The position numbers and the translations under genes are program-made. Positions 1 to 64,000 of a stretch of 64,000 nucleotides of DNA are shown one piece after another (the stretch's first letter is position 1; each line of letters starts with the position of its first letter). This stretch comes from Natrinema gari JCM 14663 (GTDB lineage: Archaea; Halobacteriota; Halobacteria; Halobacteriales; Natrialbaceae), in contig NZ_AOIJ01000043.1 of assembly GCF_000337175.1 (NCBI RefSeq), positions 302 through 64,301 on the forward strand, given 5' to 3'. The notes below the pieces were generated by a model. It did no database searches. It had not been told where the DNA came from and was given only the letters and a program-made list of their open reading frames with translations.

Positions 1-2
1 AA

Positions 3-143
3 TCCTGGCACGTCACCCCCGACCTCGAGGATGTCCTCGAGCGCTCACCACTCGACAAGCGTGAGCCGATCGGCGGCTACGACGGCCACTCGCGGACGCT
101 CAAGAACTGTCGATTCGCCCGCTACATCACCGGGGCCTACTGA
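3..143 (+). CDS. C-terminal end of an unidentified protein (truncated by window edge)
   Basis: The reading frame is open from the left edge and ends in TGA at 141-143; only the last 46 residues are visible, ending in ARYITGAY. Codon use is haloarchaeal. No family is recognised. Its stop overlaps the 3' end of a small gene on the opposite strand (137-304), so the two genes converge. The closeness of tRNA-Tyr and tiny zinc-finger genes would fit the edge of an integrated element, but that is inference. Confidence 0.5.
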   Translation, partial: SWHVTPDLEDVLERSPLDKREPIGGYDGHSRTLKNCRFARYITGAY

Positions 144-304
144 TGACCGAACGGATCGAGTTCGGCTCGAAAGCGGCGGCCGACAGTTTCCGCGACGAGT
201 ACACGGACCACCTCGTCGTCGGGGCTGCCGTCGGTCGTCTTCACGTCGATCAGCTCGAGGAAGTCGATGGACTCCCCATCAGTAGGTTCTGGGAACGCGC
301 TCAT
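137..304 (-). CDS. Small acidic hypothetical protein (55 aa)
   Basis: This is a 55-residue reading frame starting MSAFPEPTDGES and ending DPFGHQ. Its composition is acidic and its codon use typically haloarchaeal, which the opposite-strand reading of the same DNA lacks beyond the first 50 codons. Its ATG overlaps the stop of the upstream zinc-finger gene (ATGA at 301-304), which suggests translational coupling. It has no recognisable domain. It converges with the truncated gene ending at 143. Confidence 0.5.
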   Translation of the reverse strand: MSAFPEPTDGESIDFLELIDVKTTDGSPDDEVVRVLVAETVGRRFRAELDPFGHQ

Positions 305-423
305 GGGCCGTGGAACACCTCCGGTAGGTCATGTGGCCCGTTCTCACAGACGCGACGGGGGAGGCCGCCGGGAGAGGTCTCAGTTGTCATACGGCCACCG
401 CAGTGCGGACAATGCCGGCTCAC
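301..423 (-). CDS. Tiny zinc-finger protein (about 40 aa)
   Basis: A short frame with a GTG start at 423 encodes a protein beginning MSRHCPHCGG, with a further Cys about 18 residues later (RRVCENG) and several His. The CPxCG-type knuckle is the hallmark of the many haloarchaeal zinc-finger micro-proteins. An alternative GTG lies 9 bp further upstream. The stop overlaps the start of the 55-residue gene, so the two look like a bicistronic unit. Function is unknown; such proteins often act as small regulators or adapters. Confidence 0.45.
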   Translation of the reverse strand: MSRHCPHCGGRMTTETSPGGLPRRVCENGPHDLPEVFHGP

Positions 424-573
424 ACGTCCCACTCTCTGCTATGGGATTCGCCAGACGGCGCGGGGCCGTGTTTTGAAACAAGTTCCACTCCAAATTTTCG
501 GCCGTCTCAAACAGGGTGAAATCGCAAGACGGCGGGCTCTTCGGTGTCTGCCACGAATCGACGAGGAAGGAAG

Positions 574-647
574 TCCGCCCTCCCCGATTTGAACGGGGGG
601 CAAGTCGATCTACAGTCGACTGCTCTACCAGTCTGAGCTAAGGGCGG
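574..647 (-). tRNA. tRNA-Tyr (GTA)
   Basis: The complement folds as a full cloverleaf. The acceptor stem pairs CCGCCCT with AGGGCGG, the D-arm contains TAGCTCAGA, the anticodon stem GTCGA/TCGAC encloses the loop CTGTAGA (anticodon GTA), and the T-arm carries GTTCAAAT. No intron is visible and CCA is not encoded. An AT-rich promoter stretch lies upstream around 675-690. Confidence 0.95.
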
Positions 648-737
648 GCGCACTCAAACGTAGCCGCCGTGGTACACATAAGGGTTATTATTCGAGACGA
701 GGGAAACCTGTCAGCGATCGTGATCGGCAGCATGATT

Positions 738-744
738 GATATAG
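738..744 (+). promoter_or_regulatory. TATA box of cdrL
   Basis: GATATAG lies about 34 bp ahead of the cdrL ATG at 775. This spacing fits a basal archaeal promoter giving a leaderless or nearly leaderless transcript, and it supports the chosen start. Confidence 0.5.
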
Positions 745-774
745 CAGGCGTGATAACACGGGAGCAACTCGCCA

Positions 775-1389
775 ATGAGCAAGATCACGTTCCGTGCCGA
801 CGACGATCTCGTCGAGCAACTCGAGGAGTTGGACCGCTCCAAGAGCGAAGCGATGCGGGAGGCGCTGCGCTCGTATCTCGAGTCCGACGGGTCGGCGCGG
901 AGCGGTGGGGACCGGAACTGCGATTCGGAGGGCGCGATCGACGAACTGGTTCGGAACCGGGTCGACGAACGACTCGAGACGCGATTGCGTGAATTCGGAC
1001 TCGAACGTGTGGACGCGCGACCACCGTCGACGGATCCACACGCCGTTACCGTCACCGTCTCGCTCGAAGGGGAACCGCGGTCCGACGAACGCGTCGATCT
1101 CGGGCGCACGCGTGAGACGCTAATAACTCAGCCGGCCGACGACGGGGACCCGGCACGGACTCACGAGCCGTCGGACACGCCGCCCGGTGACGGTGACATC
1201 CAGTGTAACCAGTGTGGCGACCACCTCGAGGAGGACCATGTATACTGCCCCAACTGCGGCGAAAAGGCCTCCCGACGGTTGTTCTGTGACTGCGGCGACG
1301 AGGTCCGTTCGGACTGGTCGTTTTGTCCTGGGTGTGGTCGTCGGACGCCGGCGGCGGATGTCCTCGAGTCCGACAGTCACCAGTACTGA
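775..1389 (+). CDS. cdrL: CdrL-type ribbon-helix-helix regulator with C-terminal double zinc ribbon
   Basis: This 204-residue protein has an N-terminal ribbon-helix-helix domain (residues 1-40, ITFRADDDLVEQLEEL then a helix ending near residue 40). A variable acidic linker follows, then a C-terminal double zinc ribbon from about residue 141 with four CxxC or CxC knuckles (CNQCG, CPNCG, CDCG, CPGCG). The RHH fold binds DNA as a dimer and the ribbons probably stabilise or contact partners. Position directly upstream of cdrS-ftsZ2 matches the conserved haloarchaeal division locus, where the long RHH protein CdrL is reported to control the cdrS-ftsZ2 operon. The ATG is supported by a TATA box 34 bp upstream. 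Assignment rests on domain layout plus context. Confidence 0.85.
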   Translation: MSKITFRADDDLVEQLEELDRSKSEAMREALRSYLESDGSARSGGDRNCDSEGAIDELVRNRVDERLETRLREFGLERVDARPPSTDPHAVTVTVSLEGEPRSDERVDLGRTRETLITQPADDGDPARTHEPSDTPPGDGDIQCNQCGDHLEEDHVYCPNCGEKASRRLFCDCGDEVRSDWSFCPGCGRRTPAADVLESDSHQY

Positions 1390-1394
1390 CCGGT

Positions 1395-1566
1395 GTAAGA
1401 CACGGAAAGTCAGACTCGGCGAAAGTTTTATTATTCCGGCCGAACTTCCAATTATTCGCGTAAGACGGATTGTCTTACACCCGTCGAAAAGACGGAAAAC
1501 CGCCCGATGTCGGGCAGTTCCGCCGTAAGACACGCCGCGTCTGACAGGGGCGCGCCACCGTCTTAC
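1395..1566. promoter_or_regulatory. Repeated GTAAGAC operator array ahead of cdrS-ftsZ2
   Basis: The 195-bp gap between cdrL and cdrS holds five copies of GTAAGAC or its complement: forward at 1395, 1460 and 1525, reverse at 1472 and 1560. The copies at 1460 and 1472 form a perfect 7-5-7 palindrome. The three forward copies are spaced exactly 65 bp. A TATA-like stretch (TTTATTATT, about 1427-1435) would place a transcription start near 1460, so the palindrome would sit at the start site. Binding by CdrS or CdrL is inferred: RHH proteins typically bind short inverted or tandem half-sites. Confidence 0.7.
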
Positions 1567-1584
1567 CCAACGGGGAATACAACC

Positions 1585-1764
1585 ATGGAGCGTGTGACAC
1601 TGCGAATCCCGAAACAGCAGATCGAGGAAGTAGAGCAACTGGTCGACTCGGGCGAGTTCCCGAACCGGAGCGAGGCGATCCGGTCGGCCGTCCGTGAGAT
1701 GATCAACGAGCAACAGGACGGACCAAGCGAACAGTCCGGTAAACGCAACTGGGCCAAGGTGTAA
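1585..1764 (+). CDS. cdrS: CdrS, short ribbon-helix-helix regulator of cell division
   Basis: This 59-residue protein begins [20 protein letters not shown]. It is almost entirely one ribbon-helix-helix domain: a beta strand (residues 2-7), helix 1, then helix 2 with [14 protein letters not shown]. It ends only 2 bp before ftsZ2, so the two genes are co-transcribed. CdrS is known in Halobacterium and Haloferax as the RHH regulator co-transcribed with ftsZ2 and needed for division. The ATG at 1585 is preferred because longer frames run through the operator region and lose conserved character. Confidence 0.92.
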
Positions 1765-1766
1765 CG

Positions 1767-2954
1767 ATGCAGGATATCGTTCAGGATGCCTTAGAGAACG
1801 CGGAGGAAGAGGCCCGGGAGATGGACGCCCCGATGGACGACGACGAGTTCGGGGAGCCACGAATCGTCATCGTCGGCTGTGGCGGTGCCGGTAACAACAC
1901 CATCAACCGGTTGTACAACATCGGCGTCGACGGTGCTGACACCGTGGCGATCAACACGGACAAACAGCACCTCAAGATGATCGAGGCCGACACGAAGATC
2001 CTCGTCGGCAAATCGCTCACGAACGGGCTCGGAGCCGGCGGCGACCCGTCGATGGGCGAACGCGCGACCGAGATGGCCCAGGGAACGATCAAGGAAGTGC
2101 TGGGCGATGCGGATCTCGTCTTCGTGACCGCGGGGATGGGCGGCGGGACCGGCACGGGTGCCGCCCCCGTTGTCTCGAAAATCGCCAAAGAGCAGGGTGC
2201 GATCGTCGTCGGGATGGTCTCGACGCCGTTCAACGTCGAGCGCGCCCGCACGGTCAAAGCCGAGGAAGGCTTAGAGAAGTTGCGCGATCAGGCCGACTCG
2301 ATCATCGTACTGGACAACAACCGACTGCTCGATTACGTCCCGAACCTGCCGATCGGGAAAGCGTTCTCGGTGATGGACCAGATCATCGCCGAGACGGTCA
2401 AGGGCATCTCGGAGACGATCACACAGCCGTCCCTGATCAATCTGGACTACGCCGACATGTCCACGATCATGAATCAGGGCGGCGTCGCGGTGATGCTCGT
2501 CGGCGAGACCCAGGACAAGAACAAGACCGACGAAGTCGTCAAGGACGCGATGAACCACCCGCTGCTCGACGTCGACTACCGCGGCGCGTCGGGTGGTCTC
2601 GTCCACATCACCGGCGGCCCCGACCTCACGCTGAAAGAGGCCGAGGGTATCGCCGATAACATCACCGAGCGCCTCGAGGCCTCGGCGAACGTCATCTGGG
2701 GCGCGCGCATCCAGGAGTCGTACAAGGGCAAGGTGCGGGTCATGGCGATCATGACCGGCGTGCAGAGCGCGCAGGTGCTCGGTCCAACGACCCAGAAGCA
2801 GGCCGACAAGTCCCGCCAGAGCATCGAGGGGGTGACCGAGGCCGACTTCGACGCGAGCAAAAACGTCGAGACCGGCAGCCCCGAGTTCGGTGCACAGAGC
2901 GACGGCGGCCGCAACGAGGTCGAGCGACAGAACGGCGTCGACGTGATCCGGTAG
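1767..2954 (+). CDS. ftsZ2: Cell division protein FtsZ2
   Basis: This tubulin-family GTPase (395 aa) polymerises at mid-cell. Visible are the Rossmann start [13 protein letters not shown] (about residue 33), the tubulin signature GGGTGTG (about residues 125-131), and the catalytic T7-loop region around [13 protein letters not shown] (about 223-236). The N-terminal extension is acidic and the tail is low-complexity. It lies 2 bp after cdrS, as in the conserved cdrS-ftsZ2 operon. That context, rather than an ftsZ1 neighbourhood, is why FtsZ2 is chosen; in Haloferax FtsZ2 drives constriction after FtsZ1 assembles the ring. Confidence 0.95.
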
Positions 2955-3264
2955 TCGCGACGGACCGGCACGACCGCACGGCTGACACACCACCGTCGTG
3001 CCGGTCGTCCCTCGAGTTCGCGATCGCGTTTTTTCGACACACGACGCGGCAGTGGCGACCCTCGACTCGGAATCCGCGCCGGGCCACCGATACCGAGAAC
3101 GTGTCATGTCCGGCTGCTCGACGGTTCGTTCGTCGAACCGGCCGTTTACGGCCGTATACGGGCAAGAGTACCGATACGTCGGGGGACCCGACCGACCACG
3201 ACTGTGGGATGACCGGGTCCGGACTCGAGAGTATCACCCAACGGAGGGGAGAACGGGCGTCCCG
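2955..3264. other. Intergenic gap between converging ftsZ2 and ncsA
   Basis: No convincing coding sequence is seen. A run of six T at 3029-3034, about 75 bp after the ftsZ2 stop, is a plausible oligo-T archaeal terminator for the division operon. The rest is ordinary GC-rich spacer. Confidence 0.5.
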
Positions 3265-4224
3265 TCAGACCAGGGCCTCGAGCAGCGAGCACTTCCGGCA
3301 CACGTCTCGCGTGGTCGTCGACCCGCACTCGGCGCAGTCCTGCAGCTCGGCCCCGTCGTCGCCGGCGTACTTTTCGGCGGCGATCGTCGCGAGTTCCTCG
3401 TATCCCGAGAGGATCGAGTGGCGAGTGCCGGGATGGTTCTCCTCCAAGTCATAGAGGAGTTGCTGGATCTCGCCGCGGTACGCCTCGCTCGCGTGGGGAC
3501 ATTCGGTGATGTGGGCGGGCAAATCGTTGACGTGGGCGTAGAGGGCGACTTCCTTTTCGGGGACGTCCCGCAGCGGTTTCGCCCGCGGGACGAACTCGTC
3601 TTGCTCCTCGCGCTCGGAGAGGGGGCCGAGGCTGGCGTCGAAGTGTTTCGCCATCTGTTCGACATCGCCCTCGAGGACGTTCATCAGTGCGGTCTGTGCC
3701 TCGTCGTCGAGATTGTGGCCGGTGAGAAGGAGATCGGCCTCGAGCTCCTCGGCGTATTTCGAGAGCAGGTCCCGCCGGAAGACCCCGCAGTAGGCACAGG
3801 CGGCCATGTTCTCGGGGTCGTCCTCGACGACGTCGTCCATCCGGACGCCGAACTCATCCTCGTAGCTGACGAGTTCGTGGCGGATCTCGAGGTCCTCGCA
3901 GAGTTCCACACACGCCTCGACGGACTTGTCGCGGTAGCCTTCGATCCCCTCGTGAATCGTCAGCCCGACGAGTTCGATTCGGGGGTCCTCTGCGAACGTG
4001 TCGTGGAGGATCCGCGTGAGGACGACGCTGTCCTTGCCACCCGAGAGGCCGATCACCCAGGTTTGGGGGGTCTCGGGCGTCGCGTAGTGAGGAACGAGAT
4101 CATCCCTGCGGACTCGACGGCGCACCCGCTTTTCGACCGACTCGCGGAAGTGATCCGCACAGAGGTGTGCCCCGGAGTAGGCGGCGTGCATGACCGCCTC
4201 CTCGTCACAGCGGTTACAGTCCAT
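3265..4224 (-). CDS. ncsA: tRNA 2-thiolation protein NcsA (TtuA/Ctu1 family)
   Basis: This ATP-pyrophosphatase of the NcsA/TtuA/Ctu1 family activates tRNA wobble uridine for 2-thiolation. It has an N-terminal zinc knuckle (MDCNRC...LCADHF), the PP-loop GLSGGKDS near residue 60, a central conserved Cys in CAYCGVFRRD, the GHNLDDEAQT motif, and a C-terminal zinc ribbon (CAEC...CRKC). At about 319 aa it is full length. The start at MDCNRC is preferred over an in-frame ATG 27 bp upstream because family members begin directly at the zinc knuckle. In Haloferax the orthologue also neighbours ftsZ2, and there it uses the ubiquitin-like SAMP2 as sulfur carrier. Confidence 0.93.
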   Translation of the reverse strand: MDCNRCDEEAVMHAAYSGAHLCADHFRESVEKRVRRRVRRDDLVPHYATPETPQTWVIGLSGGKDSVVLTRILHDTFAEDPRIELVGLTIHEGIEGYRDKSVEACVELCEDLEIRHELVSYEDEFGVRMDDVVEDDPENMAACAYCGVFRRDLLSKYAEELEADLLLTGHNLDDEAQTALMNVLEGDVEQMAKHFDASLGPLSEREEQDEFVPRAKPLRDVPEKEVALYAHVNDLPAHITECPHASEAYRGEIQQLLYDLEENHPGTRHSILSGYEELATIAAEKYAGDDGAELQDCAECGSTTTRDVCRKCSLLEALV

Positions 4225-4376
4225 TAGCGGTCCGTTGTCGGTCGCCGCCAATCACGGTTTCGTCTGGCCGAGACGACCGACGGCCGCTCCCGATGGGGTC
4301 CGACAGGGTATGCGGTGCGGTTGGCCGCAGTCAGCGTGCGCCGAGGGAGGCCGGCGTCGGACGGACCCGAGTGGCT

Positions 4377-5096
4377 TCAGGCAGGAGCCGGTTCCCGCTC
4401 CTCGACGGCGGCGGAGCCGTTCTCGAGGGCGGCGAGCAGGCGGTCGACGTAGTGGTCGCGGGCGGCCGAGGAGAACAGTTCGTGGCCGCCGTTGTAGAGG
4501 ACGACGTGTTCGGCGGGCACTCGCTCGCCGATCGGCCGGAGGCTGACGACGGGATCGCGCAGCGAACAGAAGACGACCGCGTCGTGGTCGATGGTCAGGA
4601 GTTCGTCCTGTGCGCGACGGGTCTCACGGACGAACGCCGGCGAGACCCACGACGGCGTCGTCTCGATCTGGTGGTCCGTCGTCCGTTCACCCAGCGCGTC
4701 CTCGTCGAGGTCGCCGATCGGGAGACACGGGAAGGTCGTCGGGAGGGTCGACACCGCATCCAGCAGCGGCTCCGGGAAGTTCTCGCCGTACCCCCACCAC
4801 GGACTCAGGTAGACGTGGTTGTCCGCGCCGTCTAAGGCCTGTGCGATGAGCGCCCCCGCGCTGTGGCCCAGCAGCTGGTATGCCCCGAGGTCGCGGACGT
4901 ACTCGGCGATGGGCTCGAGCCAGTCGGCTTTGAAATCGTCGATATTCGTGGGGAGTTCGAACGCGTGCACGCGGTAGCCGGCGTCGGTCAACTGCCCGAT
5001 GAGCCAGCTGACGTTCTCGTGGGTCCAGCGGTTGCCCCAGCCCATGACGAAGACGAGATCCTCGTCGCCGTCCGCGTTGAAGATCCGGTGTCGCAT
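4377..5096 (-). CDS. Alpha/beta hydrolase
   Basis: This 239-residue single-domain alpha/beta hydrolase has the nucleophile elbow GHSAG (Ser near residue 80), an oxyanion-region VMGWGNRW near the N-terminus, an acidic residue in CSLRDPVVS and a His in YNGGHELF that completes the triad. The fold resembles small esterase or thioesterase-type hydrolases; no substrate can be read. The frame stays open far upstream, but the sequence before MRHRIFNADG overlaps another gene's strand and loses hydrolase character, so the start at 5096 is chosen. Confidence 0.8.
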   Translation of the reverse strand: MRHRIFNADGDEDLVFVMGWGNRWTHENVSWLIGQLTDAGYRVHAFELPTNIDDFKADWLEPIAEYVRDLGAYQLLGHSAGALIAQALDGADNHVYLSPWWGYGENFPEPLLDAVSTLPTTFPCLPIGDLDEDALGERTTDHQIETTPSWVSPAFVRETRRAQDELLTIDHDAVVFCSLRDPVVSLRPIGERVPAEHVVLYNGGHELFSSAARDHYVDRLLAALENGSAAVEEREPAPA

Positions 5097-5273
5097 AGGA
5101 TTCCGTTCACCGGGAACCGATAAAAAACCTGATCTCTCACTGCGGTGCTCGAGACGGTCGCAGTGTCGTGGCAGTGCGGCCGCGACTGCCGGGCACGAGG
5201 CCGCGGAACCGCTGACGGGTGTCGCGATCGGCACTGAGAAACGGCTTTGCGCGTCGACGCCCAAGGGAACCCA

Positions 5274-5972
5274 ATGACAGGATTTGACCGCAGTGACGCG
5301 GTCGATCGCCTCGCGGAGATCGTCGATACCGTCGCGAACGAGCGGATGCCGGTCCCGGTCCGCGAAGTGTGGGCCGTCGGCGACGTTGCGCTCGGTCTCG
5401 ATCCGGTCGAGCGCCTGGACGTTTACGTGGCCAAGGATGTCCTGCTGCGCGACGACAGCGAGCCGACCGCCGCGAGCGCCGATGGGGATGAGTCGGACGA
5501 ACGGGACCCGAATGCCCGGTTCCGCGAGTCTCACGGCATCGAGGGCGTCGGGAAGTCCGTGCGGGCGGACTGGGCGGCCGAGTTTCCCGACTCGCTCCGG
5601 GCCAATGCGAACGGCCACGCCGCGCCCGAACGGTGTCTCGCCGCGCACCTCCTTGCGGACGACGAACCCGTCCATCTCGAGGTCTGTAACTCGTCGTTCG
5701 AGGACAACGTCACACAGCGGCTGCGGGGTGCACAACTGCGCGAGGACTACACCCAGTTGCTCGATCCGCGCGGGGTCTGTCTCTGGGCCGAGGGGACCAG
5801 AAGCGACGAGGCGTTTCGGAAGCTCCGAGCGGGCGACCTGGCGCTGCCGACGCTGTCGGCGGCCCTCGAGATGCTCGGGCTGGACGACGACGAAGCCGAG
5901 ACGGCGGCCCGCGAACTCCACGCCTGGCGCGACCGGCAAGACGGCGTGACGGTTCGGGGCGATGTCGTCTAA
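5274..5972 (+). CDS. Conserved haloarchaeal hypothetical protein
   Basis: This 232-residue soluble protein begins MTGFDRSDAVDRLAEIVD. It shows no signal peptide, membrane segment or known catalytic motif. The segment VREVWAVGDVALGLDPVERLDVYV looks like a regular alpha/beta core and WRDRQDGVTVRGDVV ends the protein. It resembles a family I know only from haloarchaea (DUF7095-like, from memory). It stands alone between two opposite-strand genes. Function unknown. Confidence 0.75.
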   Translation: MTGFDRSDAVDRLAEIVDTVANERMPVPVREVWAVGDVALGLDPVERLDVYVAKDVLLRDDSEPTAASADGDESDERDPNARFRESHGIEGVGKSVRADWAAEFPDSLRANANGHAAPERCLAAHLLADDEPVHLEVCNSSFEDNVTQRLRGAQLREDYTQLLDPRGVCLWAEGTRSDEAFRKLRAGDLALPTLSAALEMLGLDDDEAETAARELHAWRDRQDGVTVRGDVV

Positions 5973-6026
5973 CGTAACCGTTGGCGTCGATGGTCGATCC
6001 GCATCCACGCCGCCATCGTGCGACTC

Positions 6027-6815
6027 TCAGTGGATATCAGTCCGGCCGAACCACAGTTGGCTCGCAACGAGGAAGGCAAGCGTCATCGCAACGAGCATCC
6101 CCGCCCCGACGAGATCGTAGTGTCCCTCGAGCAACACCGCGTTCGGGTCGTAGTAGCGCATCGGTGCGATCGAACCGACCGTCTCGGCGTCGGTGCCGGT
6201 GAGCAGCGATTCGGACAGGAAGAGCGCGAACGTGACCCCGAGCGCGACCCGCTGAGCGATCGCCGCGCGATCGAAGACCACCGACGCGAGCAGGCCGATC
6301 CCGGCGCAGGCGAACAGATACGGGATCGACAGCAAGTGGACCGCGAGCACGTCCGTGGCGGCGAGGGGGTGGTCGATCAGTCGCGCACCGATGAAGACGA
6401 CGACCGGCGGCAGGAGGTTCGCACCGACGATCGGCACCGCCATCGCGGCGAACCGCTCGGCGACCAGCCGCCGCCGGGAGAGCGGCATCGAAAGCAGGAC
6501 GTCCATCCGACCACGATCGACATCGTCGGCGATCGTGCCCGCCGTACTGTAGGCCAGATACAGGCCGAGCATGATGACCCACCCGAATGTGTACAGCTCG
6601 AACGAGAGGAATCCGCCGAGACTCGTCATCGTTTGGACGCCCATCACCTGCAGGATCGGGTCGGGATAGGCGGCAAGCAACTGGTCGAGGTCGACTTCGG
6701 CCTCGAACGACGGGTAGACCCAGATGACCATCGCGGCGAGCGCGGACAGTCCGACCGAGAGGGCGATACTCCCGCGAACGCGGCGTCGGCCGTCGTACCG
6801 TGTCAGTTCAAACAT
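6027..6815 (-). CDS. ABC-2 type transporter permease
   Basis: This 262-residue membrane protein has about six predicted transmembrane helices, beginning [29 protein letters not shown] in shortened form as MFELTRYDG. The cytoplasmic loop ADDVDRGRMDVLLSMPLSRRR is the typical ABC-2 'regulatory' loop that couples to the ATPase. Its start overlaps the end of the upstream ATPase gene by 8 bp, so the two form one exporter. Substrate is unknown; related pairs export drugs, lipids or polysaccharide. Confidence 0.85.
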   Translation of the reverse strand: MFELTRYDGRRRVRGSIALSVGLSALAAMVIWVYPSFEAEVDLDQLLAAYPDPILQVMGVQTMTSLGGFLSFELYTFGWVIMLGLYLAYSTAGTIADDVDRGRMDVLLSMPLSRRRLVAERFAAMAVPIVGANLLPPVVVFIGARLIDHPLAATDVLAVHLLSIPYLFACAGIGLLASVVFDRAAIAQRVALGVTFALFLSESLLTGTDAETVGSIAPMRYYDPNAVLLEGHYDLVGAGMLVAMTLAFLVASQLWFGRTDIH

Positions 6816-7776
6816 CGCCGCTCCCACCCCGGTCAGTCCCGGCCGCCGCCTGCTCGGTCGCGGGGGGTGCATCGGCCGCATCACTGCCGTAAAACCGCAT
6901 GAAAACCTCTTCGAGCGGCGCTTCCTCGATCGAGAGGTCGACCAGCCGGTACTCCCGGATGGCCGCGAGCAGGGCGTTGATGTCGCCGGTGAACGTAAAT
7001 GCGTATTCGGTCCCGTCGCTCGGGCCAGCTCCGTCGTTGGACTCGAGCCCGTGAACGCCGTCGACCTCGAGCGAGCGAATCGGGATCGGCTCGTCGGCGT
7101 GGAGTCTGACGAACTTGCCGCTCCTGTCCAACAGCGATTCGACGGGGTCGACCGTGACCAACCGTCCGTCACGAATGATCCCGACGCGGTCACACAGTTT
7201 GCGGACCTCGCTCAGGATGTGCGAGGAGAAAAACACCGTCAGTCCCACCTCCCGTTCGGCTCGGACGAACTCGTTGAACCGCTGTTGGAGCAGGGGATCG
7301 AGCCCGCTTGTCGGCTCGTCCAAGATCACCAGCTCGGGATCGTGCATGAACGTCGTCACCAGTCCCAGTTTCTGTACGTTGCCCCGCGAATACTCCCTGA
7401 TTTCGCGGTCGAGCGGTGGGTCGAACAGCTCGAGCACCTCCGCGCTGCGCTCGTCGCCCTTGAGCGATGCGTGCAGGTCGAGGATCTCGCGACCGGTCGC
7501 CGTCTCGTCGAACGCCGGATCGTCGGGGAGGTAGCCGAGTCGGCGTTTGGCCTCGAGGAGTTGCGCCTCGTCGGTCACGTCCCGACCGAGCAGCCGGACC
7601 GTTCCGGCGGTCGGGGAGAGCAGTCCGAGTACCGTCCGGATCGTCGTCGTCTTCCCCGCGCCGTTCGGGCCGAGGTAGCCGAAGACCTCGCCGCGCTCGA
7701 CGGCGAACGTGACGCCGTCGTTGGCGCGCACCTCGCCGTAATCCTTCGTGAGCCCCTCGAGTTCGATCGCTGCCAT
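6808..7776 (-). CDS. ABC transporter ATP-binding protein
   Basis: This 322-residue ATPase has Walker A GPNGAGKTT (about residue 36), a degenerate signature YSRGNVQKLGL, Walker B LVILDEPTSGLDP and the H-loop SSHIL. It belongs to the CcmA/DrrA-type exporters. A C-terminal domain of about 100 residues follows the ATPase and is variable. It is co-transcribed with, and overlaps, the ABC-2 permease downstream. Together they make one exporter with no visible substrate clue. Confidence 0.9.
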   Translation of the reverse strand: MAAIELEGLTKDYGEVRANDGVTFAVERGEVFGYLGPNGAGKTTTIRTVLGLLSPTAGTVRLLGRDVTDEAQLLEAKRRLGYLPDDPAFDETATGREILDLHASLKGDERSAEVLELFDPPLDREIREYSRGNVQKLGLVTTFMHDPELVILDEPTSGLDPLLQQRFNEFVRAEREVGLTVFFSSHILSEVRKLCDRVGIIRDGRLVTVDPVESLLDRSGKFVRLHADEPIPIRSLEVDGVHGLESNDGAGPSDGTEYAFTFTGDINALLAAIREYRLVDLSIEEAPLEEVFMRFYGSDAADAPPATEQAAAGTDRGGSGDV

Positions 7777-7885
7777 ACCGACCCCGTCGACGGCCGGCCG
7801 TATGTAACCGGGCGTCGATCCACCGTCCGCCGCCAGAACCGGGTTGGACGCGGTCGGAATCCCCGTTCGTGTCGACTGGGACCCG

Positions 7886-8536
7886 TTACGGGACGATCTG
7901 GGTCAGGATCGTCGACTCGATCTTTCGCAGGTGGCCGCCAACCGTCCCCCCGGTACAGCCCAGCTCCTCGCCGATGTCGTCGTGGGTCACCGCTCGCGGA
8001 ACGTCGTAGTACCCCATATCGACGGCGGTCCGGAGGATCTCCTGTTGACGGGCGGTGAGCTGGGAGAACAGCCGATCCGTGTTCGGTTCGTACCGCCCCG
8101 TCTTGAGAAGTTTGAGCCTGATCCCGTCGGGCACGTCCGGAACGGCCGCCTGAAAGCTCTTCACGTCGCCAATCATCGTGACCCGCAGGCCGCCACGGCG
8201 GGTGAATTCGAGGGGGGTATCGTAGATGAATTCGAACTGTCTGAGCATGCTCAACAGCCCGACGAGTCGGTCGTGGGCCTCGAGGTGGATGTAGGCGTGG
8301 TGTTCGCCGTCGGCGCTCGAGAGTTGGTACTGGTTGACCATCGGCGACTCCGACAGGATCGACTCGAGAACGGTTCGTTTCCCCGAGAACCGGTAGAGCG
8401 CGACGATCGTCTCGTCGGCAAGGAGGTTGACGTTATAGAGGAGTTCACGCGTCACATCGGGGTGGTCCGCGATCCGCCGATCGAGCGGGTGCAGTCCCTC
8501 GTCGTCGGGGATAATAACGCATTTCGCGTATCTCAT
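7886..8536 (-). CDS. Bat-type helix-turn-helix regulator (HTH_10)
   Basis: This 216-residue protein has a C-terminal HTH_10 domain: LTARQQEILRTAVDMGYYDVP followed by the recognition-helix region EELGCTGGTVGGHLRKIE. This matches the DNA-binding end of haloarchaeal Bat/DmsR-like activators. The N-terminal 150 residues form a haloarchaeal sensor-like alpha/beta domain with no obvious ligand motif. It lies upstream of and in line with the ABC exporter (109-bp gap), so it may regulate it; that is inference. Confidence 0.8.
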   Translation of the reverse strand: MRYAKCVIIPDDEGLHPLDRRIADHPDVTRELLYNVNLLADETIVALYRFSGKRTVLESILSESPMVNQYQLSSADGEHHAYIHLEAHDRLVGLLSMLRQFEFIYDTPLEFTRRGGLRVTMIGDVKSFQAAVPDVPDGIRLKLLKTGRYEPNTDRLFSQLTARQQEILRTAVDMGYYDVPRAVTHDDIGEELGCTGGTVGGHLRKIESTILTQIVP

Positions 8537-8965
8537 CGTCCGACAGTCACGACATCGTACACGTATTTTTCAGTATCGTTCAACATATATTCGGCCAACC
8601 GTAACTTACGGCCTCGATCGCCGACGTAGCCGTCGAGCACCCGCCGCCGCGCCGACGTCGCAGCCGTCACTGGTGTCACTGTGGCCGTTGCCGCCGCTGC
8701 GAGGGTCCCGTGGAGTCGGGACGAACGCGGTACAGCAGACGATACTCCCGTCGGTTCCAGTCCGCTTCGTTCGCATGCTCTGACACGAGCGGTTCTTCCC
8801 GATAGGCGTTCCCCCGCGTTTCCACGACCTTTTATATCGGGTGAGGCGGACCCCGTTCAGTTCCCCTCGAGCGACTGTCGTGGCTTCCCGATCGGCACCC
8901 ATTGATTACCCCCGTAATATTTCCGCTCGATCGGTTATAAATGCCCCCGTATACAAGGAGGAAAA
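8537..8965. other. Intergenic regulatory region between HTH gene and DUF6230 operon
   Basis: About 430 bp without a convincing gene. AT-rich stretches near 8565-8590 probably carry the divergent HTH gene promoter. TTATAAAT at 8935-8942 is a strong TATA box, 27 bp before the ATG at 8966, and marks the promoter of the rightward operon. The reverse-strand open frame across 8606-8902 has poor, Arg-rich composition and is not accepted. Confidence 0.5.
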
Positions 8966-9094
8966 ATGATCCGAGGCCGTGTTGGGTGTGCACCTGTGAC
9001 GTTCGAAATGACACCGCAATATCAAAGCGGACACGGCGTGAGATCGGCGAATAGGACGAAAGCGGCCGAATCGATCGTTCGGGGGTGGGTCTAG
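8966..9094 (+). CDS. Possible 42-aa leader peptide ahead of DUF6230 gene
   Basis: A short frame (MIRGRVGCAPVTFEM... ending RGWV) starts 27 bp after a strong TATA box, so it would be the first, leaderless AUG of the transcript. An unusually good Shine-Dalgarno-like AAGGAGG lies at 8955-8961, 5 bp before this ATG. The stop TAG ends one base before the ATG of the next gene. Composition is basic, unlike most haloarchaeal proteins, so it may be regulatory or spurious. Confidence 0.35.
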   Translation: MIRGRVGCAPVTFEMTPQYQSGHGVRSANRTKAAESIVRGWV

Positions 9095-9095
9095 T

Positions 9096-9707
9096 ATGTA
9101 TCGCCGAAAGCGACTCGCGGTCGGGACCTGCGCCTCGTTTCTGGTCGTCGCCATAGTCGGTCTCGTCGTCCTCTCCTCGGGGACGGCCTACGCGACGGCG
9201 ATGGCCACTGCCGAGGGTGGCGGCTTTACCGTTACGGCCGACGAGATCAGGTCGGACGAGTTCCTCCTCTATCCCAGCGTCGGGGAGAACACCGAGGGGA
9301 CGACGCCAGTTGCCGTCGTCGAACAGCGCGGCGTCGAGATCGACGGCATGGTCCTGAGCGGGGAGAAGTCCATTCCCATGATCGATGGCTCGATGGAGAT
9401 CTCGTTCGCCGCCGACGAGACGGTCAAGGCCGACGAGCAGTACATCAAACTCACCGACTTGCAAGCCGAGGAGGCGACGTTCAACGGACAGGTCGTCAAC
9501 GCTCAAGCGAGCGACAATCCGGAAAAACAGTTCCAGCAGACGGCCGGCGAGAACGCCGATCCCGAGGACGGCTACCTCACGGACATCTCCGGCGGCAGTC
9601 CCGGGATGGTGCAGAAAGACGTCGAGATGGATGCGGTGTACCTCGCCTCCAACGAGATCACACTCCCCGGTCTCAACGTCGACGTGGAGTTCCACCCCGA
9701 CGGGTGA
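9096..9707 (+). CDS. DUF6230-family exported protein
   Basis: This 203-residue protein has an N-terminal signal or anchor segment (basic MYRRKRLAV, then about 18 hydrophobic residues ending near STGTAYA-like SSGTAYATA). The rest is an extracytoplasmic beta-rich domain with repeated short strands. The layout matches DUF6230, a family best known from actinobacteria, where it sits next to a DUF6114 gene exactly as here. Function is unknown; a surface or envelope role is inferred from export. It is the first main gene of a four-gene operon. Confidence 0.7.
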   Translation: MYRRKRLAVGTCASFLVVAIVGLVVLSSGTAYATAMATAEGGGFTVTADEIRSDEFLLYPSVGENTEGTTPVAVVEQRGVEIDGMVLSGEKSIPMIDGSMEISFAADETVKADEQYIKLTDLQAEEATFNGQVVNAQASDNPEKQFQQTAGENADPEDGYLTDISGGSPGMVQKDVEMDAVYLASNEITLPGLNVDVEFHPDG

Positions 9708-9713
9708 TCGTCC

Positions 9714-10280
9714 ATGTCGTCCGAAAGCGGCCAGAACGAGTCCGAGACGCTTCCCGCACGGGTCCGTCGGTGGATCGGGACCCGATGGAGTCGGTTCACC
9801 GCCTGGCGGAGGGGCCGCCCGTTCCTCGGTGGCAGCCTGCTGTGTCTGGCCGGCCTCCTCATCACGTGGGTCCCGATGCGAATCCTGCCGGATATCGCCT
9901 TCATCGGCGGAGAGATGGCGGGCTTTCTCGCGATCGGTGCTCTCTTCGGCGTGTTCGTCGTTCTGTCGGGACTGTACGCGCTGTCGAGGCCCGCTCGAGC
10001 CCACGGAGCCGGCGTCGTCGGGATCATCCTGTCGATCTTCTCGCTGTTCGGATCGCTCGGCGGGTTGCTGGTCGGCATGCTGCTCGGCATCATCGGCGGG
10101 AACCTCTGTATCGCCTGGAAGCCAAGCGGCGACGCCGTCGACGAGGCCGTCGCCGAGCCGAGCGTGATCGACAAAGCGGCGGCCCGGATCAACGCGGGGT
10201 TCGCTCGCCTCGTCGGCACGGTCGTCCTGGGCTGTCGCGCGGGCCTCGAGCGCATCAAGCGGCGGGGGACCGACGAGTGA
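9714..10280 (+). CDS. DUF6114-family membrane protein
   Basis: This 188-residue integral membrane protein has a basic amphipathic N-terminus (VRRWIGTRWSRFTAWRRGRP) followed by about four hydrophobic helices between residues 37 and 125, and a soluble C-terminal tail. Pattern and position next to DUF6230 match the DUF6114 family. The gap from the preceding gene is 6 bp. Function unknown; the constant pairing with DUF6230 suggests the two proteins act together in the membrane. Confidence 0.7.
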   Translation: MSSESGQNESETLPARVRRWIGTRWSRFTAWRRGRPFLGGSLLCLAGLLITWVPMRILPDIAFIGGEMAGFLAIGALFGVFVVLSGLYALSRPARAHGAGVVGIILSIFSLFGSLGGLLVGMLLGIIGGNLCIAWKPSGDAVDEAVAEPSVIDKAAARINAGFARLVGTVVLGCRAGLERIKRRGTDE

Positions 10281-10317
10281 CGCCAGGAAGAACGCGACCG
10301 ACGGACCGTCCCAACGC

Positions 10318-11142
10318 ATGATTCGGACCGGTACGCTCGCCGTCGTGTTGGCGGTTGCTCTTGGTGGGGCCGTGGTCGGATCGACCCACGTTACCGGCCA
10401 GACCGACGAGCGAGACCTCACAGTCGACCTCGACGGGATCGATGGGGCGACCGTCTGCGTTCAGCAACTCACGTCGGATACCAACCGCGTCGTCGTCCGA
10501 AGCGGGGGCGAGAACGTCACGATCTACCTCGACGAAACCAGACGCGTCGACCTCGGAGAGACGCGGTCCTCAGCGGGAGCCATCGTGTTACGAACCGATC
10601 GGCGAAACGCGACGCTCAACGACCTCGCGGCGGCCGAGGAGTGTTTCACGGCGCAGCGCACTGACGTCGTTGTCGATGTCCGCTCGGTCGAGTTGCAGAA
10701 CCTCGCCGTCACCGGGTATGGCGTCGAAGTTGGCCCGCAAAGCGACATCCCCGCACCTGCCCCGTTCGACCCACCGCACGAAAGCAACGGCCAGGGCGGT
10801 AACGGTGACAACCGAAGTAACGAGACCGATCACCGAGGGAACGAGACTGATCACCGAGGGAACGAGACTAACGATCAGGGTAACGAAACGGATCGTCGGC
10901 CCGGGGAGACCGATCGACAGGACGACGAAAGCGACGGCGACCCTCGAGAGACCGAACGCGACGGGTCCCCGGGTGACTCGGGTGGCGACTCTCCGTCGCA
11001 CGACTCCGAGGACAAGCGCGCGGATCCCGACAGTGACCGGACGGCACCCACGGTCCCCTCAGACACCGACGACACCGAGACGCCGGCGCGCGAGCGAGCG
11101 ACTCGCGACGGACCCAGTGCCGATCGGGCACGCGAGCCATGA
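10318..11142 (+). CDS. Secreted protein with N-glycosylation-sequon repeat and disordered tail
   Basis: This 274-residue protein has a clear signal peptide (MIRTGTLAVVLAVALGGAVVG). A folded domain follows (about residues 30-145) with two Cys that could form a disulfide (VCVQQL and EECFTAQ). Then comes a long hydrophilic, disordered region rich in Asn, Glu, Thr, Arg and Asp. Between about residues 161 and 195 the motif NET recurs four times in near-perfect register, plus one NRS, giving a cluster of N-glycosylation sequons. The 3' end overlaps the next gene by 4 bp. Function unknown; a surface-exposed, heavily glycosylated role is inferred. Confidence 0.65.
   Translation: MIRTGTLAVVLAVALGGAVVGSTHVTGQTDERDLTVDLDGIDGATVCVQQLTSDTNRVVVRSGGENVTIYLDETRRVDLGETRSSAGAIVLRTDRRNATLNDLAAAEECFTAQRTDVVVDVRSVELQNLAVTGYGVEVGPQSDIPAPAPFDPPHESNGQGGNGDNRSNETDHRGNETDHRGNETNDQGNETDRRPGETDRQDDESDGDPRETERDGSPGDSGGDSPSHDSEDKRADPDSDRTAPTVPSDTDDTETPARERATRDGPSADRAREP
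10819..10881 (+). repeat. Three 21-bp tandem repeats encoding NET sequons
   Basis: Units at 10819, 10840 and 10861 begin AACGAGAC. The first two differ by one base and the third is diverged in its second half. They encode the recurring NETDHRG motif of the secreted protein, so the sequon array arose by in-frame duplication. Confidence 0.8.
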
Positions 11143-11585
11143 GCGACCACGAGGAGACGCAGCCATCGTTCGCGACGGTCGACACGGGGATCGTCCTCCA
11201 AGCCGCCGCCGTCGGGGCGTTCGTTTCCCTCTCCTCGCTTCTGGTACCGCTTTTCGCGCGGATCGGCGGCGGCATCGTCGCCGGCGGTATCGCCGCGTAC
11301 GCCGCCGGCCGGATGGCGACCGGGCTCGCGTACGCGGTGACTGCGAGCGCGCTCGCCGGTGGCCTCGCGGGGTTCTGCATGGCGTTTGTCGGTGCCCTCT
11401 TCGGCCTGTATACCGAGCCGCCGCTGTTCGTGTTCGCCTCGATCGGGCCGCTCAGTCCCGGGCTCTCCGGACTCGGTCTCCCGAGCGTCGTGTTGCTCGC
11501 CATCACCTTTTCGCTGCTGACCGCCGTCGACGGGCTTGTCGGCGGTCTGATCGGCAGCGGACTCCGGCTGCTTCGGCCGTGGTGA
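11139..11585 (+). CDS. Small polytopic membrane protein (DUF5518-like)
   Basis: This 148-residue protein is nearly all hydrophobic, with four predicted transmembrane helices rich in Gly and Ala and a short acidic N-terminus. It resembles haloarchaeal DUF5518-type membrane proteins. Its ATG overlaps the stop of the preceding gene (ATGA at 11139-11142), so it closes the DUF6230 operon. No catalytic motif is visible. Confidence 0.7.
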   Translation: MSDHEETQPSFATVDTGIVLQAAAVGAFVSLSSLLVPLFARIGGGIVAGGIAAYAAGRMATGLAYAVTASALAGGLAGFCMAFVGALFGLYTEPPLFVFASIGPLSPGLSGLGLPSVVLLAITFSLLTAVDGLVGGLIGSGLRLLRPW

Positions 11586-11633
11586 CGGGATCGACACGCT
11601 TCGACCGACGAAACGCGGTCGCTCTCGTCCGAA

Positions 11634-12431
11634 CTAGGGATGTCGGCCGACGGTAACGAAGAACGGCACCGCTTCCGTGCGGCGATACTCCCCGGCTTCC
11701 ATCTGCTCGATGACCGTCCGTCCCATCTCCCGCCACGATCCGCGGAGGTCGTCGTACTCCGCCTCGGTCAGCGGCCCCGAAAGCATCGTCTCCCGATCGT
11801 CGGCCAAGCCCGCTCCGGTCGCCTTCCGACGGGCCGCGACCAGCGCCGGCTCGCCGTAGGGCGGTTCGATCGTCCGGACGTGGTCGTACCGACGCGTCTC
11901 GCTGACCTCGAGACCCGCCGCCTCGAACGCCTCGCGAGCGTCGGCCCCGAGCGCGACATCCGTCGAGACGCCATCGAGATAGGCCCGCCGCGCGCGGCGC
12001 TCGAGGCGGCCTTCCGCGTCGACGCTCGAGTCGATCTCGACCGCGGCGTTGTCGGGTTCGACGGCCGCCACGAGGTCCGTGGAGACGCGCGCGAACTCGG
12101 ACACGGCGGCCGCGGGATCGGGCAGGTTGATCAGTAATGCCTGACAGACGACGAGATCGAAGGCGTCGTCCGGAAAGGGGAGTTGGAAAGCGTTGCCGGC
12201 GACGACCGGGACGTGCTCGCCCGCGGCCGCGAGCAGGTCGGGGTCGGCATCGCAACCGACCACCTCGCCCGACGACTCCGCGGCGAGGACGCGGCTCAAC
12301 TCGCCGGTCCCACAGCCCACGTCCAGAATCCGGTCGTGGGCGTCGAGAGCCAGCGGCTCGAGCGCCGCGCGGGAGTCGGCCCACATCCCCTCGCGGGTCC
12401 GACTGAGGTAGGATTCGGAAAACTCGCGCAC
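11634..12431 (-). CDS. Class I SAM-dependent methyltransferase
   Basis: This 265-residue Rossmann-type methyltransferase has motif I ILDVGCGTGELSRVLA (about residues 34-50), an acidic motif II in VVGCDADPDLL, and motif IV FDLVVCQALLINLPDP. The family (Methyltransf_11/25 type) covers small-molecule and lipid methylation; no substrate can be inferred. The next upstream gene on the same strand is nfo, 121 bp away, with no sign of coupling. Confidence 0.85.
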   Translation of the reverse strand: MREFSESYLSRTREGMWADSRAALEPLALDAHDRILDVGCGTGELSRVLAAESSGEVVGCDADPDLLAAAGEHVPVVAGNAFQLPFPDDAFDLVVCQALLINLPDPAAAVSEFARVSTDLVAAVEPDNAAVEIDSSVDAEGRLERRARRAYLDGVSTDVALGADAREAFEAAGLEVSETRRYDHVRTIEPPYGEPALVAARRKATGAGLADDRETMLSGPLTEAEYDDLRGSWREMGRTVIEQMEAGEYRRTEAVPFFVTVGRHP

Positions 12432-12552
12432 GGTCGGCCGTACGAACGAATCGAGTAAAAACTGGTCGGTTTCGTGCCTCGAGACGGCGCGAGTCAGTGC
12501 CCACGGTCCTGTGTGGGCGTCGCAACCGGCAGCGTCGCCGCACCGCCTCTCG

Positions 12553-13437
12553 TTACGGTCGCATCGGCTCCGCCTGCCGGAGGTCGGTGACCGTCTCGAT
12601 GTTCCACGCGAAGCCCCGGCCGTCCTCGGTCGGCGTCTCGAGCGCGAACGGCAGGTCCCGCAGCTCGGGGTGGTTGACGATCGCTTTCATGCCGTCCTCG
12701 CCGATGTACCCCTCGCCGATGTGGGCGTGTTCGTCCTTGTGAGTCCCGACATCGTGTTTCGAGTCGTTGAGGTGGATGTATTGCAGGTGCTCCAGCCCGA
12801 CCTCGTCGTCGAAGCGGCCGACCGTCTCGTCGACCGCTTCGGGCGTCGTGAGATCGTTGCCCGCGACGAGCGTGTGAGCGGTGTCGATACAGATGCCGAT
12901 CTCGGTCTCGGTCCGGTCGATGATCCCACCGAGATGGGCGAACTCGCCGCCGAGTTTCGTCCCGCTGCCCGCGTCGGACTCGATGAGGATCTGCACGTCT
13001 TCGGGCACCTCGAGTTCGTCGATCAGGCTCGCCGCGTTGTCGAGGCCGCCCTCGACGCCCGCACCGGTGTGGGCCCCGAGGTGGACGTTGACGGAGGGAA
13101 TGCCCAGTTGCTCGGCGGCGTCGAGTTCCGCCTGCATACTCTCTTTGGACTTCCGGCGGAGGTCGTCCTTGGGCGTACAGAGGTTCACGAGATAGGACGA
13201 GTGGATCACCCACGGCCCCTCGAGGTTCGCGTCGCTCTCCTCGCGAAAGCCCGCGGCGGCCTCGTCGCTGATCTCGGGTTGGGCCCAGACCTGCGGCGAG
13301 GTGGTGAAGATCTGCCCGCAGTTGCCGCCGAAGGCGAGTTGGCGATGAACTGCGTTACGCAGATCGTCGTACGGCGGTGTTTCCTCGTCGGACGAGACGC
13401 GCGACCCGGAGATCGAAACGTGTGCGCCGACCTTCAT
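12553..13437 (-). CDS. nfo: Endonuclease IV (AP endonuclease)
   Basis: This 294-residue TIM-barrel, tri-zinc AP endonuclease acts in base-excision repair and cuts 5' of abasic sites. Metal-binding motifs are visible: [38 protein letters not shown] and [16 protein letters not shown], each with the expected His, Glu or Asp. Length is normal. A TATA box (GATATACC on the minus strand, about 13466-13473) lies 30 bp upstream of the ATG, giving a leaderless transcript. Confidence 0.95.
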
Positions 13438-13633
13438 GGCCGTCCGTGAGTACCGACTCGTGATAGGTATATCGGACCTGGGTAGGGGCTACGACATCGG
13501 AGTCGATCCCGAGACTGTCGTGGGCCGGATCGGAATTCGGAATACGACGGGTGAGAGCCGCCATCCGACCGATTACGGAAAGGGACTCTTCGGACCAAAA
13601 GAATCAGTTATTTGGATAGAGTAGCGCCCGCAA

Positions 13634-14323
13634 GTGACCGCATACGATACGGTGCTGTTCGACAACGACGGGATACTCGTTACACCACCCGCGGACGAAA
13701 CGCAGACCGCTGCCACACGAGCTGCGTTTCGGGCGGTCGGCGTCGATGCCGTCGCGCAACACCACCTCGACGCGATCGTCACCGGTGTTACCGTCGCCGA
13801 CCTGGCCGAGATCTGTACGACCTACGATCTCGAGGCGGAGACGTTCTGGAACGCACGCGAACACCACGACGCCCGATCCCAACGGCAGGCGTTCCGCGCG
13901 GGCGATCGGGACTGCTACGACGACATCGACTGTCTGACCGCGCTCTCCCAGAACTGCGGTGTCGTGAGCAACAACCATCACAGCACGCTCGCGTTCGTCT
14001 TGGATCGGTTCGATCTAGAACCGCTGTTCGAGACCTACTACGGCCGCGAGAAAACGATCGAAAGCCTCCGATTGAAGAAACCGAACCCCCATTATATCGA
14101 GCGAGCGCTCTCCGATCTCGACGGCAAATCGGCGCTCTACGTCGGCGACAGCGAAAGCGACGTGATCGCAGCCGACCGCGCGGGAATCGATTCGGTGTTC
14201 GTCCGTCGCCCCCACTGCCGTACCGCCGACCTCGACGTCACTCCCACCTACGACGTGGAGACGTTACGCGACGTGGTCCGGATTGCGGACGGCCACTCCG
14301 TCGACGAATCACGGCCGCGCTAA
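13634..14323 (+). CDS. HAD-family hydrolase
   Basis: This 229-residue HAD phosphatase has a GTG start. Motif I is FDNDGILV (the usual DxDG is here DNDG, with the nucleophile Asp retained). Motif II appears in CGVVSNNHH, motif III Lys in LKKPNPHYI, and motif IV in YVGDSESDVIAA. The cap is the alpha-helical C1 type. Related proteins include phosphoglycolate-like phosphatases; the substrate is unknown. Confidence 0.85.
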   Translation: MTAYDTVLFDNDGILVTPPADETQTAATRAAFRAVGVDAVAQHHLDAIVTGVTVADLAEICTTYDLEAETFWNAREHHDARSQRQAFRAGDRDCYDDIDCLTALSQNCGVVSNNHHSTLAFVLDRFDLEPLFETYYGREKTIESLRLKKPNPHYIERALSDLDGKSALYVGDSESDVIAADRAGIDSVFVRRPHCRTADLDVTPTYDVETLRDVVRIADGHSVDESRPR

Positions 14324-14354
14324 CGTCCCCTCCGGCCGGCCGTTTCGGTCTCCC

Positions 14355-15191
14355 TTACTGGCTGTCCGCCTCGAGCACCTCCCGATTCCGAACCCAGGCG
14401 TCGGACCCGAACTTCCGGTCGGCGAGTTCCCGCGCGGCCTCGAGTTCGCCGTCCCGCCACGTCGCTTCGTCCGCTGCACACCAGTCCTGCAACGCTCCGG
14501 CGATCGTCTCGACCGCTTCGTCGCGGTCACACCCCGTCTCGTCGCGAATACACGTGACACGATCGGTAAACGTCGCCTCCTCGATATCGCCCTCGAAGAC
14601 GCCGACGTGTGTCCGTGGCTCGAGGGCGTAACTGATCGATCCGTGCTGGATAACGACATCGCGCTGGCGGTACTGGGCGTTACCGCTGATCTTCTCGGCG
14701 TCCGCACCCGCGGCCGCCGGCGCGACGATGTCGTGGGCCGGATTGATGTCCCGGAGATAGCACGACGGCCGGTAGATGGCGTCCTGCTCGGCCGACGCGA
14801 AGGCGGCGTCGACGCCCAGCCGGTCGAAGGCCTCGAGGATCGGCTCGCAGAACAGCTCGTAACAGTCCATCAGGTCCCCCGGAACCTCGTCGGCAGGAGC
14901 GACGATCGTATACGAAATGTCGGCGTAGCGGTCGTGATAGATCCCGCCGCCGCCGGTCTGGCGGCGCGTGACGTCGATGCCCTCCCGTTCACAGAACTCC
15001 CAGTCGACCGTGTCGGCGTCCTGGCGATACCCCAGCGAAAGCGTGCTCGGCTCCCAGGCGTACGTCCGGACGGTTCGAACGTCGTCTTCAAGAGCCGCTC
15101 GGGCTGCGATCTCCTCGAGTGCCATCTGCGTCGCTCCATCGCGGGAATCGTCTCGGATCAGCCGCCACTTCCGGTCGGCGAGATTGCTCAT
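14355..15191 (-). CDS. Lipoate-protein ligase A family protein
   Basis: This 278-residue BPL/LplA/LipB-fold ligase attaches lipoate (or octanoate) to lysines of 2-oxoacid dehydrogenases and the glycine cleavage H protein. The diagnostic motif RRQTGGGGIYHD and the catalytic lysine motif AEKISGNAQ are present. The start at MSNLADRKWRLI is preferred over upstream in-frame starts because that is where family similarity begins. Confidence 0.88.
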   Translation of the reverse strand: MSNLADRKWRLIRDDSRDGATQMALEEIAARAALEDDVRTVRTYAWEPSTLSLGYRQDADTVDWEFCEREGIDVTRRQTGGGGIYHDRYADISYTIVAPADEVPGDLMDCYELFCEPILEAFDRLGVDAAFASAEQDAIYRPSCYLRDINPAHDIVAPAAAGADAEKISGNAQYRQRDVVIQHGSISYALEPRTHVGVFEGDIEEATFTDRVTCIRDETGCDRDEAVETIAGALQDWCAADEATWRDGELEAARELADRKFGSDAWVRNREVLEADSQ

Positions 15192-15422
15192 ACACGGTCG
15201 ATGAGTGGCGAATGAGTTAGGGATTGCGACGAATCCCGATCGCAGGCTCGAATATGGACATCGCGTGAGTCTCCGTCCGGACATCACTGGCGGAGCCACT
15301 GACGGTCACTTGCTCCCCGAGCACACGACGGGAACGCGGTGGAGTACGACCCAGCAGCGATGCTGGTTCAGTATGCTGGGTCGACGCAACTGTTATTTTG
15401 ATTGGTTATGGTAACCGGAGCC

Positions 15423-15953
15423 ATGGATGTTAGAACCCTCGAATCTCGATCGGAGGTCAGGGGCTTGATCAGAGCCCACGGATTGTCGTGACGTGAAGCG
15501 TACGCGGGACTGCTTCCGGAGCGTGTATTACAGGCCCAGACAGTCGACCCGACCGATGAGGACGTCGATCGATGGGTCGAACGATTGTGGGATGATCGTG
15601 ATGGGGTCGTGATCGCAGTGGAGACGGACGACATCGTCCGAGGGTTCGCGGATTTCAGATGGGGGGGGGTGGGGCGTCCGTGACGAAACCGTTCGTGCAG
15701 ACGAACGACGCCGAGTTGAAAGCGATTTATGTCGATCCGGACTGCTGGGGACGAGGAACGGGAACCGCACTCCTCGAGCAGGGACTCGAGACGCTTCCGG
15801 AACGGATCACACGACTTCGACTCGAGGTCCTGTTCGACAACGACATCGGCACGCACTTTTACGAGGTACGGGGGTTCGAAAAAAACGGGCACCAGCAGCG
15901 ACGAACTCGGCGGCGAGTCGTATCCGACCTGTATTTACACGCTGGAACTCTGA
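15423..15953 (+). pseudogene. Broken GNAT-family acetyltransferase
   Basis: The pieces read as one GNAT N-acetyltransferase of about 176 residues with three lesions. A TGA at 15489-15491 replaces the conserved Trp in what should be SWREAYAGLLP. There is a frameshift in the G tract near 15660-15668. A second frameshift lies in the A tract near 15880-15887. The acetyl-CoA motif DPDCWGRGTGTALLEQG survives in the middle segment and the C-terminal strand TCIYTLEL reappears in a third frame. Three independent lesions, two in homopolymers, mark a decayed gene, though sequencing error in the homopolymers cannot be excluded. Confidence 0.85.
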
Positions 15954-16176
15954 GTCGATCGAAGCGAGCCGGATCGTTACGTGCCGAAACCGACAACGGC
16001 TCGGCGACTGCCACACCGAGGTGTAATTCATATATCGACATGTAGTATATCGTTCCAGTCGGACAGTTAGGAAACGACGGACTCGGCGTCGCACGGACGA
16101 CACGTGTCCGCCGTGGTCGCCAGTCTGGTGATAGCTCGTCACGCCGTTTTTACGTATCCGCCGGCTACCCACCCTC

Positions 16177-17085
16177 ATGGTGCGAAACGTCGCCGGGTTG
16201 CTCCCGGACCTCGACGAGGAAGACTTCTATCTCCTCTCGGGGGTCGAACAGGGGATGCGGTTCTCCGAGTGGGTCCAACGCGAGAAGCTCCCGAAGTTCG
16301 CCAACTTGACCGAGGAGGAAGTCGACTACCGACTCGAGCGTTGCCTCGAGCGCGGGTTAGTCGAGAAAAAGACGATCCAGTACGAGGGGTATACCCTCCA
16401 GTTCGAGGGGTACGACGTCCTCGCCTTGCGGGCGCTCGTCGAGCAGGATACGATCTCCGAGTTCGGCTCCCCGCTGGGCGTCGGGAAGGAAAGCGACGTC
16501 TACGAAGTCAAATCCTACAAACCGCTCGCGCTGAAGTACCACCGCGAGGGCTATACGAACTTCCGGGAGGTCCACAAGGAGCGCGATTACACCTCGGACA
16601 ACGACCACGTCTCGTGGATGTACACCGCACGGAAAGCCGCCGAACGCGAGCACGACATCCTCGAGGACCTCTATCCTGACGTCGCGGTCCCCCAGCCGAT
16701 TGGACAGAACCGCCATGCCATCGTCATGGAGAAGATGACCGGTGTCGAACTTTCCCGGACCCGTCTCGAGGACGAGCAGGTGCTCGGGGTCCTCGAACTG
16801 TTAGTCTCCGAGATCGCACGCGCGTACGCGGACGGGTACGTCCACGCGGACATGAGCGAGTACAACGTCTTCGTCAACGAGGAGGGAGTGACGATCTTCG
16901 ACTGGCCCCAGGCCGTGCCGACGGACCACGAGAACGCCACCGAGTTCCTGCGCCGTGACCTGACGAACATCGTGGGCTACTTCCGGCGGAAGTACCCCCA
17001 GCACGTCCCCGACACCCTCGCGAGCGACGATCTCGCCCGAACCATCGAAAGCGAGGAGTTCGACTCGCTCGAGCGCCACGTGTGA
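16177..17085 (+). CDS. rio2: RIO2-type serine/threonine protein kinase
   Basis: This 302-residue atypical kinase has the Rio2-specific N-terminal winged helix (about residues 1-85), the ATP loop GVGKESDVYEV, the catalytic loop YVHADMSEYNVFV with Asp and Asn, and the metal-binding IFDWPQAVP. In archaea and eukaryotes Rio2 acts in final maturation of the small ribosomal subunit. Length is typical for archaea. It stands alone, with a TATA-like stretch (GTTTTTACGT) around 16145-16155. Confidence 0.95.
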   Translation: MVRNVAGLLPDLDEEDFYLLSGVEQGMRFSEWVQREKLPKFANLTEEEVDYRLERCLERGLVEKKTIQYEGYTLQFEGYDVLALRALVEQDTISEFGSPLGVGKESDVYEVKSYKPLALKYHREGYTNFREVHKERDYTSDNDHVSWMYTARKAAEREHDILEDLYPDVAVPQPIGQNRHAIVMEKMTGVELSRTRLEDEQVLGVLELLVSEIARAYADGYVHADMSEYNVFVNEEGVTIFDWPQAVPTDHENATEFLRRDLTNIVGYFRRKYPQHVPDTLASDDLARTIESEEFDSLERHV

Positions 17086-17435
17086 GGACTCGGGTCCGCT
17101 CGAGCCGAGAGTTCGGGTCTCGATTTGGAGGCGTTGTGAGCCGGGCCGCTGTCAGTCAGTGCCGGCGACCCACGACCCGCTGTGGGCTCGCCGGGAAATC
17201 GGTACAGCAGACCGTCTGCGTCAGTACTCTACGGCGAGCGGTTCGCTTGGCACAGCCGTTGTTCTGATCTCGGCCGACTAATCGGTCGATCGTATGGGAT
17301 AAACTAATTATCGCTATATCAAAACGTGAGTTTCCAAGTTGAGACGACAGCGGGTATAGCGGGGCTGTGATGCGTGGTTTCGGCCGATCCAGTGGTCGAA
17401 ATCTGCTCGGATTCCGCTCCAGACAGTCAGCTTTG
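17086..17435. other. Non-coding spacer before the mobile island
   Basis: No gene is recognised in about 350 bp. Base composition becomes AT-richer after 17290, which fits the start of acquired DNA. Confidence 0.4.
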
Positions 17436-17522
17436 TTAGAATTTCAACTATATACACAAATTTCGGTGACTTCCGGCAGCATAGCCACTCAGACGCCGCG
17501 ATACACGGGGTAGGTCCTGTTA

Positions 17523-19030
17523 CTATCCGTTCCTGTTCTTCTTCAACAGCGTTAGCGTGTTGTCGGCTGTCACAATTGGCGGGTGTTCGTATTCACCGGT
17601 CAACGCCACCTGTACCAGCAAATCAACTGCGCGCCAATCGAGTACAGCAGACACGCGAACGCGAAGTAGAAAAACCGCAGGCCGAAGTGCTTCGATGTCG
17701 TGGCGGCCATGAATCGCTTGATCGACTTGTAGCCGCTCTCGATCTCCAACCGGTTACCCCTACTCGGTGAGACGGCCACTGCCTCGGTTCACCATGCACA
17801 TTCAGGATGTGCTGGCTATCGAATTCCCGATCCATCAGCACATTAGCGACGTGAACGAGGGTCTTTCCAGAGTCCAAGGTCCGCGACAATCTCCTTTCGT
17901 GTGTCTCCTTTCCGCACCGGACGTGTATCTAGCACGATTGGACAGCATTCCCGACCAGTTGGACGGAGCCCACTGGTACGCATGCTCGTCGGTCTTCTCT
18001 TTGATTCCGATGATCTCGTCTTCGTTGCCACACGGTCGCCAGTGAACGGATCGGGTTCAGTAATATCGATGGCAACAATGCCAGCCCGGAAGAACACCTC
18101 TGTCTCCGTTACTCGGTTCAGGAGTCGGCTCACAGACTGTCGGTACACCACTCCTATTGCTTGATTGAAAGATCTCGAGGATGCTCGCGATGGGCGTGAT
18201 CGAGCGGTGTCCGCTCCCGATTGGATTCGTGAATGAAACTCCGAGTACTCACATTGGCAGCCAAGTTCTCGCGGAGGCCAAGATACGTTTGGGGGTCCCA
18301 GTAGGCGTTCTCGTGGATCTCACAGCCCTCGCCATGGTCCAATGAGAGCTGGGAAGGTGACACGACCCACTTGCTCAGTGACTGTCTTTGCCTGTTCTAA
18401 TACGGTCTGGTCATTGGGATTTGATTCCGTATTCTCACCACCGCGACTGCGGCTCTGTCGTTCTGGTTCTCGTGGCACTGTGACACCCGCGTTCTGCGCT
18501 TTGATGAGGATGGTTCGCGCTGCCGTTCAACAGCACCACGGAGAGCAGCCGTGAAGCGGTGGTGCCAGCTACGCCAGAGTGTCGACTGGTCTGGAACTGT
18601 CTCCAGGCCACGTCGACCACGGAGATCTGGGTGCTGGGTGAGGTATTCAACGAGGGTAGTCTCGTGGTCCCAGTCATAGCGTTCCTTCAGCAAGAACAGC
18701 CGAAATAGCCTCTCCATCTCGTCGCTCCTCGAGCCTGCGTATCGGTCGTGGGCATCGAATCGGACGTATCCAAGCAGTACGTGGACGAATGATTCGACGC
18801 CTTCGTTTCGTCGCGTTGGCACCACGTTTCCGCGACGAGGCGAACGTCTGATTCCAGCGTGGGGAAGGTGAGCGATCGAACAGCGGGCTATACTCGTACG
18901 TTGGCCAGTCGATGTCGGATAGCTGGGCGATCCGGCGGAAGGCGGTGCGGCGGGTCTCACGTGTGGGGCCACGAAAGAAGGCTGACCACGGGACGTTCAA
19001 GTATTCCTCCAACCGCCCAATACAGTACAC
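17523..19030 (-). pseudogene. Degenerate DDE-type haloarchaeal transposase
   Basis: Segments in different frames join into one transposase. From its N-terminus these are MYCIGRLEEYLNVPWSAFF (19030), DHETTLVEYLTQHPDLRGRR, DHGEGCEIHENAYWDPQTYLG, FFRAGIVAIDITEPDPFTGD (first catalytic Asp), VHVANVLMDREFDSQHIL (second Asp), and RLEIESGYKSIKRFMAATTSK (catalytic Glu), ending DNTLTLLKKNRNG with stop at 17523-17525. At least four frameshifts and internal losses are visible, including the segment between the second Asp and the Glu. The family is a haloarchaeal IS4-like or ISH3-like group; the exact name is uncertain. Confidence 0.85.
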
Positions 19031-20257
19031 CTATGCAATTGTAACGTTAGTGTCCTCGACTGCATCAGCGATCCACCGTGGGTGCATCGGTAGTATTTCA
19101 CTCGGGAGTCGGTCCGTGTCGAAGAATCCGACGTCAAGTGCCTCATCTTGATCTGCTTCAAGCGTGCCGCCGTCGACGCTACATGAAAAACAGTTCGTCA
19201 CGAAATGGACCGTCTCTCCGGACGGATACGAGAACACCTGCTGCTTCGGGTGGGAGTACACCCCCGTTAGTCGGTCGACCGTGATTTGAAGACCTGTCTC
19301 TTCTCGCACCTCTCGCGAAATTGCCTCCGAAACCGCTTCACCTCGTTCAACCGTCCCCGTCGGGAGTGCCCATTGTCCTCTGTCGGCCCGCTTCAACAGC
19401 AATACTTCATCAGACCCGTTCAAGACGACCGCACCTACCCCCGGTCGGATATCCTCCGGCCAAGAGTACTGGGGATTATCCCAGGGAGTCACCGTGTGTG
19501 AGAACAACCCCGCAAGTGATCGAATCACGGCATCGGGATGAGTAAAGTCCCGGGCCGAGGCTGCGACTGGTGCTTCATCTGCGACGAGAACTCCTGTGAG
19601 ACCCGCGCGGTGTGCGCCGAGGATATCCGTTGCTGGATTATCACCGATGACGACTGCATCTTGATCAACGGAGGTTCCTTCGAGAGCCACCTCAAACATC
19701 AGGGGCTCGGGTTTGCCGACGATGGTAGGCGAGGTCCCTGTCGCTGTTTCGACCGCGCGAACGATGGCTCCCGCACCAGGTGCGGGACCGTCGGGGGTCG
19801 GAAACGCACCGTCCGGATTCGTCCCGATGAATTGTGCCCCCTGATCGATATGCCTCGTTGCTCGTCTGATGTCTGCATACGTTGTTTGTTCATCAGCTCC
19901 AACAACGACTGCATCCGGAGATTCATTTGTGACTGTGATTCCCTGCTGACGGAGCTCTGTCCGCAGCCCTTCACTTCCAACTGCCGCCGCCGTGGCGACC
20001 TCTTTACGACGAAGGTGAGCTGAAGCCGCCCAAGCTGCCGTTACTATCTCTTCCTTACCCGCCCTAATTCCGAGTTCACGAAGACGTGACGCGACTGCCT
20101 CCCGCGTCGGTCGTGGATCGTTCGTGAGAAACCGGATTTGCTTTTCCTGTTCGTAGAGCCGATTTACACCGTCAACGGCATGCGGGAGCGCTTCATCCCC
20201 AAGATAGATTACGCCATCGAGGTCGAATAGAAACGTTTCGAATCGGTCAGCGATCAT
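19031..20257 (-). CDS. HAD-IIA phosphatase fused to NUDIX hydrolase
   Basis: This two-domain protein has about 408 residues. Residues 1-250 are a NagD/4-nitrophenylphosphatase-type HAD-IIA phosphatase: motif I FLFDLDGVIYLG, motif II LTNDPRPT, motif III Lys in VGKPEPLMF, and motif IV IGDNPATDILGAHRAG. Residues 270-400 are a NUDIX domain with a complete box, GTVERGEAVSEAISREVREE then TG. The fusion suggests sequential hydrolysis, for example NUDIX cleavage of a nucleoside-diphosphate compound followed by dephosphorylation; this is inference. It lies 9-18 bp behind the MFS gene in the same direction, so both are one operon inside the mobile island. An upstream ATG at 20266 is also possible. Confidence 0.85.
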   Translation of the reverse strand: MIADRFETFLFDLDGVIYLGDEALPHAVDGVNRLYEQEKQIRFLTNDPRPTREAVASRLRELGIRAGKEEIVTAAWAASAHLRRKEVATAAAVGSEGLRTELRQQGITVTNESPDAVVVGADEQTTYADIRRATRHIDQGAQFIGTNPDGAFPTPDGPAPGAGAIVRAVETATGTSPTIVGKPEPLMFEVALEGTSVDQDAVVIGDNPATDILGAHRAGLTGVLVADEAPVAASARDFTHPDAVIRSLAGLFSHTVTPWDNPQYSWPEDIRPGVGAVVLNGSDEVLLLKRADRGQWALPTGTVERGEAVSEAISREVREETGLQITVDRLTGVYSHPKQQVFSYPSGETVHFVTNCFSCSVDGGTLEADQDEALDVGFFDTDRLPSEILPMHPRWIADAVEDTNVTIA

Positions 20258-20275
20258 TATAACCATGTGATAGTA

Positions 20276-21484
20276 TCATTCACTTATGTTTGTCTCTGCG
20301 GTCCTGAATACGACGCTTGGGGTAACTGCCAGTAACGCACCGGCGCCCAACATAAAAACGAGCGCGAGCACGGCGAGCATCAGGAGTGGACCACTCATGT
20401 CCGCTAACACACCACCGATGGCCCGGAAGGTGATTGCAGAGACGCCGCCTCCCAGTGAGACGACACTCAGAATAGTCGCTCGTCGGCGGTCCGGGGTCCG
20501 CTCATTGACAATACTGTACTGAAACGTCCGGCTAACCTGCCAGATGGCCTCCATTCCAATGAACGACGGGACTGCAAGAGCTGGCGCCACCGGCAGTAGT
20601 ATGAAGCTCCCAGCCAGCAGAAACGGGGCCACGAGGAACCAGCCATGACGTCCAACAGTGCGCTCAATCCCGCTAGCGGTAGCGCTCGCCCCGGCAGCGA
20701 CGATATTGAAACTCGCATACAGTCCCCCGACCGCGGCGACGGGAAGCCCGACTTGATTACCAACAACGATCGGCTGGACGAACGTCTTAGCAACCTCAAC
20801 GAGGCCAAAGAGCAGAATCGTGTATCCAATGAAACTTCGCACCCCAGGCTGGTCCAAGAGGTGCTTCAAATCCCTCCGTGTTGTCGAAAAGCGCCACGAT
20901 TCCGACTGTGATCGGCTTGAATCGTCCGAAACCGCCGGAAACGAAAAAACGATGGCCGCGTTGACCGCTAACAACCCAGCAGTGAGTACGAATGGAGCAC
21001 TGATCAGTCGACTATAGAGGACGCCACCGATGACGGCCGTTACCGCAGTGGCAGCTAACTTGAGTGCTTGGCCCCGACCGCGGACGTGGGTGTAGGTGTC
21101 CGACGCACCGGACTGCGCGAGTGCATCATAGAGCCACGCGTCGGCTGTCCCGGACCGAAACGTAATCCCAACTGCCCAGATCGCAAGCCCGAACGCGAGA
21201 GGTACCAGTGTCTGAGCAAAAGCAAGCCCGCCAATACCCACTGCCGTCACAACCGCAGCCATGAGTAGACTTTGTCGCCGGCCCAGACGGTCGCCGATGT
21301 ATCCGGTTGGAATCTCAGCGAGAACGAGGACTGCCCAATAGACGGCTCCGAGAAATCCTATGTCAGTGTATGAAAGCCCTCGGGCCTGGAGCAATAGAAC
21401 CCAGACTGGAGCAATGAGTCCCTGGGTTTCGGTAAGAGAATACAAGTAATAGCGCCGCCTGAGCGAGCCTGTCATCATCTGCAC
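20276..21484 (-). CDS. MFS transporter
   Basis: This 402-residue major facilitator has about 12 transmembrane helices. The conserved loop 2-3 motif is recognisable as GYIGDRLGRRQS, and the mid-protein cytoplasmic loop contains SDDSSRSQSESWRFS. Such transporters act as drug, sugar or metabolite exporters. It is co-transcribed with the HAD-NUDIX gene, so it may move that enzyme's substrate or product. Other starts lie 6 and 9 bp inside. Codon use is more mixed than in core genes, in keeping with transfer. Confidence 0.88.
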   Translation of the reverse strand: MQMMTGSLRRRYYLYSLTETQGLIAPVWVLLLQARGLSYTDIGFLGAVYWAVLVLAEIPTGYIGDRLGRRQSLLMAAVVTAVGIGGLAFAQTLVPLAFGLAIWAVGITFRSGTADAWLYDALAQSGASDTYTHVRGRGQALKLAATAVTAVIGGVLYSRLISAPFVLTAGLLAVNAAIVFSFPAVSDDSSRSQSESWRFSTTRRDLKHLLDQPGVRSFIGYTILLFGLVEVAKTFVQPIVVGNQVGLPVAAVGGLYASFNIVAAGASATASGIERTVGRHGWFLVAPFLLAGSFILLPVAPALAVPSFIGMEAIWQVSRTFQYSIVNERTPDRRRATILSVVSLGGGVSAITFRAIGGVLADMSGPLLMLAVLALVFMLGAGALLAVTPSVVFRTAETNISE

Positions 21485-21548
21485 AGTTACCCTCGAGTGG
21501 CGCTGTTGAAATCCTAATGGTTCGACACCCTCTCTACTGAATCAGCCG

Positions 21549-21797
21549 GTAGGTAGAACTGCGTCCCGACCTTTTGCTGCGGTCGCTCACGTGAGTGGCT
21601 CATCTGTACTAATGCATCCTCGACCGATGATGAGGCGTTCGAAGGCGTGGCCCAAACGCTCTTCCAGCACGACCCGTTCGCGAGTACCGATAGCAAAGAT
21701 CACTGGATCGTCGCCGACAAGGGAGCAACGTACGTCACGATGCTCGATCCAGTCCGGTACGAGAGTCTCCAACAGGATTTGCCGACGCCGTCGTAAC
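21549..21797 (+). pseudogene. Fragment of an unidentified gene
   Basis: One frame reads like coding sequence through ASSTDDEAFEGVAQTLF, DSKDHWIVADKGATYV and LDPVRYESLQQDLPTPS, ending at TAA 21795-21797. No plausible start or complete domain is present. It lies just outside the inverted end at 21517, so it may be a gene cut by insertion of the island. Family not recognised. Confidence 0.35.
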
Positions 21798-21848
21798 CGG
21801 CGGAGTCCGCGCCAAGCAATCGCGACACAGATCGGTGCCCCTCACGAT

Positions 21849-21883
21849 TATCTGACGACCACTTGCCCAGTGGTCGTCAGATA
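21849..21883. repeat. Perfect 15-bp inverted repeat (hairpin)
   Basis: TATCTGACGACCACT and its exact complement are separated by the 5-base loop TGCCC. GACGACCACT recurs once at about 21903. The hairpin lies in a gene-poor stretch between the island and the ABC permease. It may be an element end, a terminator or an operator; the sequence does not decide. Confidence 0.7.
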
Positions 21884-22096
21884 GCTCATGCAATGTGCAT
21901 TGAGACGACCACTCTCAACTACTGCACAGGTTACGTGCTGCCACTGGCGGTAGGACACCCAGTACCGACGAAAGCGATGTGGAGAACGGACTGATGCGGT
22001 ACTCGTGAGGAGTCTATCCGGCACGGACGGGACCTCGAGAACCGATAGGACTGTGCGGTGGGGACGCGAACGACGGGACAGCGCTCGCTCGAGCCC
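21884..22096. other. Spacer downstream of the siderophore ABC permease
   Basis: Nothing coding is recognised. In other organisms the ATPase gene of this transporter type would be expected here; it is absent. Confidence 0.4.
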
Positions 22097-23203
22097 CTAG
22101 ATCTCGCCGATGTGTTCCTGTTTGCGCATCAGGTAGAGGAAGTAGGGGCCGCCGAGGAGACCGGTGATGATTCCAACCGGCAACTGGACTGGATTCAATG
22201 CGAGGCGCGCACCCACGTCCGCACCGACGAGCAGGGCGGGACCGACGAACAGGCAGCCGACGAGGAGTCGTTTGGTGTCGCCGCCGACGATGTTTCGGAC
22301 CATGTGCGGGACGATCAAGCCGACGAAGCTGACGAGGCCGGCGACGGCGATTGCGGCGGCCGTCGCCAGGATCGCGATGCCGGCGACGAGAAAGCGGACC
22401 CGTTCGACCGACATGCCAAGCGATTTGGCGGTCTTCTCCCCCAGCAGGAGGATATCGAGCTGGCGGGTGACCGCGAGGGCCAACACGAGCGCGAGTATCG
22501 TAAACGGGAGCGCGATCCGCACCTGCTCCCAGTCGGTTCCCAGCAGCGATCCCGAGAGCCACGTCTGGGCCGCCATCGCGATCCCGAGATCGTCGATAAA
22601 GAAGAACAGGGCGCGCTGGACGGAGCCGAATACGGTCCCCACGATGACGCCGGCGAGGACGAGCCGGACCGGACTGGTGCCGTTTTTCCACGCGATGACG
22701 TACACGATGAGGAAGGCCCCGGCTCCGCCTGCGGCCGCCAGCACCGGGAGCCACGGCATAAGCCCCGAGAAGGCCGTCAGCGTCAGCAGGACGACGAGTC
22801 CGGCTCCATCGCTGATTCCCAGGATATAGGGGCTCGCGAGTTCGTTTCGGGTCACGATCTGGAAGATCGCGCCCGAAATCGCGAGATTCGAACCGACGAG
22901 AATCCCCACGAGGATCCGCGGGAGACGGATGTTCCAGACGATGAGTTGACGGGTCGTGAGCCAATCGGGGATGTCCCCGCCGAGGAGAAACGCTCGCCAG
23001 ACGCCGAGGTGGAAGACGACCTGTGGGTCGAACACGGTTCGCCACGCCTCGCCTAACGTCAGCGGATACGCGCCGAAGCTCACTTGCAAGAGCGTGGCGG
23101 CAAGGAGGACGCCGAGGCTTCCGAGGATCACCGAGACCAGTCTAGAATCGATCCACGCGGCGCTCGAGCGGTCGGTGTCGTGAGTCGCCGATGAGCCCGC
23201 CAT
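22097..23203 (-). CDS. FecCD-family ABC permease (siderophore/heme/cobalamin type)
   Basis: This 368-residue permease has about 9-10 transmembrane helices. FecCD signatures are visible: IRLPRILVGILVGSNLAISG, SPYILGISDGAG, and the coupling-helix region GLVSFVGLIVPHMVRNIVGG. It imports ferric siderophores, heme or cobalamin with a binding protein and an ATPase. The binding-protein gene lies 6 bp upstream in the same operon, under an iron box, which favours an iron substrate. No ATPase gene follows, so one encoded elsewhere must serve it, or the system is broken. Confidence 0.92.
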   Translation of the reverse strand: MAGSSATHDTDRSSAAWIDSRLVSVILGSLGVLLAATLLQVSFGAYPLTLGEAWRTVFDPQVVFHLGVWRAFLLGGDIPDWLTTRQLIVWNIRLPRILVGILVGSNLAISGAIFQIVTRNELASPYILGISDGAGLVVLLTLTAFSGLMPWLPVLAAAGGAGAFLIVYVIAWKNGTSPVRLVLAGVIVGTVFGSVQRALFFFIDDLGIAMAAQTWLSGSLLGTDWEQVRIALPFTILALVLALAVTRQLDILLLGEKTAKSLGMSVERVRFLVAGIAILATAAAIAVAGLVSFVGLIVPHMVRNIVGGDTKRLLVGCLFVGPALLVGADVGARLALNPVQLPVGIITGLLGGPYFLYLMRKQEHIGEI

Positions 23204-23209
23204 CAGCCG

Positions 23210-24349
23210 TCAGAACTCCCCGTTGATGATGGCCGCGAGTTCCTCACGGTCGAAGAGTCGTTCCGCCTCGGGCACGTCGGCGACCGCGCCTGGCCACGCA
23301 CCGAACCGGTCGGGGAAGACTTGCTTTGCAAGGGCCTCGGTCGAATAGAGATCGACGATCGGGCCCATATACTGCCCACCGGTGCGGACCAGGTTCCCGT
23401 TCTGAACGGCGGTCAACTGCTGGCCGTTCGGATCGTTCTCGAACGGTTCGACGGCCGTTGAGACGAACTCCTCGTGTGTCAGCGACGTGAGTCCACCGAC
23501 GGCACCGATGTAGTCGGGGTCGACATCGAGGAGTTCCTCGTAGCCGATGGGACCGTCGGGAATCCGTCCCTGGAAGGCGTCCCGAAGGCCGAGTTCGCGG
23601 TACGTCCGGGTGTTGTTCGCCATCGCGTCGATCTCGGCGATGCGGAACTGCCCGGACTCGGGATTGACGCCGCGCCAGATCGCGGCGACCGACGGGCGCT
23701 CGTCTTCGGGTGGCAGTTCCGATCGGATCCCCTCGATGAAGTCGTCGTAGAACGACTGCCACGCGTCGAACTGAGCCTGCCGCTGGAAGATCCGTGCGGC
23801 CTGCTCGAACGCACCGTAGAGATCGTAGGGCGGCTCCTTGCCGTCGGTCAGGGCATCGGACTGGAACCGGATCGTCGTCCCGAGGAACGGGCCGGTCGCC
23901 GATTCGATCTCCGCGATGTCGTCGTCGCTCCAGTCGGCGTAGAACTTCAGCGCCCGCGGGTCGATGAGGTTGACGTCGGCGTCCGCGGCGTAGAAGTTCT
24001 CCTTGTCGTAGCCCTCTTCCGCGCCGCCCGCGAGCAGCGTGACCGCGTCCGTGTCGAGGGAGACGTCAGGTAGCAACTCGTAGTACTTCAACGGAGCCCG
24101 GTCGAAGCTCGCGACGGCGGTGGGCTCGATTCCGAACGCCATTCCGATATCGAGCCAGACGCTCGGAATCGCGGTGTACGATTCCGGCACCGAGTCGAAC
24201 GTATGGCGAAAGTTCGGTTCGACGGTCACGGTATACGACTCGGTATCCGATCCCGAGTCGTCATCGGCGGTTGGATCCCCTGTACACCCTGCGACGGTCG
24301 CCGCAACGAGACTCGCACCGCTGGCGAGTACCGTTCGTCTCCCGGGCAT
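23210..24349 (-). CDS. Iron/siderophore ABC substrate-binding lipoprotein
   Basis: This protein of about 379 residues starts MPGRRTVLASGASLVAATVAGC, shown here as a Tat-like twin Arg followed by the lipobox VAGC, then an acidic Ser/Asp linker (DDDSGSDTES). The remaining domain is a class III-type periplasmic-binding fold. Start choice is decided by the promoter: the iron box (24352-24369) ends only a few bases before this ATG, as expected for a repressed leaderless transcript; a frame start upstream (24373) would cross the box. It forms an operon with the FecCD permease 6 bp downstream. Confidence 0.88.
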   Translation of the reverse strand: MPGRRTVLASGASLVAATVAGCTGDPTADDDSGSDTESYTVTVEPNFRHTFDSVPESYTAIPSVWLDIGMAFGIEPTAVASFDRAPLKYYELLPDVSLDTDAVTLLAGGAEEGYDKENFYAADADVNLIDPRALKFYADWSDDDIAEIESATGPFLGTTIRFQSDALTDGKEPPYDLYGAFEQAARIFQRQAQFDAWQSFYDDFIEGIRSELPPEDERPSVAAIWRGVNPESGQFRIAEIDAMANNTRTYRELGLRDAFQGRIPDGPIGYEELLDVDPDYIGAVGGLTSLTHEEFVSTAVEPFENDPNGQQLTAVQNGNLVRTGGQYMGPIVDLYSTEALAKQVFPDRFGAWPGAVADVPEAERLFDREELAAIINGEF

Positions 24350-24351
24350 AC

Positions 24352-24369
24352 TTTTAGGCACGCCTAAGA
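24352..24369. promoter_or_regulatory. Iron box (DtxR-type palindrome) of siderophore ABC operon
   Basis: TTTTAGGC-AC-GCCTAAGA is an inverted repeat centred on AC and lies directly ahead of the ATG at 24349. It matches the DtxR/IdeR/SirR consensus TTAGGnnnnCCTAA and the other six copies in this window. Repression under iron-replete conditions is inferred. Confidence 0.85.
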
Positions 24370-24528
24370 CCACATTAGTGATTCCGCACGTTCTCCGTTA
24401 CACGCCGTGTTACGCGTAACGCGGGTCGTAACGGACGCGCTTGCTGTGCGGACGAACATGGCCGATCGTCTCCCCATGCCGAAGCCGATACAAGGCGATC
24501 GAAAGAGCGACTGCAGTCGGACGAACTG

Positions 24529-25410
24529 CTACGTGTGCGGCCCCACGGGTTCGGTTTCGGACTGTCGTCGCGCAAGCGGGATCGACTCCGCCCGTTTCTC
24601 GGCGACCAGTTCCCGCGCCCAATCGACGACCGCGGGATGCGTACTCCTGACGACGTGGAAGCCGCCGGTCGCCCCGTTGCTGACCGAGAGGAAGACCGTC
24701 TCGTCGTCGATGAGATCGACGTTACACGGGAACCGTTGGTCGGCGCTGTAGTAGACCGGTCGCTCCGTCGCGGCCTCGATCATCTGCCATCGGTCAACGA
24801 GGTCCGGGTTCTTGAGGCTGACATCGGTCGCGCCACGATCGAAGACGACTGTCGCGTCAGGTGCATCCCCAGCGTGGAGGGATTCGGCGTGGGCGTACAT
24901 CGGCAGCGTGGTGAACGAACTGACGATGGCGCGGACGGTCGTCGCACGGCCGACCGCGTTCGCCACGACCCGCATCCCGGCGAGCGGGTCAGTCCCGTCG
25001 GTCGCGACGACATCACTGTCGGCGAGGCATCTGAGTTCGAAATCGAACCAGTCCGTCGGAAGCGCGTCGATCACGTCGGGATACCGTTGCCCGACGGTGA
25101 CCGTCTCGAGGAGGCGACGGAAATCGTCGTACACCGCCGCCCCTGTGTCCGTGATCGCGTAGCGTCCGTCGTCGTGGCAGCGGTCGATCCAGCGCCGGTC
25201 GGCCAGATCGCCGAGCGTCCGGCTGAGCGTCACTCGCGTGACGTCGGTTCCGGTAAGGAGTTCTTCGCGCGTGTGCGGTCCGTCCGCGAGGAGTCCGAGG
25301 ACGCGGACCCTGTGTTGTGACCGCGCGAGAAACGCTGCCCCCTCGATGGCCTCGGCCGTCGATCCACCACTCTCCCGTGTCGTCGTTGCCGGCAGTTGAT
25401 GCTCACTCAT
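24529..25410 (-). CDS. HTH transcriptional regulator with C-terminal methanogen-regulator-like domain
   Basis: This 293-residue protein has an N-terminal winged helix (about residues 30-85: HRVRVLGLLADGPHTREELL then VTRVTLSRTLGDLADRRWI). A larger C-terminal domain of the FilR1/MetHtrans-regulator type common in haloarchaea follows, with YAHAESLHAG and NGATGGFHVVRS. An iron box lies 23-38 bp upstream and overlaps its TATA region, so it is itself iron-controlled. It sits upstream of, and in the same direction as, the siderophore ABC operon and may tune it. Confidence 0.8.
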   Translation of the reverse strand: MSEHQLPATTTRESGGSTAEAIEGAAFLARSQHRVRVLGLLADGPHTREELLTGTDVTRVTLSRTLGDLADRRWIDRCHDDGRYAITDTGAAVYDDFRRLLETVTVGQRYPDVIDALPTDWFDFELRCLADSDVVATDGTDPLAGMRVVANAVGRATTVRAIVSSFTTLPMYAHAESLHAGDAPDATVVFDRGATDVSLKNPDLVDRWQMIEAATERPVYYSADQRFPCNVDLIDDETVFLSVSNGATGGFHVVRSTHPAVVDWARELVAEKRAESIPLARRQSETEPVGPHT

Positions 25411-25432
25411 CGTCGCCCCTGGTATCGAATTA

Positions 25433-25448
25433 TTTAGGCTGGCCTAAA
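25433..25448. promoter_or_regulatory. Iron box between divergent HTH and membrane-protein genes
   Basis: TTTAGGC-TG-GCCTAAA is a perfect 7-2-7 palindrome. On the minus strand it overlaps an AT-rich TATA-like segment about 25 bp ahead of the HTH gene's ATG. It is 81 bp upstream of the rightward membrane gene, so it most likely controls the regulator. Confidence 0.88.
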
Positions 25449-25528
25449 GATTGTCGTTCTTCCCCGGAGACTGTCGCGGCGACCGACGGATGGTGGAATT
25501 AATCCCCCTTGCGTTCGTACTCCGTTGC

Positions 25529-26059
25529 ATGAGTGGTGACAATACGCACAGCCTCGACGGCGTCGGTGTCTGGGGCGGCGGCGTTACCGGCGGGCTCATT
25601 GCCGGCATCGCGATGGGGCTTGTCCTCCACTTCGGGGGCAACCAGATCGAGCTCCTCGGCGGCCTCGCGACCGATCCCGGCACGGCGGTCGGCGTCGGTT
25701 GGACGATCCACCTCATGTTGAGTATCGCGTTCGGACTCCTGTTCGCCGCCATCTCCTCGAGAGCAGCAGTTCAGCAACTAGTCGACGACTTCAGCGATTA
25801 CGTCGTCATGGGACTCGCATTCGGGTCGGTCCTCGGACTCTTCGCCGGCGGCGTTCTGTTCCCGCTTGCGATGGAGCGAGCCGACGTGGCGGCGCTCCCG
25901 GTCCCGTTCCTCCCGATCTCGGGAACCACCGGGGAGCTGGTCAGCGCGCTCGTGTTCGGCCTCGGCCACCTCGTCTACGGACTGGTGTTGGGTGCCGTCT
26001 TCGCGACGGTCAACGGGATCACGCCACGCGGCGTGCGCGATTTCGCCGCGATACGGTGA
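25529..26059 (+). CDS. Haloarchaeal membrane protein
   Basis: This 176-residue protein has about four hydrophobic segments, the first at residues 10-35 (GVTGGLIAGIAMGLVLHF) and the last near GHLVYGLVLGAVFATVNG. It resembles small haloarchaeal polytopic proteins of unknown function, sometimes annotated as histidine-kinase-like membrane modules without a kinase. The start MSGDNTHSLDG is preferred over in-frame starts further upstream that run towards the iron box. Confidence 0.7.
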   Translation: MSGDNTHSLDGVGVWGGGVTGGLIAGIAMGLVLHFGGNQIELLGGLATDPGTAVGVGWTIHLMLSIAFGLLFAAISSRAAVQQLVDDFSDYVVMGLAFGSVLGLFAGGVLFPLAMERADVAALPVPFLPISGTTGELVSALVFGLGHLVYGLVLGAVFATVNGITPRGVRDFAAIR

Positions 26060-26284
26060 CGCGGCGGTCACCAGCGCGCACGGTCGAACGTCACGTGACT
26101 CGCTGGCATGGCTGTTCTCGGAGTTCGAAGCCCTTATACTCGAGAGTTGGGAAGTGTGAGTAGACTCGCTGGTTCGCGGGCATCAGCGGGCACCTGTCCG
26201 ACGGTCGGTCACAGGTCGGGATGTGATCCGCGGGGCACACGCTCCGGTCGGGATTGAACCACGAAACGCCCGCGGTGAATACAG

Positions 26285-26875
26285 ATGGCAGAAAGCTTCT
26301 ATTCCCACATCAAGGACGCATGGAAGGACCCCGACGACGGCAAGCTCGGGGAGCTGCAGTGGCAGCGCAAACAGGAGTGGCGCGACCAGGGTGCGATCGA
26401 ACGGATCGATCGCCCGACGCGTCTCGACAAAGCACGCGAACTCGGCTACAAGGCCAAACAGGGCATCGTCGTCGTTCGGGTTTCGGTCCGCAAAGGGACC
26501 GCCCGGAAGGAGCGGTTCACGGCCGGTCGGCGCTCGAAGCGCCAGGGTGTCAACCGCATCGGGCGGCGCAAGAACATCCAGCGCATCGGCGAGGAGCGCG
26601 TCTCCCGGAAGTACCCCAACATGCGGGTGCTCAACAGCTACTGGGTCGGTGAAGACGGGTCCCAGAAGTGGTTCGAAGCGATCCTCGTCGATCCGAACCA
26701 CCCCGCGATCGAGAACGACGACGATCTCAGCTGGATCTGCGACGACGATCACACGAACCGCGCGTTCCGCGGCCTCACCAACGCCGGCAAGGCCAACCGT
26801 GGTCTCAACAACCGCGGCAAGGGCGCTGAGAAGGTCCGACCGTCCAATTCGGGCGGCCAGGGCGGCGCGAAGTAA
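26285..26875 (+). CDS. rpl15e: 50S ribosomal protein L15e
   Basis: This 196-residue archaeal/eukaryotic large-subunit protein begins MAESFYSHIKDAWKDP. It shows the typical basic core (RKGTARKERFTAGRRSKRQ) and the conserved YPNMRVLNSYWVGEDG and FRGLTNAGKANRGL segments. It is of normal length and the sequence is unmistakable. It is a lone gene; no ribosomal operon surrounds it. Confidence 0.97.
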   Translation: MAESFYSHIKDAWKDPDDGKLGELQWQRKQEWRDQGAIERIDRPTRLDKARELGYKAKQGIVVVRVSVRKGTARKERFTAGRRSKRQGVNRIGRRKNIQRIGEERVSRKYPNMRVLNSYWVGEDGSQKWFEAILVDPNHPAIENDDDLSWICDDDHTNRAFRGLTNAGKANRGLNNRGKGAEKVRPSNSGGQGGAK

Positions 26876-27023
26876 CGCGTCGTCACCGCAGCCGATTTCA
26901 CGCCGACTTTTTCGCGACGCCACTCGAGAGCGGACGCGCTGCCGGCCGCTCGAGTCTGATAGACTTCACCGGTCAGTGGGACTCAGAGGTGGACTTATTT
27001 CGGGGGCCGACGTATCGGGAGAC

Positions 27024-27458
27024 ATGGCAAAGCACGTTCTCGTCGCGGTCGACGACTCGACGCAGTCGACGGAAGCACTCGAGTTCGCCTGTACGGAGTA
27101 TCCGGACGCGACGATCACCGCGCTCTACGTCCTCGACCCGGGCGATTTCTACGCGGTCAGCGGCGTCGAGGGGACCGCGGTGGCGAACTACGACGAAATC
27201 GAAGGTCACCATCAGGATCGGGCCGAGGACGTTCTCGACGGGGCGCGCGAGCAGGCGGCCGAGCACGGCATCGACCTCGAGACGGAGCACGTCATCGGCG
27301 GCGTCTCGCGGTCGATCGTCGACTACGCTGCCGAACACGAGGTCGATCACATCGTCGTCGGCAGTCACGGCCGGACGGGCGCGAGTCGGATTCTCCTCGG
27401 GAGCGTCGCGGAAACGGTCGCCCGGCGGTCGCCGGTGCCGGTGACGATCGTTCGCTAG
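27024..27458 (+). CDS. Universal stress protein (UspA family)
   Basis: This 144-residue single-domain Usp begins MAKHVLVAVDDSTQS. It ends with the ATP-binding signature GSHGRTGASRILLGSVAETV and PVPVTIVR, so it is probably the ATP-binding subtype. The start is fixed by the conserved strand beginning two residues after Met. Its role is general stress adaptation; there are no operon partners. Confidence 0.92.
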   Translation: MAKHVLVAVDDSTQSTEALEFACTEYPDATITALYVLDPGDFYAVSGVEGTAVANYDEIEGHHQDRAEDVLDGAREQAAEHGIDLETEHVIGGVSRSIVDYAAEHEVDHIVVGSHGRTGASRILLGSVAETVARRSPVPVTIVR

Positions 27459-27538
27459 CGGGACCCTGGTACGGCGGCTGTAGGCCGAACACGGCGACCA
27501 CGGACCGACAGCGTGTCAAACGAAGCCGGCCGATCGGG

Positions 27539-27985
27539 TCAGGCCGAAACGGCTTGGTGTTCCCGCTCGCTCTCGGTCGAGCGCATGTCGAGATCAGCCA
27601 TCAGCGCGTCGATGGCCTCCTCGGGATCGGTCTCGGAGTCGAAGACCCGATCGAATCCCATCTCGCGGAAGAACGCGCGCGTTTCCTCGAAGTCGTCCTG
27701 TCCGACGGCGAGGTTGCCGCCGATATAGGTCGTCACGTCGAGGTCGGCCTCGGCGATCCGACGATGGAAGCCCTCACAGTCCTGCTTGGCGTGGCCGTAG
27801 AGCGAGGAGACGAGTACAGCCTCGGCGTCGTTGGCGGATGCGGCTTCGACGAACTCCTCCTGGGAACTCTGGACTCCCAGGTTGACGACGTCGAATCCGG
27901 CTGCCTCCAGCGCCTGTTCCAGGATGGTAATCCCGACGACGTGAGCGTCGGACCCGATCACGCCGAGGATGACTGTCTGCGTCAT
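27539..27985 (-). CDS. mamA: Methylaspartate (glutamate) mutase, small cobalamin-binding subunit
   Basis: This 148-residue B12-binding subunit has the base-off/His-on motif SDAHVVG (DxHxxG) at about residues 12-18, followed by GFDVVNLGVQSSQEE and VSSLYGHA typical of the S component. With the large E subunit it interconverts glutamate and 3-methylaspartate, a step of the haloarchaeal methylaspartate cycle for acetyl-CoA assimilation. The start MTQTVILGVIG is clear; an upstream in-frame ATG adds unrelated sequence. The large subunit is not in this window. Confidence 0.88.
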   Translation of the reverse strand: MTQTVILGVIGSDAHVVGITILEQALEAAGFDVVNLGVQSSQEEFVEAASANDAEAVLVSSLYGHAKQDCEGFHRRIAEADLDVTTYIGGNLAVGQDDFEETRAFFREMGFDRVFDSETDPEEAIDALMADLDMRSTESEREHQAVSA

Positions 27986-28176
27986 GTACGTACCACCACA
28001 CACTTCGGGGACCGCAATAAACTTAATGATTAATAATGGTGTGGCCATTCGTACGGTTCTCCGCCGGCGACGACATAGTATCGCTCACTGTTTCTCACAT
28101 CGAGAAGGCGTTCGTATCTCCGCTCGGAGCATTCCTGCCCGATCGTCGACCACTGAGTGCGACTCGAGGCAGGTGG

Positions 28177-28887
28177 TCAGACGGTCGTCAGCGCGCCGAC
28201 CGATGCGTCGGTGCGTTCGCGGGCGCGTCGGATGCCGTCCTCGCCGGCCGCGATGAGCGCGAAGACGCCGGCGACATCGGCGTCGGCGGTCCGAACGATG
28301 TCCAATAGGAGTTCCTGGGTTTCGCCCGATCGAATGAGATCGTCGACGACGAGCACCGATTCACCCGGGTCGATGGCCGAGGCGGGCAGATAGTAGGTGA
28401 GTTCGATGCCGGACTGCAGGCGCTGGCGGGCTTCGATGAACTCCTCGACGGCGGTTTCCTTGCTCTTTTTCGCGTAGGCACAGCGGACACCGTAGTAGCT
28501 CGCGAGCGCGGCCGCGAGCGTGATGCCGTCGGTCGCGGCGGTGAGGACCACATCGGGCCGTTCGAAGTCGAACCCGTTGGCAACGACCGGCGCGGCCAGA
28601 TCGAGGAACGGCTGATCGAAGACGGTCGCGCTATTGTCGACGTACCCCTCGTCGTCGACGCGGATGCGGGCGGCGAGTTCCTCGGCGAGCGCCTCCCGGC
28701 CGAGATCCTCGACGACCTCGCGTGCGCGCTCGGTCCCCGGGAGGACGTGCCCGTTGACGTACCGATTAAGATCGCCCGCCGGAAGCCCCGTCGTCTCGGC
28801 GAGTTCGTCGTAGGTCCGCGTCTCCTTCAACATCCGCAGCACGTCGACAGCCCGCAACTGCAGGGCTGCCTTCTCGGCTCTGTTCAT
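28177..28887 (-). CDS. gfcR: GfcR-type transcriptional regulator (HTH plus phosphoribosyltransferase domain)
   Basis: This 236-residue protein joins an N-terminal helix-turn-helix (about residues 5-45: VLRMLKETRTYDELAETTGL) to a type I phosphoribosyltransferase domain with the PRPP motif VLVVDDLIRSGET. This is the architecture of GfcR, the haloarchaeal activator of glucose and fructose catabolism. PyrE-like annotation would be wrong: the true pyrE of this genome lies at 33270. The start MNRAEKAALQLRAVD is the first plausible one. Confidence 0.87.
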   Translation of the reverse strand: MNRAEKAALQLRAVDVLRMLKETRTYDELAETTGLPAGDLNRYVNGHVLPGTERAREVVEDLGREALAEELAARIRVDDEGYVDNSATVFDQPFLDLAAPVVANGFDFERPDVVLTAATDGITLAAALASYYGVRCAYAKKSKETAVEEFIEARQRLQSGIELTYYLPASAIDPGESVLVVDDLIRSGETQELLLDIVRTADADVAGVFALIAAGEDGIRRARERTDASVGALTTV

Positions 28888-29368
28888 AGGTAGTATGCAC
28901 GATCCTGCAAGTATGGGGGTTTCGATCGGCAGGGACGTTCGAGATAGCCACGCCCGTGTGGGGCGACGGTTGCGGGTCGACGGGATCCGGCCGCGTCCCC
29001 GCTGTAGCGGCCACGACACGGTTTCCGATTATGGAGGTTGTCCTCCGAGCCACCCGTTCCGGACGCGACCGCATTCCGTCTCGTCCTCGAGCAGGCCCGG
29101 TTCGAGCGCGGCGTTCGTCGTCGGCCGTCGTTTAGTATCTCGGTGAACTCGGAGTGATTCAAAGCGTAGCAGCGGTTCCACCACACTCGAGGCAAGGACG
29201 ACACTGAGCGAGAGACGTTCGAAATACGGGTCGATGAAGTGCTCTGATTGACCATACCGGTTGAGAACTCAGCCTATTCGACCGCCCGTTTCAATACGCA
29301 CATCATGGATAGAAAACACCACTAGCAATGAGTTCTTGGAGACGTGTGTGGGTGTTAACTACTATTCG
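28888..29368. other. 480-bp gap between gfcR and a lipoprotein gene
   Basis: No gene is accepted. The first 100 bp hold the divergent gfcR promoter (AT-rich near 28888-28900). The reverse-strand reading around 29130-29255 (FTEILND, WNRCYALNHSE) looks weakly protein-like but has no start context or family match. Composition turns AT-richer after about 29250, like the lipoprotein gene that follows. Confidence 0.4.
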
Positions 29369-29806
29369 ATGACTGAAATCCAACTAAACCATCGGCGCGA
29401 GTTCTTTGGGACAATACTGGTGGCTGTGTCCATTGTGACCGGTGGCTGTTTAGACGTGCTTCGTGACGAAGAGTCCAAATACGAGAACAAAGCACGAATC
29501 ACGATTATCAACTCTCACTACGAGAACGAAACGACTACGTTTGAATTCACAGCTAGAGCAGAAAACGGAACGGTAATCTACGAAGACACGTGGGAAGTGA
29601 CGAAGAGTCACTCGTTTACCTCTGATCCGATCCCTGACGAAGTCCGTACCATTGAGTACCGGACCGACGACGGAGCAAACGGCGTCGTCTCGATCCCTGC
29701 CGAACCGGAATGTCCACCGCACCCGAGTGTCTCACGCAAGATCGATCTCTATTACGGAGACAAACGGGAAATGACGTATCGAGAAATCGTACCCAACTGT
29801 GACTAA
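29369..29806 (+). CDS. Predicted lipoprotein, atypical composition
   Basis: This protein of about 145 residues begins MTEIQLNHRREFFGTILV. Twin Arg is followed by a hydrophobic stretch and the lipobox TGGC, so it is likely a Tat lipoprotein. The mature part is a compact beta-rich domain (IIYEDTWEV-like strands) with two more Cys (EPECPP and VPNCD). Lower GC and mixed codon use suggest recent acquisition. Two upstream in-frame starts exist but would bury the signal. Function unknown. Confidence 0.7.
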   Translation: MTEIQLNHRREFFGTILVAVSIVTGGCLDVLRDEESKYENKARITIINSHYENETTTFEFTARAENGTVIYEDTWEVTKSHSFTSDPIPDEVRTIEYRTDDGANGVVSIPAEPECPPHPSVSRKIDLYYGDKREMTYREIVPNCD

Positions 29807-29863
29807 TCGGACGTCACTCGACTCACGAACGCCACGGGCACCGTCGCAGGACTGCCTGCAACG

Positions 29864-31810
<1,947 letters not shown>

Positions 31811-32002
31811 GGCTGTGGGTGTGGTGAGAATTCCGGTGGCGTGTCCGCGTCACGTCCCGCACACTGGTCGACTCGTGCCGACACAATACGCGGTAGGTGG
31901 GAATTAGAAACGGGGGAACGCCCCTGTAAAGCGGACACCTACCATCGTGGCTACGGGTACTTTCGAGCGGGATAAAAGCATTGTGATGGGCAGCGAAGCG
32001 GT
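31811..32002. other. Region upstream of thrS
   Basis: This holds the thrS promoter and, at 31971-31978, GATAAAAG preceded by a GC-rich BRE-like stretch, facing right and placing a start near 32002, at the edge of the hairpin that follows. No coding sequence is seen. Confidence 0.45.
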
Positions 32003-32087
32003 GTCCGGATACGGTTGAAAGACTGATGCGTAGCGCTTTCAGAGAGAGTCAGACCCGAAAACGCACGCATCAGTCCTCGTATCGGCC
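32003..32087 (+). ncRNA. Candidate structured small RNA
   Basis: An 11-bp perfect stem GACTGATGCGT (32021-32031) / ACGCATCAGTC (32065-32075) is extended by a lower stem GATACG (32008-32013) / CGTATC (32078-32083) across an asymmetric internal loop. The apical loop has 33 bases. A TATA box 27-30 bp upstream (31971-31978) would start transcription exactly at the base of the structure. No open frame of quality crosses it. The RNA class is unknown; an insertion-sequence end is the main alternative. Confidence 0.4.
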
Positions 32088-32383
32088 AGTTCGACTTGAG
32101 TTTTGTGGCGCGAGAAGCAACACCGTGACTGTCGATGACGTTCGGATTTCCCGTGAGGTGAAACGACGCACTTCGGCGGTTTCAAACTGTGTCGGTCACG
32201 TCGCTGTAGAAACAACCGGCGACTGGCTCAGGTCGTTCACGTTCGCATAGAACCAGCATATCGGACACTACGTTCGGTTGGAACACGTGGAGGTCACACG
32301 GGTTGTTCTCTCGAGTCAGCATCTGCGTAAGAAAGATCATCGAATGCCGGAAAATAGTTCATGAACCGTGGGCAATTACCACT
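32088..32383. other. Spacer before the second lipoprotein gene
   Basis: About 300 bp of mixed, AT-richer sequence. No convincing gene, and no promoter I can place with confidence. Confidence 0.35.
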
Positions 32384-32968
32384 GTGAATAGGCGTGAATG
32401 TCTTGCAGCAGCATGTAGTACTGGAGTCATCGCAACGGCGGGGTGTAGCGCAATAGGTGATGAACAAACACTTTCCGACCCGATCGTGCATGGGGATTCG
32501 AGTGGGCGAAAGGCGCTCGTCTTCACAACCACCGATGGGGACATCGGGAAATTTGGGGCGAGTAGCTATGGTAACTCTGGGGTAATCGACGTACCAATCG
32601 AGATCTGGCACCGTGAGGGGACGGCTGTGAAGTCGATCAAACTCAGAGTGTGGATGCCCGAAGTGGCGAGGGAATCACCCGCCGAGGTCGCTCTCACCTC
32701 ACCAGTAGAAGGTGATAGTTCGCCACCACCCTCAGTAGCGCTCTACACGCCTGACCGTGGTCTCGGAACAGTCATAGAGATTTCTGATTTGGATGATCTT
32801 GCAGACGAGACTATCAGTATTCTCAAGTTGCTCGTCAAGCCGACAACAGAAACCGCCACTAAGATCACTATTCACGCGACGATCGGTCTTACGAGTAGTG
32901 GCATCCTCGAAGGAGACTACACGCTTGACGGCGACCTCCAGTTAACGTACTCTGAACTCGATAATTGA
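32384..32968 (+). CDS. Predicted Tat lipoprotein, atypical composition
   Basis: With a GTG start the protein (about 194 aa) begins MNRRECLAAACSTGVIATAGC: twin Arg, short hydrophobic stretch and lipobox ATAGC. The mature domain is beta-rich with no Cys cluster or catalytic motif. Codon use and GC resemble the other lipoprotein at 29369, not the flanking core genes. Upstream in-frame ATGs would hide the signal peptide. Function unknown. Confidence 0.68.
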   Translation: MNRRECLAAACSTGVIATAGCSAIGDEQTLSDPIVHGDSSGRKALVFTTTDGDIGKFGASSYGNSGVIDVPIEIWHREGTAVKSIKLRVWMPEVARESPAEVALTSPVEGDSSPPPSVALYTPDRGLGTVIEISDLDDLADETISILKLLVKPTTETATKITIHATIGLTSSGILEGDYTLDGDLQLTYSELDN

Positions 32969-33061
32969 GCGTCAAACATGCCCGACAGCTTCTGAATCCA
33001 ATTATCCGTTTTAATGTATACGGATAGACAGGTTCTTATTCGAATCGATAGTAGGGCGGAT

Positions 33062-33235
33062 ATGAACCTGCGAGATCCGACCGTCCGATGGGGTATCGGC
33101 CTCACCAGTGGCACACTCGTCGCCGCGATTGCGCTCCTGTTTCTGGAGGGAACGATGCAACTCCTCGTGTTGGGCATCGCCGTCTTCGATGCGATTTCGA
33201 CGCCGCAGTTCCTGAAACAAGCGGTCGAGAACTGA
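33062..33235 (+). CDS. Small two-helix membrane protein
   Basis: This 57-residue protein beginning MNLRDPTVRWGIGLTSG has a hydrophobic hairpin (TLVAAIALLFL and MQLLVLGIAVFDAIS) and a short polar tail. Internal ATG 33062 is preferred to an ATG 48 bp upstream because hydrophobicity and composition change there. It converges on pyrE. Function unknown. Confidence 0.6.
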   Translation: MNLRDPTVRWGIGLTSGTLVAAIALLFLEGTMQLLVLGIAVFDAISTPQFLKQAVEN

Positions 33236-33269
33236 TCGGTAGCCGTTACGGAGCCCAGTGGCGGCCCGG

Positions 33270-33794
33270 TTACTGGCTCTCGAGCAACTCGCTCGCCGTC
33301 ACCAGCGAGTCCATCTCGACGCCGGCGTCTTCGACGGTCTCGCGGCCGCCTTCTTCGCGGTCGACGACGACCAGCGCGCGCTCGACGGTCGCACCCGCCT
33401 CGCGGAGCGCCTCGACGGCCTCGACGAGGCTCGTTCCCGTCGTTACGATGTCCTCGACGACGACGACCTCCTCGCCCGACTCGAGTCGTCCCTCGATCAG
33501 ATTGCCGGTGCCGTACTCCTTGCGCTGCTTGCGCGCGATGACGTAGGGGACGCCGGCGGCGACGCTCGTCGCGGCCGCCAGCGGCACGCCGCCGAGCGCG
33601 ACGCCGCCGAGTTTGTCGTCGGCATCGAGTCGCTCGGCGAAGGCCTCGGCGATGGACTCGAGGCAGTCGGGATCGGTCTCGAAGAGGTACTTGTCGACGT
33701 AGTACTCGCTGGTCCCGCCGTGTGAGAGTTCGAACTCGCCGAACTGGACGGCGTCGGCCGCGCGAAGGGCGTCGATGAGGTCCTGATTCGCCAT
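33270..33794 (-). CDS. pyrE: Orotate phosphoribosyltransferase
   Basis: This 174-residue type I phosphoribosyltransferase makes OMP from orotate and PRPP in pyrimidine synthesis. Visible are the substrate loop [27 protein letters not shown] (catalytic loop), and the PRPP motif [13 protein letters not shown]. Length is normal for archaeal PyrE. The start [16 protein letters not shown] is clear. Confidence 0.94.
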
Positions 33795-33956
33795 TGCTCG
33801 ACAAGGCGCGCCGGATCGAAATAAGCGGTGTGGAACGCGATGCCGACGCGAGCGGGTCGGCGGTGTTGCGATCGGGCCGCTATCGGCCGGTCGCGACGCC
33901 GCAAGCGGCTGCCGCTGCGGGTAGCTTTTTATCTCCACCGGGATGTGTGTCGCGTG

Positions 33957-34916
33957 ATGACAGCAGCTAGTGCAGGCGACCTCCATCCGGACCTATGGGC
34001 GTTGCTCGAGCGCTACGAATCGCTCGACGTGCCGTCGTTCAACGAGGTCTCGGCCGAGGAGGCCCGCGAACTGTTCGACCGGTTGCACGTCGCCGAAGAC
34101 CCCGATGTCGAACTCGAATCGGTCGAGGACCGACCGATCGACGGTCCACACGGCGAGTTGCCGCTCAGGATCTACGATCCCGGGACCGAGGGGACGGCCC
34201 GCCCGCTGCTCCTGTACTTCCACGGCGGCGGCTGGGTCATCGGGAACGTCGACACCCACGACGGCATGTGCCGCAAACTCGCCGCCGACACCGGCTATCC
34301 GATCGTCAGCGTCGACTACGGGCTCGCGCCCGAACACCCGTTCCCGGATGGGCTCGAGGACTGTTACGCCGCCCTCGAGTGGGCGGCGGAGACGGCCGCC
34401 GAACTGGACGCGGACCCGGACCGGCTCGTCGTGGCGGGCGACAGCGCCGGCGGCAGTCTCGCGGCGGGGCTGTCGCTGCTCGTCAGGGATCGAGGTGGGC
34501 CGGACATCGCGTATCAACTGCTGATCTACCCCAGCGTTGGCGATGCGACCGCGACGGAGGCCTACGAGGAGCACAGGCAGGGGTACTTCCTCACGGCGGA
34601 CGACATGGCGTGGTTCCGCGACCACTACTTCGAAACCGAGATCGACATGGGCAACGTCTACGCGTTTCCCCTGCTCGCGGACGACCTTTCGGGGCTCCCG
34701 CCCGCGACGGTCATCACCGCCGGCTTCGACCCCTTGCGCGATGTCGGTGCGAACTACGCCGACCGACTCGAGGCGGCTGGCGTCCCCGTCGAGTACCACA
34801 ACTACGACGACATGATCCACGGCTTCTTCGGCATGCTTTCCGAGCCGGTCGCGCTGGAGCGCGCCCATGAGGCCCACGAGGCCGCCGTCGCGGATCTGCA
34901 CGCGGCGCTCGAGTGA
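33957..34916 (+). CDS. Alpha/beta hydrolase, hormone-sensitive lipase type
   Basis: This 319-residue esterase has the HSL signature: oxyanion motif HGGGWVIG, nucleophile GDSAGG, Asp in AGFDPLRD and His in DMIHGFFGM. Family members cleave short acyl esters. The start lies just after AT-rich TTTTTATCTCC (about 33926-33936), which may be its TATA. Its TGA lies next to a relic TnpB element, so the present C-terminus may have been set by that insertion. Confidence 0.9.
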
Positions 34917-35163
34917 ACTGCCGCGCGGTCGAGTCGCGCGGCTTCCCGTGGATTAGTCGAACCGCCTTCACGACGACGCGCTGGAGCGTATTCTTCACGA
35001 GAGCCACGTCGTCGGCAACGCGGTCCGGGATGGTATCCCAGTCGACGCCGGCCTTCGTTAGTCGGATGGGGTCGTTGTACGTTCTGCGGACCTCGTGGGT
35101 GGCTCCACGGAGCAGGTCTTGGTTGTCGCTCTCGATGTCGAAGTGGAACACCAGCGCCTTCAC
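34917..35163 (-). pseudogene. Internally deleted TnpB (IS200/IS605 family) with its right-end hairpin
   Basis: The first 70-75 residues of a TnpB nuclease are intact (MKALVFHFDIESDNQDLL, TYNDPIRLTKAGVDWDT, VADDVALVKNTLQRVV). The sequence then jumps straight to the element's right end, a GC-rich hairpin CCGCGCG-N7-CGCGCGG at 34921-34941 just before the tail TTCA. The RuvC-like catalytic core is gone. What remains is a TnpB-element relic keeping both N-terminus and terminal hairpin. Confidence 0.75.
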
Positions 35164-35175
35164 CAGCCTCCGCGG

Positions 35176-35385
35176 TCACTCATCGTTCTCGCAAACAACG
35201 TCGCGGAGTTCGTCGAGCAAATCTGGGTGGTTTTCAGCAAGAACCGTTACGTCCTCTGTTAATTCGTCTTCAATCCGATTGCGGACTTCAGAGACGACTT
35301 GGTATCTCCGAGAACCGCTTTCCGTCTCGTCGGATTCCAGCCATTTACGCTCTGTTTCCGTAAGGAGCGCCCTCGTTCGTGCCAT
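35176..35385 (-). CDS. Small haloarchaeal hypothetical protein
   Basis: This 69-residue protein starts MARTRALLTETERKWLES and ends DVVCENDE, with helical, acidic/basic patterning and a single Cys. I recognise it as a common haloarchaeal hypothetical often found beside mobile elements, but know no function for it. Here it lies 12 bp ahead of the TnpB relic in the same direction. Starting at MARTR removes nine unrelated residues of the longer frame. Confidence 0.65.
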   Translation of the reverse strand: MARTRALLTETERKWLESDETESGSRRYQVVSEVRNRIEDELTEDVTVLAENHPDLLDELRDVVCENDE

Positions 35386-35511
35386 CGATGTTTGGCCATT
35401 CGCACACACCACACATCAACATACTCGGTTGAAAGTCCTCAAGGTGTGGCTATTGGAAAATGGTTTGAATATGAACAAATATTAAGTGCCTACAGAAGTA
35501 TCTCTCTGGTA
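35386..35511. other. AT-rich promoter region of the candidate small RNA
   Basis: CAAATATTAAG at about 35476-35486 is a TATA-like box on the plus strand, roughly 28 bp before a strong hairpin at 35513. The leftward gene's promoter also lies here. No coding sequence is seen. Confidence 0.4.
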
Positions 35512-35590
35512 GGAAGCGCGGTCCGATGGGTCTCAGAAAGTGGCCGCCTGTTGTAGCAGGCGACCGCGCTTCGCCTGAAGGACGAAGCAT
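35512..35590 (+). ncRNA. Candidate structured small RNA with alternative pairings
   Basis: An 11-bp perfect stem joins GAAGCGCGGTC (35513-35523) to GACCGCGCTTC (35562-35572) and stacks on GCCTG/CAGGC (35546-35550 / 35557-35561), with a 22-base bulge on the 5' side. The strand GCTTCG (35568-35573) can instead pair with CGAAGC (35583-35588), which would break the base of the first stem. A TATA-like box about 28 bp upstream would start transcription at the stem's base. A 21-codon frame begins at 35589. Class unknown; a mobile-element end is the alternative. Confidence 0.45.
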
Positions 35591-35726
35591 GTCAACGAAC
35601 GATCTCGAGTCTCTTCAAACCGATCCACACGGCGACGCATCGTTTACTCTGTAGATCGGTGCCTCCGAGAACGGACGGCGCGGCAGTTTCGTCGGCCCGG
35701 TGCGAAGAGAAGCGATCGAACGACGC

Positions 35727-36272
35727 CTACCAGGGCTCGTTTTTCAGCCCGAGTTTGTACGCGATCACGTTCGTCGTCACGTGGAGGATCGGCGTGAGCA
35801 CGACGACGACGAGGATGACCTCGAGCGAGAACCACGCGCGAAACCAGTCGGTCGCCAGCAGCGCGGTCAGCGGTAGGGAGACGACGACGAAATCCAACTG
35901 ATCGAGGCCGGGGAACATCGCCCCGCGCTGGCGGCCGCTTCGGCGTTTGAGAAACGAGGCGAGGATGTCGCCGAGCATCGCGCCGCCGGCGAGGCCGAGC
36001 GCCGCAAGCGGGGTGAATTCGGGGACATCGAATCCCACCGCGTCGCCGACGTCGGGCGCGATGACCGTGAGGCCCGCCGCGAGCGCGAGGCCCGCCACGG
36101 TCCCCATTGCCGTGCCACGCCAGGTCTTCCCGTCGCCTAACACGCGTCTGTCTCCCCACGTCCGGCCACCGTCGATCGGTCGCCCGCCGCCGGCCAACAC
36201 GGCAGCGTTGTTGGGGACGTAGGCAGGCAACATCGCCCAGAACGCGATCGCGATCGTCTCGAAGAGAGCCAT
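35727..36272 (-). CDS. carS: CDP-archaeol synthase
   Basis: This 181-residue integral membrane cytidylyltransferase activates digeranylgeranylglyceryl phosphate with CTP in archaeal phospholipid synthesis. The conserved cytoplasmic loop [10 protein letters not shown], the later [13 protein letters not shown] and the near-terminal DQLDFV are present between about five helices. Length is typical. The start [18 protein letters not shown] follows the family pattern, not the longer upstream frame. Confidence 0.93.
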
Positions 36273-36447
36273 ATCGGCCGGGACGAACCGACGTGTCTTA
36301 ACGGGCGGTGGTTCGGTGGAGCCGCCTCGCAAGCGATGGCGCGGAGACGCCGGCCCCCGTGCCGAGGGAAGGATTCACAATGTAACGCGACTCACACGGA
36401 GTAGAGAATAACTGGGATACTAGTACCAGCAACACGACTTCCAACTG

Positions 36448-37755
36448 ATGACGGCACAACCTTCTGCGACCGACGACGAATCGGCGGCCGAACCCGATTC
36501 GGCACTGGTCACCGCCCGCCGACAGCTCGAGCGAGCCGCCACCCACGTCGACGTCGATCCCGGCGTCGTCGAGCGGCTGAAACACCCGACACGAGTTCAA
36601 CAGGTATCGGTACCGCTCGAGCGCGAGGACGGCTCCGTCGACGTCTTTACCGGCTATCGGGCCCAGCACGACGACGTTCGCGGCCCGTACAAGGGCGGTC
36701 TGCGCTACCATCCCGAAGTCAACGCCGAGGAGTGTACCGGCCTCTCGATGTGGATGACCTGGAAGTGCGCCGTGATGGACCTGCCGTTCGGCGGCGGAAA
36801 GGGCGGCATCGCCGTCGATCCCAAATCGCTGACCGAGGACGAGACCGAACGGCTCACCCGCCGGTTCGCCGAGGAACTGCGCGATGCGGTCGGGCCGACG
36901 AAAGACGTCGCCGCGCCCGACATGGGAACTGATGCCCAGACGATGGCCTGGTTCATGGACGCCTACTCGATGCAACAGGGCGAGACGATCCCCGGCGTCG
37001 TCACGGGCAAGCCGCCGGTCATCGGCGGCTCCTACGGCCGCGAGGAGGCCCCCGGTCGGTCGACGGCGATCGCCGCACGCGAAGCCGTCCGGTACTACGG
37101 CCGCGAGATTTCGGACACCACTATCGCAGTTCAGGGCTTCGGGAGCGTCGGGGCAAACGCTGCCCGCCTACTCGAGGAGTGGGGCGCGACGATCGTGGCG
37201 GTCAGCGACGTCAACGGCGGGGTCTACGATCCAGACGGAATCGATGTTTCGGCGATCCCCTCCCACGACGAGGAGCCCGAAGCGGTCACGCGGTTTGCGA
37301 CCGAACTCGACGCGGGCGACGACGTGTCCCGCCTCTCGAACAGCGAACTCCTCGAACTCGACGTCGATGTCCTCGTTCCCGCGGCCGTCGGTAACGTCAT
37401 TACTGCGGACAACGCCGACGCGATCGCCGCCGACATCGTCGTCGAGGGCGCGAACGGCCCAACAACCTTCGCCGCTGACACCATTCTCGAGGAACGTGGC
37501 GTGCACGTGATCCCGGACATCCTCGCGAACGCGGGCGGCGTCACCGTCTCCTACTTCGAGTGGCTCCAGGACATCAATCGCCGCCAGTGGTCCCTCGAGC
37601 GAGTGACCGAGGAGCTCGAAGACCACATGCTCGAGGCCTGGGAGGACGTTCGCACGGAGGTCGACGACAAGGGACTGACGTGGCGCGACGCCGCCTACGT
37701 CGTCGCGCTCTCCCGCATCGCGGAGGCAAAGGAGACCAGGGGGCTCTGGCCGTAG
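36448..37755 (+). CDS. gdhB: Glutamate dehydrogenase
   Basis: This 435-residue Glu/Leu/Phe/Val dehydrogenase interconverts glutamate with 2-oxoglutarate and ammonia. Seen are [10 protein letters not shown], the catalytic-lysine loop [10 protein letters not shown] (about residue 118), APDMGT and the Rossmann motif [12 protein letters not shown]. The N-terminus is a low-complexity acidic extension typical of halophiles. Coenzyme preference cannot be read with certainty. The paralog letter follows usual haloarchaeal naming and is tentative. Confidence 0.93.
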
Positions 37756-37834
37756 CCGGTTCCGATCGGCCGCGAGAACGCCGGACGATCCAACGGATTT
37801 CTCGCCGGGTGCGACGGGACGAAGGAAAGGGCTC

Positions 37835-38527
37835 ATGTCCGAGCAGTCGTATGGTCCGATAATGACGCCGTGGAAGCGGGTCTTCGCGAGCGGGCTAATC
37901 CTCATCGGACCGATACTCGTCACGCTGTACGTCGTCTACCGAGCCTACGCGCTCGCGATCGGGTTCACGCCGGCGGGCATGCTCGATCCGGAAATGCTGG
38001 CCGGCTTCATCGGCCACGAGCCGACCCGCGTACTGCTCATCCGCGTGATCCAACTCGTCGTCTCGCTGGGGTCCGTCGCACTGATCGCGATCGCGATCGG
38101 TACCCTGACCCGAACGACCGTCGGCGATGTCTTCACGCGAAGCGTCGACGGAATCGCGAACCGCGTCCCGGGGCTGCGCGTCGTCTACAACGCGTCAAAA
38201 GTCGCGGCCGAGACCACGCTCGGCGAGGAACAGGCCCTGCAGGAACCGGTCAAAGTCCGAAGCTGGGACGGCACGCAGATGCCGGCGTTCAAGACCGGCC
38301 ACACCACCAGCGACGGACGGGTAGTGCTGTTCATTCCCACGTCGCCGAACGTCTCCTCGGGCTTCGTCGTGGAAGCCGATGCTGACCGGGTCATCGAAAC
38401 CGACGACTCCGTCGAGGAGACGCTTGCGCGCGTGCTGAGCGGGGGCTTCGGCGACTCAACACACCCGCAACGACACACGGAGTCGCCGGTGGGTCCGTCC
38501 GAGGACCGATCGACGAACGAGGAGTGA
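37835..38527 (+). CDS. DUF502 family membrane protein
   Basis: This 230-residue protein has two N-terminal transmembrane helices (FASGLILIGPILVTLYVVY and VIQLVVSLGSVALIAIAIG) and a soluble domain with the DUF502 hallmark VYNASKVAAETT and VVLFIPTSPNVSSGFV. The tail is acidic and disordered. DUF502 proteins are widespread in bacteria and haloarchaea and their function is unknown. An alternative start lies 27 bp downstream (MTPWKRVFASG). Confidence 0.85.
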   Translation: MSEQSYGPIMTPWKRVFASGLILIGPILVTLYVVYRAYALAIGFTPAGMLDPEMLAGFIGHEPTRVLLIRVIQLVVSLGSVALIAIAIGTLTRTTVGDVFTRSVDGIANRVPGLRVVYNASKVAAETTLGEEQALQEPVKVRSWDGTQMPAFKTGHTTSDGRVVLFIPTSPNVSSGFVVEADADRVIETDDSVEETLARVLSGGFGDSTHPQRHTESPVGPSEDRSTNEE

Positions 38528-38632
38528 CGGGGGCCAACCTCGAGGGAGACGATGCTCGACGTGAGAGCACGGTCGGCGTCCGTCAAATCCGGTCGGGCAT
38601 TTATGCGATACCGAGTCGATCGGGACCGACGC

Positions 38633-39197
38633 ATGTCGACGCTTCCGTCATGGATCGAGGATCGGATCGACTCGAAGCCGAGCCGTGCGCTCACACAACG
38701 CCGCGTCGCCGAGGTGATGCTGACAGCGGACCGGCCGTTCTTTCTCGGTCACCCAACTCGAGGCGCGGGTCGGCCCGGATATCGGCGAGGAGCAACTCCG
38801 GAAGCGGCTCGCGGAACTCCGCGAGCGCGGCGTCGTCGCCGTCGAGACGTATCCGGCGGCGACGACCCTCTACTATATCGATCACCCCGGAGCGGCCGAC
38901 TCGTCTCCCGCAGGCGAGACGCGGTCGGCTGCGAATCCGCTCGATCGGCTCTCGGCGCGGGACTTCTTGTTGCTTCGCGAACCAGACGCGATCGGGACGC
39001 TCGTCCTCGCGGGCTATCAACTCAGCCTGGTGTTGTTCCTCCTCGGGACCGTCTTGGCCGCTATCGGACTAGAGGCACCGGTCCACAGCGACCACGGGCT
39101 CTGGACCGCCGCACTGAACCTGCTCCTGCTCTGTGTCGTGCTCCGGCTCGCCGATCGAACCGCTCGACGGGTCCGTTCGCAACGGGATCAGTCCTGA
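38633..39197 (+). pseudogene. Frameshifted paralog of the winged-helix membrane protein
   Basis: Read with one base removed near 38744, this encodes about 187 residues closely resembling the next gene: MSTLPSWIEDRIDSKPSRAL, RVAEVMLTADRPFF, then VTQLEARVGPDIGEEQL and TLYYIDHPG, and the two-helix C-terminus. The extra C sits in TTTCTCGG, where the paralog has TTTTCGG. The rest of the frame is undamaged, so the lesion is recent or a sequencing error. Confidence 0.8.
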
Positions 39198-39324
39198 TTC
39201 GCGCCCGCACCCAGCGGGTGTCGCACCCGATCACTGATCGGGTTTACGGGCGCAACATCGCGTTTGGTGCCCGCCAAATCCATCTTGGGGTTTAATGTAT
39301 CCCCCGCCGATTGCCCTGCCAACG

Positions 39325-39927
39325 ATGGCGACTCTCCCGAGGTGGATCGACGAACGGCTCGATCCGACGCTCGACAAGAAACTCACGCAGCGACACGTCG
39401 TCGAGGTCATGGTCGACTCCGACCGGCCGTTCTTTTCGGTCCAGCAACTCCAGTCACGCGTCAGCCCGACCGTCAGCAAGGAGACCGTTCGGAATCGGCT
39501 CAACGAACTCCATGAGATCGACGTCGTCGCAACGGAGACCTATCCGGAGACGATCACGCTGTACTACATCAACCACCCGGAATCACCGTGGCCGCTCTCA
39601 CCGGCGGGGCAACGCGCGCTCGATCACGATTCGCCCCTCGAGACGCTGTCGCTCGCCGACTTCCTTCGACTCCGGAACCCGGCCGGCATCAGGACGCTGA
39701 TACTGGCGGGCTTGCAACTCTGTCTGGTGCTGTTCGCCGTCGGCGTTGGGCTGATCGTGCTGTCGATAGACGCCCCCGTCGAAGCCAGCCACGGGTTGTT
39801 GGGTGCCGCCGGCAACCTCTTCGTCGTCTGTCTGGTCCTGCTCGGTGCCGAACGCCTCGCTCGAGCGGTCCGTGACGACGGCGTCAGTGGAGCCGTGCCG
39901 ACGCCGAACAGGTCCGGTCCGAAGTAA
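39325..39927 (+). CDS. Winged-helix domain with C-terminal two-helix membrane anchor
   Basis: This 200-residue protein has an N-terminal winged helix (residues 20-80: RHVVEVMVDSDRPFFSVQQL then KETVRNRLNELHEIDVV). A wing ending TLYYINHPESPW follows, then two transmembrane segments (about residues 135-180). The layout suggests a membrane-tethered DNA-binding regulator. It is a tandem duplicate of the preceding frameshifted copy. The start MATLPRWIDERLD aligns with the paralog's and with an upstream TATA-like TTTAATGTA. Confidence 0.75.
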   Translation: MATLPRWIDERLDPTLDKKLTQRHVVEVMVDSDRPFFSVQQLQSRVSPTVSKETVRNRLNELHEIDVVATETYPETITLYYINHPESPWPLSPAGQRALDHDSPLETLSLADFLRLRNPAGIRTLILAGLQLCLVLFAVGVGLIVLSIDAPVEASHGLLGAAGNLFVVCLVLLGAERLARAVRDDGVSGAVPTPNRSGPK

Positions 39928-39959
39928 CGGCCGCCGACTCACCGCTTACGTTCAAAACG

Positions 39960-40397
39960 ATGTCAACGAACTCATCACCGACCGAATCGCCCACGACCGA
40001 ACCCGGCCCATCTATCCTCGCGGAGCGGACGCTCCTGGGTATCTTCGTCCATTTCATCGCGATACTGCCGTTTATCGGACCGATCGCCACCGTCGTCATT
40101 TACCTGGTCTCGAGCCACGAGTTCACGCGGGCGAACGCTCGGAACGCGCTCGACTGGCACCTGTTCGTCATCGGATCGTTTCTCGCGACGTTCGCGCTCC
40201 TGTTCGGGCTGGACACGCTGTTCGAGTACGTCACGGTACCGGGCCTCCTCGAAGCCGCCGTCTTGCTTCCGGTCTTCGTCCTGGCGCTCGCCGCGATGTC
40301 CCTCGGATTTCTCAGCGCCGTCATCTGGATCGTCGCGATGGCGAAAGCCATCTTCGGCGAGGCATGGCGCTATCCGTTCGCCCCCGAACTCGTGTGA
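39960..40397 (+). CDS. DUF4870-type membrane protein
   Basis: This 145-residue protein has a hydrophilic Ser/Thr/Pro-rich N-terminus, then three or four helices in the DUF4870 pattern (LLGIFVHFIAILPFIGPI, HLFVIGSFLATFALLF and two more). The conserved loop FTRANARNALDWHL is present. Function unknown. It starts 33 bp after the winged-helix gene and could share its transcript. Confidence 0.8.
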   Translation: MSTNSSPTESPTTEPGPSILAERTLLGIFVHFIAILPFIGPIATVVIYLVSSHEFTRANARNALDWHLFVIGSFLATFALLFGLDTLFEYVTVPGLLEAAVLLPVFVLALAAMSLGFLSAVIWIVAMAKAIFGEAWRYPFAPELV

Positions 40398-40636
40398 CCG
40401 CCCGCGGCCGTCGCCGAGAACCGGAGGCACACCCTTCCGCGTGGCTCCCAGGGGCACCAGGACATCGGAACGCTGGCAGGCCGTCGGAGTACGGACGCCA
40501 GCCGCCGATCGAGGAGTGAATCAATCGACCCACTGCGACTATTTTTCTCCGCCCGAACCCCGCCGCCGGCACACGGAAGGCCCGCTGTTCGAGAGCAAAG
40601 GATAGTATAAAGGCGAGCGGGTTCATCATGAGGGAC

Positions 40637-41596
40637 ATGACGACGACGCTCGGAACGGCGAGCGCGGGGCCCGGCGAGATCGATACGGGCCGTCTCGAGG
40701 TCGGCGAGACGCGGGACGGCACGCCGTTTGGACTCCCCGTCGCCGTAATAAACGGCGCAGCTGCGGGAAAGACGCTCTACATGCAGGCGGCCAGTGATGG
40801 CGACGAACTCAACGGTGTCGGTGTTATCCAGCAGGTCGTGCCGCAACTCGACCCCGCTGCACTCTCCGGAACGGTCCTCGTCGTAGGGATCGTCAACTAC
40901 CACGCGTTTCAGGTCGCCGAACACCGGAACCCGATCGATGACACGAAGATGAACCGCGCCTATCCCGGCAACGAGGGCGGCACCTCGAGCGAGCGGATCG
41001 CGGCCGCGACGTTCGACATCGCGACCCAGGCGGATTTGATACTCGATCTCCATCAGGGGTCGACCAGTCGGATGCTCGACGAGGTTCGCGTTCGTTGCGG
41101 GAAGCGCCACCGGCTCCACGACCAGTGTCTTGAGCTCGCGAAAGCCTTCGGCTGCGGGTACGTACTCGACCAGAAGGGGCCGGACGGCCAACTAGCTCGC
41201 GCGGCTCCCGACGACGGGATTCCGACCGTCGATCCCGAACTCGGCGGGGCCGTCGGCTGGGACGAAGAAAGCATCCGAACGGGCGTCGACGGCGTGTTCA
41301 ACGTCCTCCGCTACTACGACTTCCTCGACGGCGACCAGCCGCTCGAGACTCAGACCCGCGCCAGGGGGTTCGAACAGTACGGGGCCCCGGCGGGCGGGCT
41401 CGTGACCATGCACAAGGACCTCGGCGACCGAGTCCGTGCCGGCGAGACCGTGTTCGAAGTAACGACTCCCTTCGGGGAACCGAAAGCCGAGGTGACGGCC
41501 AACGGGAGTGGCATCCTCTGGCGGGCCCGGCGGCTCCCGCAGGTCGCGACCGGCGAGTACGTCTGTTCGATCGGCACGGATGTCGGTGAGTACTGA
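40637..41596 (+). CDS. Succinylglutamate desuccinylase/aspartoacylase family protein
   Basis: This protein of about 319 residues has an M14-like zinc carboxypeptidase fold. The later metal motif LDLHQGS is present, but the first motif, usually HGDE-like with a His ligand, reads ASDGDELNG here, with Asp in the His position. A C-terminal lipoyl/biotinyl-like beta domain (HKDLGDRVRAGETVFEVTTPF) follows. TATAAA at 40606-40611 favours the ATG at 40637 over 40628. It ends 1 bp before the threonine synthase gene, so they are co-transcribed. The acyl substrate is unknown. Confidence 0.82.
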   Translation: MTTTLGTASAGPGEIDTGRLEVGETRDGTPFGLPVAVINGAAAGKTLYMQAASDGDELNGVGVIQQVVPQLDPAALSGTVLVVGIVNYHAFQVAEHRNPIDDTKMNRAYPGNEGGTSSERIAAATFDIATQADLILDLHQGSTSRMLDEVRVRCGKRHRLHDQCLELAKAFGCGYVLDQKGPDGQLARAAPDDGIPTVDPELGGAVGWDEESIRTGVDGVFNVLRYYDFLDGDQPLETQTRARGFEQYGAPAGGLVTMHKDLGDRVRAGETVFEVTTPFGEPKAEVTANGSGILWRARRLPQVATGEYVCSIGTDVGEY

Positions 41597-41597
41597 G

Positions 41598-42752
41598 ATG
41601 GCCGCCGATCTAACCTGTCCCGACTGCGGGACCGTCTACGAGGCCGGACCGGACGAACCGTGGCGCTGTGGCTGTGGCCGCGCCCTGGAGTTTACCGAGC
41701 GGCCGCATCCGCAGGGCGATCCGCTGCCGCTGCACAGCCTCGATACCAGCGAGGGGCTGTGGACGTTCTTCGAGTTCCTCCCGATCGAACAGCACGTCAC
41801 CTTCTACGAGGGCTTTACGCCGACGGTCGAGGCCTCCGACTGGGACGCGCGGTTCAAACTCGAGTACGTCTTCCCGACGGGCTCGTTCAAGGACCGCGGC
41901 GCGACGACGACCCTCTCGCGGGCGGTCGAACTCGGCGTCGAGAAGGTGCTCGAGGATTCCTCCGGCAACGCGGGCGCGTCGATCGCGACCTACGCGGCCC
42001 GCGCGGGCGTCGACGCGGACATCTACGTCCCGGCGGACGTCAAACAGTCCAAGCTGATGACGATCCAGCGGGCCGACGCCCGCCCGGTTCGCATCGACGG
42101 AACCAGAGCGGACGTGACCACAGCCTGTCTCAAGGCCGTCGAAGGCGACGCGAACGATGGCGATTCGACGGGTGAGGGCAGCGCCCCGTACCAGACCGGC
42201 GAGGGCTGGTACGCCAGCCACGCCTGGAACCCCGCGTTCTACGCCGGGACGATGACGTTCGCGTTCGAGGTGGCCGCCCAGCAGGGGTGGACGGTCCCCG
42301 ACGCCGTCGTCCTCCCGCTCGGTCACGGCACGCTCTTCCTCGGCGCGTATCGGGGCTTTTCCCTCCTCAACGAGGCCGGCATCGTCGACGGCATGCCGCG
42401 CCTGCTCGGCGCACAGGCGGCCGGTTACGCGCCAATCGTCGCCGCGCTCGGCGGCGATACCACCGACGCGGAGGGCGAACGGACGGACATCGCCGACGGC
42501 ATCCAGATCACCGAACCCGCCCGCGGCACCGAGATCGTCGACGCGATCGAGGCGACCGACGGCGACGCGATCGCCCTCGGCGGGGATGCGATCGAAACCG
42601 CGCTGGACCGACTCCACCGCAACGGCTTTTACGTCGAGCCGACCTGCGCGATCGCGCCGGCGGCCCTCGAGCAGTACCGCGATGACGGCGTCATCGACGC
42701 CGACGACGATGTCGTCGTGCCGTTGACCGGCAGCGGACTGAAAACCCTCTGA
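41598..42752 (+). CDS. thrC: Threonine synthase
   Basis: This 384-residue PLP enzyme of the threonine synthase branch has an N-terminal zinc-ribbon-like segment LTCPDCGTVYEAG...CGCG, the PLP lysine motif TGSFKDRGATTT (about residue 98), DSSGNAGAS, and a glycine-rich PLP phosphate loop. It converts O-phosphohomoserine to threonine. Some haloarchaeal paralogs have unclear substrates, so the assignment is good but not absolute. The start is immediately behind the preceding gene's stop. Confidence 0.87.
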   Translation: MAADLTCPDCGTVYEAGPDEPWRCGCGRALEFTERPHPQGDPLPLHSLDTSEGLWTFFEFLPIEQHVTFYEGFTPTVEASDWDARFKLEYVFPTGSFKDRGATTTLSRAVELGVEKVLEDSSGNAGASIATYAARAGVDADIYVPADVKQSKLMTIQRADARPVRIDGTRADVTTACLKAVEGDANDGDSTGEGSAPYQTGEGWYASHAWNPAFYAGTMTFAFEVAAQQGWTVPDAVVLPLGHGTLFLGAYRGFSLLNEAGIVDGMPRLLGAQAAGYAPIVAALGGDTTDAEGERTDIADGIQITEPARGTEIVDAIEATDGDAIALGGDAIETALDRLHRNGFYVEPTCAIAPAALEQYRDDGVIDADDDVVVPLTGSGLKTL

Positions 42753-42777
42753 CGGTTCAGTTCTGCACCCTCGGTAG

Positions 42778-42915
42778 ATGGGCAGCCGACCGCCGACGTT
42801 CTGCTCCGACTGCGGCATTCACCTCGAGTCGATCAATGGTGCTCAGCGGGGAGCCAGCGCGGCCGCCGCGGGATCAGGGGATTCATTAGCGACCCACCCC
42901 AGATTCGGACGATGA
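42778..42915 (+). CDS. Possible tiny zinc-knuckle protein (45 aa)
   Basis: A short frame begins MGSRPPTFCSDCGIHLES and has one CxxCG knuckle; the rest is Ala/Gly-rich. Its TGA overlaps the udk start (ATGA at 42912-42915). Only half of a normal zinc ribbon is present, so it may be a decayed or coincidental frame. Confidence 0.25.
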   Translation: MGSRPPTFCSDCGIHLESINGAQRGASAAAAGSGDSLATHPRFGR

Positions 42916-43586
42916 GTTCACCGTCGTTCGCTATCGGGATCGCCGGCGGGACGGGTGCCGGAAAGACGACGGTCGCGCGCACGGTGTCGGAGACCGTCGG
43001 CGAGGCCGTGACGCGAATCCCGCTCGACAACTACTACAAGGACCTCTCGCATCTCGCGTTCGAGGACCGCGAGCAAGTCAACTACGACCATCCATCGGCC
43101 TTCGAGTGGGACCTGCTTCGGGAGCAACTCGAGGCGCTGCTGGCGGGCGAGTCGATCGAGATGCCACAGTACGACTTCGAAGTCCACAACCGCACTGACG
43201 ACCGCGTCACCGTCGACCCCTCGGAGATACTCGTTCTCGAGGGCATTCTGGCCCTGTACGACGAGGAGATCCGCGACCTCCTCGATCTGCGAGTGTACGT
43301 GATGACCGACGCGGACGTCCGCATCCTGCGGCGGATCGAACGCGACGTCATCGAGCGCGGCCGCGACCTCAAGGGCGTCATTGACCAGTACCTCGAGACG
43401 GTCAAACCGATGCACGAGCAGTTCGTCGCCCCAACGAAAAAGCAAGCGGACGTGATCATTCCCGAAGGCGCAAACCGGATGGCGATGGATCTCCTGATCG
43501 AGAAGGTACAGGCCGAACTGCCGGACGGCTCGGACCGGCCCGGCGTCGACCGCGAACTGTCGGTTAACGGCCAGGCGCTCGACTGA
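42912..43586 (+). CDS. udk: Uridine kinase
   Basis: This 224-residue P-loop kinase phosphorylates uridine and cytidine with ATP or GTP. It has Walker A GIAGGTGAGKTT at the N-terminus, the substrate motif PLDNYYKDLSH and the LID region RRIERDVIERGRD. It is full length. It works in pyrimidine salvage; pyrE of the de novo route lies elsewhere in this window. Confidence 0.93.
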   Translation: MSSPSFAIGIAGGTGAGKTTVARTVSETVGEAVTRIPLDNYYKDLSHLAFEDREQVNYDHPSAFEWDLLREQLEALLAGESIEMPQYDFEVHNRTDDRVTVDPSEILVLEGILALYDEEIRDLLDLRVYVMTDADVRILRRIERDVIERGRDLKGVIDQYLETVKPMHEQFVAPTKKQADVIIPEGANRMAMDLLIEKVQAELPDGSDRPGVDRELSVNGQALD

Positions 43587-43661
43587 CACCCCCGATTCCG
43601 ACACGACGGGAGCGAGACCAAACCCGACATTCCTTTACTCGAGCCCTGAATACGGGCGGGT

Positions 43662-45440
43662 ATGTTCCTCTCCCTACGCGCGGAGGTCGAGGGCGCCCTC
43701 GAGCGGGCGCTCGCCGAACTCGACTTCCCGACGGACGATCTCGGGATCGAAGAACCGCCGGACGACGTCGCGAGCGTCCTCGCCTCGAGCGTGGCGTTCC
43801 GACTCGCCGGCGAGGCCGGCGCGCCGCCGCCGCAGGTCGCCGGACGGATCGCCGACGAGATCGACGCCGACGAACTGACCTACGTCGCCGACGTGCAAAC
43901 GCAGGGGCCGTATCTCAACTTCCTGCCGAGCGACGCCTATCTCGCCGACACGCTCGCCGACGCGACCGACGAGACGTACGGACACCTGTCGGACTGCGAG
44001 GAGTCAGTTGTCATCGAGCACACGAGCGCGAATCCGACGGGACCGGTCCACGTCGGCCGCGCTCGGAACCCGATCATCGGCGACGCGGTCGCGAACTTGC
44101 TCGATTTCGCGGGATACGACGTCGACCGCCACTATTACGTCAACGACGCCGGCCGGCAGATGGCCGTCTTCACCTGGGCCTACGAGACTTTCGACGAGGC
44201 TGCTCTCGAGGACGACCCCGAGCGCGACCGCATCGAGTACGATCTCGTGCGCTACTACCGCAAAGGCAACGCCTACCTCGAGAACGCGCCCGAAGCGGAC
44301 GTCGAGGCGGCCGAGGCCGAGATCGAGGCGATCATGCAGGGGCTCGAGGCCGGCGACGACGAGGCCTACGAACGGGTCAGCGAGGTCGTCGATCAGGTTC
44401 TCGGCGGCATGACGGAGTGTCTCGCCCGCCTGCCCGCCGAGTTCGACGAGTTCGTCAAGGAGACGCGGTTCATGCGAAACGGGGCGACCGACGATCTCGT
44501 CGACCGCCTGCAGGACCTCGACGAGGCGGTCTACGAGGACGACGCCTGGCAACTCGAACTCGACGAGTACGGCATCGACAAGAACCTCGTCTTCCTGCGG
44601 TCGGACGGCACCTCGCTGTACGCGACCCGCGACCTGGCCCACCACGAATGGAAGTTCGACGAGTACGACCGCGCGGTGACGGTCCTGGGCGAGGATCACA
44701 AGCTCCAGGCCGAGCAGGTCCGGACGACCCTCGAGTTGCTGGGCAACGAGACCGACCAGCTTCGACAGGTCCTCTATTCGTACGTCAACCTCCCCGAAGG
44801 GAAGATGAGCACGCGCCAGGGAACTGGCGTCGATCTCGACGACCTGCTCGACGAGGCGATCGACCGCGCCCGCGAAGAGGTCGAGGACCGACTGGACGAC
44901 CGCATCCGGGACGACGACCTGGACGAGGACGACATCGAGCGCATCGCCCATCAGGTCGGCATCGGCGCGGTCCGCTACGATATCGTCTCGAAACAGCCGA
45001 CGAAGGCGATCACCTTCGAGTGGGACCGCGCGCTCGACTTCGAGGCCCAGTCCGCCCCCTACGTCCAGTACGTCCACGCGCGCTGTTGTGGTATTCTCGA
45101 GGAGGCGGGCATCGACCCAGAAACCGGGATGGCCGACATCGAGACGGCCGTCGACGCCGACCTGCTCGAGACCGAGGCCGAGCGGGCCCTCCTCGAGACG
45201 ATCGCGCGATTCCCGGCGGTCGTCGACGAGGCCGCCGACGACCTCGAGCCACACCAGATCGCGACCTACACCCGCGAGTTCGCCGACCGGTTCAACGGCT
45301 TCTATCGCGAGTGCCCGGTGCTGGCCGACGATGTCGACCCCGCGGTCCGCGAGGCGCGACTGGCCCTGGTCGCGGCCTCGAAACACGCGGTCGCGAACGC
45401 CCTCTCGATCCTGGGCGTGGCCGCGCCGCGGTCGATGTAG
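43662..45440 (+). CDS. argS: Arginyl-tRNA synthetase
   Basis: This 592-residue class I synthetase has an N-terminal Add-1 domain (residues 1-115), the HIGH-type motif [14 protein letters not shown] and a KMSKS-like [10 protein letters not shown]. The DALR anticodon-binding C-terminus is recognisable in [20 protein letters not shown] and [19 protein letters not shown]. Length and motifs are normal. Confidence 0.97.
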
Positions 45441-45504
45441 GCTCGGTGACCCGGCGGCTGGTCGTCGGTACGGCCGAAAGAACAACGCCGCGCAGCACGG
45501 GCCG

Positions 45505-46050
45505 TTAGTACGTCTCGTCGGTCGTGTCGAGGACGTTCTCGACGAACTCGTCTTCGTTCATCTCGTCGTTGATGTACGCCAGCGCCCACTTGACGTCGAC
45601 GTAGAACGACATTACCTTCGCGCCGTCCTTCTCGAGCACCCAGGAGATGCTGTTGATCGCGGCCGCGAACTTCTCGGCGTCGGTGATCGCCGCAGTGAGC
45701 GTGCGTCCGAGCGACTCAAGTTCCGCGGTCAGCGTCTCGGGGTCGGTCGTCGTCGTCGTCGCGATGATATCGATCTCGTCGCCGTCCTTGTTCACGTCCT
45801 TGATCGAAATCTTGGTGCTGTCGAGAGTCAGTTTGTCACTATCGAGACCGGGGATCTCGGTTCCGTCGTCGGTGTCGTCGGTGCCGTCGGTACCGTCGGT
45901 GCCGTCGGTCTCATCGCCACCGTCGTCAGCGAGCGATTCGTCGCCATCGGAGTCCGACGCGGAATCGTCGTCGGTCTCGTCGCTGGAACAACCGGCGAGC
46001 ACGGTTGCGAGCGCTGCGCCACTGCCGAGGAGGATCTTTCGTCGCTCCAT
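45505..46050 (-). CDS. Predicted lipoprotein with Asp/Thr-rich linker
   Basis: This 181-residue protein begins MERRKILLGSGAALATVLAGC: twin Arg, hydrophobic stretch and lipobox LAGC. A long low-complexity linker follows (DGTDGTDGTDDTDDG repeats), then a folded domain of about 110 residues ending DTTDETY. It looks like a haloarchaeal surface lipoprotein of the DUF8159 type. The repeat linker is coded by GTCGGT-type tandem triplets at about 45860-45915. Function unknown. Confidence 0.72.
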   Translation of the reverse strand: MERRKILLGSGAALATVLAGCSSDETDDDSASDSDGDESLADDGGDETDGTDGTDGTDDTDDGTEIPGLDSDKLTLDSTKISIKDVNKDGDEIDIIATTTTTDPETLTAELESLGRTLTAAITDAEKFAAAINSISWVLEKDGAKVMSFYVDVKWALAYINDEMNEDEFVENVLDTTDETY

Positions 46051-46348
46051 GGCCGACCCATCGGGAACCGTTGTGATTAGTAATCAGTTCGTTACGCGTT
46101 CGCTCGCCGAGAGCGGCGGTTGCGGAAACTGCGACCCGCCGCACCGCCGTCGGAAGGGGGCGACAAACGGATCGCAACGCGGCCGTGTCGGGCGGCTCAC
46201 GTCGAGACGGACCACATGACTGTCAGCCGGCGATGACAGTCACGCTTCGGTGGTAATCACTGCATTCGACCCATCGAGTCGAACGACGGGTGCTTCGAGG
46301 GCGGAAGGAACCGCTTACCGACGGCCGGCCGTCGGTGGCCCACTCGAC
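46051..46348. other. Spacer between lipoprotein and MinD-like genes
   Basis: No gene is seen in about 300 bp. It includes the lipoprotein promoter (AT-rich GTGATTAGTAATCAGTTC near 46070-46090) and a short inverted repeat listed separately. Confidence 0.4.
46217..46242. repeat. 9-bp perfect inverted repeat
   Basis: TGACTGTCA and TGACAGTCA are separated by 8 bases. It lies 107 bp after the MinD-like gene and 167 bp before the lipoprotein start, so it may be a terminator hairpin or an operator. Confidence 0.5.
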
Positions 46349-47254
46349 TCAGGGATCGGATTCGGCTTCCGTGATCGCACTCGAGACGTCGTCGTGAGCC
46401 GCTTCCCGACCGTCATCGTCGCTCGTCGGCCCGGTCGCGGCGGCGGTCGACTCGGTGTCCGTCCCATCGTCGCTCGTCGGCCCGGTCGCGGCGGCGGTCG
46501 ACTCGGTGTCCGTCCCATCGTCGCCGTCCGCCGGGAGCGAAATCTCGACACCGGTCATCGACATCGCGAGCCGGCGATAAGCGATCGCCGCGGGGCCCTC
46601 GGGCTCGAAGACGACAAGCGGCGTCCCGGCGTAGACGCTGTCGCGGGCCGCCGGGTCTTCGGGGATCGTACCGAGCAGGGGCACCTCGAGTCGGTCGGCG
46701 ATATCGTCGTGGGAGATGTCGCCGTCCGGGTGGGTGCGGGTGAGGACGAGGCCGGCGACGCTGCCGCCGGACCGCTCGGTCAGCTCGATGGTCTTTTTCG
46801 TGTCGTGGACCGCAGCGGGTTCGGGCGTCGAGACGAGGACGACGGCGTCGGCCAGCCCCAGCGGCAGGACGGTCTCGTGGCTGATACCGGCACCGACGTC
46901 GAGAAAGACGTAGTCGAACTGGGACCGCAGCTCTTCGATCGCGTCACGCAGGCCTTCGGGGGAGGTTTCGGCGTACTCGTCGAGGCTCGTGCCGCTCGGA
47001 ACGGCGACGATGTTGTCCGCCAGTCGATAGGTGGCGTCGTCGATCGATGCGTCTCCGGCTAATACGTCGTGTAGGGTGGTCGAGTCGGGGGTGAGGCTGA
47101 CGAACCCGGCGAGGTTCGCCATGCCGAGGTCGGTGTCGACGATCGCGACGCGCTCGCCCGCCTCGGCCAGCGCCGTGCCGAGGTTGACCGTCGTCGTCGT
47201 CTTCCCGACACCGCCTTTCCCGCTCGCGATGGCATAGACCGTCTCGTGGGACAT
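46349..47254 (-). CDS. MinD/ParA-family ATPase with repeated acidic tail
   Basis: This 301-residue protein has the deviant Walker A ASGKGGVGKTTT, switch I DTDLGMANLAG, Walker B FDYVFLDVGAGIS and a MinD-type core to about residue 235. The C-terminal 60 residues are disordered; the segment TESTAAATGPTSDDG occurs twice because of a 51-bp tandem duplication. Haloarchaea carry several MinD paralogs that position motility and chemotaxis structures rather than the division ring; which one this is cannot be told here. No MinE-like partner is adjacent. Confidence 0.87.
   Translation of the reverse strand: MSHETVYAIASGKGGVGKTTTTVNLGTALAEAGERVAIVDTDLGMANLAGFVSLTPDSTTLHDVLAGDASIDDATYRLADNIVAVPSGTSLDEYAETSPEGLRDAIEELRSQFDYVFLDVGAGISHETVLPLGLADAVVLVSTPEPAAVHDTKKTIELTERSGGSVAGLVLTRTHPDGDISHDDIADRLEVPLLGTIPEDPAARDSVYAGTPLVVFEPEGPAAIAYRRLAMSMTGVEISLPADGDDGTDTESTAAATGPTSDDGTDTESTAAATGPTSDDDGREAAHDDVSSAITEAESDP
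46415..46516 (-). repeat. Two perfect 51-bp tandem repeats in the MinD-like gene
   Basis: Units at 46415-46465 and 46466-46516 are identical, followed by 7 bases of a third. The unit is a multiple of three, so the frame is kept and 17 residues of the acidic tail are doubled. Identity at the base level points to a recent duplication. Confidence 0.9.
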
Positions 47255-47434
47255 ACGTAGATACTGTCCGGACAGTAGAACGGCACCCCCTTAAATCGTG
47301 ACCTCCCGGCTCGCGGCGACCGGCCGACACGCCGCCGGGACGATCCCGGTCGCATCGACCGCTCCACCGGCAGCCGTTGGCATCCGGCGGGTGTGTCAAA
47401 GGATTCTTACCGACAGCCCGGTTTTATACGTGTA

Positions 47435-48694
47435 ATGAGCCAGGAGGGCGAGCAGGAGCAATCCGACCGGAAAAAGTACGAGTTCCGGAAGGTCATCGAG
47501 GACCTCAAGGACTACGACGGCTCCGGAACGCAGCTCGTGACGATCTACATTCCCGACGACAGACAGATCAGTGACGTCGTCCAACACGTCACGCAGGAAC
47601 ACAGCGAAGCGGCCAACATCAAGTCCAAACAGACCCGAACGGCAGTCCAGGACGCGCTGACGAGTATCAAAGACCGACTGCGATACTACGACACCTACCC
47701 GCCGGACAATGGCATCGTGCTCTTTTCCGGTGCCGTCGACTCCGGCGGCGGCCGGACCGACATGGTCACCAAGGTCCTCGAGAGCCCGCCCCAGCCCATC
47801 CAATCTTTCCGCTATCACTGCGACTCGGACTTCCTGACCGAGCCGTTAGAGGAGATGCTGGCCGACAAGGGTCTCTACGGCCTGATCGTCCTCGACCGCC
47901 GCGAGGCCAATGTCGGCTGGCTGAAAGGCAAGCGCATCGAGCCGGTCAAGTCAGCATCCTCGTTGGTTCCCGGCAAGCAGCGCAAAGGTGGCCAGTCCGC
48001 CCAGCGATTCGCCCGCCTGCGACTCGAGGCCATCGACAACTTCTATCAGGAGGTCGCAGGGATGGCAAACGACCTGTTCGTCCCCAAGCGCCACGAGATC
48101 GACGGCATTCTCGTCGGCGGTCCCTCGCCGACCAAAGACGAGTTCCTCGACGGCGACTACCTCCACCACGAACTGCAGGACGAAGTGCTGGGCAAGTTCG
48201 ACGTCGCCTACACCGACGAGTCCGGTCTGAAAGACCTCGTCGACAGCGCCGAGGACGCCTTGGCCGACGCCGAGGTGATGAAGGACAAGAAGGTGATGGA
48301 GGAGTTCTTCGAGGAACTCAACGCCGGCGACCTCGCGACGTACGGCTTCGAGCAGACCCGCCGCAACCTCATGATGGGGTCGGTCGACCGGCTCCTGATC
48401 AGCGAGGACCTCCGGAAGGACGTCATCACCTACGAGTGTCCGGAGTGTGACGCCACCGAGCGCGAAGTGGTCGACCGCCGCAAGTCGACGCCGACCCACA
48501 CCTGTACCGAGTGTGGTACAGACGTCGAGGGGACCGAGGAGGATCGCGAGGATGCGATCGATCACCTCATCGATATCGCCGAGCAGCGCGGCACCGAGAC
48601 CAAGTTCATCTCGACGGACTTCGAGAAGGGCGAACAGTTACTGAACGCCTTCGGCGGGTTCGCCGGGCTCCTGCGGTACTCGACCGGCGTCTAA
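47435..48694 (+). CDS. prf1: Peptide chain release factor aRF1
   Basis: This 419-residue archaeal class I release factor has the stop-codon-reading motif NIKS (in EAANIKSKQTR) in domain 1, the peptidyl-hydrolysis GGQ motif (KQRKGGQSAQRF, about residue 183) in domain 2, and domain 3 with a zinc-binding pair CPEC/CTEC. It is full length. The ATG at 47435 lies shortly after the TATA-like TTTTATACG (about 47422-47430), deciding against an upstream start. It diverges from the MinD-like gene. Confidence 0.95.
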   Translation: MSQEGEQEQSDRKKYEFRKVIEDLKDYDGSGTQLVTIYIPDDRQISDVVQHVTQEHSEAANIKSKQTRTAVQDALTSIKDRLRYYDTYPPDNGIVLFSGAVDSGGGRTDMVTKVLESPPQPIQSFRYHCDSDFLTEPLEEMLADKGLYGLIVLDRREANVGWLKGKRIEPVKSASSLVPGKQRKGGQSAQRFARLRLEAIDNFYQEVAGMANDLFVPKRHEIDGILVGGPSPTKDEFLDGDYLHHELQDEVLGKFDVAYTDESGLKDLVDSAEDALADAEVMKDKKVMEEFFEELNAGDLATYGFEQTRRNLMMGSVDRLLISEDLRKDVITYECPECDATEREVVDRRKSTPTHTCTECGTDVEGTEEDREDAIDHLIDIAEQRGTETKFISTDFEKGEQLLNAFGGFAGLLRYSTGV

Positions 48695-48782
48695 CGCGTT
48701 CCGGGTACTGAAATCGCTCGCCACCACACACCGTCCGACTGGTCAACTCGGCCGATCCGACGGCGGACGCCGGCCATCCGCG

Positions 48783-49892
48783 TTAGTCGAGGGGGGTCGA
48801 TGCCGGCGCGATACCGCCATCGTTTCTCGTCAGGAGATAGAGCACGAACGACGAGAGCCAGTGTGTGCCGGCGTAGTGCTCGGTAAACGCCTGTGACAGA
48901 CCGCTCTCGACGTGTCGCTTGGCGCTGCGTTCGAACGGATCGGCGTATCGGTGATCGCCGAGGGTCGATGCGATTCCCGCCAGACACCACGCTTTCGAGA
49001 CGTTCAGCCCGAGGAGGTGGTACGCGACGCCCTCGTCAGGATCGGACTCGACGCGAACGGGCTCGAGAATCGAATCGGACGGCGAGGCAGTCACGTCCGG
49101 CAGGAAGCCGTCGATCCAGACTGCAAACTCGTCCCGGTCGTAGACGCGTCGCATGAGGTCAGCCTCAGTCAGCGACGGCGACAGGAAGTCCCAGCCGAGC
49201 GGTTCGTACGCGACGGGCGCGTCGCGGTCGTCGGCGAAGAACTCGACTGCTGCCTCGGAGACGGCCGCTTCCAGCGACTCGTTGCCAACCGTTCTCGCGT
49301 AGTCGAGGATACAGTGCAGGGCAAACGCCGAGTTCCGATGGGTGCCCACTCTGAACGGGCGTTGCTCGGACAGGAACTCGGATTCGACCAGTGAGACGAT
49401 CGTCCGCTCGAGGGGCTCGAGGATCGATCGCCACTCGGCTGCACGGTCGTCGTCCCAGAGCGACAGTTCCGATGCGAGGTGTAAGAGCCATGCCCAGCCG
49501 TACGGTTTCTCGAAGGACGGGTTCGCGTCGATGAAGTCGACTTCGCGGGCGATGTTGTCGGCGGTAAACCGGGCATCGAGGCTCGCGACGATCTCGGACC
49601 GTGCGGGATGGTCATCGAACAGCCGAAGCTGACGGACGAGCGACCAATGACTGTGGACCGCCGAGTGCCAGTCGTAGCAGCCGTAAAACACCGGATGTTG
49701 CTCCGCCGGTCGCTCGACCCCGTCCGGCGAGTCGATCGAGCGAACGACATGCGGGAACTCGGTTTCGATCGATTCTAACGGGTGGCGCGAAAGCGTTGCT
49801 GCCGTGTCCGGCCCGAACGGGTCACTGTTCCCGGACAGAATTGTACTCGTGTCAACGTCGTCGGGGAAGGTCACTGTCAGTCTCAGTTTCAA
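48783..49892 (-). CDS. DUF2891 family protein
   Basis: This 369-residue soluble protein resembles DUF2891, a family of bacterial and haloarchaeal proteins. The DUF2891-type segments FYGCYDWHSAVHSHWSL, EKPYGWAWLLHLASEL and FRVGTHRNSAFALHCIL are visible, with several His and Trp likely lining one pocket in an alpha-alpha barrel. Enzymatic activity is unknown. No operon partner. Confidence 0.85.
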   Translation of the reverse strand: MKLRLTVTFPDDVDTSTILSGNSDPFGPDTAATLSRHPLESIETEFPHVVRSIDSPDGVERPAEQHPVFYGCYDWHSAVHSHWSLVRQLRLFDDHPARSEIVASLDARFTADNIAREVDFIDANPSFEKPYGWAWLLHLASELSLWDDDRAAEWRSILEPLERTIVSLVESEFLSEQRPFRVGTHRNSAFALHCILDYARTVGNESLEAAVSEAAVEFFADDRDAPVAYEPLGWDFLSPSLTEADLMRRVYDRDEFAVWIDGFLPDVTASPSDSILEPVRVESDPDEGVAYHLLGLNVSKAWCLAGIASTLGDHRYADPFERSAKRHVESGLSQAFTEHYAGTHWLSSFVLYLLTRNDGGIAPASTPLD

Positions 49893-49995
49893 CTTGCCCT
49901 ACATAAATCCTCGAACCGATCGCAGAGTGGGTCCGCCGCGGGATGAGCCGCGTGAAAGACAACAGGATTAACACCCCGCCAATGAACCATCGACC

Positions 49996-50922
49996 ATGTC
50001 CCTCTCGAGCCAAGCCGTACTCGTCACGGGCGGAGCCGGGTTCATCGGCTCTCATCTGACCGACCGCCTGCTCGCCGACGGCGTGACCGTCACGGTCGTC
50101 GACGACTGCTCGAACGGCGACCGACGCCGAGTACCCGACGCCGCCGACTTCCTCGAGGCCGATCTCACCGACCCCGACGCCCTCGACGGCCACCTCGACG
50201 ATATCGACCTCGTCGTCCACCTGGCTGCATCGAAACACGTCGACACGGACCGACCCCACGCCCAGTTCGATGCCAATACGCGGATGACGCGTAACATCCT
50301 TGAGGCGATGGCCGACGCGGGGGTCACGGAGATCGCGTACACGTCGTCCTCGACGGTCTACGGCGAGGCTCCCCGGCCGACGCCGGAAGATTACGCCCCC
50401 CTCGAGCCGATCAGCGCCTACGGGGCGAGCAAACTCGCGGACGAGGGGTTGCTCTCCGCGCGGGCTCACAGCCACGACCTGACGGTCTGGAACTTCCGCT
50501 TCGCGAACGTGGTCGGGCCGCGCCTGCGGGGAGCGGTGATCCCGGATTTCATCGAGAAGCTACAGGACGACCCCGAACACCTGACGATCCTCGGCGACGG
50601 CCGACAGGAGAAGTCCTATCTGCACGTCGAGGACTGCCTCGATGCGATCCTCCATACGATCGAGCACGCCGACGACGCGATGAACACCTACAACCTCGGC
50701 ACACGGACGACGACCTCGGTCGACCGGATCGCGACCATCGTCGCCGAGGAGTTAGGCGTCGACCCCGACCGCGAGTACACTGGCGGCGAACGGGGCTGGA
50801 CGGGCGACGTGCCGAAGATGCGCCTCTCGATCGAGAAACTCTCCGCGCTTGGCTGGGAGCCCCGTCGCTCGAGCGACGAGGCGGTGCGACGGGCGACCCG
50901 CGAGATAATCGACGAACTGTAG
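49996..50922 (+). CDS. NAD-dependent nucleotide-sugar epimerase/dehydratase
   Basis: This 308-residue extended SDR begins with VLVTGGAGFIGSH. Catalytic motifs SSSTVYGEA and YGASK (Tyr near residue 142) are present, with the family end VRRATREIID. It most resembles UDP-glucose 4-epimerase-type enzymes. No iron box is seen upstream, but it runs into the iron-controlled glycosylation block 136 bp downstream and probably supplies the sugar nucleotide. Confidence 0.88.
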   Translation: MSLSSQAVLVTGGAGFIGSHLTDRLLADGVTVTVVDDCSNGDRRRVPDAADFLEADLTDPDALDGHLDDIDLVVHLAASKHVDTDRPHAQFDANTRMTRNILEAMADAGVTEIAYTSSSTVYGEAPRPTPEDYAPLEPISAYGASKLADEGLLSARAHSHDLTVWNFRFANVVGPRLRGAVIPDFIEKLQDDPEHLTILGDGRQEKSYLHVEDCLDAILHTIEHADDAMNTYNLGTRTTTSVDRIATIVAEELGVDPDREYTGGERGWTGDVPKMRLSIEKLSALGWEPRRSSDEAVRRATREIIDEL

Positions 50923-51018
50923 TAAGCCGAGAGGCCCCACGTTGAACCGACCGGCTGCCGTCGTTCTCTCTGCCGGAAAACATACTCGAGAGTGACGGTA
51001 TCCCCCGCCAGGAGGTGT

Positions 51019-51034
51019 TTTAGGTGGGCTTAAA
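51019..51034. promoter_or_regulatory. Iron box ahead of flippase-like gene
   Basis: TTTAGGT-GG-GCTTAAA is a 7-2-7 inverted repeat with one imperfect pair. It overlaps the TATA-like TTAAATAT (51030-51037), which lies 25 bp before the ATG at 51059. Confidence 0.75.
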
Positions 51035-51058
51035 TATCTGGGCTCGAAGGACCCGGGC

Positions 51059-52225
51059 ATGAACGACGGGGGCGAGGGAGCGGACTCGCGGGGCATTGAC
51101 CGCGAGTCGCGAGGAGGGGGTGGGCGAGTGGCGAGCGAGCGGCTCGCTGCGGCGCTGACTCGCCGTCGGCTGACGATCGGGGGAACGCTGCTCGTCCTCG
51201 TGGGCCTGGTCGTCGCCTTCCGCGGGATCGATCTCCGGACCGTCGTGGCCGAAATTTCGAGCGCCGATCCGTTCGTGATCGGGGCCGCAGTCGTCGTCTA
51301 TACCGCGTCGTGGCCGCTTCGCGGTCGCCGGTACCGCGACGTGCTAGCCGCGATGGGGTATCGAGGGGGGACGGTCGTGCCGACGCTGGCCGTCTTCGTC
51401 AGTCAGACGGCGAACCTCGCGATTCCCGCGCGGGTCGGCGACGCGGTTCGCGCGTACGTGATGCGGACCCACCGCGATATCCCCTACGCCGCCGGGTTCG
51501 CGTCGCTGGCCGTCGAACGGGTGTTCGATCTGGCCACGATCGCCGCGCTCGCGGGGCTGGCGACCGGCTGGCTCGCGCTGGGCGGCGGGACCGGGCCGCT
51601 CGAGATCGTCGCGGCGGCCGGCGGTGCACGGACCGCTCTCGTCGCCGCGGCGGCCGTGAGCACGGCGACCGCCGGTGTCGGTATCGTCGTCGTCACGTCG
51701 GCTCGAGCCGATCACGGCTTCGGCGCGTGGCTACGAGTCCGAGCGGACGGCCGACCGCGTCTCGTGGGGGCGCTCGAGGCCGCGCTCCGGTTCGCAGGGG
51801 ACGTACAGATAGTCGCCCGGCAGCCGAAAGCGGTCGCGGCGATCGGCGTCGGGAGCCTGCTGGTGTGGATCCTCGACGTTCTCACGGCGGTGCTCGTGCT
51901 CGCGGCGCTGGGCAGCGGGCTTGCGGTCGGGCCCTTGCTGGCCGTCGGGACGCTGGCGGTCAGCGTGGGAAACCTCGCGAAGGTCCTCCCGCTGTCACAG
52001 GGCGGCGTCGGGCTCTACGAAGCCGCGTTCACGGCGCTCGTGGTCGGGCTCACCCCGATCGGTGCGAGCACGGCGCTGGCCGCGGCGATCGTCGATCACG
52101 CGCTGAAAAACGGTCTGACGCTGGTCGGCGGGGGCGGGGCGGTCCTCTCGCTTGGTCTCTCCGTCTCGGAGGCGACGGCGGAGGGGAGCGACGCGGGAGA
52201 CCGACAAGCTTTTAGGCGAGCCTAA
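51059..52225 (+). CDS. LPG-synthase-type membrane protein (UPF0104 flippase-like)
   Basis: This 388-residue polytopic protein has about eight transmembrane helices. The fold matches the lysylphosphatidylglycerol synthase transmembrane region / UPF0104, seen in VSQTANLAIPARVGDAVRAYVM and LPLSQGGVGLYEAAFTALVVG. Such proteins move or modify lipids or lipid-linked glycans. The N-terminal 30 residues are Gly/Arg-rich and cytoplasmic. Its stop lies inside the next iron box. Placement with glycosyltransferases suggests a lipid-linked sugar substrate. Confidence 0.83.
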   Translation: MNDGGEGADSRGIDRESRGGGGRVASERLAAALTRRRLTIGGTLLVLVGLVVAFRGIDLRTVVAEISSADPFVIGAAVVVYTASWPLRGRRYRDVLAAMGYRGGTVVPTLAVFVSQTANLAIPARVGDAVRAYVMRTHRDIPYAAGFASLAVERVFDLATIAALAGLATGWLALGGGTGPLEIVAAAGGARTALVAAAAVSTATAGVGIVVVTSARADHGFGAWLRVRADGRPRLVGALEAALRFAGDVQIVARQPKAVAAIGVGSLLVWILDVLTAVLVLAALGSGLAVGPLLAVGTLAVSVGNLAKVLPLSQGGVGLYEAAFTALVVGLTPIGASTALAAAIVDHALKNGLTLVGGGGAVLSLGLSVSEATAEGSDAGDRQAFRRA

Positions 52226-52226
52226 A
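52211..52226. promoter_or_regulatory. Iron box overlapping the flippase stop codon
   Basis: TTTAGGC-GA-GCCTAAA is a perfect 7-2-7 palindrome. It lies 14-29 bp before the ATG at 52240 and spans the TAA of the preceding gene, so the two genes can be controlled separately by iron. Confidence 0.88.
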
Positions 52227-52239
52227 AGACTGCGGAGCA

Positions 52240-53421
52240 ATGAGCCAGGATATCTGCGTCGTCGTCCCGACGATCCGGGAGTACGAGTGCATGCGCTCGT
52301 ACTTCGCGAACGCCCGCAACCACGGGTTCGATCTCGATCGATTGCACGTCGTCCTCGTCACCGAGGACTTCTGTGAGACCGACGAGATGGCGGCCATGCT
52401 CGAGGACGAAGGCGTCTCCGGCGAGGTCTTCGACGGCTCCCGGCGCGAGGAGTGGTACGACGACCACGGCGTCTCCGAGTACAGCCACGTCGTCCCGGCG
52501 GCGAGTCACGCCGAGACGAGTTTCGGTTTGCTGTACATGTGGGTCCACGACGAGTTCGACTACGGTTTCTTCATCGACGACGACACGCTCCCACATCCCG
52601 ACGAGGATTTCTTCGGCACTCACATGGCGAACCTCGCCTTCGAGGGCGAGCTCGAGTCGGTTGCCTCCGACGAGCAGTGGGTCAACGTTCTCTACCAGAA
52701 CGCCGACGAACACGGCCTCTATCCGCGTGGGTACCCCTACTCGGCGATGAACGAGACGGTCGAGACCGGGACGGCCGAGATCGGTGGCGGCGAGGTCGTC
52801 GCCTCGCAGGGCCTGTGGACCAACGTTCCCGACTTAGACGCCGTCCGCATCCTTATGGACGGCGACCTCGAGGGGCAGGCCCAGACTCGGACCTCGAGCG
52901 ACGACTTCGACGACGACTTCGTCGCCGAGCGGGGTAACTACCTCACCGTCTGCTCGATGAACCTCGCCTTCCGCCGCGAGGTCATCCCCGCGTTTTACCA
53001 GCTCCCGATGGACGACAACGAGTGGGACGTGGGCCGGTTCGACGACATCTGGTCGGGCGTCTTCCTCAAGCGCGCCTGCGACGTGCTCGGCACACGGATC
53101 TACAACGGCGCGCCACTGTGCGAGCACAACAAGGCTCCCCGGAGCACCTTCGACGATCTCAACAACGAAGTGCCGGGTCTCGAACTCAACGAACACCTCT
53201 GGCGCGTGATCGACGACGTCGGTGGCGACGCCGACTCCTATGCCGGCGTTTTCGAGGCGATGGCGGACGAACTTGCCGACGGCGACTGGGAAGCGTACAA
53301 CAACGGCGCGTTCTTCAACTACGTCGGCGAACACATGCGCGACTGGCTCGACTGTCTGGCGACGCTGCGCCCGGCGTCCGGTTTCGCGGCCGACCGCGAG
53401 CGCGTCGTCGCGGACGACTGA
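52240..53421 (+). CDS. Reversibly-glycosylated-polypeptide-like glycosyltransferase
   Basis: This 393-residue GT-A-type protein belongs to the family annotated as alpha-1,4-glucan-protein synthase / reversibly glycosylated polypeptide. It has the N-terminal strand CVVVPTIREYECM, a DxD motif in YGFFIDDDTLPHP and the acceptor-region segment DIWSGVFLKRACDVLG. In plants such proteins act as UDP-arabinose mutases; the haloarchaeal role is unknown. It has its own iron box and is followed by iron-transport genes. Confidence 0.82.
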   Translation: MSQDICVVVPTIREYECMRSYFANARNHGFDLDRLHVVLVTEDFCETDEMAAMLEDEGVSGEVFDGSRREEWYDDHGVSEYSHVVPAASHAETSFGLLYMWVHDEFDYGFFIDDDTLPHPDEDFFGTHMANLAFEGELESVASDEQWVNVLYQNADEHGLYPRGYPYSAMNETVETGTAEIGGGEVVASQGLWTNVPDLDAVRILMDGDLEGQAQTRTSSDDFDDDFVAERGNYLTVCSMNLAFRREVIPAFYQLPMDDNEWDVGRFDDIWSGVFLKRACDVLGTRIYNGAPLCEHNKAPRSTFDDLNNEVPGLELNEHLWRVIDDVGGDADSYAGVFEAMADELADGDWEAYNNGAFFNYVGEHMRDWLDCLATLRPASGFAADRERVVADD

Positions 53422-53438
53422 ACCGTCAACTATAAGTT

Positions 53439-53454
53439 TTTAGGTTAGCCTAAA
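53439..53454. promoter_or_regulatory. Iron box of iron ABC operon
   Basis: TTTAGGT-TA-GCCTAAA is a 7-2-7 palindrome lying between the TATA box TATAAGT (53431-53437) and the ATG at 53461. A repressor bound here would block the leaderless start directly. Confidence 0.9.
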
Positions 53455-53460
53455 GCAGGT

Positions 53461-54621
53461 ATGAACGACGAGCAGGATGATCAGGGGGTTTCGCGTCGCC
53501 GAGCGTTACAGGTCGGCTCCGCGTTCGGGGCTGCGTCGCTTGCGGGCTGTCTCGGGATGTTCGGCGACGACGAGGGCACGACCATCCCGTCGATTTCGGA
53601 GTTTCGGGGCTCCGGATCGCTGGTCGACGGCCGACCGGCACCGGGCGGGACCTCTATCGAGGAGTTGCCGGACCTCTCGGGGGACCTCGCGCTCTACATC
53701 GGCGGCGGTGAAGGGGGAATCTACTACGAGTTCGTGGAGATGCTCCAAGAGATTTACCCCGAGTTCGAGGTCTATCCGACCGATAACAACTCGGCGTCGC
53801 TGGCACAGACGATCGTCGAGGAGGCCGGCTCCGGCGCGTCGCAGGCCGACGTGTTCTGGTCGATCGACGCCAGTTCGCTCGGGTTCGTCGCGGAAAACGA
53901 CGCCTACGAACCGCTGTCGGACGAGGCGGTCGGCGCAGTCGGCAACAGCCAGTTCGTCGGCGACGACAACGCATGGGCCGGTGTCGCCGGGCGCGCACGC
54001 GCCGTCCCGTACAACACGAACCAGTTGAGCGAGTCGGACATTCCGAACACCGTTCAGGACTTCCCGGACACGAGCGCGTTCCAGGATGCGATGGGCTGGG
54101 CCCCGACCTACGGTGCGTTCAAGTCGTTCGTGACGGCTATGCGGCTGCTCCGCGGCGACGACGAGACCCGCAACTGGCTGCGCAGTATGCAAGATGCCGG
54201 GACCGAACGATACAGCAACGAGTACGCCGTCTCCCAAGCGGTTGCCAACGGTTCCCAGTCGGCCGGCTTCGCCAACCACTACTACGCGATGCGGGTCAAG
54301 AACAAGCGGCCGGACGCCCCGATCGATCTAGCCTTCACCGAAGGCGACGCCGGGGCATTGATCAACGTCGCCGGCGCGCTGAAGGTCAAGGGTACCAAGC
54401 GCGGCGATCTGGTCGACGACTTCGTCCGTCACCTGCTGTCGTCCGAGGCCCAGGAGTTCTTCGCGACGATCAGTTTCGCCTACCCGATGATCGCCGGGGT
54501 CGAGCCCGTCGGTGGCCTGCCGACGATCGATGAGCTGAGCCCGCCGGATATCGATCTCGCGGACCTGGCGAACATCGAGCCGACCCTCGAGTTGATGGAC
54601 GACGCCGGCGTCTCGGGATGA
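53461..54621 (+). CDS. Fbp-type iron ABC substrate-binding lipoprotein
   Basis: This 386-residue protein has a Tat signal (SRRRALQVG) and lipobox LAGC. The mature domain is a class II binding protein for ferric iron; the tyrosine pair in NHYYAMR matches the FbpA/FutA iron-binding tyrosines. It is directly under an iron box. The permease start overlaps its stop (ATGA at 54618-54621). The start MNDEQDDQG is fixed by the TATA box 25-30 bp upstream. Confidence 0.9.
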   Translation: MNDEQDDQGVSRRRALQVGSAFGAASLAGCLGMFGDDEGTTIPSISEFRGSGSLVDGRPAPGGTSIEELPDLSGDLALYIGGGEGGIYYEFVEMLQEIYPEFEVYPTDNNSASLAQTIVEEAGSGASQADVFWSIDASSLGFVAENDAYEPLSDEAVGAVGNSQFVGDDNAWAGVAGRARAVPYNTNQLSESDIPNTVQDFPDTSAFQDAMGWAPTYGAFKSFVTAMRLLRGDDETRNWLRSMQDAGTERYSNEYAVSQAVANGSQSAGFANHYYAMRVKNKRPDAPIDLAFTEGDAGALINVAGALKVKGTKRGDLVDDFVRHLLSSEAQEFFATISFAYPMIAGVEPVGGLPTIDELSPPDIDLADLANIEPTLELMDDAGVSG

Positions 54622-56231
54622 GCGGTCGGGAACGCGTTGCGAAGGCAGTCGAGCGAACGGGCGACGGCGGGAGCGGTGCCGCCGGCGTCGGGCTCACGCT
54701 GCTCGCCGCGGCCATCGCAGCCGTTCTCGTGCTCCCGCTGCTCTGGCTGGTTGTCGATGCCGCCGGACTCGGTCCGCGAGCGTTCGAGCTCGCCGTCGAC
54801 CCCCAGACGATCGACGTACTGGTCCGGAGCGTCGCCCTCGTCGCCATCGTAACGGGGGCGAGTATCGTCATCGGCGTGCCGCTCGCGGTGTTGACGGTGC
54901 AGGGCGAGATCCCGTTTCCCCGGTTCTGGACCGTCCTCATCGCGCTCCCGCTTGCCGTCCCGAGCTATCTCGGCGCGTTCGCGTTCGTCTCGGCGTTCGG
55001 TCCGCAGGGCGAACTCGTCGACTTCCTCGAGCCGCTGGGAGTCGATGCGCTCCCCTCAGTCTACGGATTCGCCGGTGCCGCGTTCGTGCTGACGCTGTAC
55101 ACCTACCCGTACGTGTTCCTGACGACGCGTGCCTCCCTGCTTTCGATGGATGGCTCGCTCGTGGAAGCCGCTCGCACGCTCAATTCGGGCCGCTGGGAGG
55201 CGTTTCGACGGATTACCTTCCCACAGATCCTGCCGGGAGTCGCGGCCGGGGCCCTGCTCGTCGCGCTGTACGCCCTCGCTGACTTCGGCACGCCGAATAT
55301 CATGCGCGTCGAGGTGTTCACGCAGTTCATCTACGCCAGATACAACGCCTTCGCCCGCGACTACGCCGCGTTGCTGTCGCTACAGCTGTTGACGGTGACC
55401 GCGATCATCCTCGCGATCGAGTCCCGGATCGGAGTCGACGAATCGGGCGCGTACGAGAGCGGCGGCGATCGCGGCACCGCCGACCTCGAGCTCGGCGCGT
55501 GGCGATATCCGGCGCTGCTGGTGCCGGTCGTGATCGCCCTGCTCGCGATCGGGCTCCCGATCGCGATCTTCTGGATGTGGCTGAACACGGGCGGCCCCGG
55601 CTATCAGGTCGGCCGCCTGAGCTTCGACTGGGAGTACGGATTCAACTCGGCGTACGTCGCGTTGCTGGCTGCCGCGGTCTCGGTCCTCGTGGCGCTGCCG
55701 ATCGCGATCGGATCGGCGACCTCCGACTCGCGGATAGCCACGTTGGCCGATCGAGCCCCCTACGTCGGCTACGCGACGCCGGGAATCGTGCTGGCGATCG
55801 CGTTGCTCAGTTTCAGTCTCGACGTGCTACCGGAGATCTACAAGACGGTCCCGTTGCTGATCTTCGCCTACGTCGTCCGCTTCATGCCCCAGGCGATCGG
55901 GTCGATCCGGACGTCGACGCTGCAGGTCGACCGGAAGTTGGTCGAGGCTGCCCGGACCCTCGGTCGGTCGCGCTTGAACGCCTTCCGGTCGGTGACCCTC
56001 CCACTGATCCTCCCAGGCGTGGCCGCCGGGGCCGCACTGGTCTTTCTGACCACGATGAAAGAGTTACCGGCGACGCTGATGTTACGTCCGCTTGGATTCG
56101 AGACGCTGGTGACGTACATCTGGCGGGTCGAAGAGGCGGGTCTCTACGGCCAGGCGGCGGTCCCGGCGCTCGTGTTGGTCGCCATCTCGGGGCTGTCGAT
56201 GGCCGTCATGCTCGCACAGGACGGACGATGA
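54618..56231 (+). CDS. Fbp-type iron ABC permease (two fused permease halves)
   Basis: This 537-residue permease has about 12 helices and two EAA-type coupling loops, EAARTLNSGRWEAFRRI and EAARTLGRSRLNAFRSV, as in FbpB/ThiP permeases. It pairs with the preceding binding protein for ferric iron import. The ATPase gene usually found beside it is missing; a glycosyltransferase gene follows instead, overlapping by 4 bp. Confidence 0.93.
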   Translation: MSGRERVAKAVERTGDGGSGAAGVGLTLLAAAIAAVLVLPLLWLVVDAAGLGPRAFELAVDPQTIDVLVRSVALVAIVTGASIVIGVPLAVLTVQGEIPFPRFWTVLIALPLAVPSYLGAFAFVSAFGPQGELVDFLEPLGVDALPSVYGFAGAAFVLTLYTYPYVFLTTRASLLSMDGSLVEAARTLNSGRWEAFRRITFPQILPGVAAGALLVALYALADFGTPNIMRVEVFTQFIYARYNAFARDYAALLSLQLLTVTAIILAIESRIGVDESGAYESGGDRGTADLELGAWRYPALLVPVVIALLAIGLPIAIFWMWLNTGGPGYQVGRLSFDWEYGFNSAYVALLAAAVSVLVALPIAIGSATSDSRIATLADRAPYVGYATPGIVLAIALLSFSLDVLPEIYKTVPLLIFAYVVRFMPQAIGSIRTSTLQVDRKLVEAARTLGRSRLNAFRSVTLPLILPGVAAGAALVFLTTMKELPATLMLRPLGFETLVTYIWRVEEAGLYGQAAVPALVLVAISGLSMAVMLAQDGR

Positions 56232-58288
56232 CGAACGTGCCACCGGCGATCCGACGGGCGGCAGCCGCAGTGCGAAAGCGCCGGTGGCGGACCGCCGTTG
56301 CCCTCGTCGCGATCACCGGCGCCGTCGCCGTCTGGCTGGTCGCGACGCGGACCTTTCCGTACCACTCGCTCAACCACGACGAAGGGGTCTACCTCCAGCA
56401 GGCGTCGATGTTGCTCGAGGGCCGACTGTTCGTACGGCCGCCCGTTGCGGACGCGTTCCGTCCCTGGTTCTTCATCGAGGACGGCGACCGGCTCTACCCG
56501 AAGTACTCGCCGGTTCCTGCGGCGATCTTCGCGATCGGCAAGCTCGCGGGTGGCGCCCGGCTCGTGCTCCCGGGACTCGCCGCCGCCATCCTCACGCTCG
56601 TGGCGCTGGTCGTTCGCGAAGTCTTCGATCGACGGACCGGCCTCGTCGCCGCCGTCGCAGTGTTGTGTTCGCCGCTGTTCTTGATCGAGACGGCGGTGTT
56701 CCTGCCGTACGCGCCGACGGCGATGCTCAACCTGACGTTCGCATACGCCTATCTCAGGGCCGACCGAACGGACGACCTGCGAGTTGCCGCCGCCGCCGGG
56801 GCCGCGATCGGCGCGGCCTTCTTCGCGCGACCGTACACTGCCATCCTGTTCGCCGTCCCCTTCATCGGCCACGCGTGCTGGAGCCTCTCCCGTGATTTCC
56901 GGGGCGCGCTCCCCAGGCAGGCCACGACGGCGGGGCTCGGACTGGCCGGCGTCGGACTGGCGCTTGGCTACAACGCCGTCGTGACCGGGTCGCCGCTGTT
57001 GTTCCCCTACGAGGCGTTCGCCCCGCTCGACGGGTTGGGATTCGGTCGACGGCGGATCCTCGAGCACGAGATCGAGTACACCGTCGGACTTGCGCTCCGG
57101 TCGAACGCGCTGGTACTGCGGTCGTTTGTCACCGAGTGGCTCGTCGGCGGACTGCTGGGCGTGGCGCTGGCTGCGGCCGGAATCGGCGTCGCAGTCCGCC
57201 GCGGCCTCTCAGCACGCGCGGCGATCCTCGCCGGCCAGGTGCTCACGATCACCGTCGGCAACGTCTACTTCTGGGGGAACTTCAACATTCTCGGCGACAT
57301 CGACCGCGCCGGAACCGGGCTGATCGCCACTCACGGTCCCTACTATCACTTCGATCTCCTGCTCCCGGTCGCGGCCTTTGCCGCCGTCGGCGCGCTGGCG
57401 CTGTTCGACGCCGTCCGCCGACGGGCTGACCGGTCCCTCTCACCGCAGGGCGCGCGGACGGCCGTCGTCGTAGTGGTGCTCGTGAGCGCGCTCGCGGTCG
57501 GCGGGGTGACCGCGACGACCCTCGACGGGAAACTCGAGCGAAACGAGGCCGTCACCGAGACCTACGAACGGGTCTACGACCCGCTCGAGGACGGGACGAT
57601 CGAGGAGCCGGCGGTCGTGTACCTGCCGACGCCGTACGGCGACTGGCTCGCCCACCCGTTGCAGGCGCTTCGGAATGACCCTGGGTTCGACGGGGACCGC
57701 ATCTACGCCCTCGACGAGCGACCGTTCGACGTGGCCGACGCGTATCCCGACCGCTCGCTGTACCGACTCGCGTACCGGGGCACCTGGGCACCGCATGCCG
57801 GGTCGCCACAGGGGGCCCGTCTCCAGCGGGTCGATCGGGTCGCCGGCGAGACGGTCGCGCTGAACGTGAGCGTTGGCGTCCCGGACGCAGCCAGCAGCGT
57901 CACCGCGACCGTCACCACCGACGAGGCCAGCGAGACCTACGTCGCCGACACCGTTTCGACCGCGTCCGAGGCGCAACTGCTCGTCACTGCCGACGCGGTG
58001 CGATTGCGCGGGACGGGCTGGGACACCAACAGCACGGTTCCCGTCGGGGAGCGAGACGACATCGAACTGACCGTCTTCGTCGACCGCGGCCCCGGGAGCA
58101 GTTACAGCTATCGGCTCGAGGTGCCGGTACAGGCGGAAAACGAGACGGTGCGAGCGCTGACGCCCAGCGTGGAACGGTGTAGCGCGATTCGAGAGTGCGG
58201 TGGCGAAGCGGCGTATCTGCCAGAGCGCGCGCCGGACGGCACGTTCGTTCGGACCGAGCTCACTGCGCTGGATCGCAAACGGGATTGA
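56228..58288 (+). CDS. GT-C type membrane glycosyltransferase with C-terminal domain
   Basis: This 686-residue protein has about 10 N-terminal transmembrane helices. The first extracytoplasmic loop carries SLNHDEGVYLQQAS, the acidic DE motif of PMT/ArnT-type GT-C enzymes that use lipid-linked sugars. After about residue 430 comes an extracellular beta-rich domain of some 240 residues. It is translationally coupled (ATGA) to the iron permease gene, so it is part of the iron-controlled operon. The frame is open much further upstream, but that part is the permease gene read out of frame. Acceptor and donor are unknown. Confidence 0.82.
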   Translation: MTNVPPAIRRAAAAVRKRRWRTAVALVAITGAVAVWLVATRTFPYHSLNHDEGVYLQQASMLLEGRLFVRPPVADAFRPWFFIEDGDRLYPKYSPVPAAIFAIGKLAGGARLVLPGLAAAILTLVALVVREVFDRRTGLVAAVAVLCSPLFLIETAVFLPYAPTAMLNLTFAYAYLRADRTDDLRVAAAAGAAIGAAFFARPYTAILFAVPFIGHACWSLSRDFRGALPRQATTAGLGLAGVGLALGYNAVVTGSPLLFPYEAFAPLDGLGFGRRRILEHEIEYTVGLALRSNALVLRSFVTEWLVGGLLGVALAAAGIGVAVRRGLSARAAILAGQVLTITVGNVYFWGNFNILGDIDRAGTGLIATHGPYYHFDLLLPVAAFAAVGALALFDAVRRRADRSLSPQGARTAVVVVVLVSALAVGGVTATTLDGKLERNEAVTETYERVYDPLEDGTIEEPAVVYLPTPYGDWLAHPLQALRNDPGFDGDRIYALDERPFDVADAYPDRSLYRLAYRGTWAPHAGSPQGARLQRVDRVAGETVALNVSVGVPDAASSVTATVTTDEASETYVADTVSTASEAQLLVTADAVRLRGTGWDTNSTVPVGERDDIELTVFVDRGPGSSYSYRLEVPVQAENETVRALTPSVERCSAIRECGGEAAYLPERAPDGTFVRTELTALDRKRD

Positions 58289-58366
58289 GACGCGTGTCGA
58301 ACGAGGATCGAGTGCCCAGTCGAACCGTAGCGAGACGCCTCGCTCGGGGGGAGGACCCGGCCGTGA

Positions 58367-59122
58367 CTACTGCGCCGGGCGATGTGGGAGTTCGCGGAGT
58401 CGCTCCTCGAGCGAGACCTTGACGATCGAGCGGGCGATCTCGAGCCCGCCCTGCAGCGGATCGAGTTTCGTCTGCCCGGCGCGCTCGCGGTACTCGATGG
58501 GGTGTTCGCGAACGTCGTAGCCCCGCATCAGCGGGCGGATCAGGAGTTCGGCGGAGAGGCCGGTGTTCTCGGTCCACTCGATGTCCTCGACGACGTTGCG
58601 CCGGTAGGCCCGCATGCCGGTCGTCGTGTCGTGGACACGGGTGCCCAACAGGAGGCTCGCGGCCGCGGCGAAGGCGTGATTGCCGAAGCGGTTGAGCGCC
58701 GGCATCGCGTCGGCCCCATGATAGAGGCGGTCACCACTGACGACATCGGAGCCGTCATTGATCAACGCGAGAAACTCCGGAAGCTGCTCCATGGGATAGG
58801 TGTCGTCGCAGTCGGTCGTGACGACGATCGGCCGGTCGGGCTCGAGGACGGCCGCGCGGACGGCGACGCCGTACCCCTGTGGCTCCTGTTCGATGACCGT
58901 CGCGCCGTGGTCGCGGGCAATTTCGGGGGTTCGATCCGACGACCCGTCGACACAGACGACCTCGGCCTTCCCGTCGGTGACGTCGTCGATGTCGGTCAGT
59001 ACCTTGCCGATCGCTTCCTCCTCGTTGTACGTTCCCATGACGACGGTGACATCGTCGAAAGTGAACTGTTCGCCCGTCTCGTGGCTCCGTTCCGCCGGTT
59101 CGGTCGGCGCTCCGTTACTCAT
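58367..59122 (-). CDS. Dolichyl-phosphate-type GT2 glycosyltransferase
   Basis: This 251-residue GT2 enzyme has VTVVMGTYNEEEAIG near residue 25, a DxD motif in VVTTDCDDTYPM, and RVHDTTTGMRAYRR typical of dolichol-phosphate mannose/glucose synthases. No C-terminal membrane segments are present. It converges with the GT-C operon and has its own iron box 33-48 bp upstream. It likely makes the lipid-linked sugar used by GT-C enzymes; this is inference. Confidence 0.87.
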   Translation of the reverse strand: MSNGAPTEPAERSHETGEQFTFDDVTVVMGTYNEEEAIGKVLTDIDDVTDGKAEVVCVDGSSDRTPEIARDHGATVIEQEPQGYGVAVRAAVLEPDRPIVVTTDCDDTYPMEQLPEFLALINDGSDVVSGDRLYHGADAMPALNRFGNHAFAAAASLLLGTRVHDTTTGMRAYRRNVVEDIEWTENTGLSAELLIRPLMRGYDVREHPIEYRERAGQTKLDPLQGGLEIARSIVKVSLEERLRELPHRPAQ

Positions 59123-59154
59123 TGGCGGTACTCGCTGCCCGCCGTATTTATGTG

Positions 59155-59170
59155 TTTAGGTTTGCCTAAA
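59155..59170. promoter_or_regulatory. Iron box of GT2 glycosyltransferase gene
   Basis: TTTAGGT-TT-GCCTAAA is a 7-2-7 palindrome. On the minus strand it sits just upstream of TATA-like CATAAATAC (about 59143-59152), 33 bp before the ATG. Confidence 0.87.
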
Positions 59171-59293
59171 ACGACCCCAGACACGACGTTCACACCAGTG
59201 GGCCCGAAAACGACGACGGACGACACCAGCCCTGTCGCGCGTCGTCGTTTCAGTACGGCTTCCGTGTCTCAAAGGAGACTGCAGTGCAGACGC

Positions 59294-60943
59294 TTATCGA
59301 ATGGACGACATCGTCTCGAGGACGTGGTCCGCGGCCTTCAGTGCCAGCGCTGCGATCGTCAGCGTCGGGTTCATCGCCCCGGCGGTCGGGAAGACGCTGC
59401 TCGAGGCGATCCAGCAGTTCTCGAGGTCGTGCGTTCGCAGGTCGGGGCCGACGACGCTCTCGGTCGGTGCCGACCCCATCCGGGTCGTCCCCATGTGGTG
59501 GTAGGCCGGCCCCGTCCCCTCGGGGCCGACCTGCCAGGTGATCTCCGCGCCGAGTTCGTCGAGGATCCGTTCTTGGACCTCGTTGACGCGCTCGATCGTC
59601 TCGAGCGCCCGATCGCCGACCGTCCAGTGGACGTTGGGGACGGGATTGCCGTGATCGTCGGTCGTTGAGTGGTCGAGCCCGACGTAGCTGTCCTCGCGAG
59701 GGAGCTGTTCGACGAGCCCGCCCATCCCGATGTGGCTGCCGTAGTCCGAGCGGAGCCGCTCGAGCAGGTCGTCGCCCCAGTCGTCGCCGGTCAGCGCTAG
59801 CTCCACAGGCGAGGGGCCGTCGTAGTTGAAGAACTCGAGTTTGAACGGGGCCTGCTCGGCGTCGGCCTCGTCGTAGAACTGGTGGGACTCGCTGGTCAGG
59901 AAGCCGACGTGGTTCTGGCGCGTGGGTTCGTCGAGGACGCCGCCGGTGCCCGCAAAGAGGTGGTCCATGAAGTACCGCCCGACGAGGCCGCTCGAGTTGG
60001 CCAGCCCGTCGGGGTAGTGGCTCGACGCGGAGAGCAAGAGCAGCCGGGGCGTCTCGACGCCGCCGCAGGCGATGACGAAGGCATCGGCCGACTGGCGGTG
60101 GGACTCGCCGTCCGGCGTCGCGTAGACGGCCGCCTCGATCGCGTCGGGACCGTGCTCGAGCCGCTGGACCGGTGCGTGGTCAATCACCGTCGCACCCTTC
60201 CGCTCGGCGCGCTCGACGTGGACCGTCGCGTCGTACTTCGCGCCGGACGGACAGACCGGCTGGCAGGTGCCGTAGCCGACGCAGGCGCTGCGACCGTCGT
60301 ATCCCTCCGAGTTGCGTGCGTTGGGCACCGAGTGCATCGCGATCTCGAGTTCGTCGCAGGCCGCGGCGAACAGCGAGTCGCTGTAGGAGGGGGGAAACGC
60401 CGGCATCGGATGTGGCTCCTCGCGGGGCGGTGCGAAGGGGTTGTCGGCCGCGCCGGCGACGCCCAGTTCCCGCTCGGCCGCGGCGTAGTAGGGCTGCAGG
60501 TCGGCGTAGTCGATCGGCCAGTCGGCTCCGACGCCGCGGACGCTGGCGGAATCGAAGTCGTCCTCGTGGAGCCGCATCACCATCCCCTGCCAGTGCAGCG
60601 TCGAGCCGCCGACGCCGCGGGCGCGGGCGTGGTTCAGCGGATAGAACCGCTCTCCTGTGGATTTGTAGGCGTCCCGCTCAGGGTCACCGTCCCAGACATC
60701 CGGACGGTCGTAGGCGGGACGGATCGCGCGCTCCTGGCGGGCGAGGCGCTCGTCGGGATCGAACCGCGGCCCCGCCTCGAGGATCACGACCTCCCGACCG
60801 GCCTCGGCGAGACGGTCCGCAACGATGCCGCCCGCCGGACCCGCACCGATGACGCAGACGTCGGCGTTCGCGACGGGGGTCCGGTCGGCATCACCGTCGG
60901 CCCCCGACGCCGCCGAGCCGGCGGGTGCTCGGTCCCAACTCAC
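59294..60943 (-). CDS. GMC-family oxidoreductase
   Basis: This 549-residue FAD enzyme has the dinucleotide motif VIGAGPAGGIVADRLAEAG (about residue 32), the Cys-rich segment CVGYGTCQPVCPSG seen in gluconate/sorbitol-dehydrogenase-type GMC proteins, and a C-terminal HHMGTTRMG with the active-site His. It oxidises sugars or sugar acids. Its start overlaps the end of the small subunit gene (ATGA), making a membrane-linked dehydrogenase without an adjacent cytochrome subunit. Confidence 0.9.
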   Translation of the reverse strand: MSWDRAPAGSAASGADGDADRTPVANADVCVIGAGPAGGIVADRLAEAGREVVILEAGPRFDPDERLARQERAIRPAYDRPDVWDGDPERDAYKSTGERFYPLNHARARGVGGSTLHWQGMVMRLHEDDFDSASVRGVGADWPIDYADLQPYYAAAERELGVAGAADNPFAPPREEPHPMPAFPPSYSDSLFAAACDELEIAMHSVPNARNSEGYDGRSACVGYGTCQPVCPSGAKYDATVHVERAERKGATVIDHAPVQRLEHGPDAIEAAVYATPDGESHRQSADAFVIACGGVETPRLLLLSASSHYPDGLANSSGLVGRYFMDHLFAGTGGVLDEPTRQNHVGFLTSESHQFYDEADAEQAPFKLEFFNYDGPSPVELALTGDDWGDDLLERLRSDYGSHIGMGGLVEQLPREDSYVGLDHSTTDDHGNPVPNVHWTVGDRALETIERVNEVQERILDELGAEITWQVGPEGTGPAYHHMGTTRMGSAPTESVVGPDLRTHDLENCWIASSSVFPTAGAMNPTLTIAALALKAADHVLETMSSIR

Positions 60944-61458
60944 GCGTTCGGCCCCCGCTGGTAGGTCCCGATCCCGCCCGCGTGGCCCTGTGGGTTCTCG
61001 AGGCCGACCAGTTCGCCGCCGGTCGGCGAGGCGTACAGCGCCAACAGGAGATCGTTGACGACGTAGTACCGGACCCGTTCGCTCGCCGTCCCCGACGGGT
61101 CCTCGTCGGCGTCGTCGGCCCCCACGTTCCGCAGGACCTGCTCGCGGTCGGCGACCGACAGCGCCGCGAACTCGGCGTCGTACCAGACCCGCGCGTTCCC
61201 ATCCAGTTCCGCAACCGCCTCGTCGAGCCCCGCGACGTGGGCCCGGTCCGCGAGCCGTCCCTCGAGGAAGGCCGCGACGAACGGTTCGATCCCGGACACC
61301 GCGCTCGGATAAACGACCTCAGCGGCCGCGATCAGCGTCTCGCGGAGGTGCTCGACGGCGACCGGCTCCGAGCCAGGCGGGGCGACACAGCCCGCCAGCG
61401 TCCCCCCGAGGCCGAGCGCAGACAGCGCGGCGACCGCGTCTCGCCTCGTCAGTTCCAT
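60940..61458 (-). CDS. Gluconate 2-dehydrogenase subunit 3 family protein
   Basis: This 172-residue protein has a Tat signal (LTRRDAVAALSALG) with lipobox LAGC. The mature part matches the small subunit of gluconate-dehydrogenase-type complexes, which aids export and assembly of the FAD subunit. It is the first gene of the pair, under an iron box whose centre lies 17 bp upstream of the ATG. It overlaps the GMC gene by 4 bp. Confidence 0.87.
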   Translation of the reverse strand: MELTRRDAVAALSALGLGGTLAGCVAPPGSEPVAVEHLRETLIAAAEVVYPSAVSGIEPFVAAFLEGRLADRAHVAGLDEAVAELDGNARVWYDAEFAALSVADREQVLRNVGADDADEDPSGTASERVRYYVVNDLLLALYASPTGGELVGLENPQGHAGGIGTYQRGPNA

Positions 61459-61466
61459 GTGGATGG

Positions 61467-61482
61467 ATTAGGCAGACCTAAA
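61467..61482. promoter_or_regulatory. Iron box of the GMC dehydrogenase operon
   Basis: ATTAGGC-AG-ACCTAAA is an imperfect 7-2-7 palindrome between a TATA-like ATATATG (on the minus strand, about 61484-61490) and the ATG at 61458. Confidence 0.78.
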
Positions 61483-61507
61483 CCATATATGCGTTGGAAC
61501 GGGACGG

Positions 61508-62209
61508 TCAGGCAGTCCCGAGCGGGTCGATCAGCGACGGCTCGTCCGTCGTCGGATCGTTGACCGCCGTCGAAACCGGATACGCTCGCATCTCGTCGGC
61601 CGGATACGGCTCGAAGACCTCCCGGCCGGCCTCGCCCGACAGCCACCGGCGCTCGGCGTCGGGCGTAAGGATGACCGCCATCCGATGGTGCAAGTCCGCC
61701 ACGAGGTCGTTCGGTTCGGTCGTGATGATGGTAAACGTCTCGAGCGGGCCGCGTTCGCTCCCGTCGTCGACGCCGCCTCCGAAGGCGTCGAGTCCCGTCT
61801 GGGTCGTCTCCGGTTCCCAGCGCTCCCAGAGACCAGCCATCGCGAACACCCGCTCGTCCTCGAATCCCACACGATAGGGACGGGTGCCGTCGTCGGTCTC
61901 GACCCACTCGTAGAACCCGTCGGCGGGAACGAGACAGCGTCTGCGCTCGTACGCCGCTTCGAAACTCGGCTTCTCGTCTACGGACTCCGCCCGCGCGTTG
62001 ATCAGTCCGCCGCTGTCGTCGTCGGCCCACGACGGGACCAACCCCCACTCGAGTCGCTGGAACGTCGCCGGCTCCGCGTCCGTGATCACCGGGAGTTCCT
62101 GTCCCGGTGCCATGTTGTACCGCGGCGTGAACGCCGTGTCCCGAAACCGGGCATCGAACCGCGTCTCGAGGGCGTCCTCGTCGGCGACGAGCGTATAGCG
62201 TCCGCACAT
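61508..62209 (-). CDS. SRAP-domain protein (HMCES/YedK family)
   Basis: This 233-residue protein crosslinks covalently to abasic sites in single-stranded DNA through its N-terminal Cys. It begins MCGRYT, so Cys2 is exposed after Met removal; the active-site Glu lies in GFYEWV, His in HHRMAVIL and the conserved Asn in NARAES. This fixes the start at 62209 although the frame is open upstream. Confidence 0.93.
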   Translation of the reverse strand: MCGRYTLVADEDALETRFDARFRDTAFTPRYNMAPGQELPVITDAEPATFQRLEWGLVPSWADDDSGGLINARAESVDEKPSFEAAYERRRCLVPADGFYEWVETDDGTRPYRVGFEDERVFAMAGLWERWEPETTQTGLDAFGGGVDDGSERGPLETFTIITTEPNDLVADLHHRMAVILTPDAERRWLSGEAGREVFEPYPADEMRAYPVSTAVNDPTTDEPSLIDPLGTA

Positions 62210-62357
62210 ACTCGACCGTCGGGCGGCCAGCACAAAGGAACGTCCGGTCGCGGTCGTCCGGACCACACAGTAGTATGACGCGCTTACCTCGAGTCGAGCG
62301 GCCGGTACGGACCTCGTTACGATATCCGCTCCCAGTAGAGTCCCCGTTGGGGTCATC
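62210..62357. other. Promoter region of the SRAP gene
   Basis: A GC-rich spacer with the SRAP promoter facing left. No gene is accepted. Confidence 0.3.
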
Positions 62358-62471
62358 ATGGACGACCGGGACGAACTGGTGGTGTGTCACTGCGCTCGGC
62401 TGGAACTCGGTGATACGGATGGCCCCCACTGCTGGATCGCGACCGACTCCCCTGTCGACCGCGAGCGGTAA
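62358..62471 (+). CDS. Possible 37-aa Cys/His-rich micro-protein
   Basis: A short frame beginning MDDRDELVVCHCARLELG and ending DSPVDRER carries Cys-His-Cys and a later His-Cys, with acidic haloarchaeal composition. Such knuckles are typical of haloarchaeal zinc-finger micro-proteins. There is no firm promoter or ribosome-binding evidence. Confidence 0.4.
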   Translation: MDDRDELVVCHCARLELGDTDGPHCWIATDSPVDRER

Positions 62472-62546
62472 CACGCTCTTCCGTACTCTTCCCCTTCCGA
62501 TTCGACCGACGAGTTCCCGCTCACGATGTATTCGCGACGAAAAACA

Positions 62547-62565
62547 CCAGGACAGGGAGTTGAAC
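62547..62565 (-). repeat. Fragment resembling the 3' end of tRNA-Ser
   Basis: CCAGGACAGGGAGTTGAAC matches tRNA-Ser positions 62699-62717 at 18 of 19 bases, 152 bp apart. A further short match, CCGTTCGGCC, follows at about 62595. The rest of the cloverleaf is missing. It looks like an attachment-site scar or a decayed tRNA copy. Confidence 0.55.
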
Positions 62566-62696
62566 AGTTGCGAGACGATCAGCCCCACTCCGTTCGGCCG
62601 CTGTGACTCGCGTGTTCAAATCCCGGATGTGTCGTTTCGTGATTTTGGATCACTCATGACGCGACGCGTCGCTCGTAGCAAGTGAAATCACGAAAA

Positions 62697-62777
62697 CGCC
62701 AGGACAGGGATTTGAACCCTGAATCCCAAAGGGAACACGCTTTCCAGGCGTGCGCCTTACCGTTCGGCCATCCTGGC
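62697..62777 (-). tRNA. tRNA-Ser (GGA)
   Basis: The complement folds with acceptor GCCAGGA/TCCTGGC, anticodon stem CACGC/GCGTG enclosing CTGGAAA (anticodon GGA), a long variable arm as expected for tRNA-Ser, and T-arm GGTTCAAATCC. It is 81 nt with no encoded CCA. Confidence 0.95.
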
Positions 62778-62804
62778 TCAGGTCATCCTAACCGCGTCTG
62801 TCGT

Positions 62805-63068
62805 TTAACCCTTACGAGATTCGTTTCCCGTCCCGCGATCGACTGCCCACGCGGCGAGTCGCGGCTCGAGTAGGTACGCTCCGGTTCCCGCACCGAAGCC
62901 GACCAGCACTGCGAGCCCCAGTGCTCGCGTGATCGTCACGAGCGGTTCGACGAGCAGGGCATAGCCCTGGACGAGTACCAGAAACGACAGGCAGCCGACG
63001 ACGCCCCACAGGGCGGCGGATTTGACCCGGGGATCGGGTCCCATCTTCCCGGCGGGATAGCCGCTCAC
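62805..63068 (-). CDS. Small membrane protein
   Basis: This 87-residue protein has two transmembrane helices (AALWGVVGCLSFLVLVQGYA and ALGLAVLVGFGAGTGAYLL) and basic ends. It resembles small haloarchaeal membrane proteins of unknown function. It is 7 bp behind ridA in the same direction, so they are likely co-transcribed. Confidence 0.7.
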   Translation of the reverse strand: MSGYPAGKMGPDPRVKSAALWGVVGCLSFLVLVQGYALLVEPLVTITRALGLAVLVGFGAGTGAYLLEPRLAAWAVDRGTGNESRKG

Positions 63069-63075
63069 GTCGCCC

Positions 63076-63462
63076 TCACTCGTCCTCGACGGACGCGATG
63101 GCTTCGATCTCGACGCCGACGCCCTTCGGGAGCGCGGCGACCTCGACGGCGCTGCGGGCCGGCGGCTGGTCGTCGAAGTAGTCGGCGTAGGCTTCGTTCA
63201 TCGCCTCGAAGTCGTCGATATCGTCGAGGAAGACGGTCACTTTGAGGACGTCCTCGTAGCTCGCGCCCGCTTCGTCGAGGACGGCGTCGAGGTTGTAGAG
63301 GGCCTGCTCGGTCTGGTCCTCGATCGGTTCGTCGTCGAGCAACTCGCCGTCGGCGGTCATGGGAATCTGACCCGCGGTGAACACCAGCGAGTCGTTCCCG
63401 GTCGCTTGACTGTACGCACCGACTGCAGCAGGCGCATCGTCAGTTTCGATGATTCGTTTCAT
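63076..63462 (-). CDS. ridA: RidA-family enamine/imine deaminase
   Basis: This 128-residue Rid protein begins MKRIIETDDAPAAVGAYSQA. It shows FTAGQIPMT, LDAVLDEAGASYEDVLKVTV and the final RSAVEVAALPKGVGVEIEAIA, which includes the conserved active-site Arg. It hydrolyses 2-aminoacrylate and related imines released by PLP dehydratases. The neighbouring threonine dehydratase makes exactly such intermediates, so the pairing is functionally sensible. Confidence 0.94.
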   Translation of the reverse strand: MKRIIETDDAPAAVGAYSQATGNDSLVFTAGQIPMTADGELLDDEPIEDQTEQALYNLDAVLDEAGASYEDVLKVTVFLDDIDDFEAMNEAYADYFDDQPPARSAVEVAALPKGVGVEIEAIASVEDE

Positions 63463-63552
63463 ACTCGAAGCCACACACCGAAGTGGCATAAAAGCGGGCG
63501 AAGTCACATTCCCGCCGGCAGGGGAACGGGACGCGTCGTTACCCAGTCGCCC

Positions 63553-64000
63553 TCACGCGAGCACGTCGACCGGGTACCCCGCATCCCGCAGATCGGCGAG
63601 GAAGTTATCCACGTGGTCGGGGCCGCGCATCTCGAGTTCGATCTCGACCTCCGTGTCGTTCATCTCGACATCGCGGGAGGTCCGGTCGTGGTGGATCGCG
63701 TAGATGTTGGCCTGATGGGCGGTAAAGACATCCAGGAGGTCCTCGAGCGCGCCCGGTCGGTCTTTCAGCACGGTCCGGATCTTCAGATAGCGGCCCGTCT
63801 CGACGAGGCCGCGAACGATGACGTTCGTCAGCGTGTTGAGGTCGATGTTGCCGCCACAGAGCGCGGCGACGATCGTCTCGTCCGCGTCGTACTGGAACTT
63901 CTCGAAGAGAACGGCGGCGAGCGGGACCGCGCCGGCCCCTTCGACGACGGTCTTCGAGCGCTCGAGCAGGTAGACCAGGGCGACGGCGATTTCGGGATCG
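63553..64000 (-). CDS. ilvA: Threonine dehydratase, C-terminal part (truncated by window edge)
   Basis: The visible 148 residues contain the end of the PLP domain (VVEGAGAVPLAAVLFEK and VAALCGGNIDLNTLT) and a C-terminal ACT domain (LKIRTVLKDRPGALEDLLDV) expected to bind an allosteric amino acid. The N-terminal PLP-lysine region lies beyond the window. This is the threonine ammonia-lyase of isoleucine synthesis or threonine degradation. RidA is just downstream, consistent with removal of its reactive enamine product. Confidence 0.9.
   Translation of the reverse strand, partial: DPEIAVALVYLLERSKTVVEGAGAVPLAAVLFEKFQYDADETIVAALCGGNIDLNTLTNVIVRGLVETGRYLKIRTVLKDRPGALEDLLDVFTAHQANIYAIHHDRTSRDVEMNDTEVEIELEMRGPDHVDNFLADLRDAGYPVDVLA

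Follow-up and report, generated by a model that had tools for sequence, protein, structure and literature searches.

Haloarchaea possess a dolichyl-phosphate sugar route, the Agl branch (AglD/AglS), and in mycobacteria decaprenyl-phosphate-arabinofuranose, the furanose of which is formed on the lipid by epimerization, feeds the GT-C enzymes Aft and Emb. We know of no tie between the Agl branch and iron, and of neither iron control nor a link to an iron importer for the mycobacterial Aft/Emb pathway. Acquisition of Fe(III) by haloarchaea in brine is poorly understood. A haloarchaeal DtxR/Idr iron regulon has reportedly been described (Leyn and Rodionov 2015; Schmid 2011), and to our knowledge no glycan or sugar-oxidase module has been reported for it. 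Literature searches for a link between iron and glycans in haloarchaea returned nothing on the locus described here. In the iron-starvation proteome of Haloferax volcanii (PMC11349517), HVO_0655, a GalE-family epimerase (+12.7), and HVO_1859, a UPF0104 protein (+11.6), which resemble two products of the present locus at the family level, are among the most induced proteins, and the rest of the module genes are unnamed in the available portion of that account. An RGP gene is present in H. volcanii.

The window, i.e. the whole stretch of 64,000 nucleotides of Natrinema gari DNA that was analysed, contains all of the contiguous genes listed in an earlier, sequence-only reading. Six are on the plus strand: a GalE-like NAD-dependent sugar epimerase/dehydratase gene (49996..50922; Pfam Epimerase, 3.8e-55), a gene for a PF03706/UPF0104 flippase-like membrane protein (51059..52225), which is found at the locus in some lineages only, rgp (52240..53421; GT75, RGP/UAM, PF03214), fbp for an FbpA-type Fe(III)-binding lipoprotein (53461..54621), perm for a fused two-domain FbpB-type ABC permease (54618..56231; PF00528 twice), and gtc for a GT-C membrane glycosyltransferase (56228..58288; PMT_2 and DUF7846). 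The seventh, gt2, encodes a GT2 dolichyl-phosphate hexose transferase on the minus strand (58367..59122). The 4-bp overlaps noted earlier between fbp and perm and between perm and gtc are both ATGA. A longer ORF for gtc (55499-58288) is an over-extension, the true start being the ATG at 56228. A further pair next door (59294-61458) was overlooked: gmc, encoding a GMC flavoprotein sugar dehydrogenase (59294..60943), and g3, encoding its Tat-type lipoprotein small subunit (60940..61458; Gluconate_2-dh3, PF13618, 4.7e-8), both on the minus strand and overlapping by GTGA.

Predicted iron boxes with the palindromic pattern TTAGG-N4-CCTAA precede these genes. The four boxes recognized earlier are all present, and a fifth had been missed. 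The first, with one mismatch, lies 5' of the flippase-like gene (51020..51033) and overlaps an A/T-rich TTAAATA element. The others are located 5' of rgp (52212..52225, with perfect arms; 69 of 80 related loci are boxed at this gene), 5' of fbp (53440..53453, perfect and immediately 3' of a CTATAAG element; 74 of 79 loci), 5' of gt2 (59156..59169, perfect; 49 of 61 loci), and, as the additional box, 5' of the g3/gmc unit (61468..61481; 46 of 52 loci). These boxes are not chance occurrences. A relaxed pattern gave 17 matches in the window, counting both strands of palindromes, where 1.24 were expected and none of 100 shuffles gave more than 4, and the exact pattern occurs 23 times in the whole 4.02-Mb genome versus 0 times for a reversed control pattern. 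Comparison of 80 related loci placed 266 of the 273 boxes directly upstream of module genes (controls, 0). The epimerase gene, previously counted as a member, has its own upstream box in 0 of 30 related loci and is variable in position, and was therefore rejected as a core gene; it is a variable neighbour. Elsewhere in the genome, boxes are found at FecB/FecCD siderophore importers, at a class-III aminotransferase/PLP-decarboxylase pair of the type used for siderophores, near two ferritins, before the FbpC ATPase gene and 5' of a DtxR-family gene, so that both features of a DtxR/Idr regulon, i.e. palindromic boxes at iron-gene promoters and a DtxR-family gene, are present.

The gene order proved to be kept well beyond close relatives, as the sequence-only reading had proposed to check: rgp-fbp-(perm-ATPase)-gtc was found in 40 of 40 loci from nine families, with fbp always placed between the sugar genes rgp and gtc, and the order rgp-fbp-gtc was also found in 79 named loci, counted where uninterrupted by a contig end. 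Across 116 genomes, rgp, gtc, gt2, and gmc are either all present (92 genomes) or all absent (24 genomes), although these genomes all belong to one class, Halobacteria, and hence are not independent. This all-or-none pattern includes 43 genomes in which gmc is unlinked and holds for discordant species within five genera. No RGP was found outside the class in a sample of the phylum. All 20 unlinked gmc loci examined have exactly one box, beside g3/gmc, and gmc and g3 are predicted to be a second two-gene unit of the same module. The gt2 gene is boxed mainly where it is linked to the module: copies of gt2 alone elsewhere lack a box in 10 of 11 cases (one is boxed), which suggests that some of the pathway could be expressed constitutively and excludes the view that gt2 is always iron-regulated. 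Most of the 24 genomes devoid of the sugar module retain an Fbp-type importer, usually boxed; the sugar is thus not required for Fbp import as such, and the importer is not bound strictly to the sugar genes, at least in this direction. It is strongly supported that most haloarchaea carry predicted sugar-making and sugar-oxidizing genes and an iron importer under a common predicted iron-starvation switch. The coupling proposed earlier hence stands as predicted co-regulation with an FbpA-type importer in most of Halobacteria, except for the epimerase gene and most solitary gt2 copies, which are unboxed.

The fbp product has a Tat/lipobox signal, its best PDB match is of the FbpA/HitA type (1e-44), and the Tyr-Tyr iron-ligand motif of this family is present in the protein and in 79 of 79 orthologues. 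The importer ATPase gene is missing from the locus; a 61% orthologue of the cognate ATPase is encoded on another contig (C82), with its own box immediately upstream.

The RGP protein had been regarded as a glycosyltransferase, but comparison with MtdL, which works in the synthesis of the antibiotic A201A (PMC9937993), points to a predicted NDP-pyranose mutase. It matches MtdL in the PDB by sequence (4e-27) and, over its whole length, by fold (Foldseek E 1e-18, TM 0.73-0.78; the next matches are at 1e-5). Its DDD motif (residues 113-115) and metal-binding His296 align with D109-111 and H287 of MtdL, the catalytic, auto-glycosylated arginine corresponds to Arg163, and the Ser228/Arg257/Asp260 set of MtdL is conserved as Ser239, Arg266, and Asp269. 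The GT2 protein scored 410 bits against NF041391 (curated cut-off, 375), identifying it as a dolichyl-phosphate hexose transferase. The GT-C protein carries an NHDE motif at residues 49-52, an extra C-terminal domain and, as expected of its class, an acidic motif in the first external loop together with a GT-C fold. Its sequence profile matched no relative in the PDB, and its relatives were recognized by fold only: the model (pLDDT 86.6) matches OST, ALG12, ArnT, and AftA, and the matches include AftA, AftB, AftD, and Emb at 12-15% identity. The WWD motif of OST is absent from this protein and from all 32 aligned sequences, and an oligosaccharyltransferase of the AglB/STT3 type was therefore rejected. 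The GMC protein, encoded together with its Gluconate_2-dh3 subunit, is similar to glucose dehydrogenase (1.2e-91) and fructose dehydrogenase (~1e-75) in the PDB and contains a CX5CX3C motif at residues 221-231.

These data suggest an iron-starvation regulon unit in which the making and oxidizing of a special surface sugar would be coupled to an FbpABC-type ferric importer, a reading to which we assign a probability of roughly 0.4. Its gene content and predicted regulation, as read from sequence, are strongly supported, and the glycan may have a role in iron acquisition. In the order of steps that we infer, a DtxR/Idr-type repressor would occupy the TTAGG-N4-CCTAA promoter boxes while iron inside the cell suffices, and five promoters would open when iron is low. 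The GT75 mutase would convert an NDP-pyranose to what is probably an NDP-furanose, GT2 would charge dolichyl phosphate with a sugar, the PF03706 protein would assist its crossing of the membrane, and the GT-C enzyme would move it, outside, onto an acceptor, which may be a lipid, a glycan, or a protein. At the surface, the exported GMC protein and its lipoprotein subunit would then oxidize the sugar, presumably creating keto or acid functions as potential ligands of Fe(III), and iron held near the membrane would be handed to the Fbp lipoprotein and imported via the permease and the FbpC ATPase encoded elsewhere. This specific form, i.e. a cell-tethered, non-siderophore capture of iron by a furanose surface glycan oxidized in place by GMC to Fe(III) ligands and followed by import through the FbpABC system of the same unit, is rather unlikely.

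Regulatory coupling alone could also explain the boxes and the linkage, if the iron regulator induces, as a stress-related remodelling of the envelope, a different surface glycan serving adhesion, biofilm formation, protection, or iron sparing, with the importer merely co-regulated and the sugar standing outside uptake. This explanation, which is tentative but deserves serious weight, agrees with the finding that other genomes have the importer but no sugar module and with the frequent distance of gmc from fbp. However, co-regulation alone needs no fixed adjacency of rgp, fbp, and gtc, and the invariable central position of fbp in the 40 loci therefore disfavours it. The tight string containing fbp and gtc, and a GT-C fold nearest to transferases of protein- or lipid-linked glycans, would fit a system in which GT-C glycosylates Fbp or other secreted iron carriers, stabilizing or localizing them, and the GMC pair trims or oxidizes the glycan. 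This is improbable: the OST motif is missing from all 32 orthologues, no acceptor motif was found, and gt2 and gmc are present together even where they are unlinked, which points to a more extensive pathway. Similarly low odds apply to a diffusible chelator, i.e. external aldonic or keto sugar acids made by GMC/Gluconate_2-dh3 that solubilize Fe(III), the glycosyl-transfer genes supplying or anchoring the substrate. The solved dehydrogenases closest to GMC and the iron box found at gmc wherever it is located (20/20) are consistent with this, but perfect co-occurrence with a GT75 mutase and a GT-C enzyme would hardly be expected of an oxidase acting on free sugars. That the genes are unrelated and came to lie side by side by chance or through shared ancestry, for which the non-independence of genomes from a single class might speak, can be given almost no credence and is already contradicted by the joint gain and loss of the four genes within genera and by the boxes that accompany gmc to dispersed sites.

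What sets the coupled sugar-importer unit apart is an all-or-none four-gene sugar module that is tied to one importer and one regulator box even when scattered. It predicts that surface sugar chemistry belongs to the archaeal iron-starvation response and, if this is true, GT75 mutases in archaea would gain a physiological role.

The palindromic box and the iron genes are common to the haloarchaeal DtxR/Idr regulon and the Natrinema locus. Binding protein, fused permease, ATPase, and Tyr-Tyr site are shared with FbpABC/HitABC importers, whereas the Natrinema importer is embedded among sugar genes and its ATPase is on a separate contig. The DDD motif, catalytic positions, and full-length fold are common to the Natrinema RGP, MtdL, and plant RGP/UAM (PMC9937993), although, compared with MtdL, the Natrinema protein differs at four substrate- or diphosphate-contact positions (D87 to H, Q229 to M, R289 to K, and H292 to R) and sits in an iron-boxed archaeal locus. 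FAD-dependent glucose/fructose dehydrogenase complexes likewise consist of a catalytic and a small Tat subunit and show the CX5CX3C motif, but the Natrinema pair is iron-boxed and co-occurs with glycan genes. The mycobacterial Aft/Emb pathway parallels the proposed module in its logic of a furanose donor, a polyprenyl phosphate carrier, and an external GT-C enzyme. Finally, a dolichyl-phosphate hexose synthase, a PF03706-type protein, and a membrane transferase are shared with the Agl branch (cf. PMC3871713), from which the Natrinema genes differ in being separate, iron-boxed, and accompanied by a GT75 mutase and a GMC oxidase.

The window lies in contig C43 of the 4.02-Mb source genome. The sequence-only reading had proposed an iron-responsive glycan assembly system coupled to iron uptake (49996-59122), and all of the genes on which it relied were found. 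An epimerase, a PF03706 flippase-like protein (flip), RGP (rgp), an Fbp lipoprotein (fbp), a fused permease (perm), and a GT-C enzyme (gtc) are encoded on the plus strand, and GT2 (gt2) on the minus strand, with ATGA overlaps at both the fbp/perm and perm/gtc junctions. On its far side, GT2 is adjoined by minus-strand genes for a GMC oxidoreductase (gmc) and a small Gluconate_2-dh3-family Tat lipoprotein (g3, the small subunit), which share a GTGA overlap.

This gene order extends well into other haloarchaea: rgp, fbp, and gtc follow one another on the same strand in 40 of 40 loci from nine families, and the order in the named locus set agrees with that of the 40 loci. Two arrangements of perm were observed among the related loci. 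In the first, perm is located between fbp and gtc, usually together with an ATPase gene, and in the second it is found on the other side of the GMC unit, from which a shared box separates it. When presence was compared per genome in 116 genomes (gt2 being scored at the high-identity level), the sets for rgp, gtc, gt2, and gmc were identical, i.e. all four genes in 92 genomes and none in 24; one of the latter, G103, contains a more distant GMC homologue (56%) that was left uncounted. Fisher's test for this co-occurrence gave p = 2e-25, a value that overstates independence because the 116 genomes are related. Discordant species were also found inside five genera, showing that gain or loss affects all four genes jointly. 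These data indicate that the module is real and strongly conserved. The rgp gene is split between two frames in two genomes (G085:C1:1566210-1567421 and G038:C1:2905023-2906225), possibly reflecting a frameshift or an assembly error, and second, more distant RGP homologues are encoded outside the module at G021:C38:6266-7387 (63%) and G010:C2:1525565-1526305 (35%).

Within the module, five genes (flip, rgp, fbp, gt2, and that for the small subunit) are each preceded by a TTAGG-N4-CCTAA palindrome (iron box) ending 7-35 bp from the start codon; the flip box contains one mismatch, and most of the five boxes are accompanied by a TATA-like element. In total, 23 exact TTAGGYNNRCCTAA sites were identified genome-wide, versus none for the reversed control pattern. 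Elsewhere in the source genome, the boxes accompany genes for an FbpC ATPase, FecB/FecCD importers, an aminotransferase/decarboxylase pair, ferritins, and a DtxR-family protein, and are thus markers of an iron regulon. Across the 80 named loci, which total 1.58 Mb, 273 boxes were detected, whereas the reversed and permuted-arm controls yielded none, and 266 of the 273 lie upstream of module genes at a distance of no more than 350 bp. A box precedes rgp in 69 of 80 cases, fbp in 74 of 79, gt2 in 49 of 61, and the small subunit gene in 46 of 52. In 43 of the 92 genomes, gmc is unlinked (separated from rgp by >25 kb, or located on a different contig), and at all 20 such sites examined a single box is present, where the g3/gmc unit begins. 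From the boxes and the genes that they accompany, we infer that the module is very probably iron-controlled.

A second iron-boxed locus is present in the window at 22097-25447. On the minus strand, it contains genes for a FecB-like lipoprotein and a FecCD permease, with a box at 24354 that falls inside the start of the called ORF; the true start is therefore probably located downstream. The locus also encodes a winged-helix regulator of the HVO_A0261 type (24529-25410), which has a box at 25434. In contig C61, a box (position 3399 of locus L188) precedes the start of a DtxR-family gene by about 40 bp, and a ferritin gene is located close by on the opposite strand; the DtxR-family gene is probably that of the iron regulator, subject to autoregulation. 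A double box was found 5' of a gene for a secreted CARDB-domain protein in contig C35 (L182, 3628-3675). The genes at two further sites, i.e. a box at 3915 flanked by a DUF7090 gene and a methyltransferase gene (L184, contig C52) and boxes at 3454 and 3490 ahead of a DUF7551/DUF7552 gene (L185), are candidate new members of the iron regulon.

The closest relatives of RGP are Natrinema records, and a profile search matched it to MtdL, a GT75 mutase. RGP retains D109-111, R159, S228, R257, D260, and H287 of MtdL, for which residue roles have been described (PMC9937993), and differs at D87, Q229, R289, and H292; its predicted model (pLDDT 76.7) matches the MtdL fold over the whole length, with no other match comparable. 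In the predicted GT-C model (pLDDT 86.6), residues 9-537 match OST, ALG12, ArnT, PMT, and Aft/Emb enzymes (VIA Z up to 27.6), and a further C-terminal domain lies outside these residues. GT2 belongs to a curated family of dolichyl-phosphate hexose transferases. The Fbp lipoprotein has FbpA/HitA relatives (best 1e-44), with Tyr-Tyr present in 79 of 79 sequences. The relatives of GMC include solved glucose and fructose dehydrogenases. Across Halobacteria, the GMC subunit is well conserved and its small partner (60940-61481) diverges more (43-94% identity).

On the basis of these identities, RGP, as a GT75 member, would supply a furanose product, GT2, the PF03706 protein, and GT-C would export and transfer the sugar, and the Tat lipoprotein subunit suggests oxidation at the surface. 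A role in iron capture, the weakest step, may be reflected in the constant placement of fbp, which is flanked by rgp and gtc. Most genomes that lack the sugar module still have an Fbp importer, usually a boxed one, and the sugar would therefore supplement Fbp import without being required for it.

No description of such coupling between sugar genes and iron import was found in the open literature searched, although the central studies of the regulon may already mention the module genes as members; as far as could be checked, the function is new. H. volcanii encodes a PF03214 protein and, according to its iron-starvation proteome study (PMC11349517), strongly induces a UPF0104 protein as well as an epimerase of the GalE family; these inductions, while not proof, are consistent with the same system.
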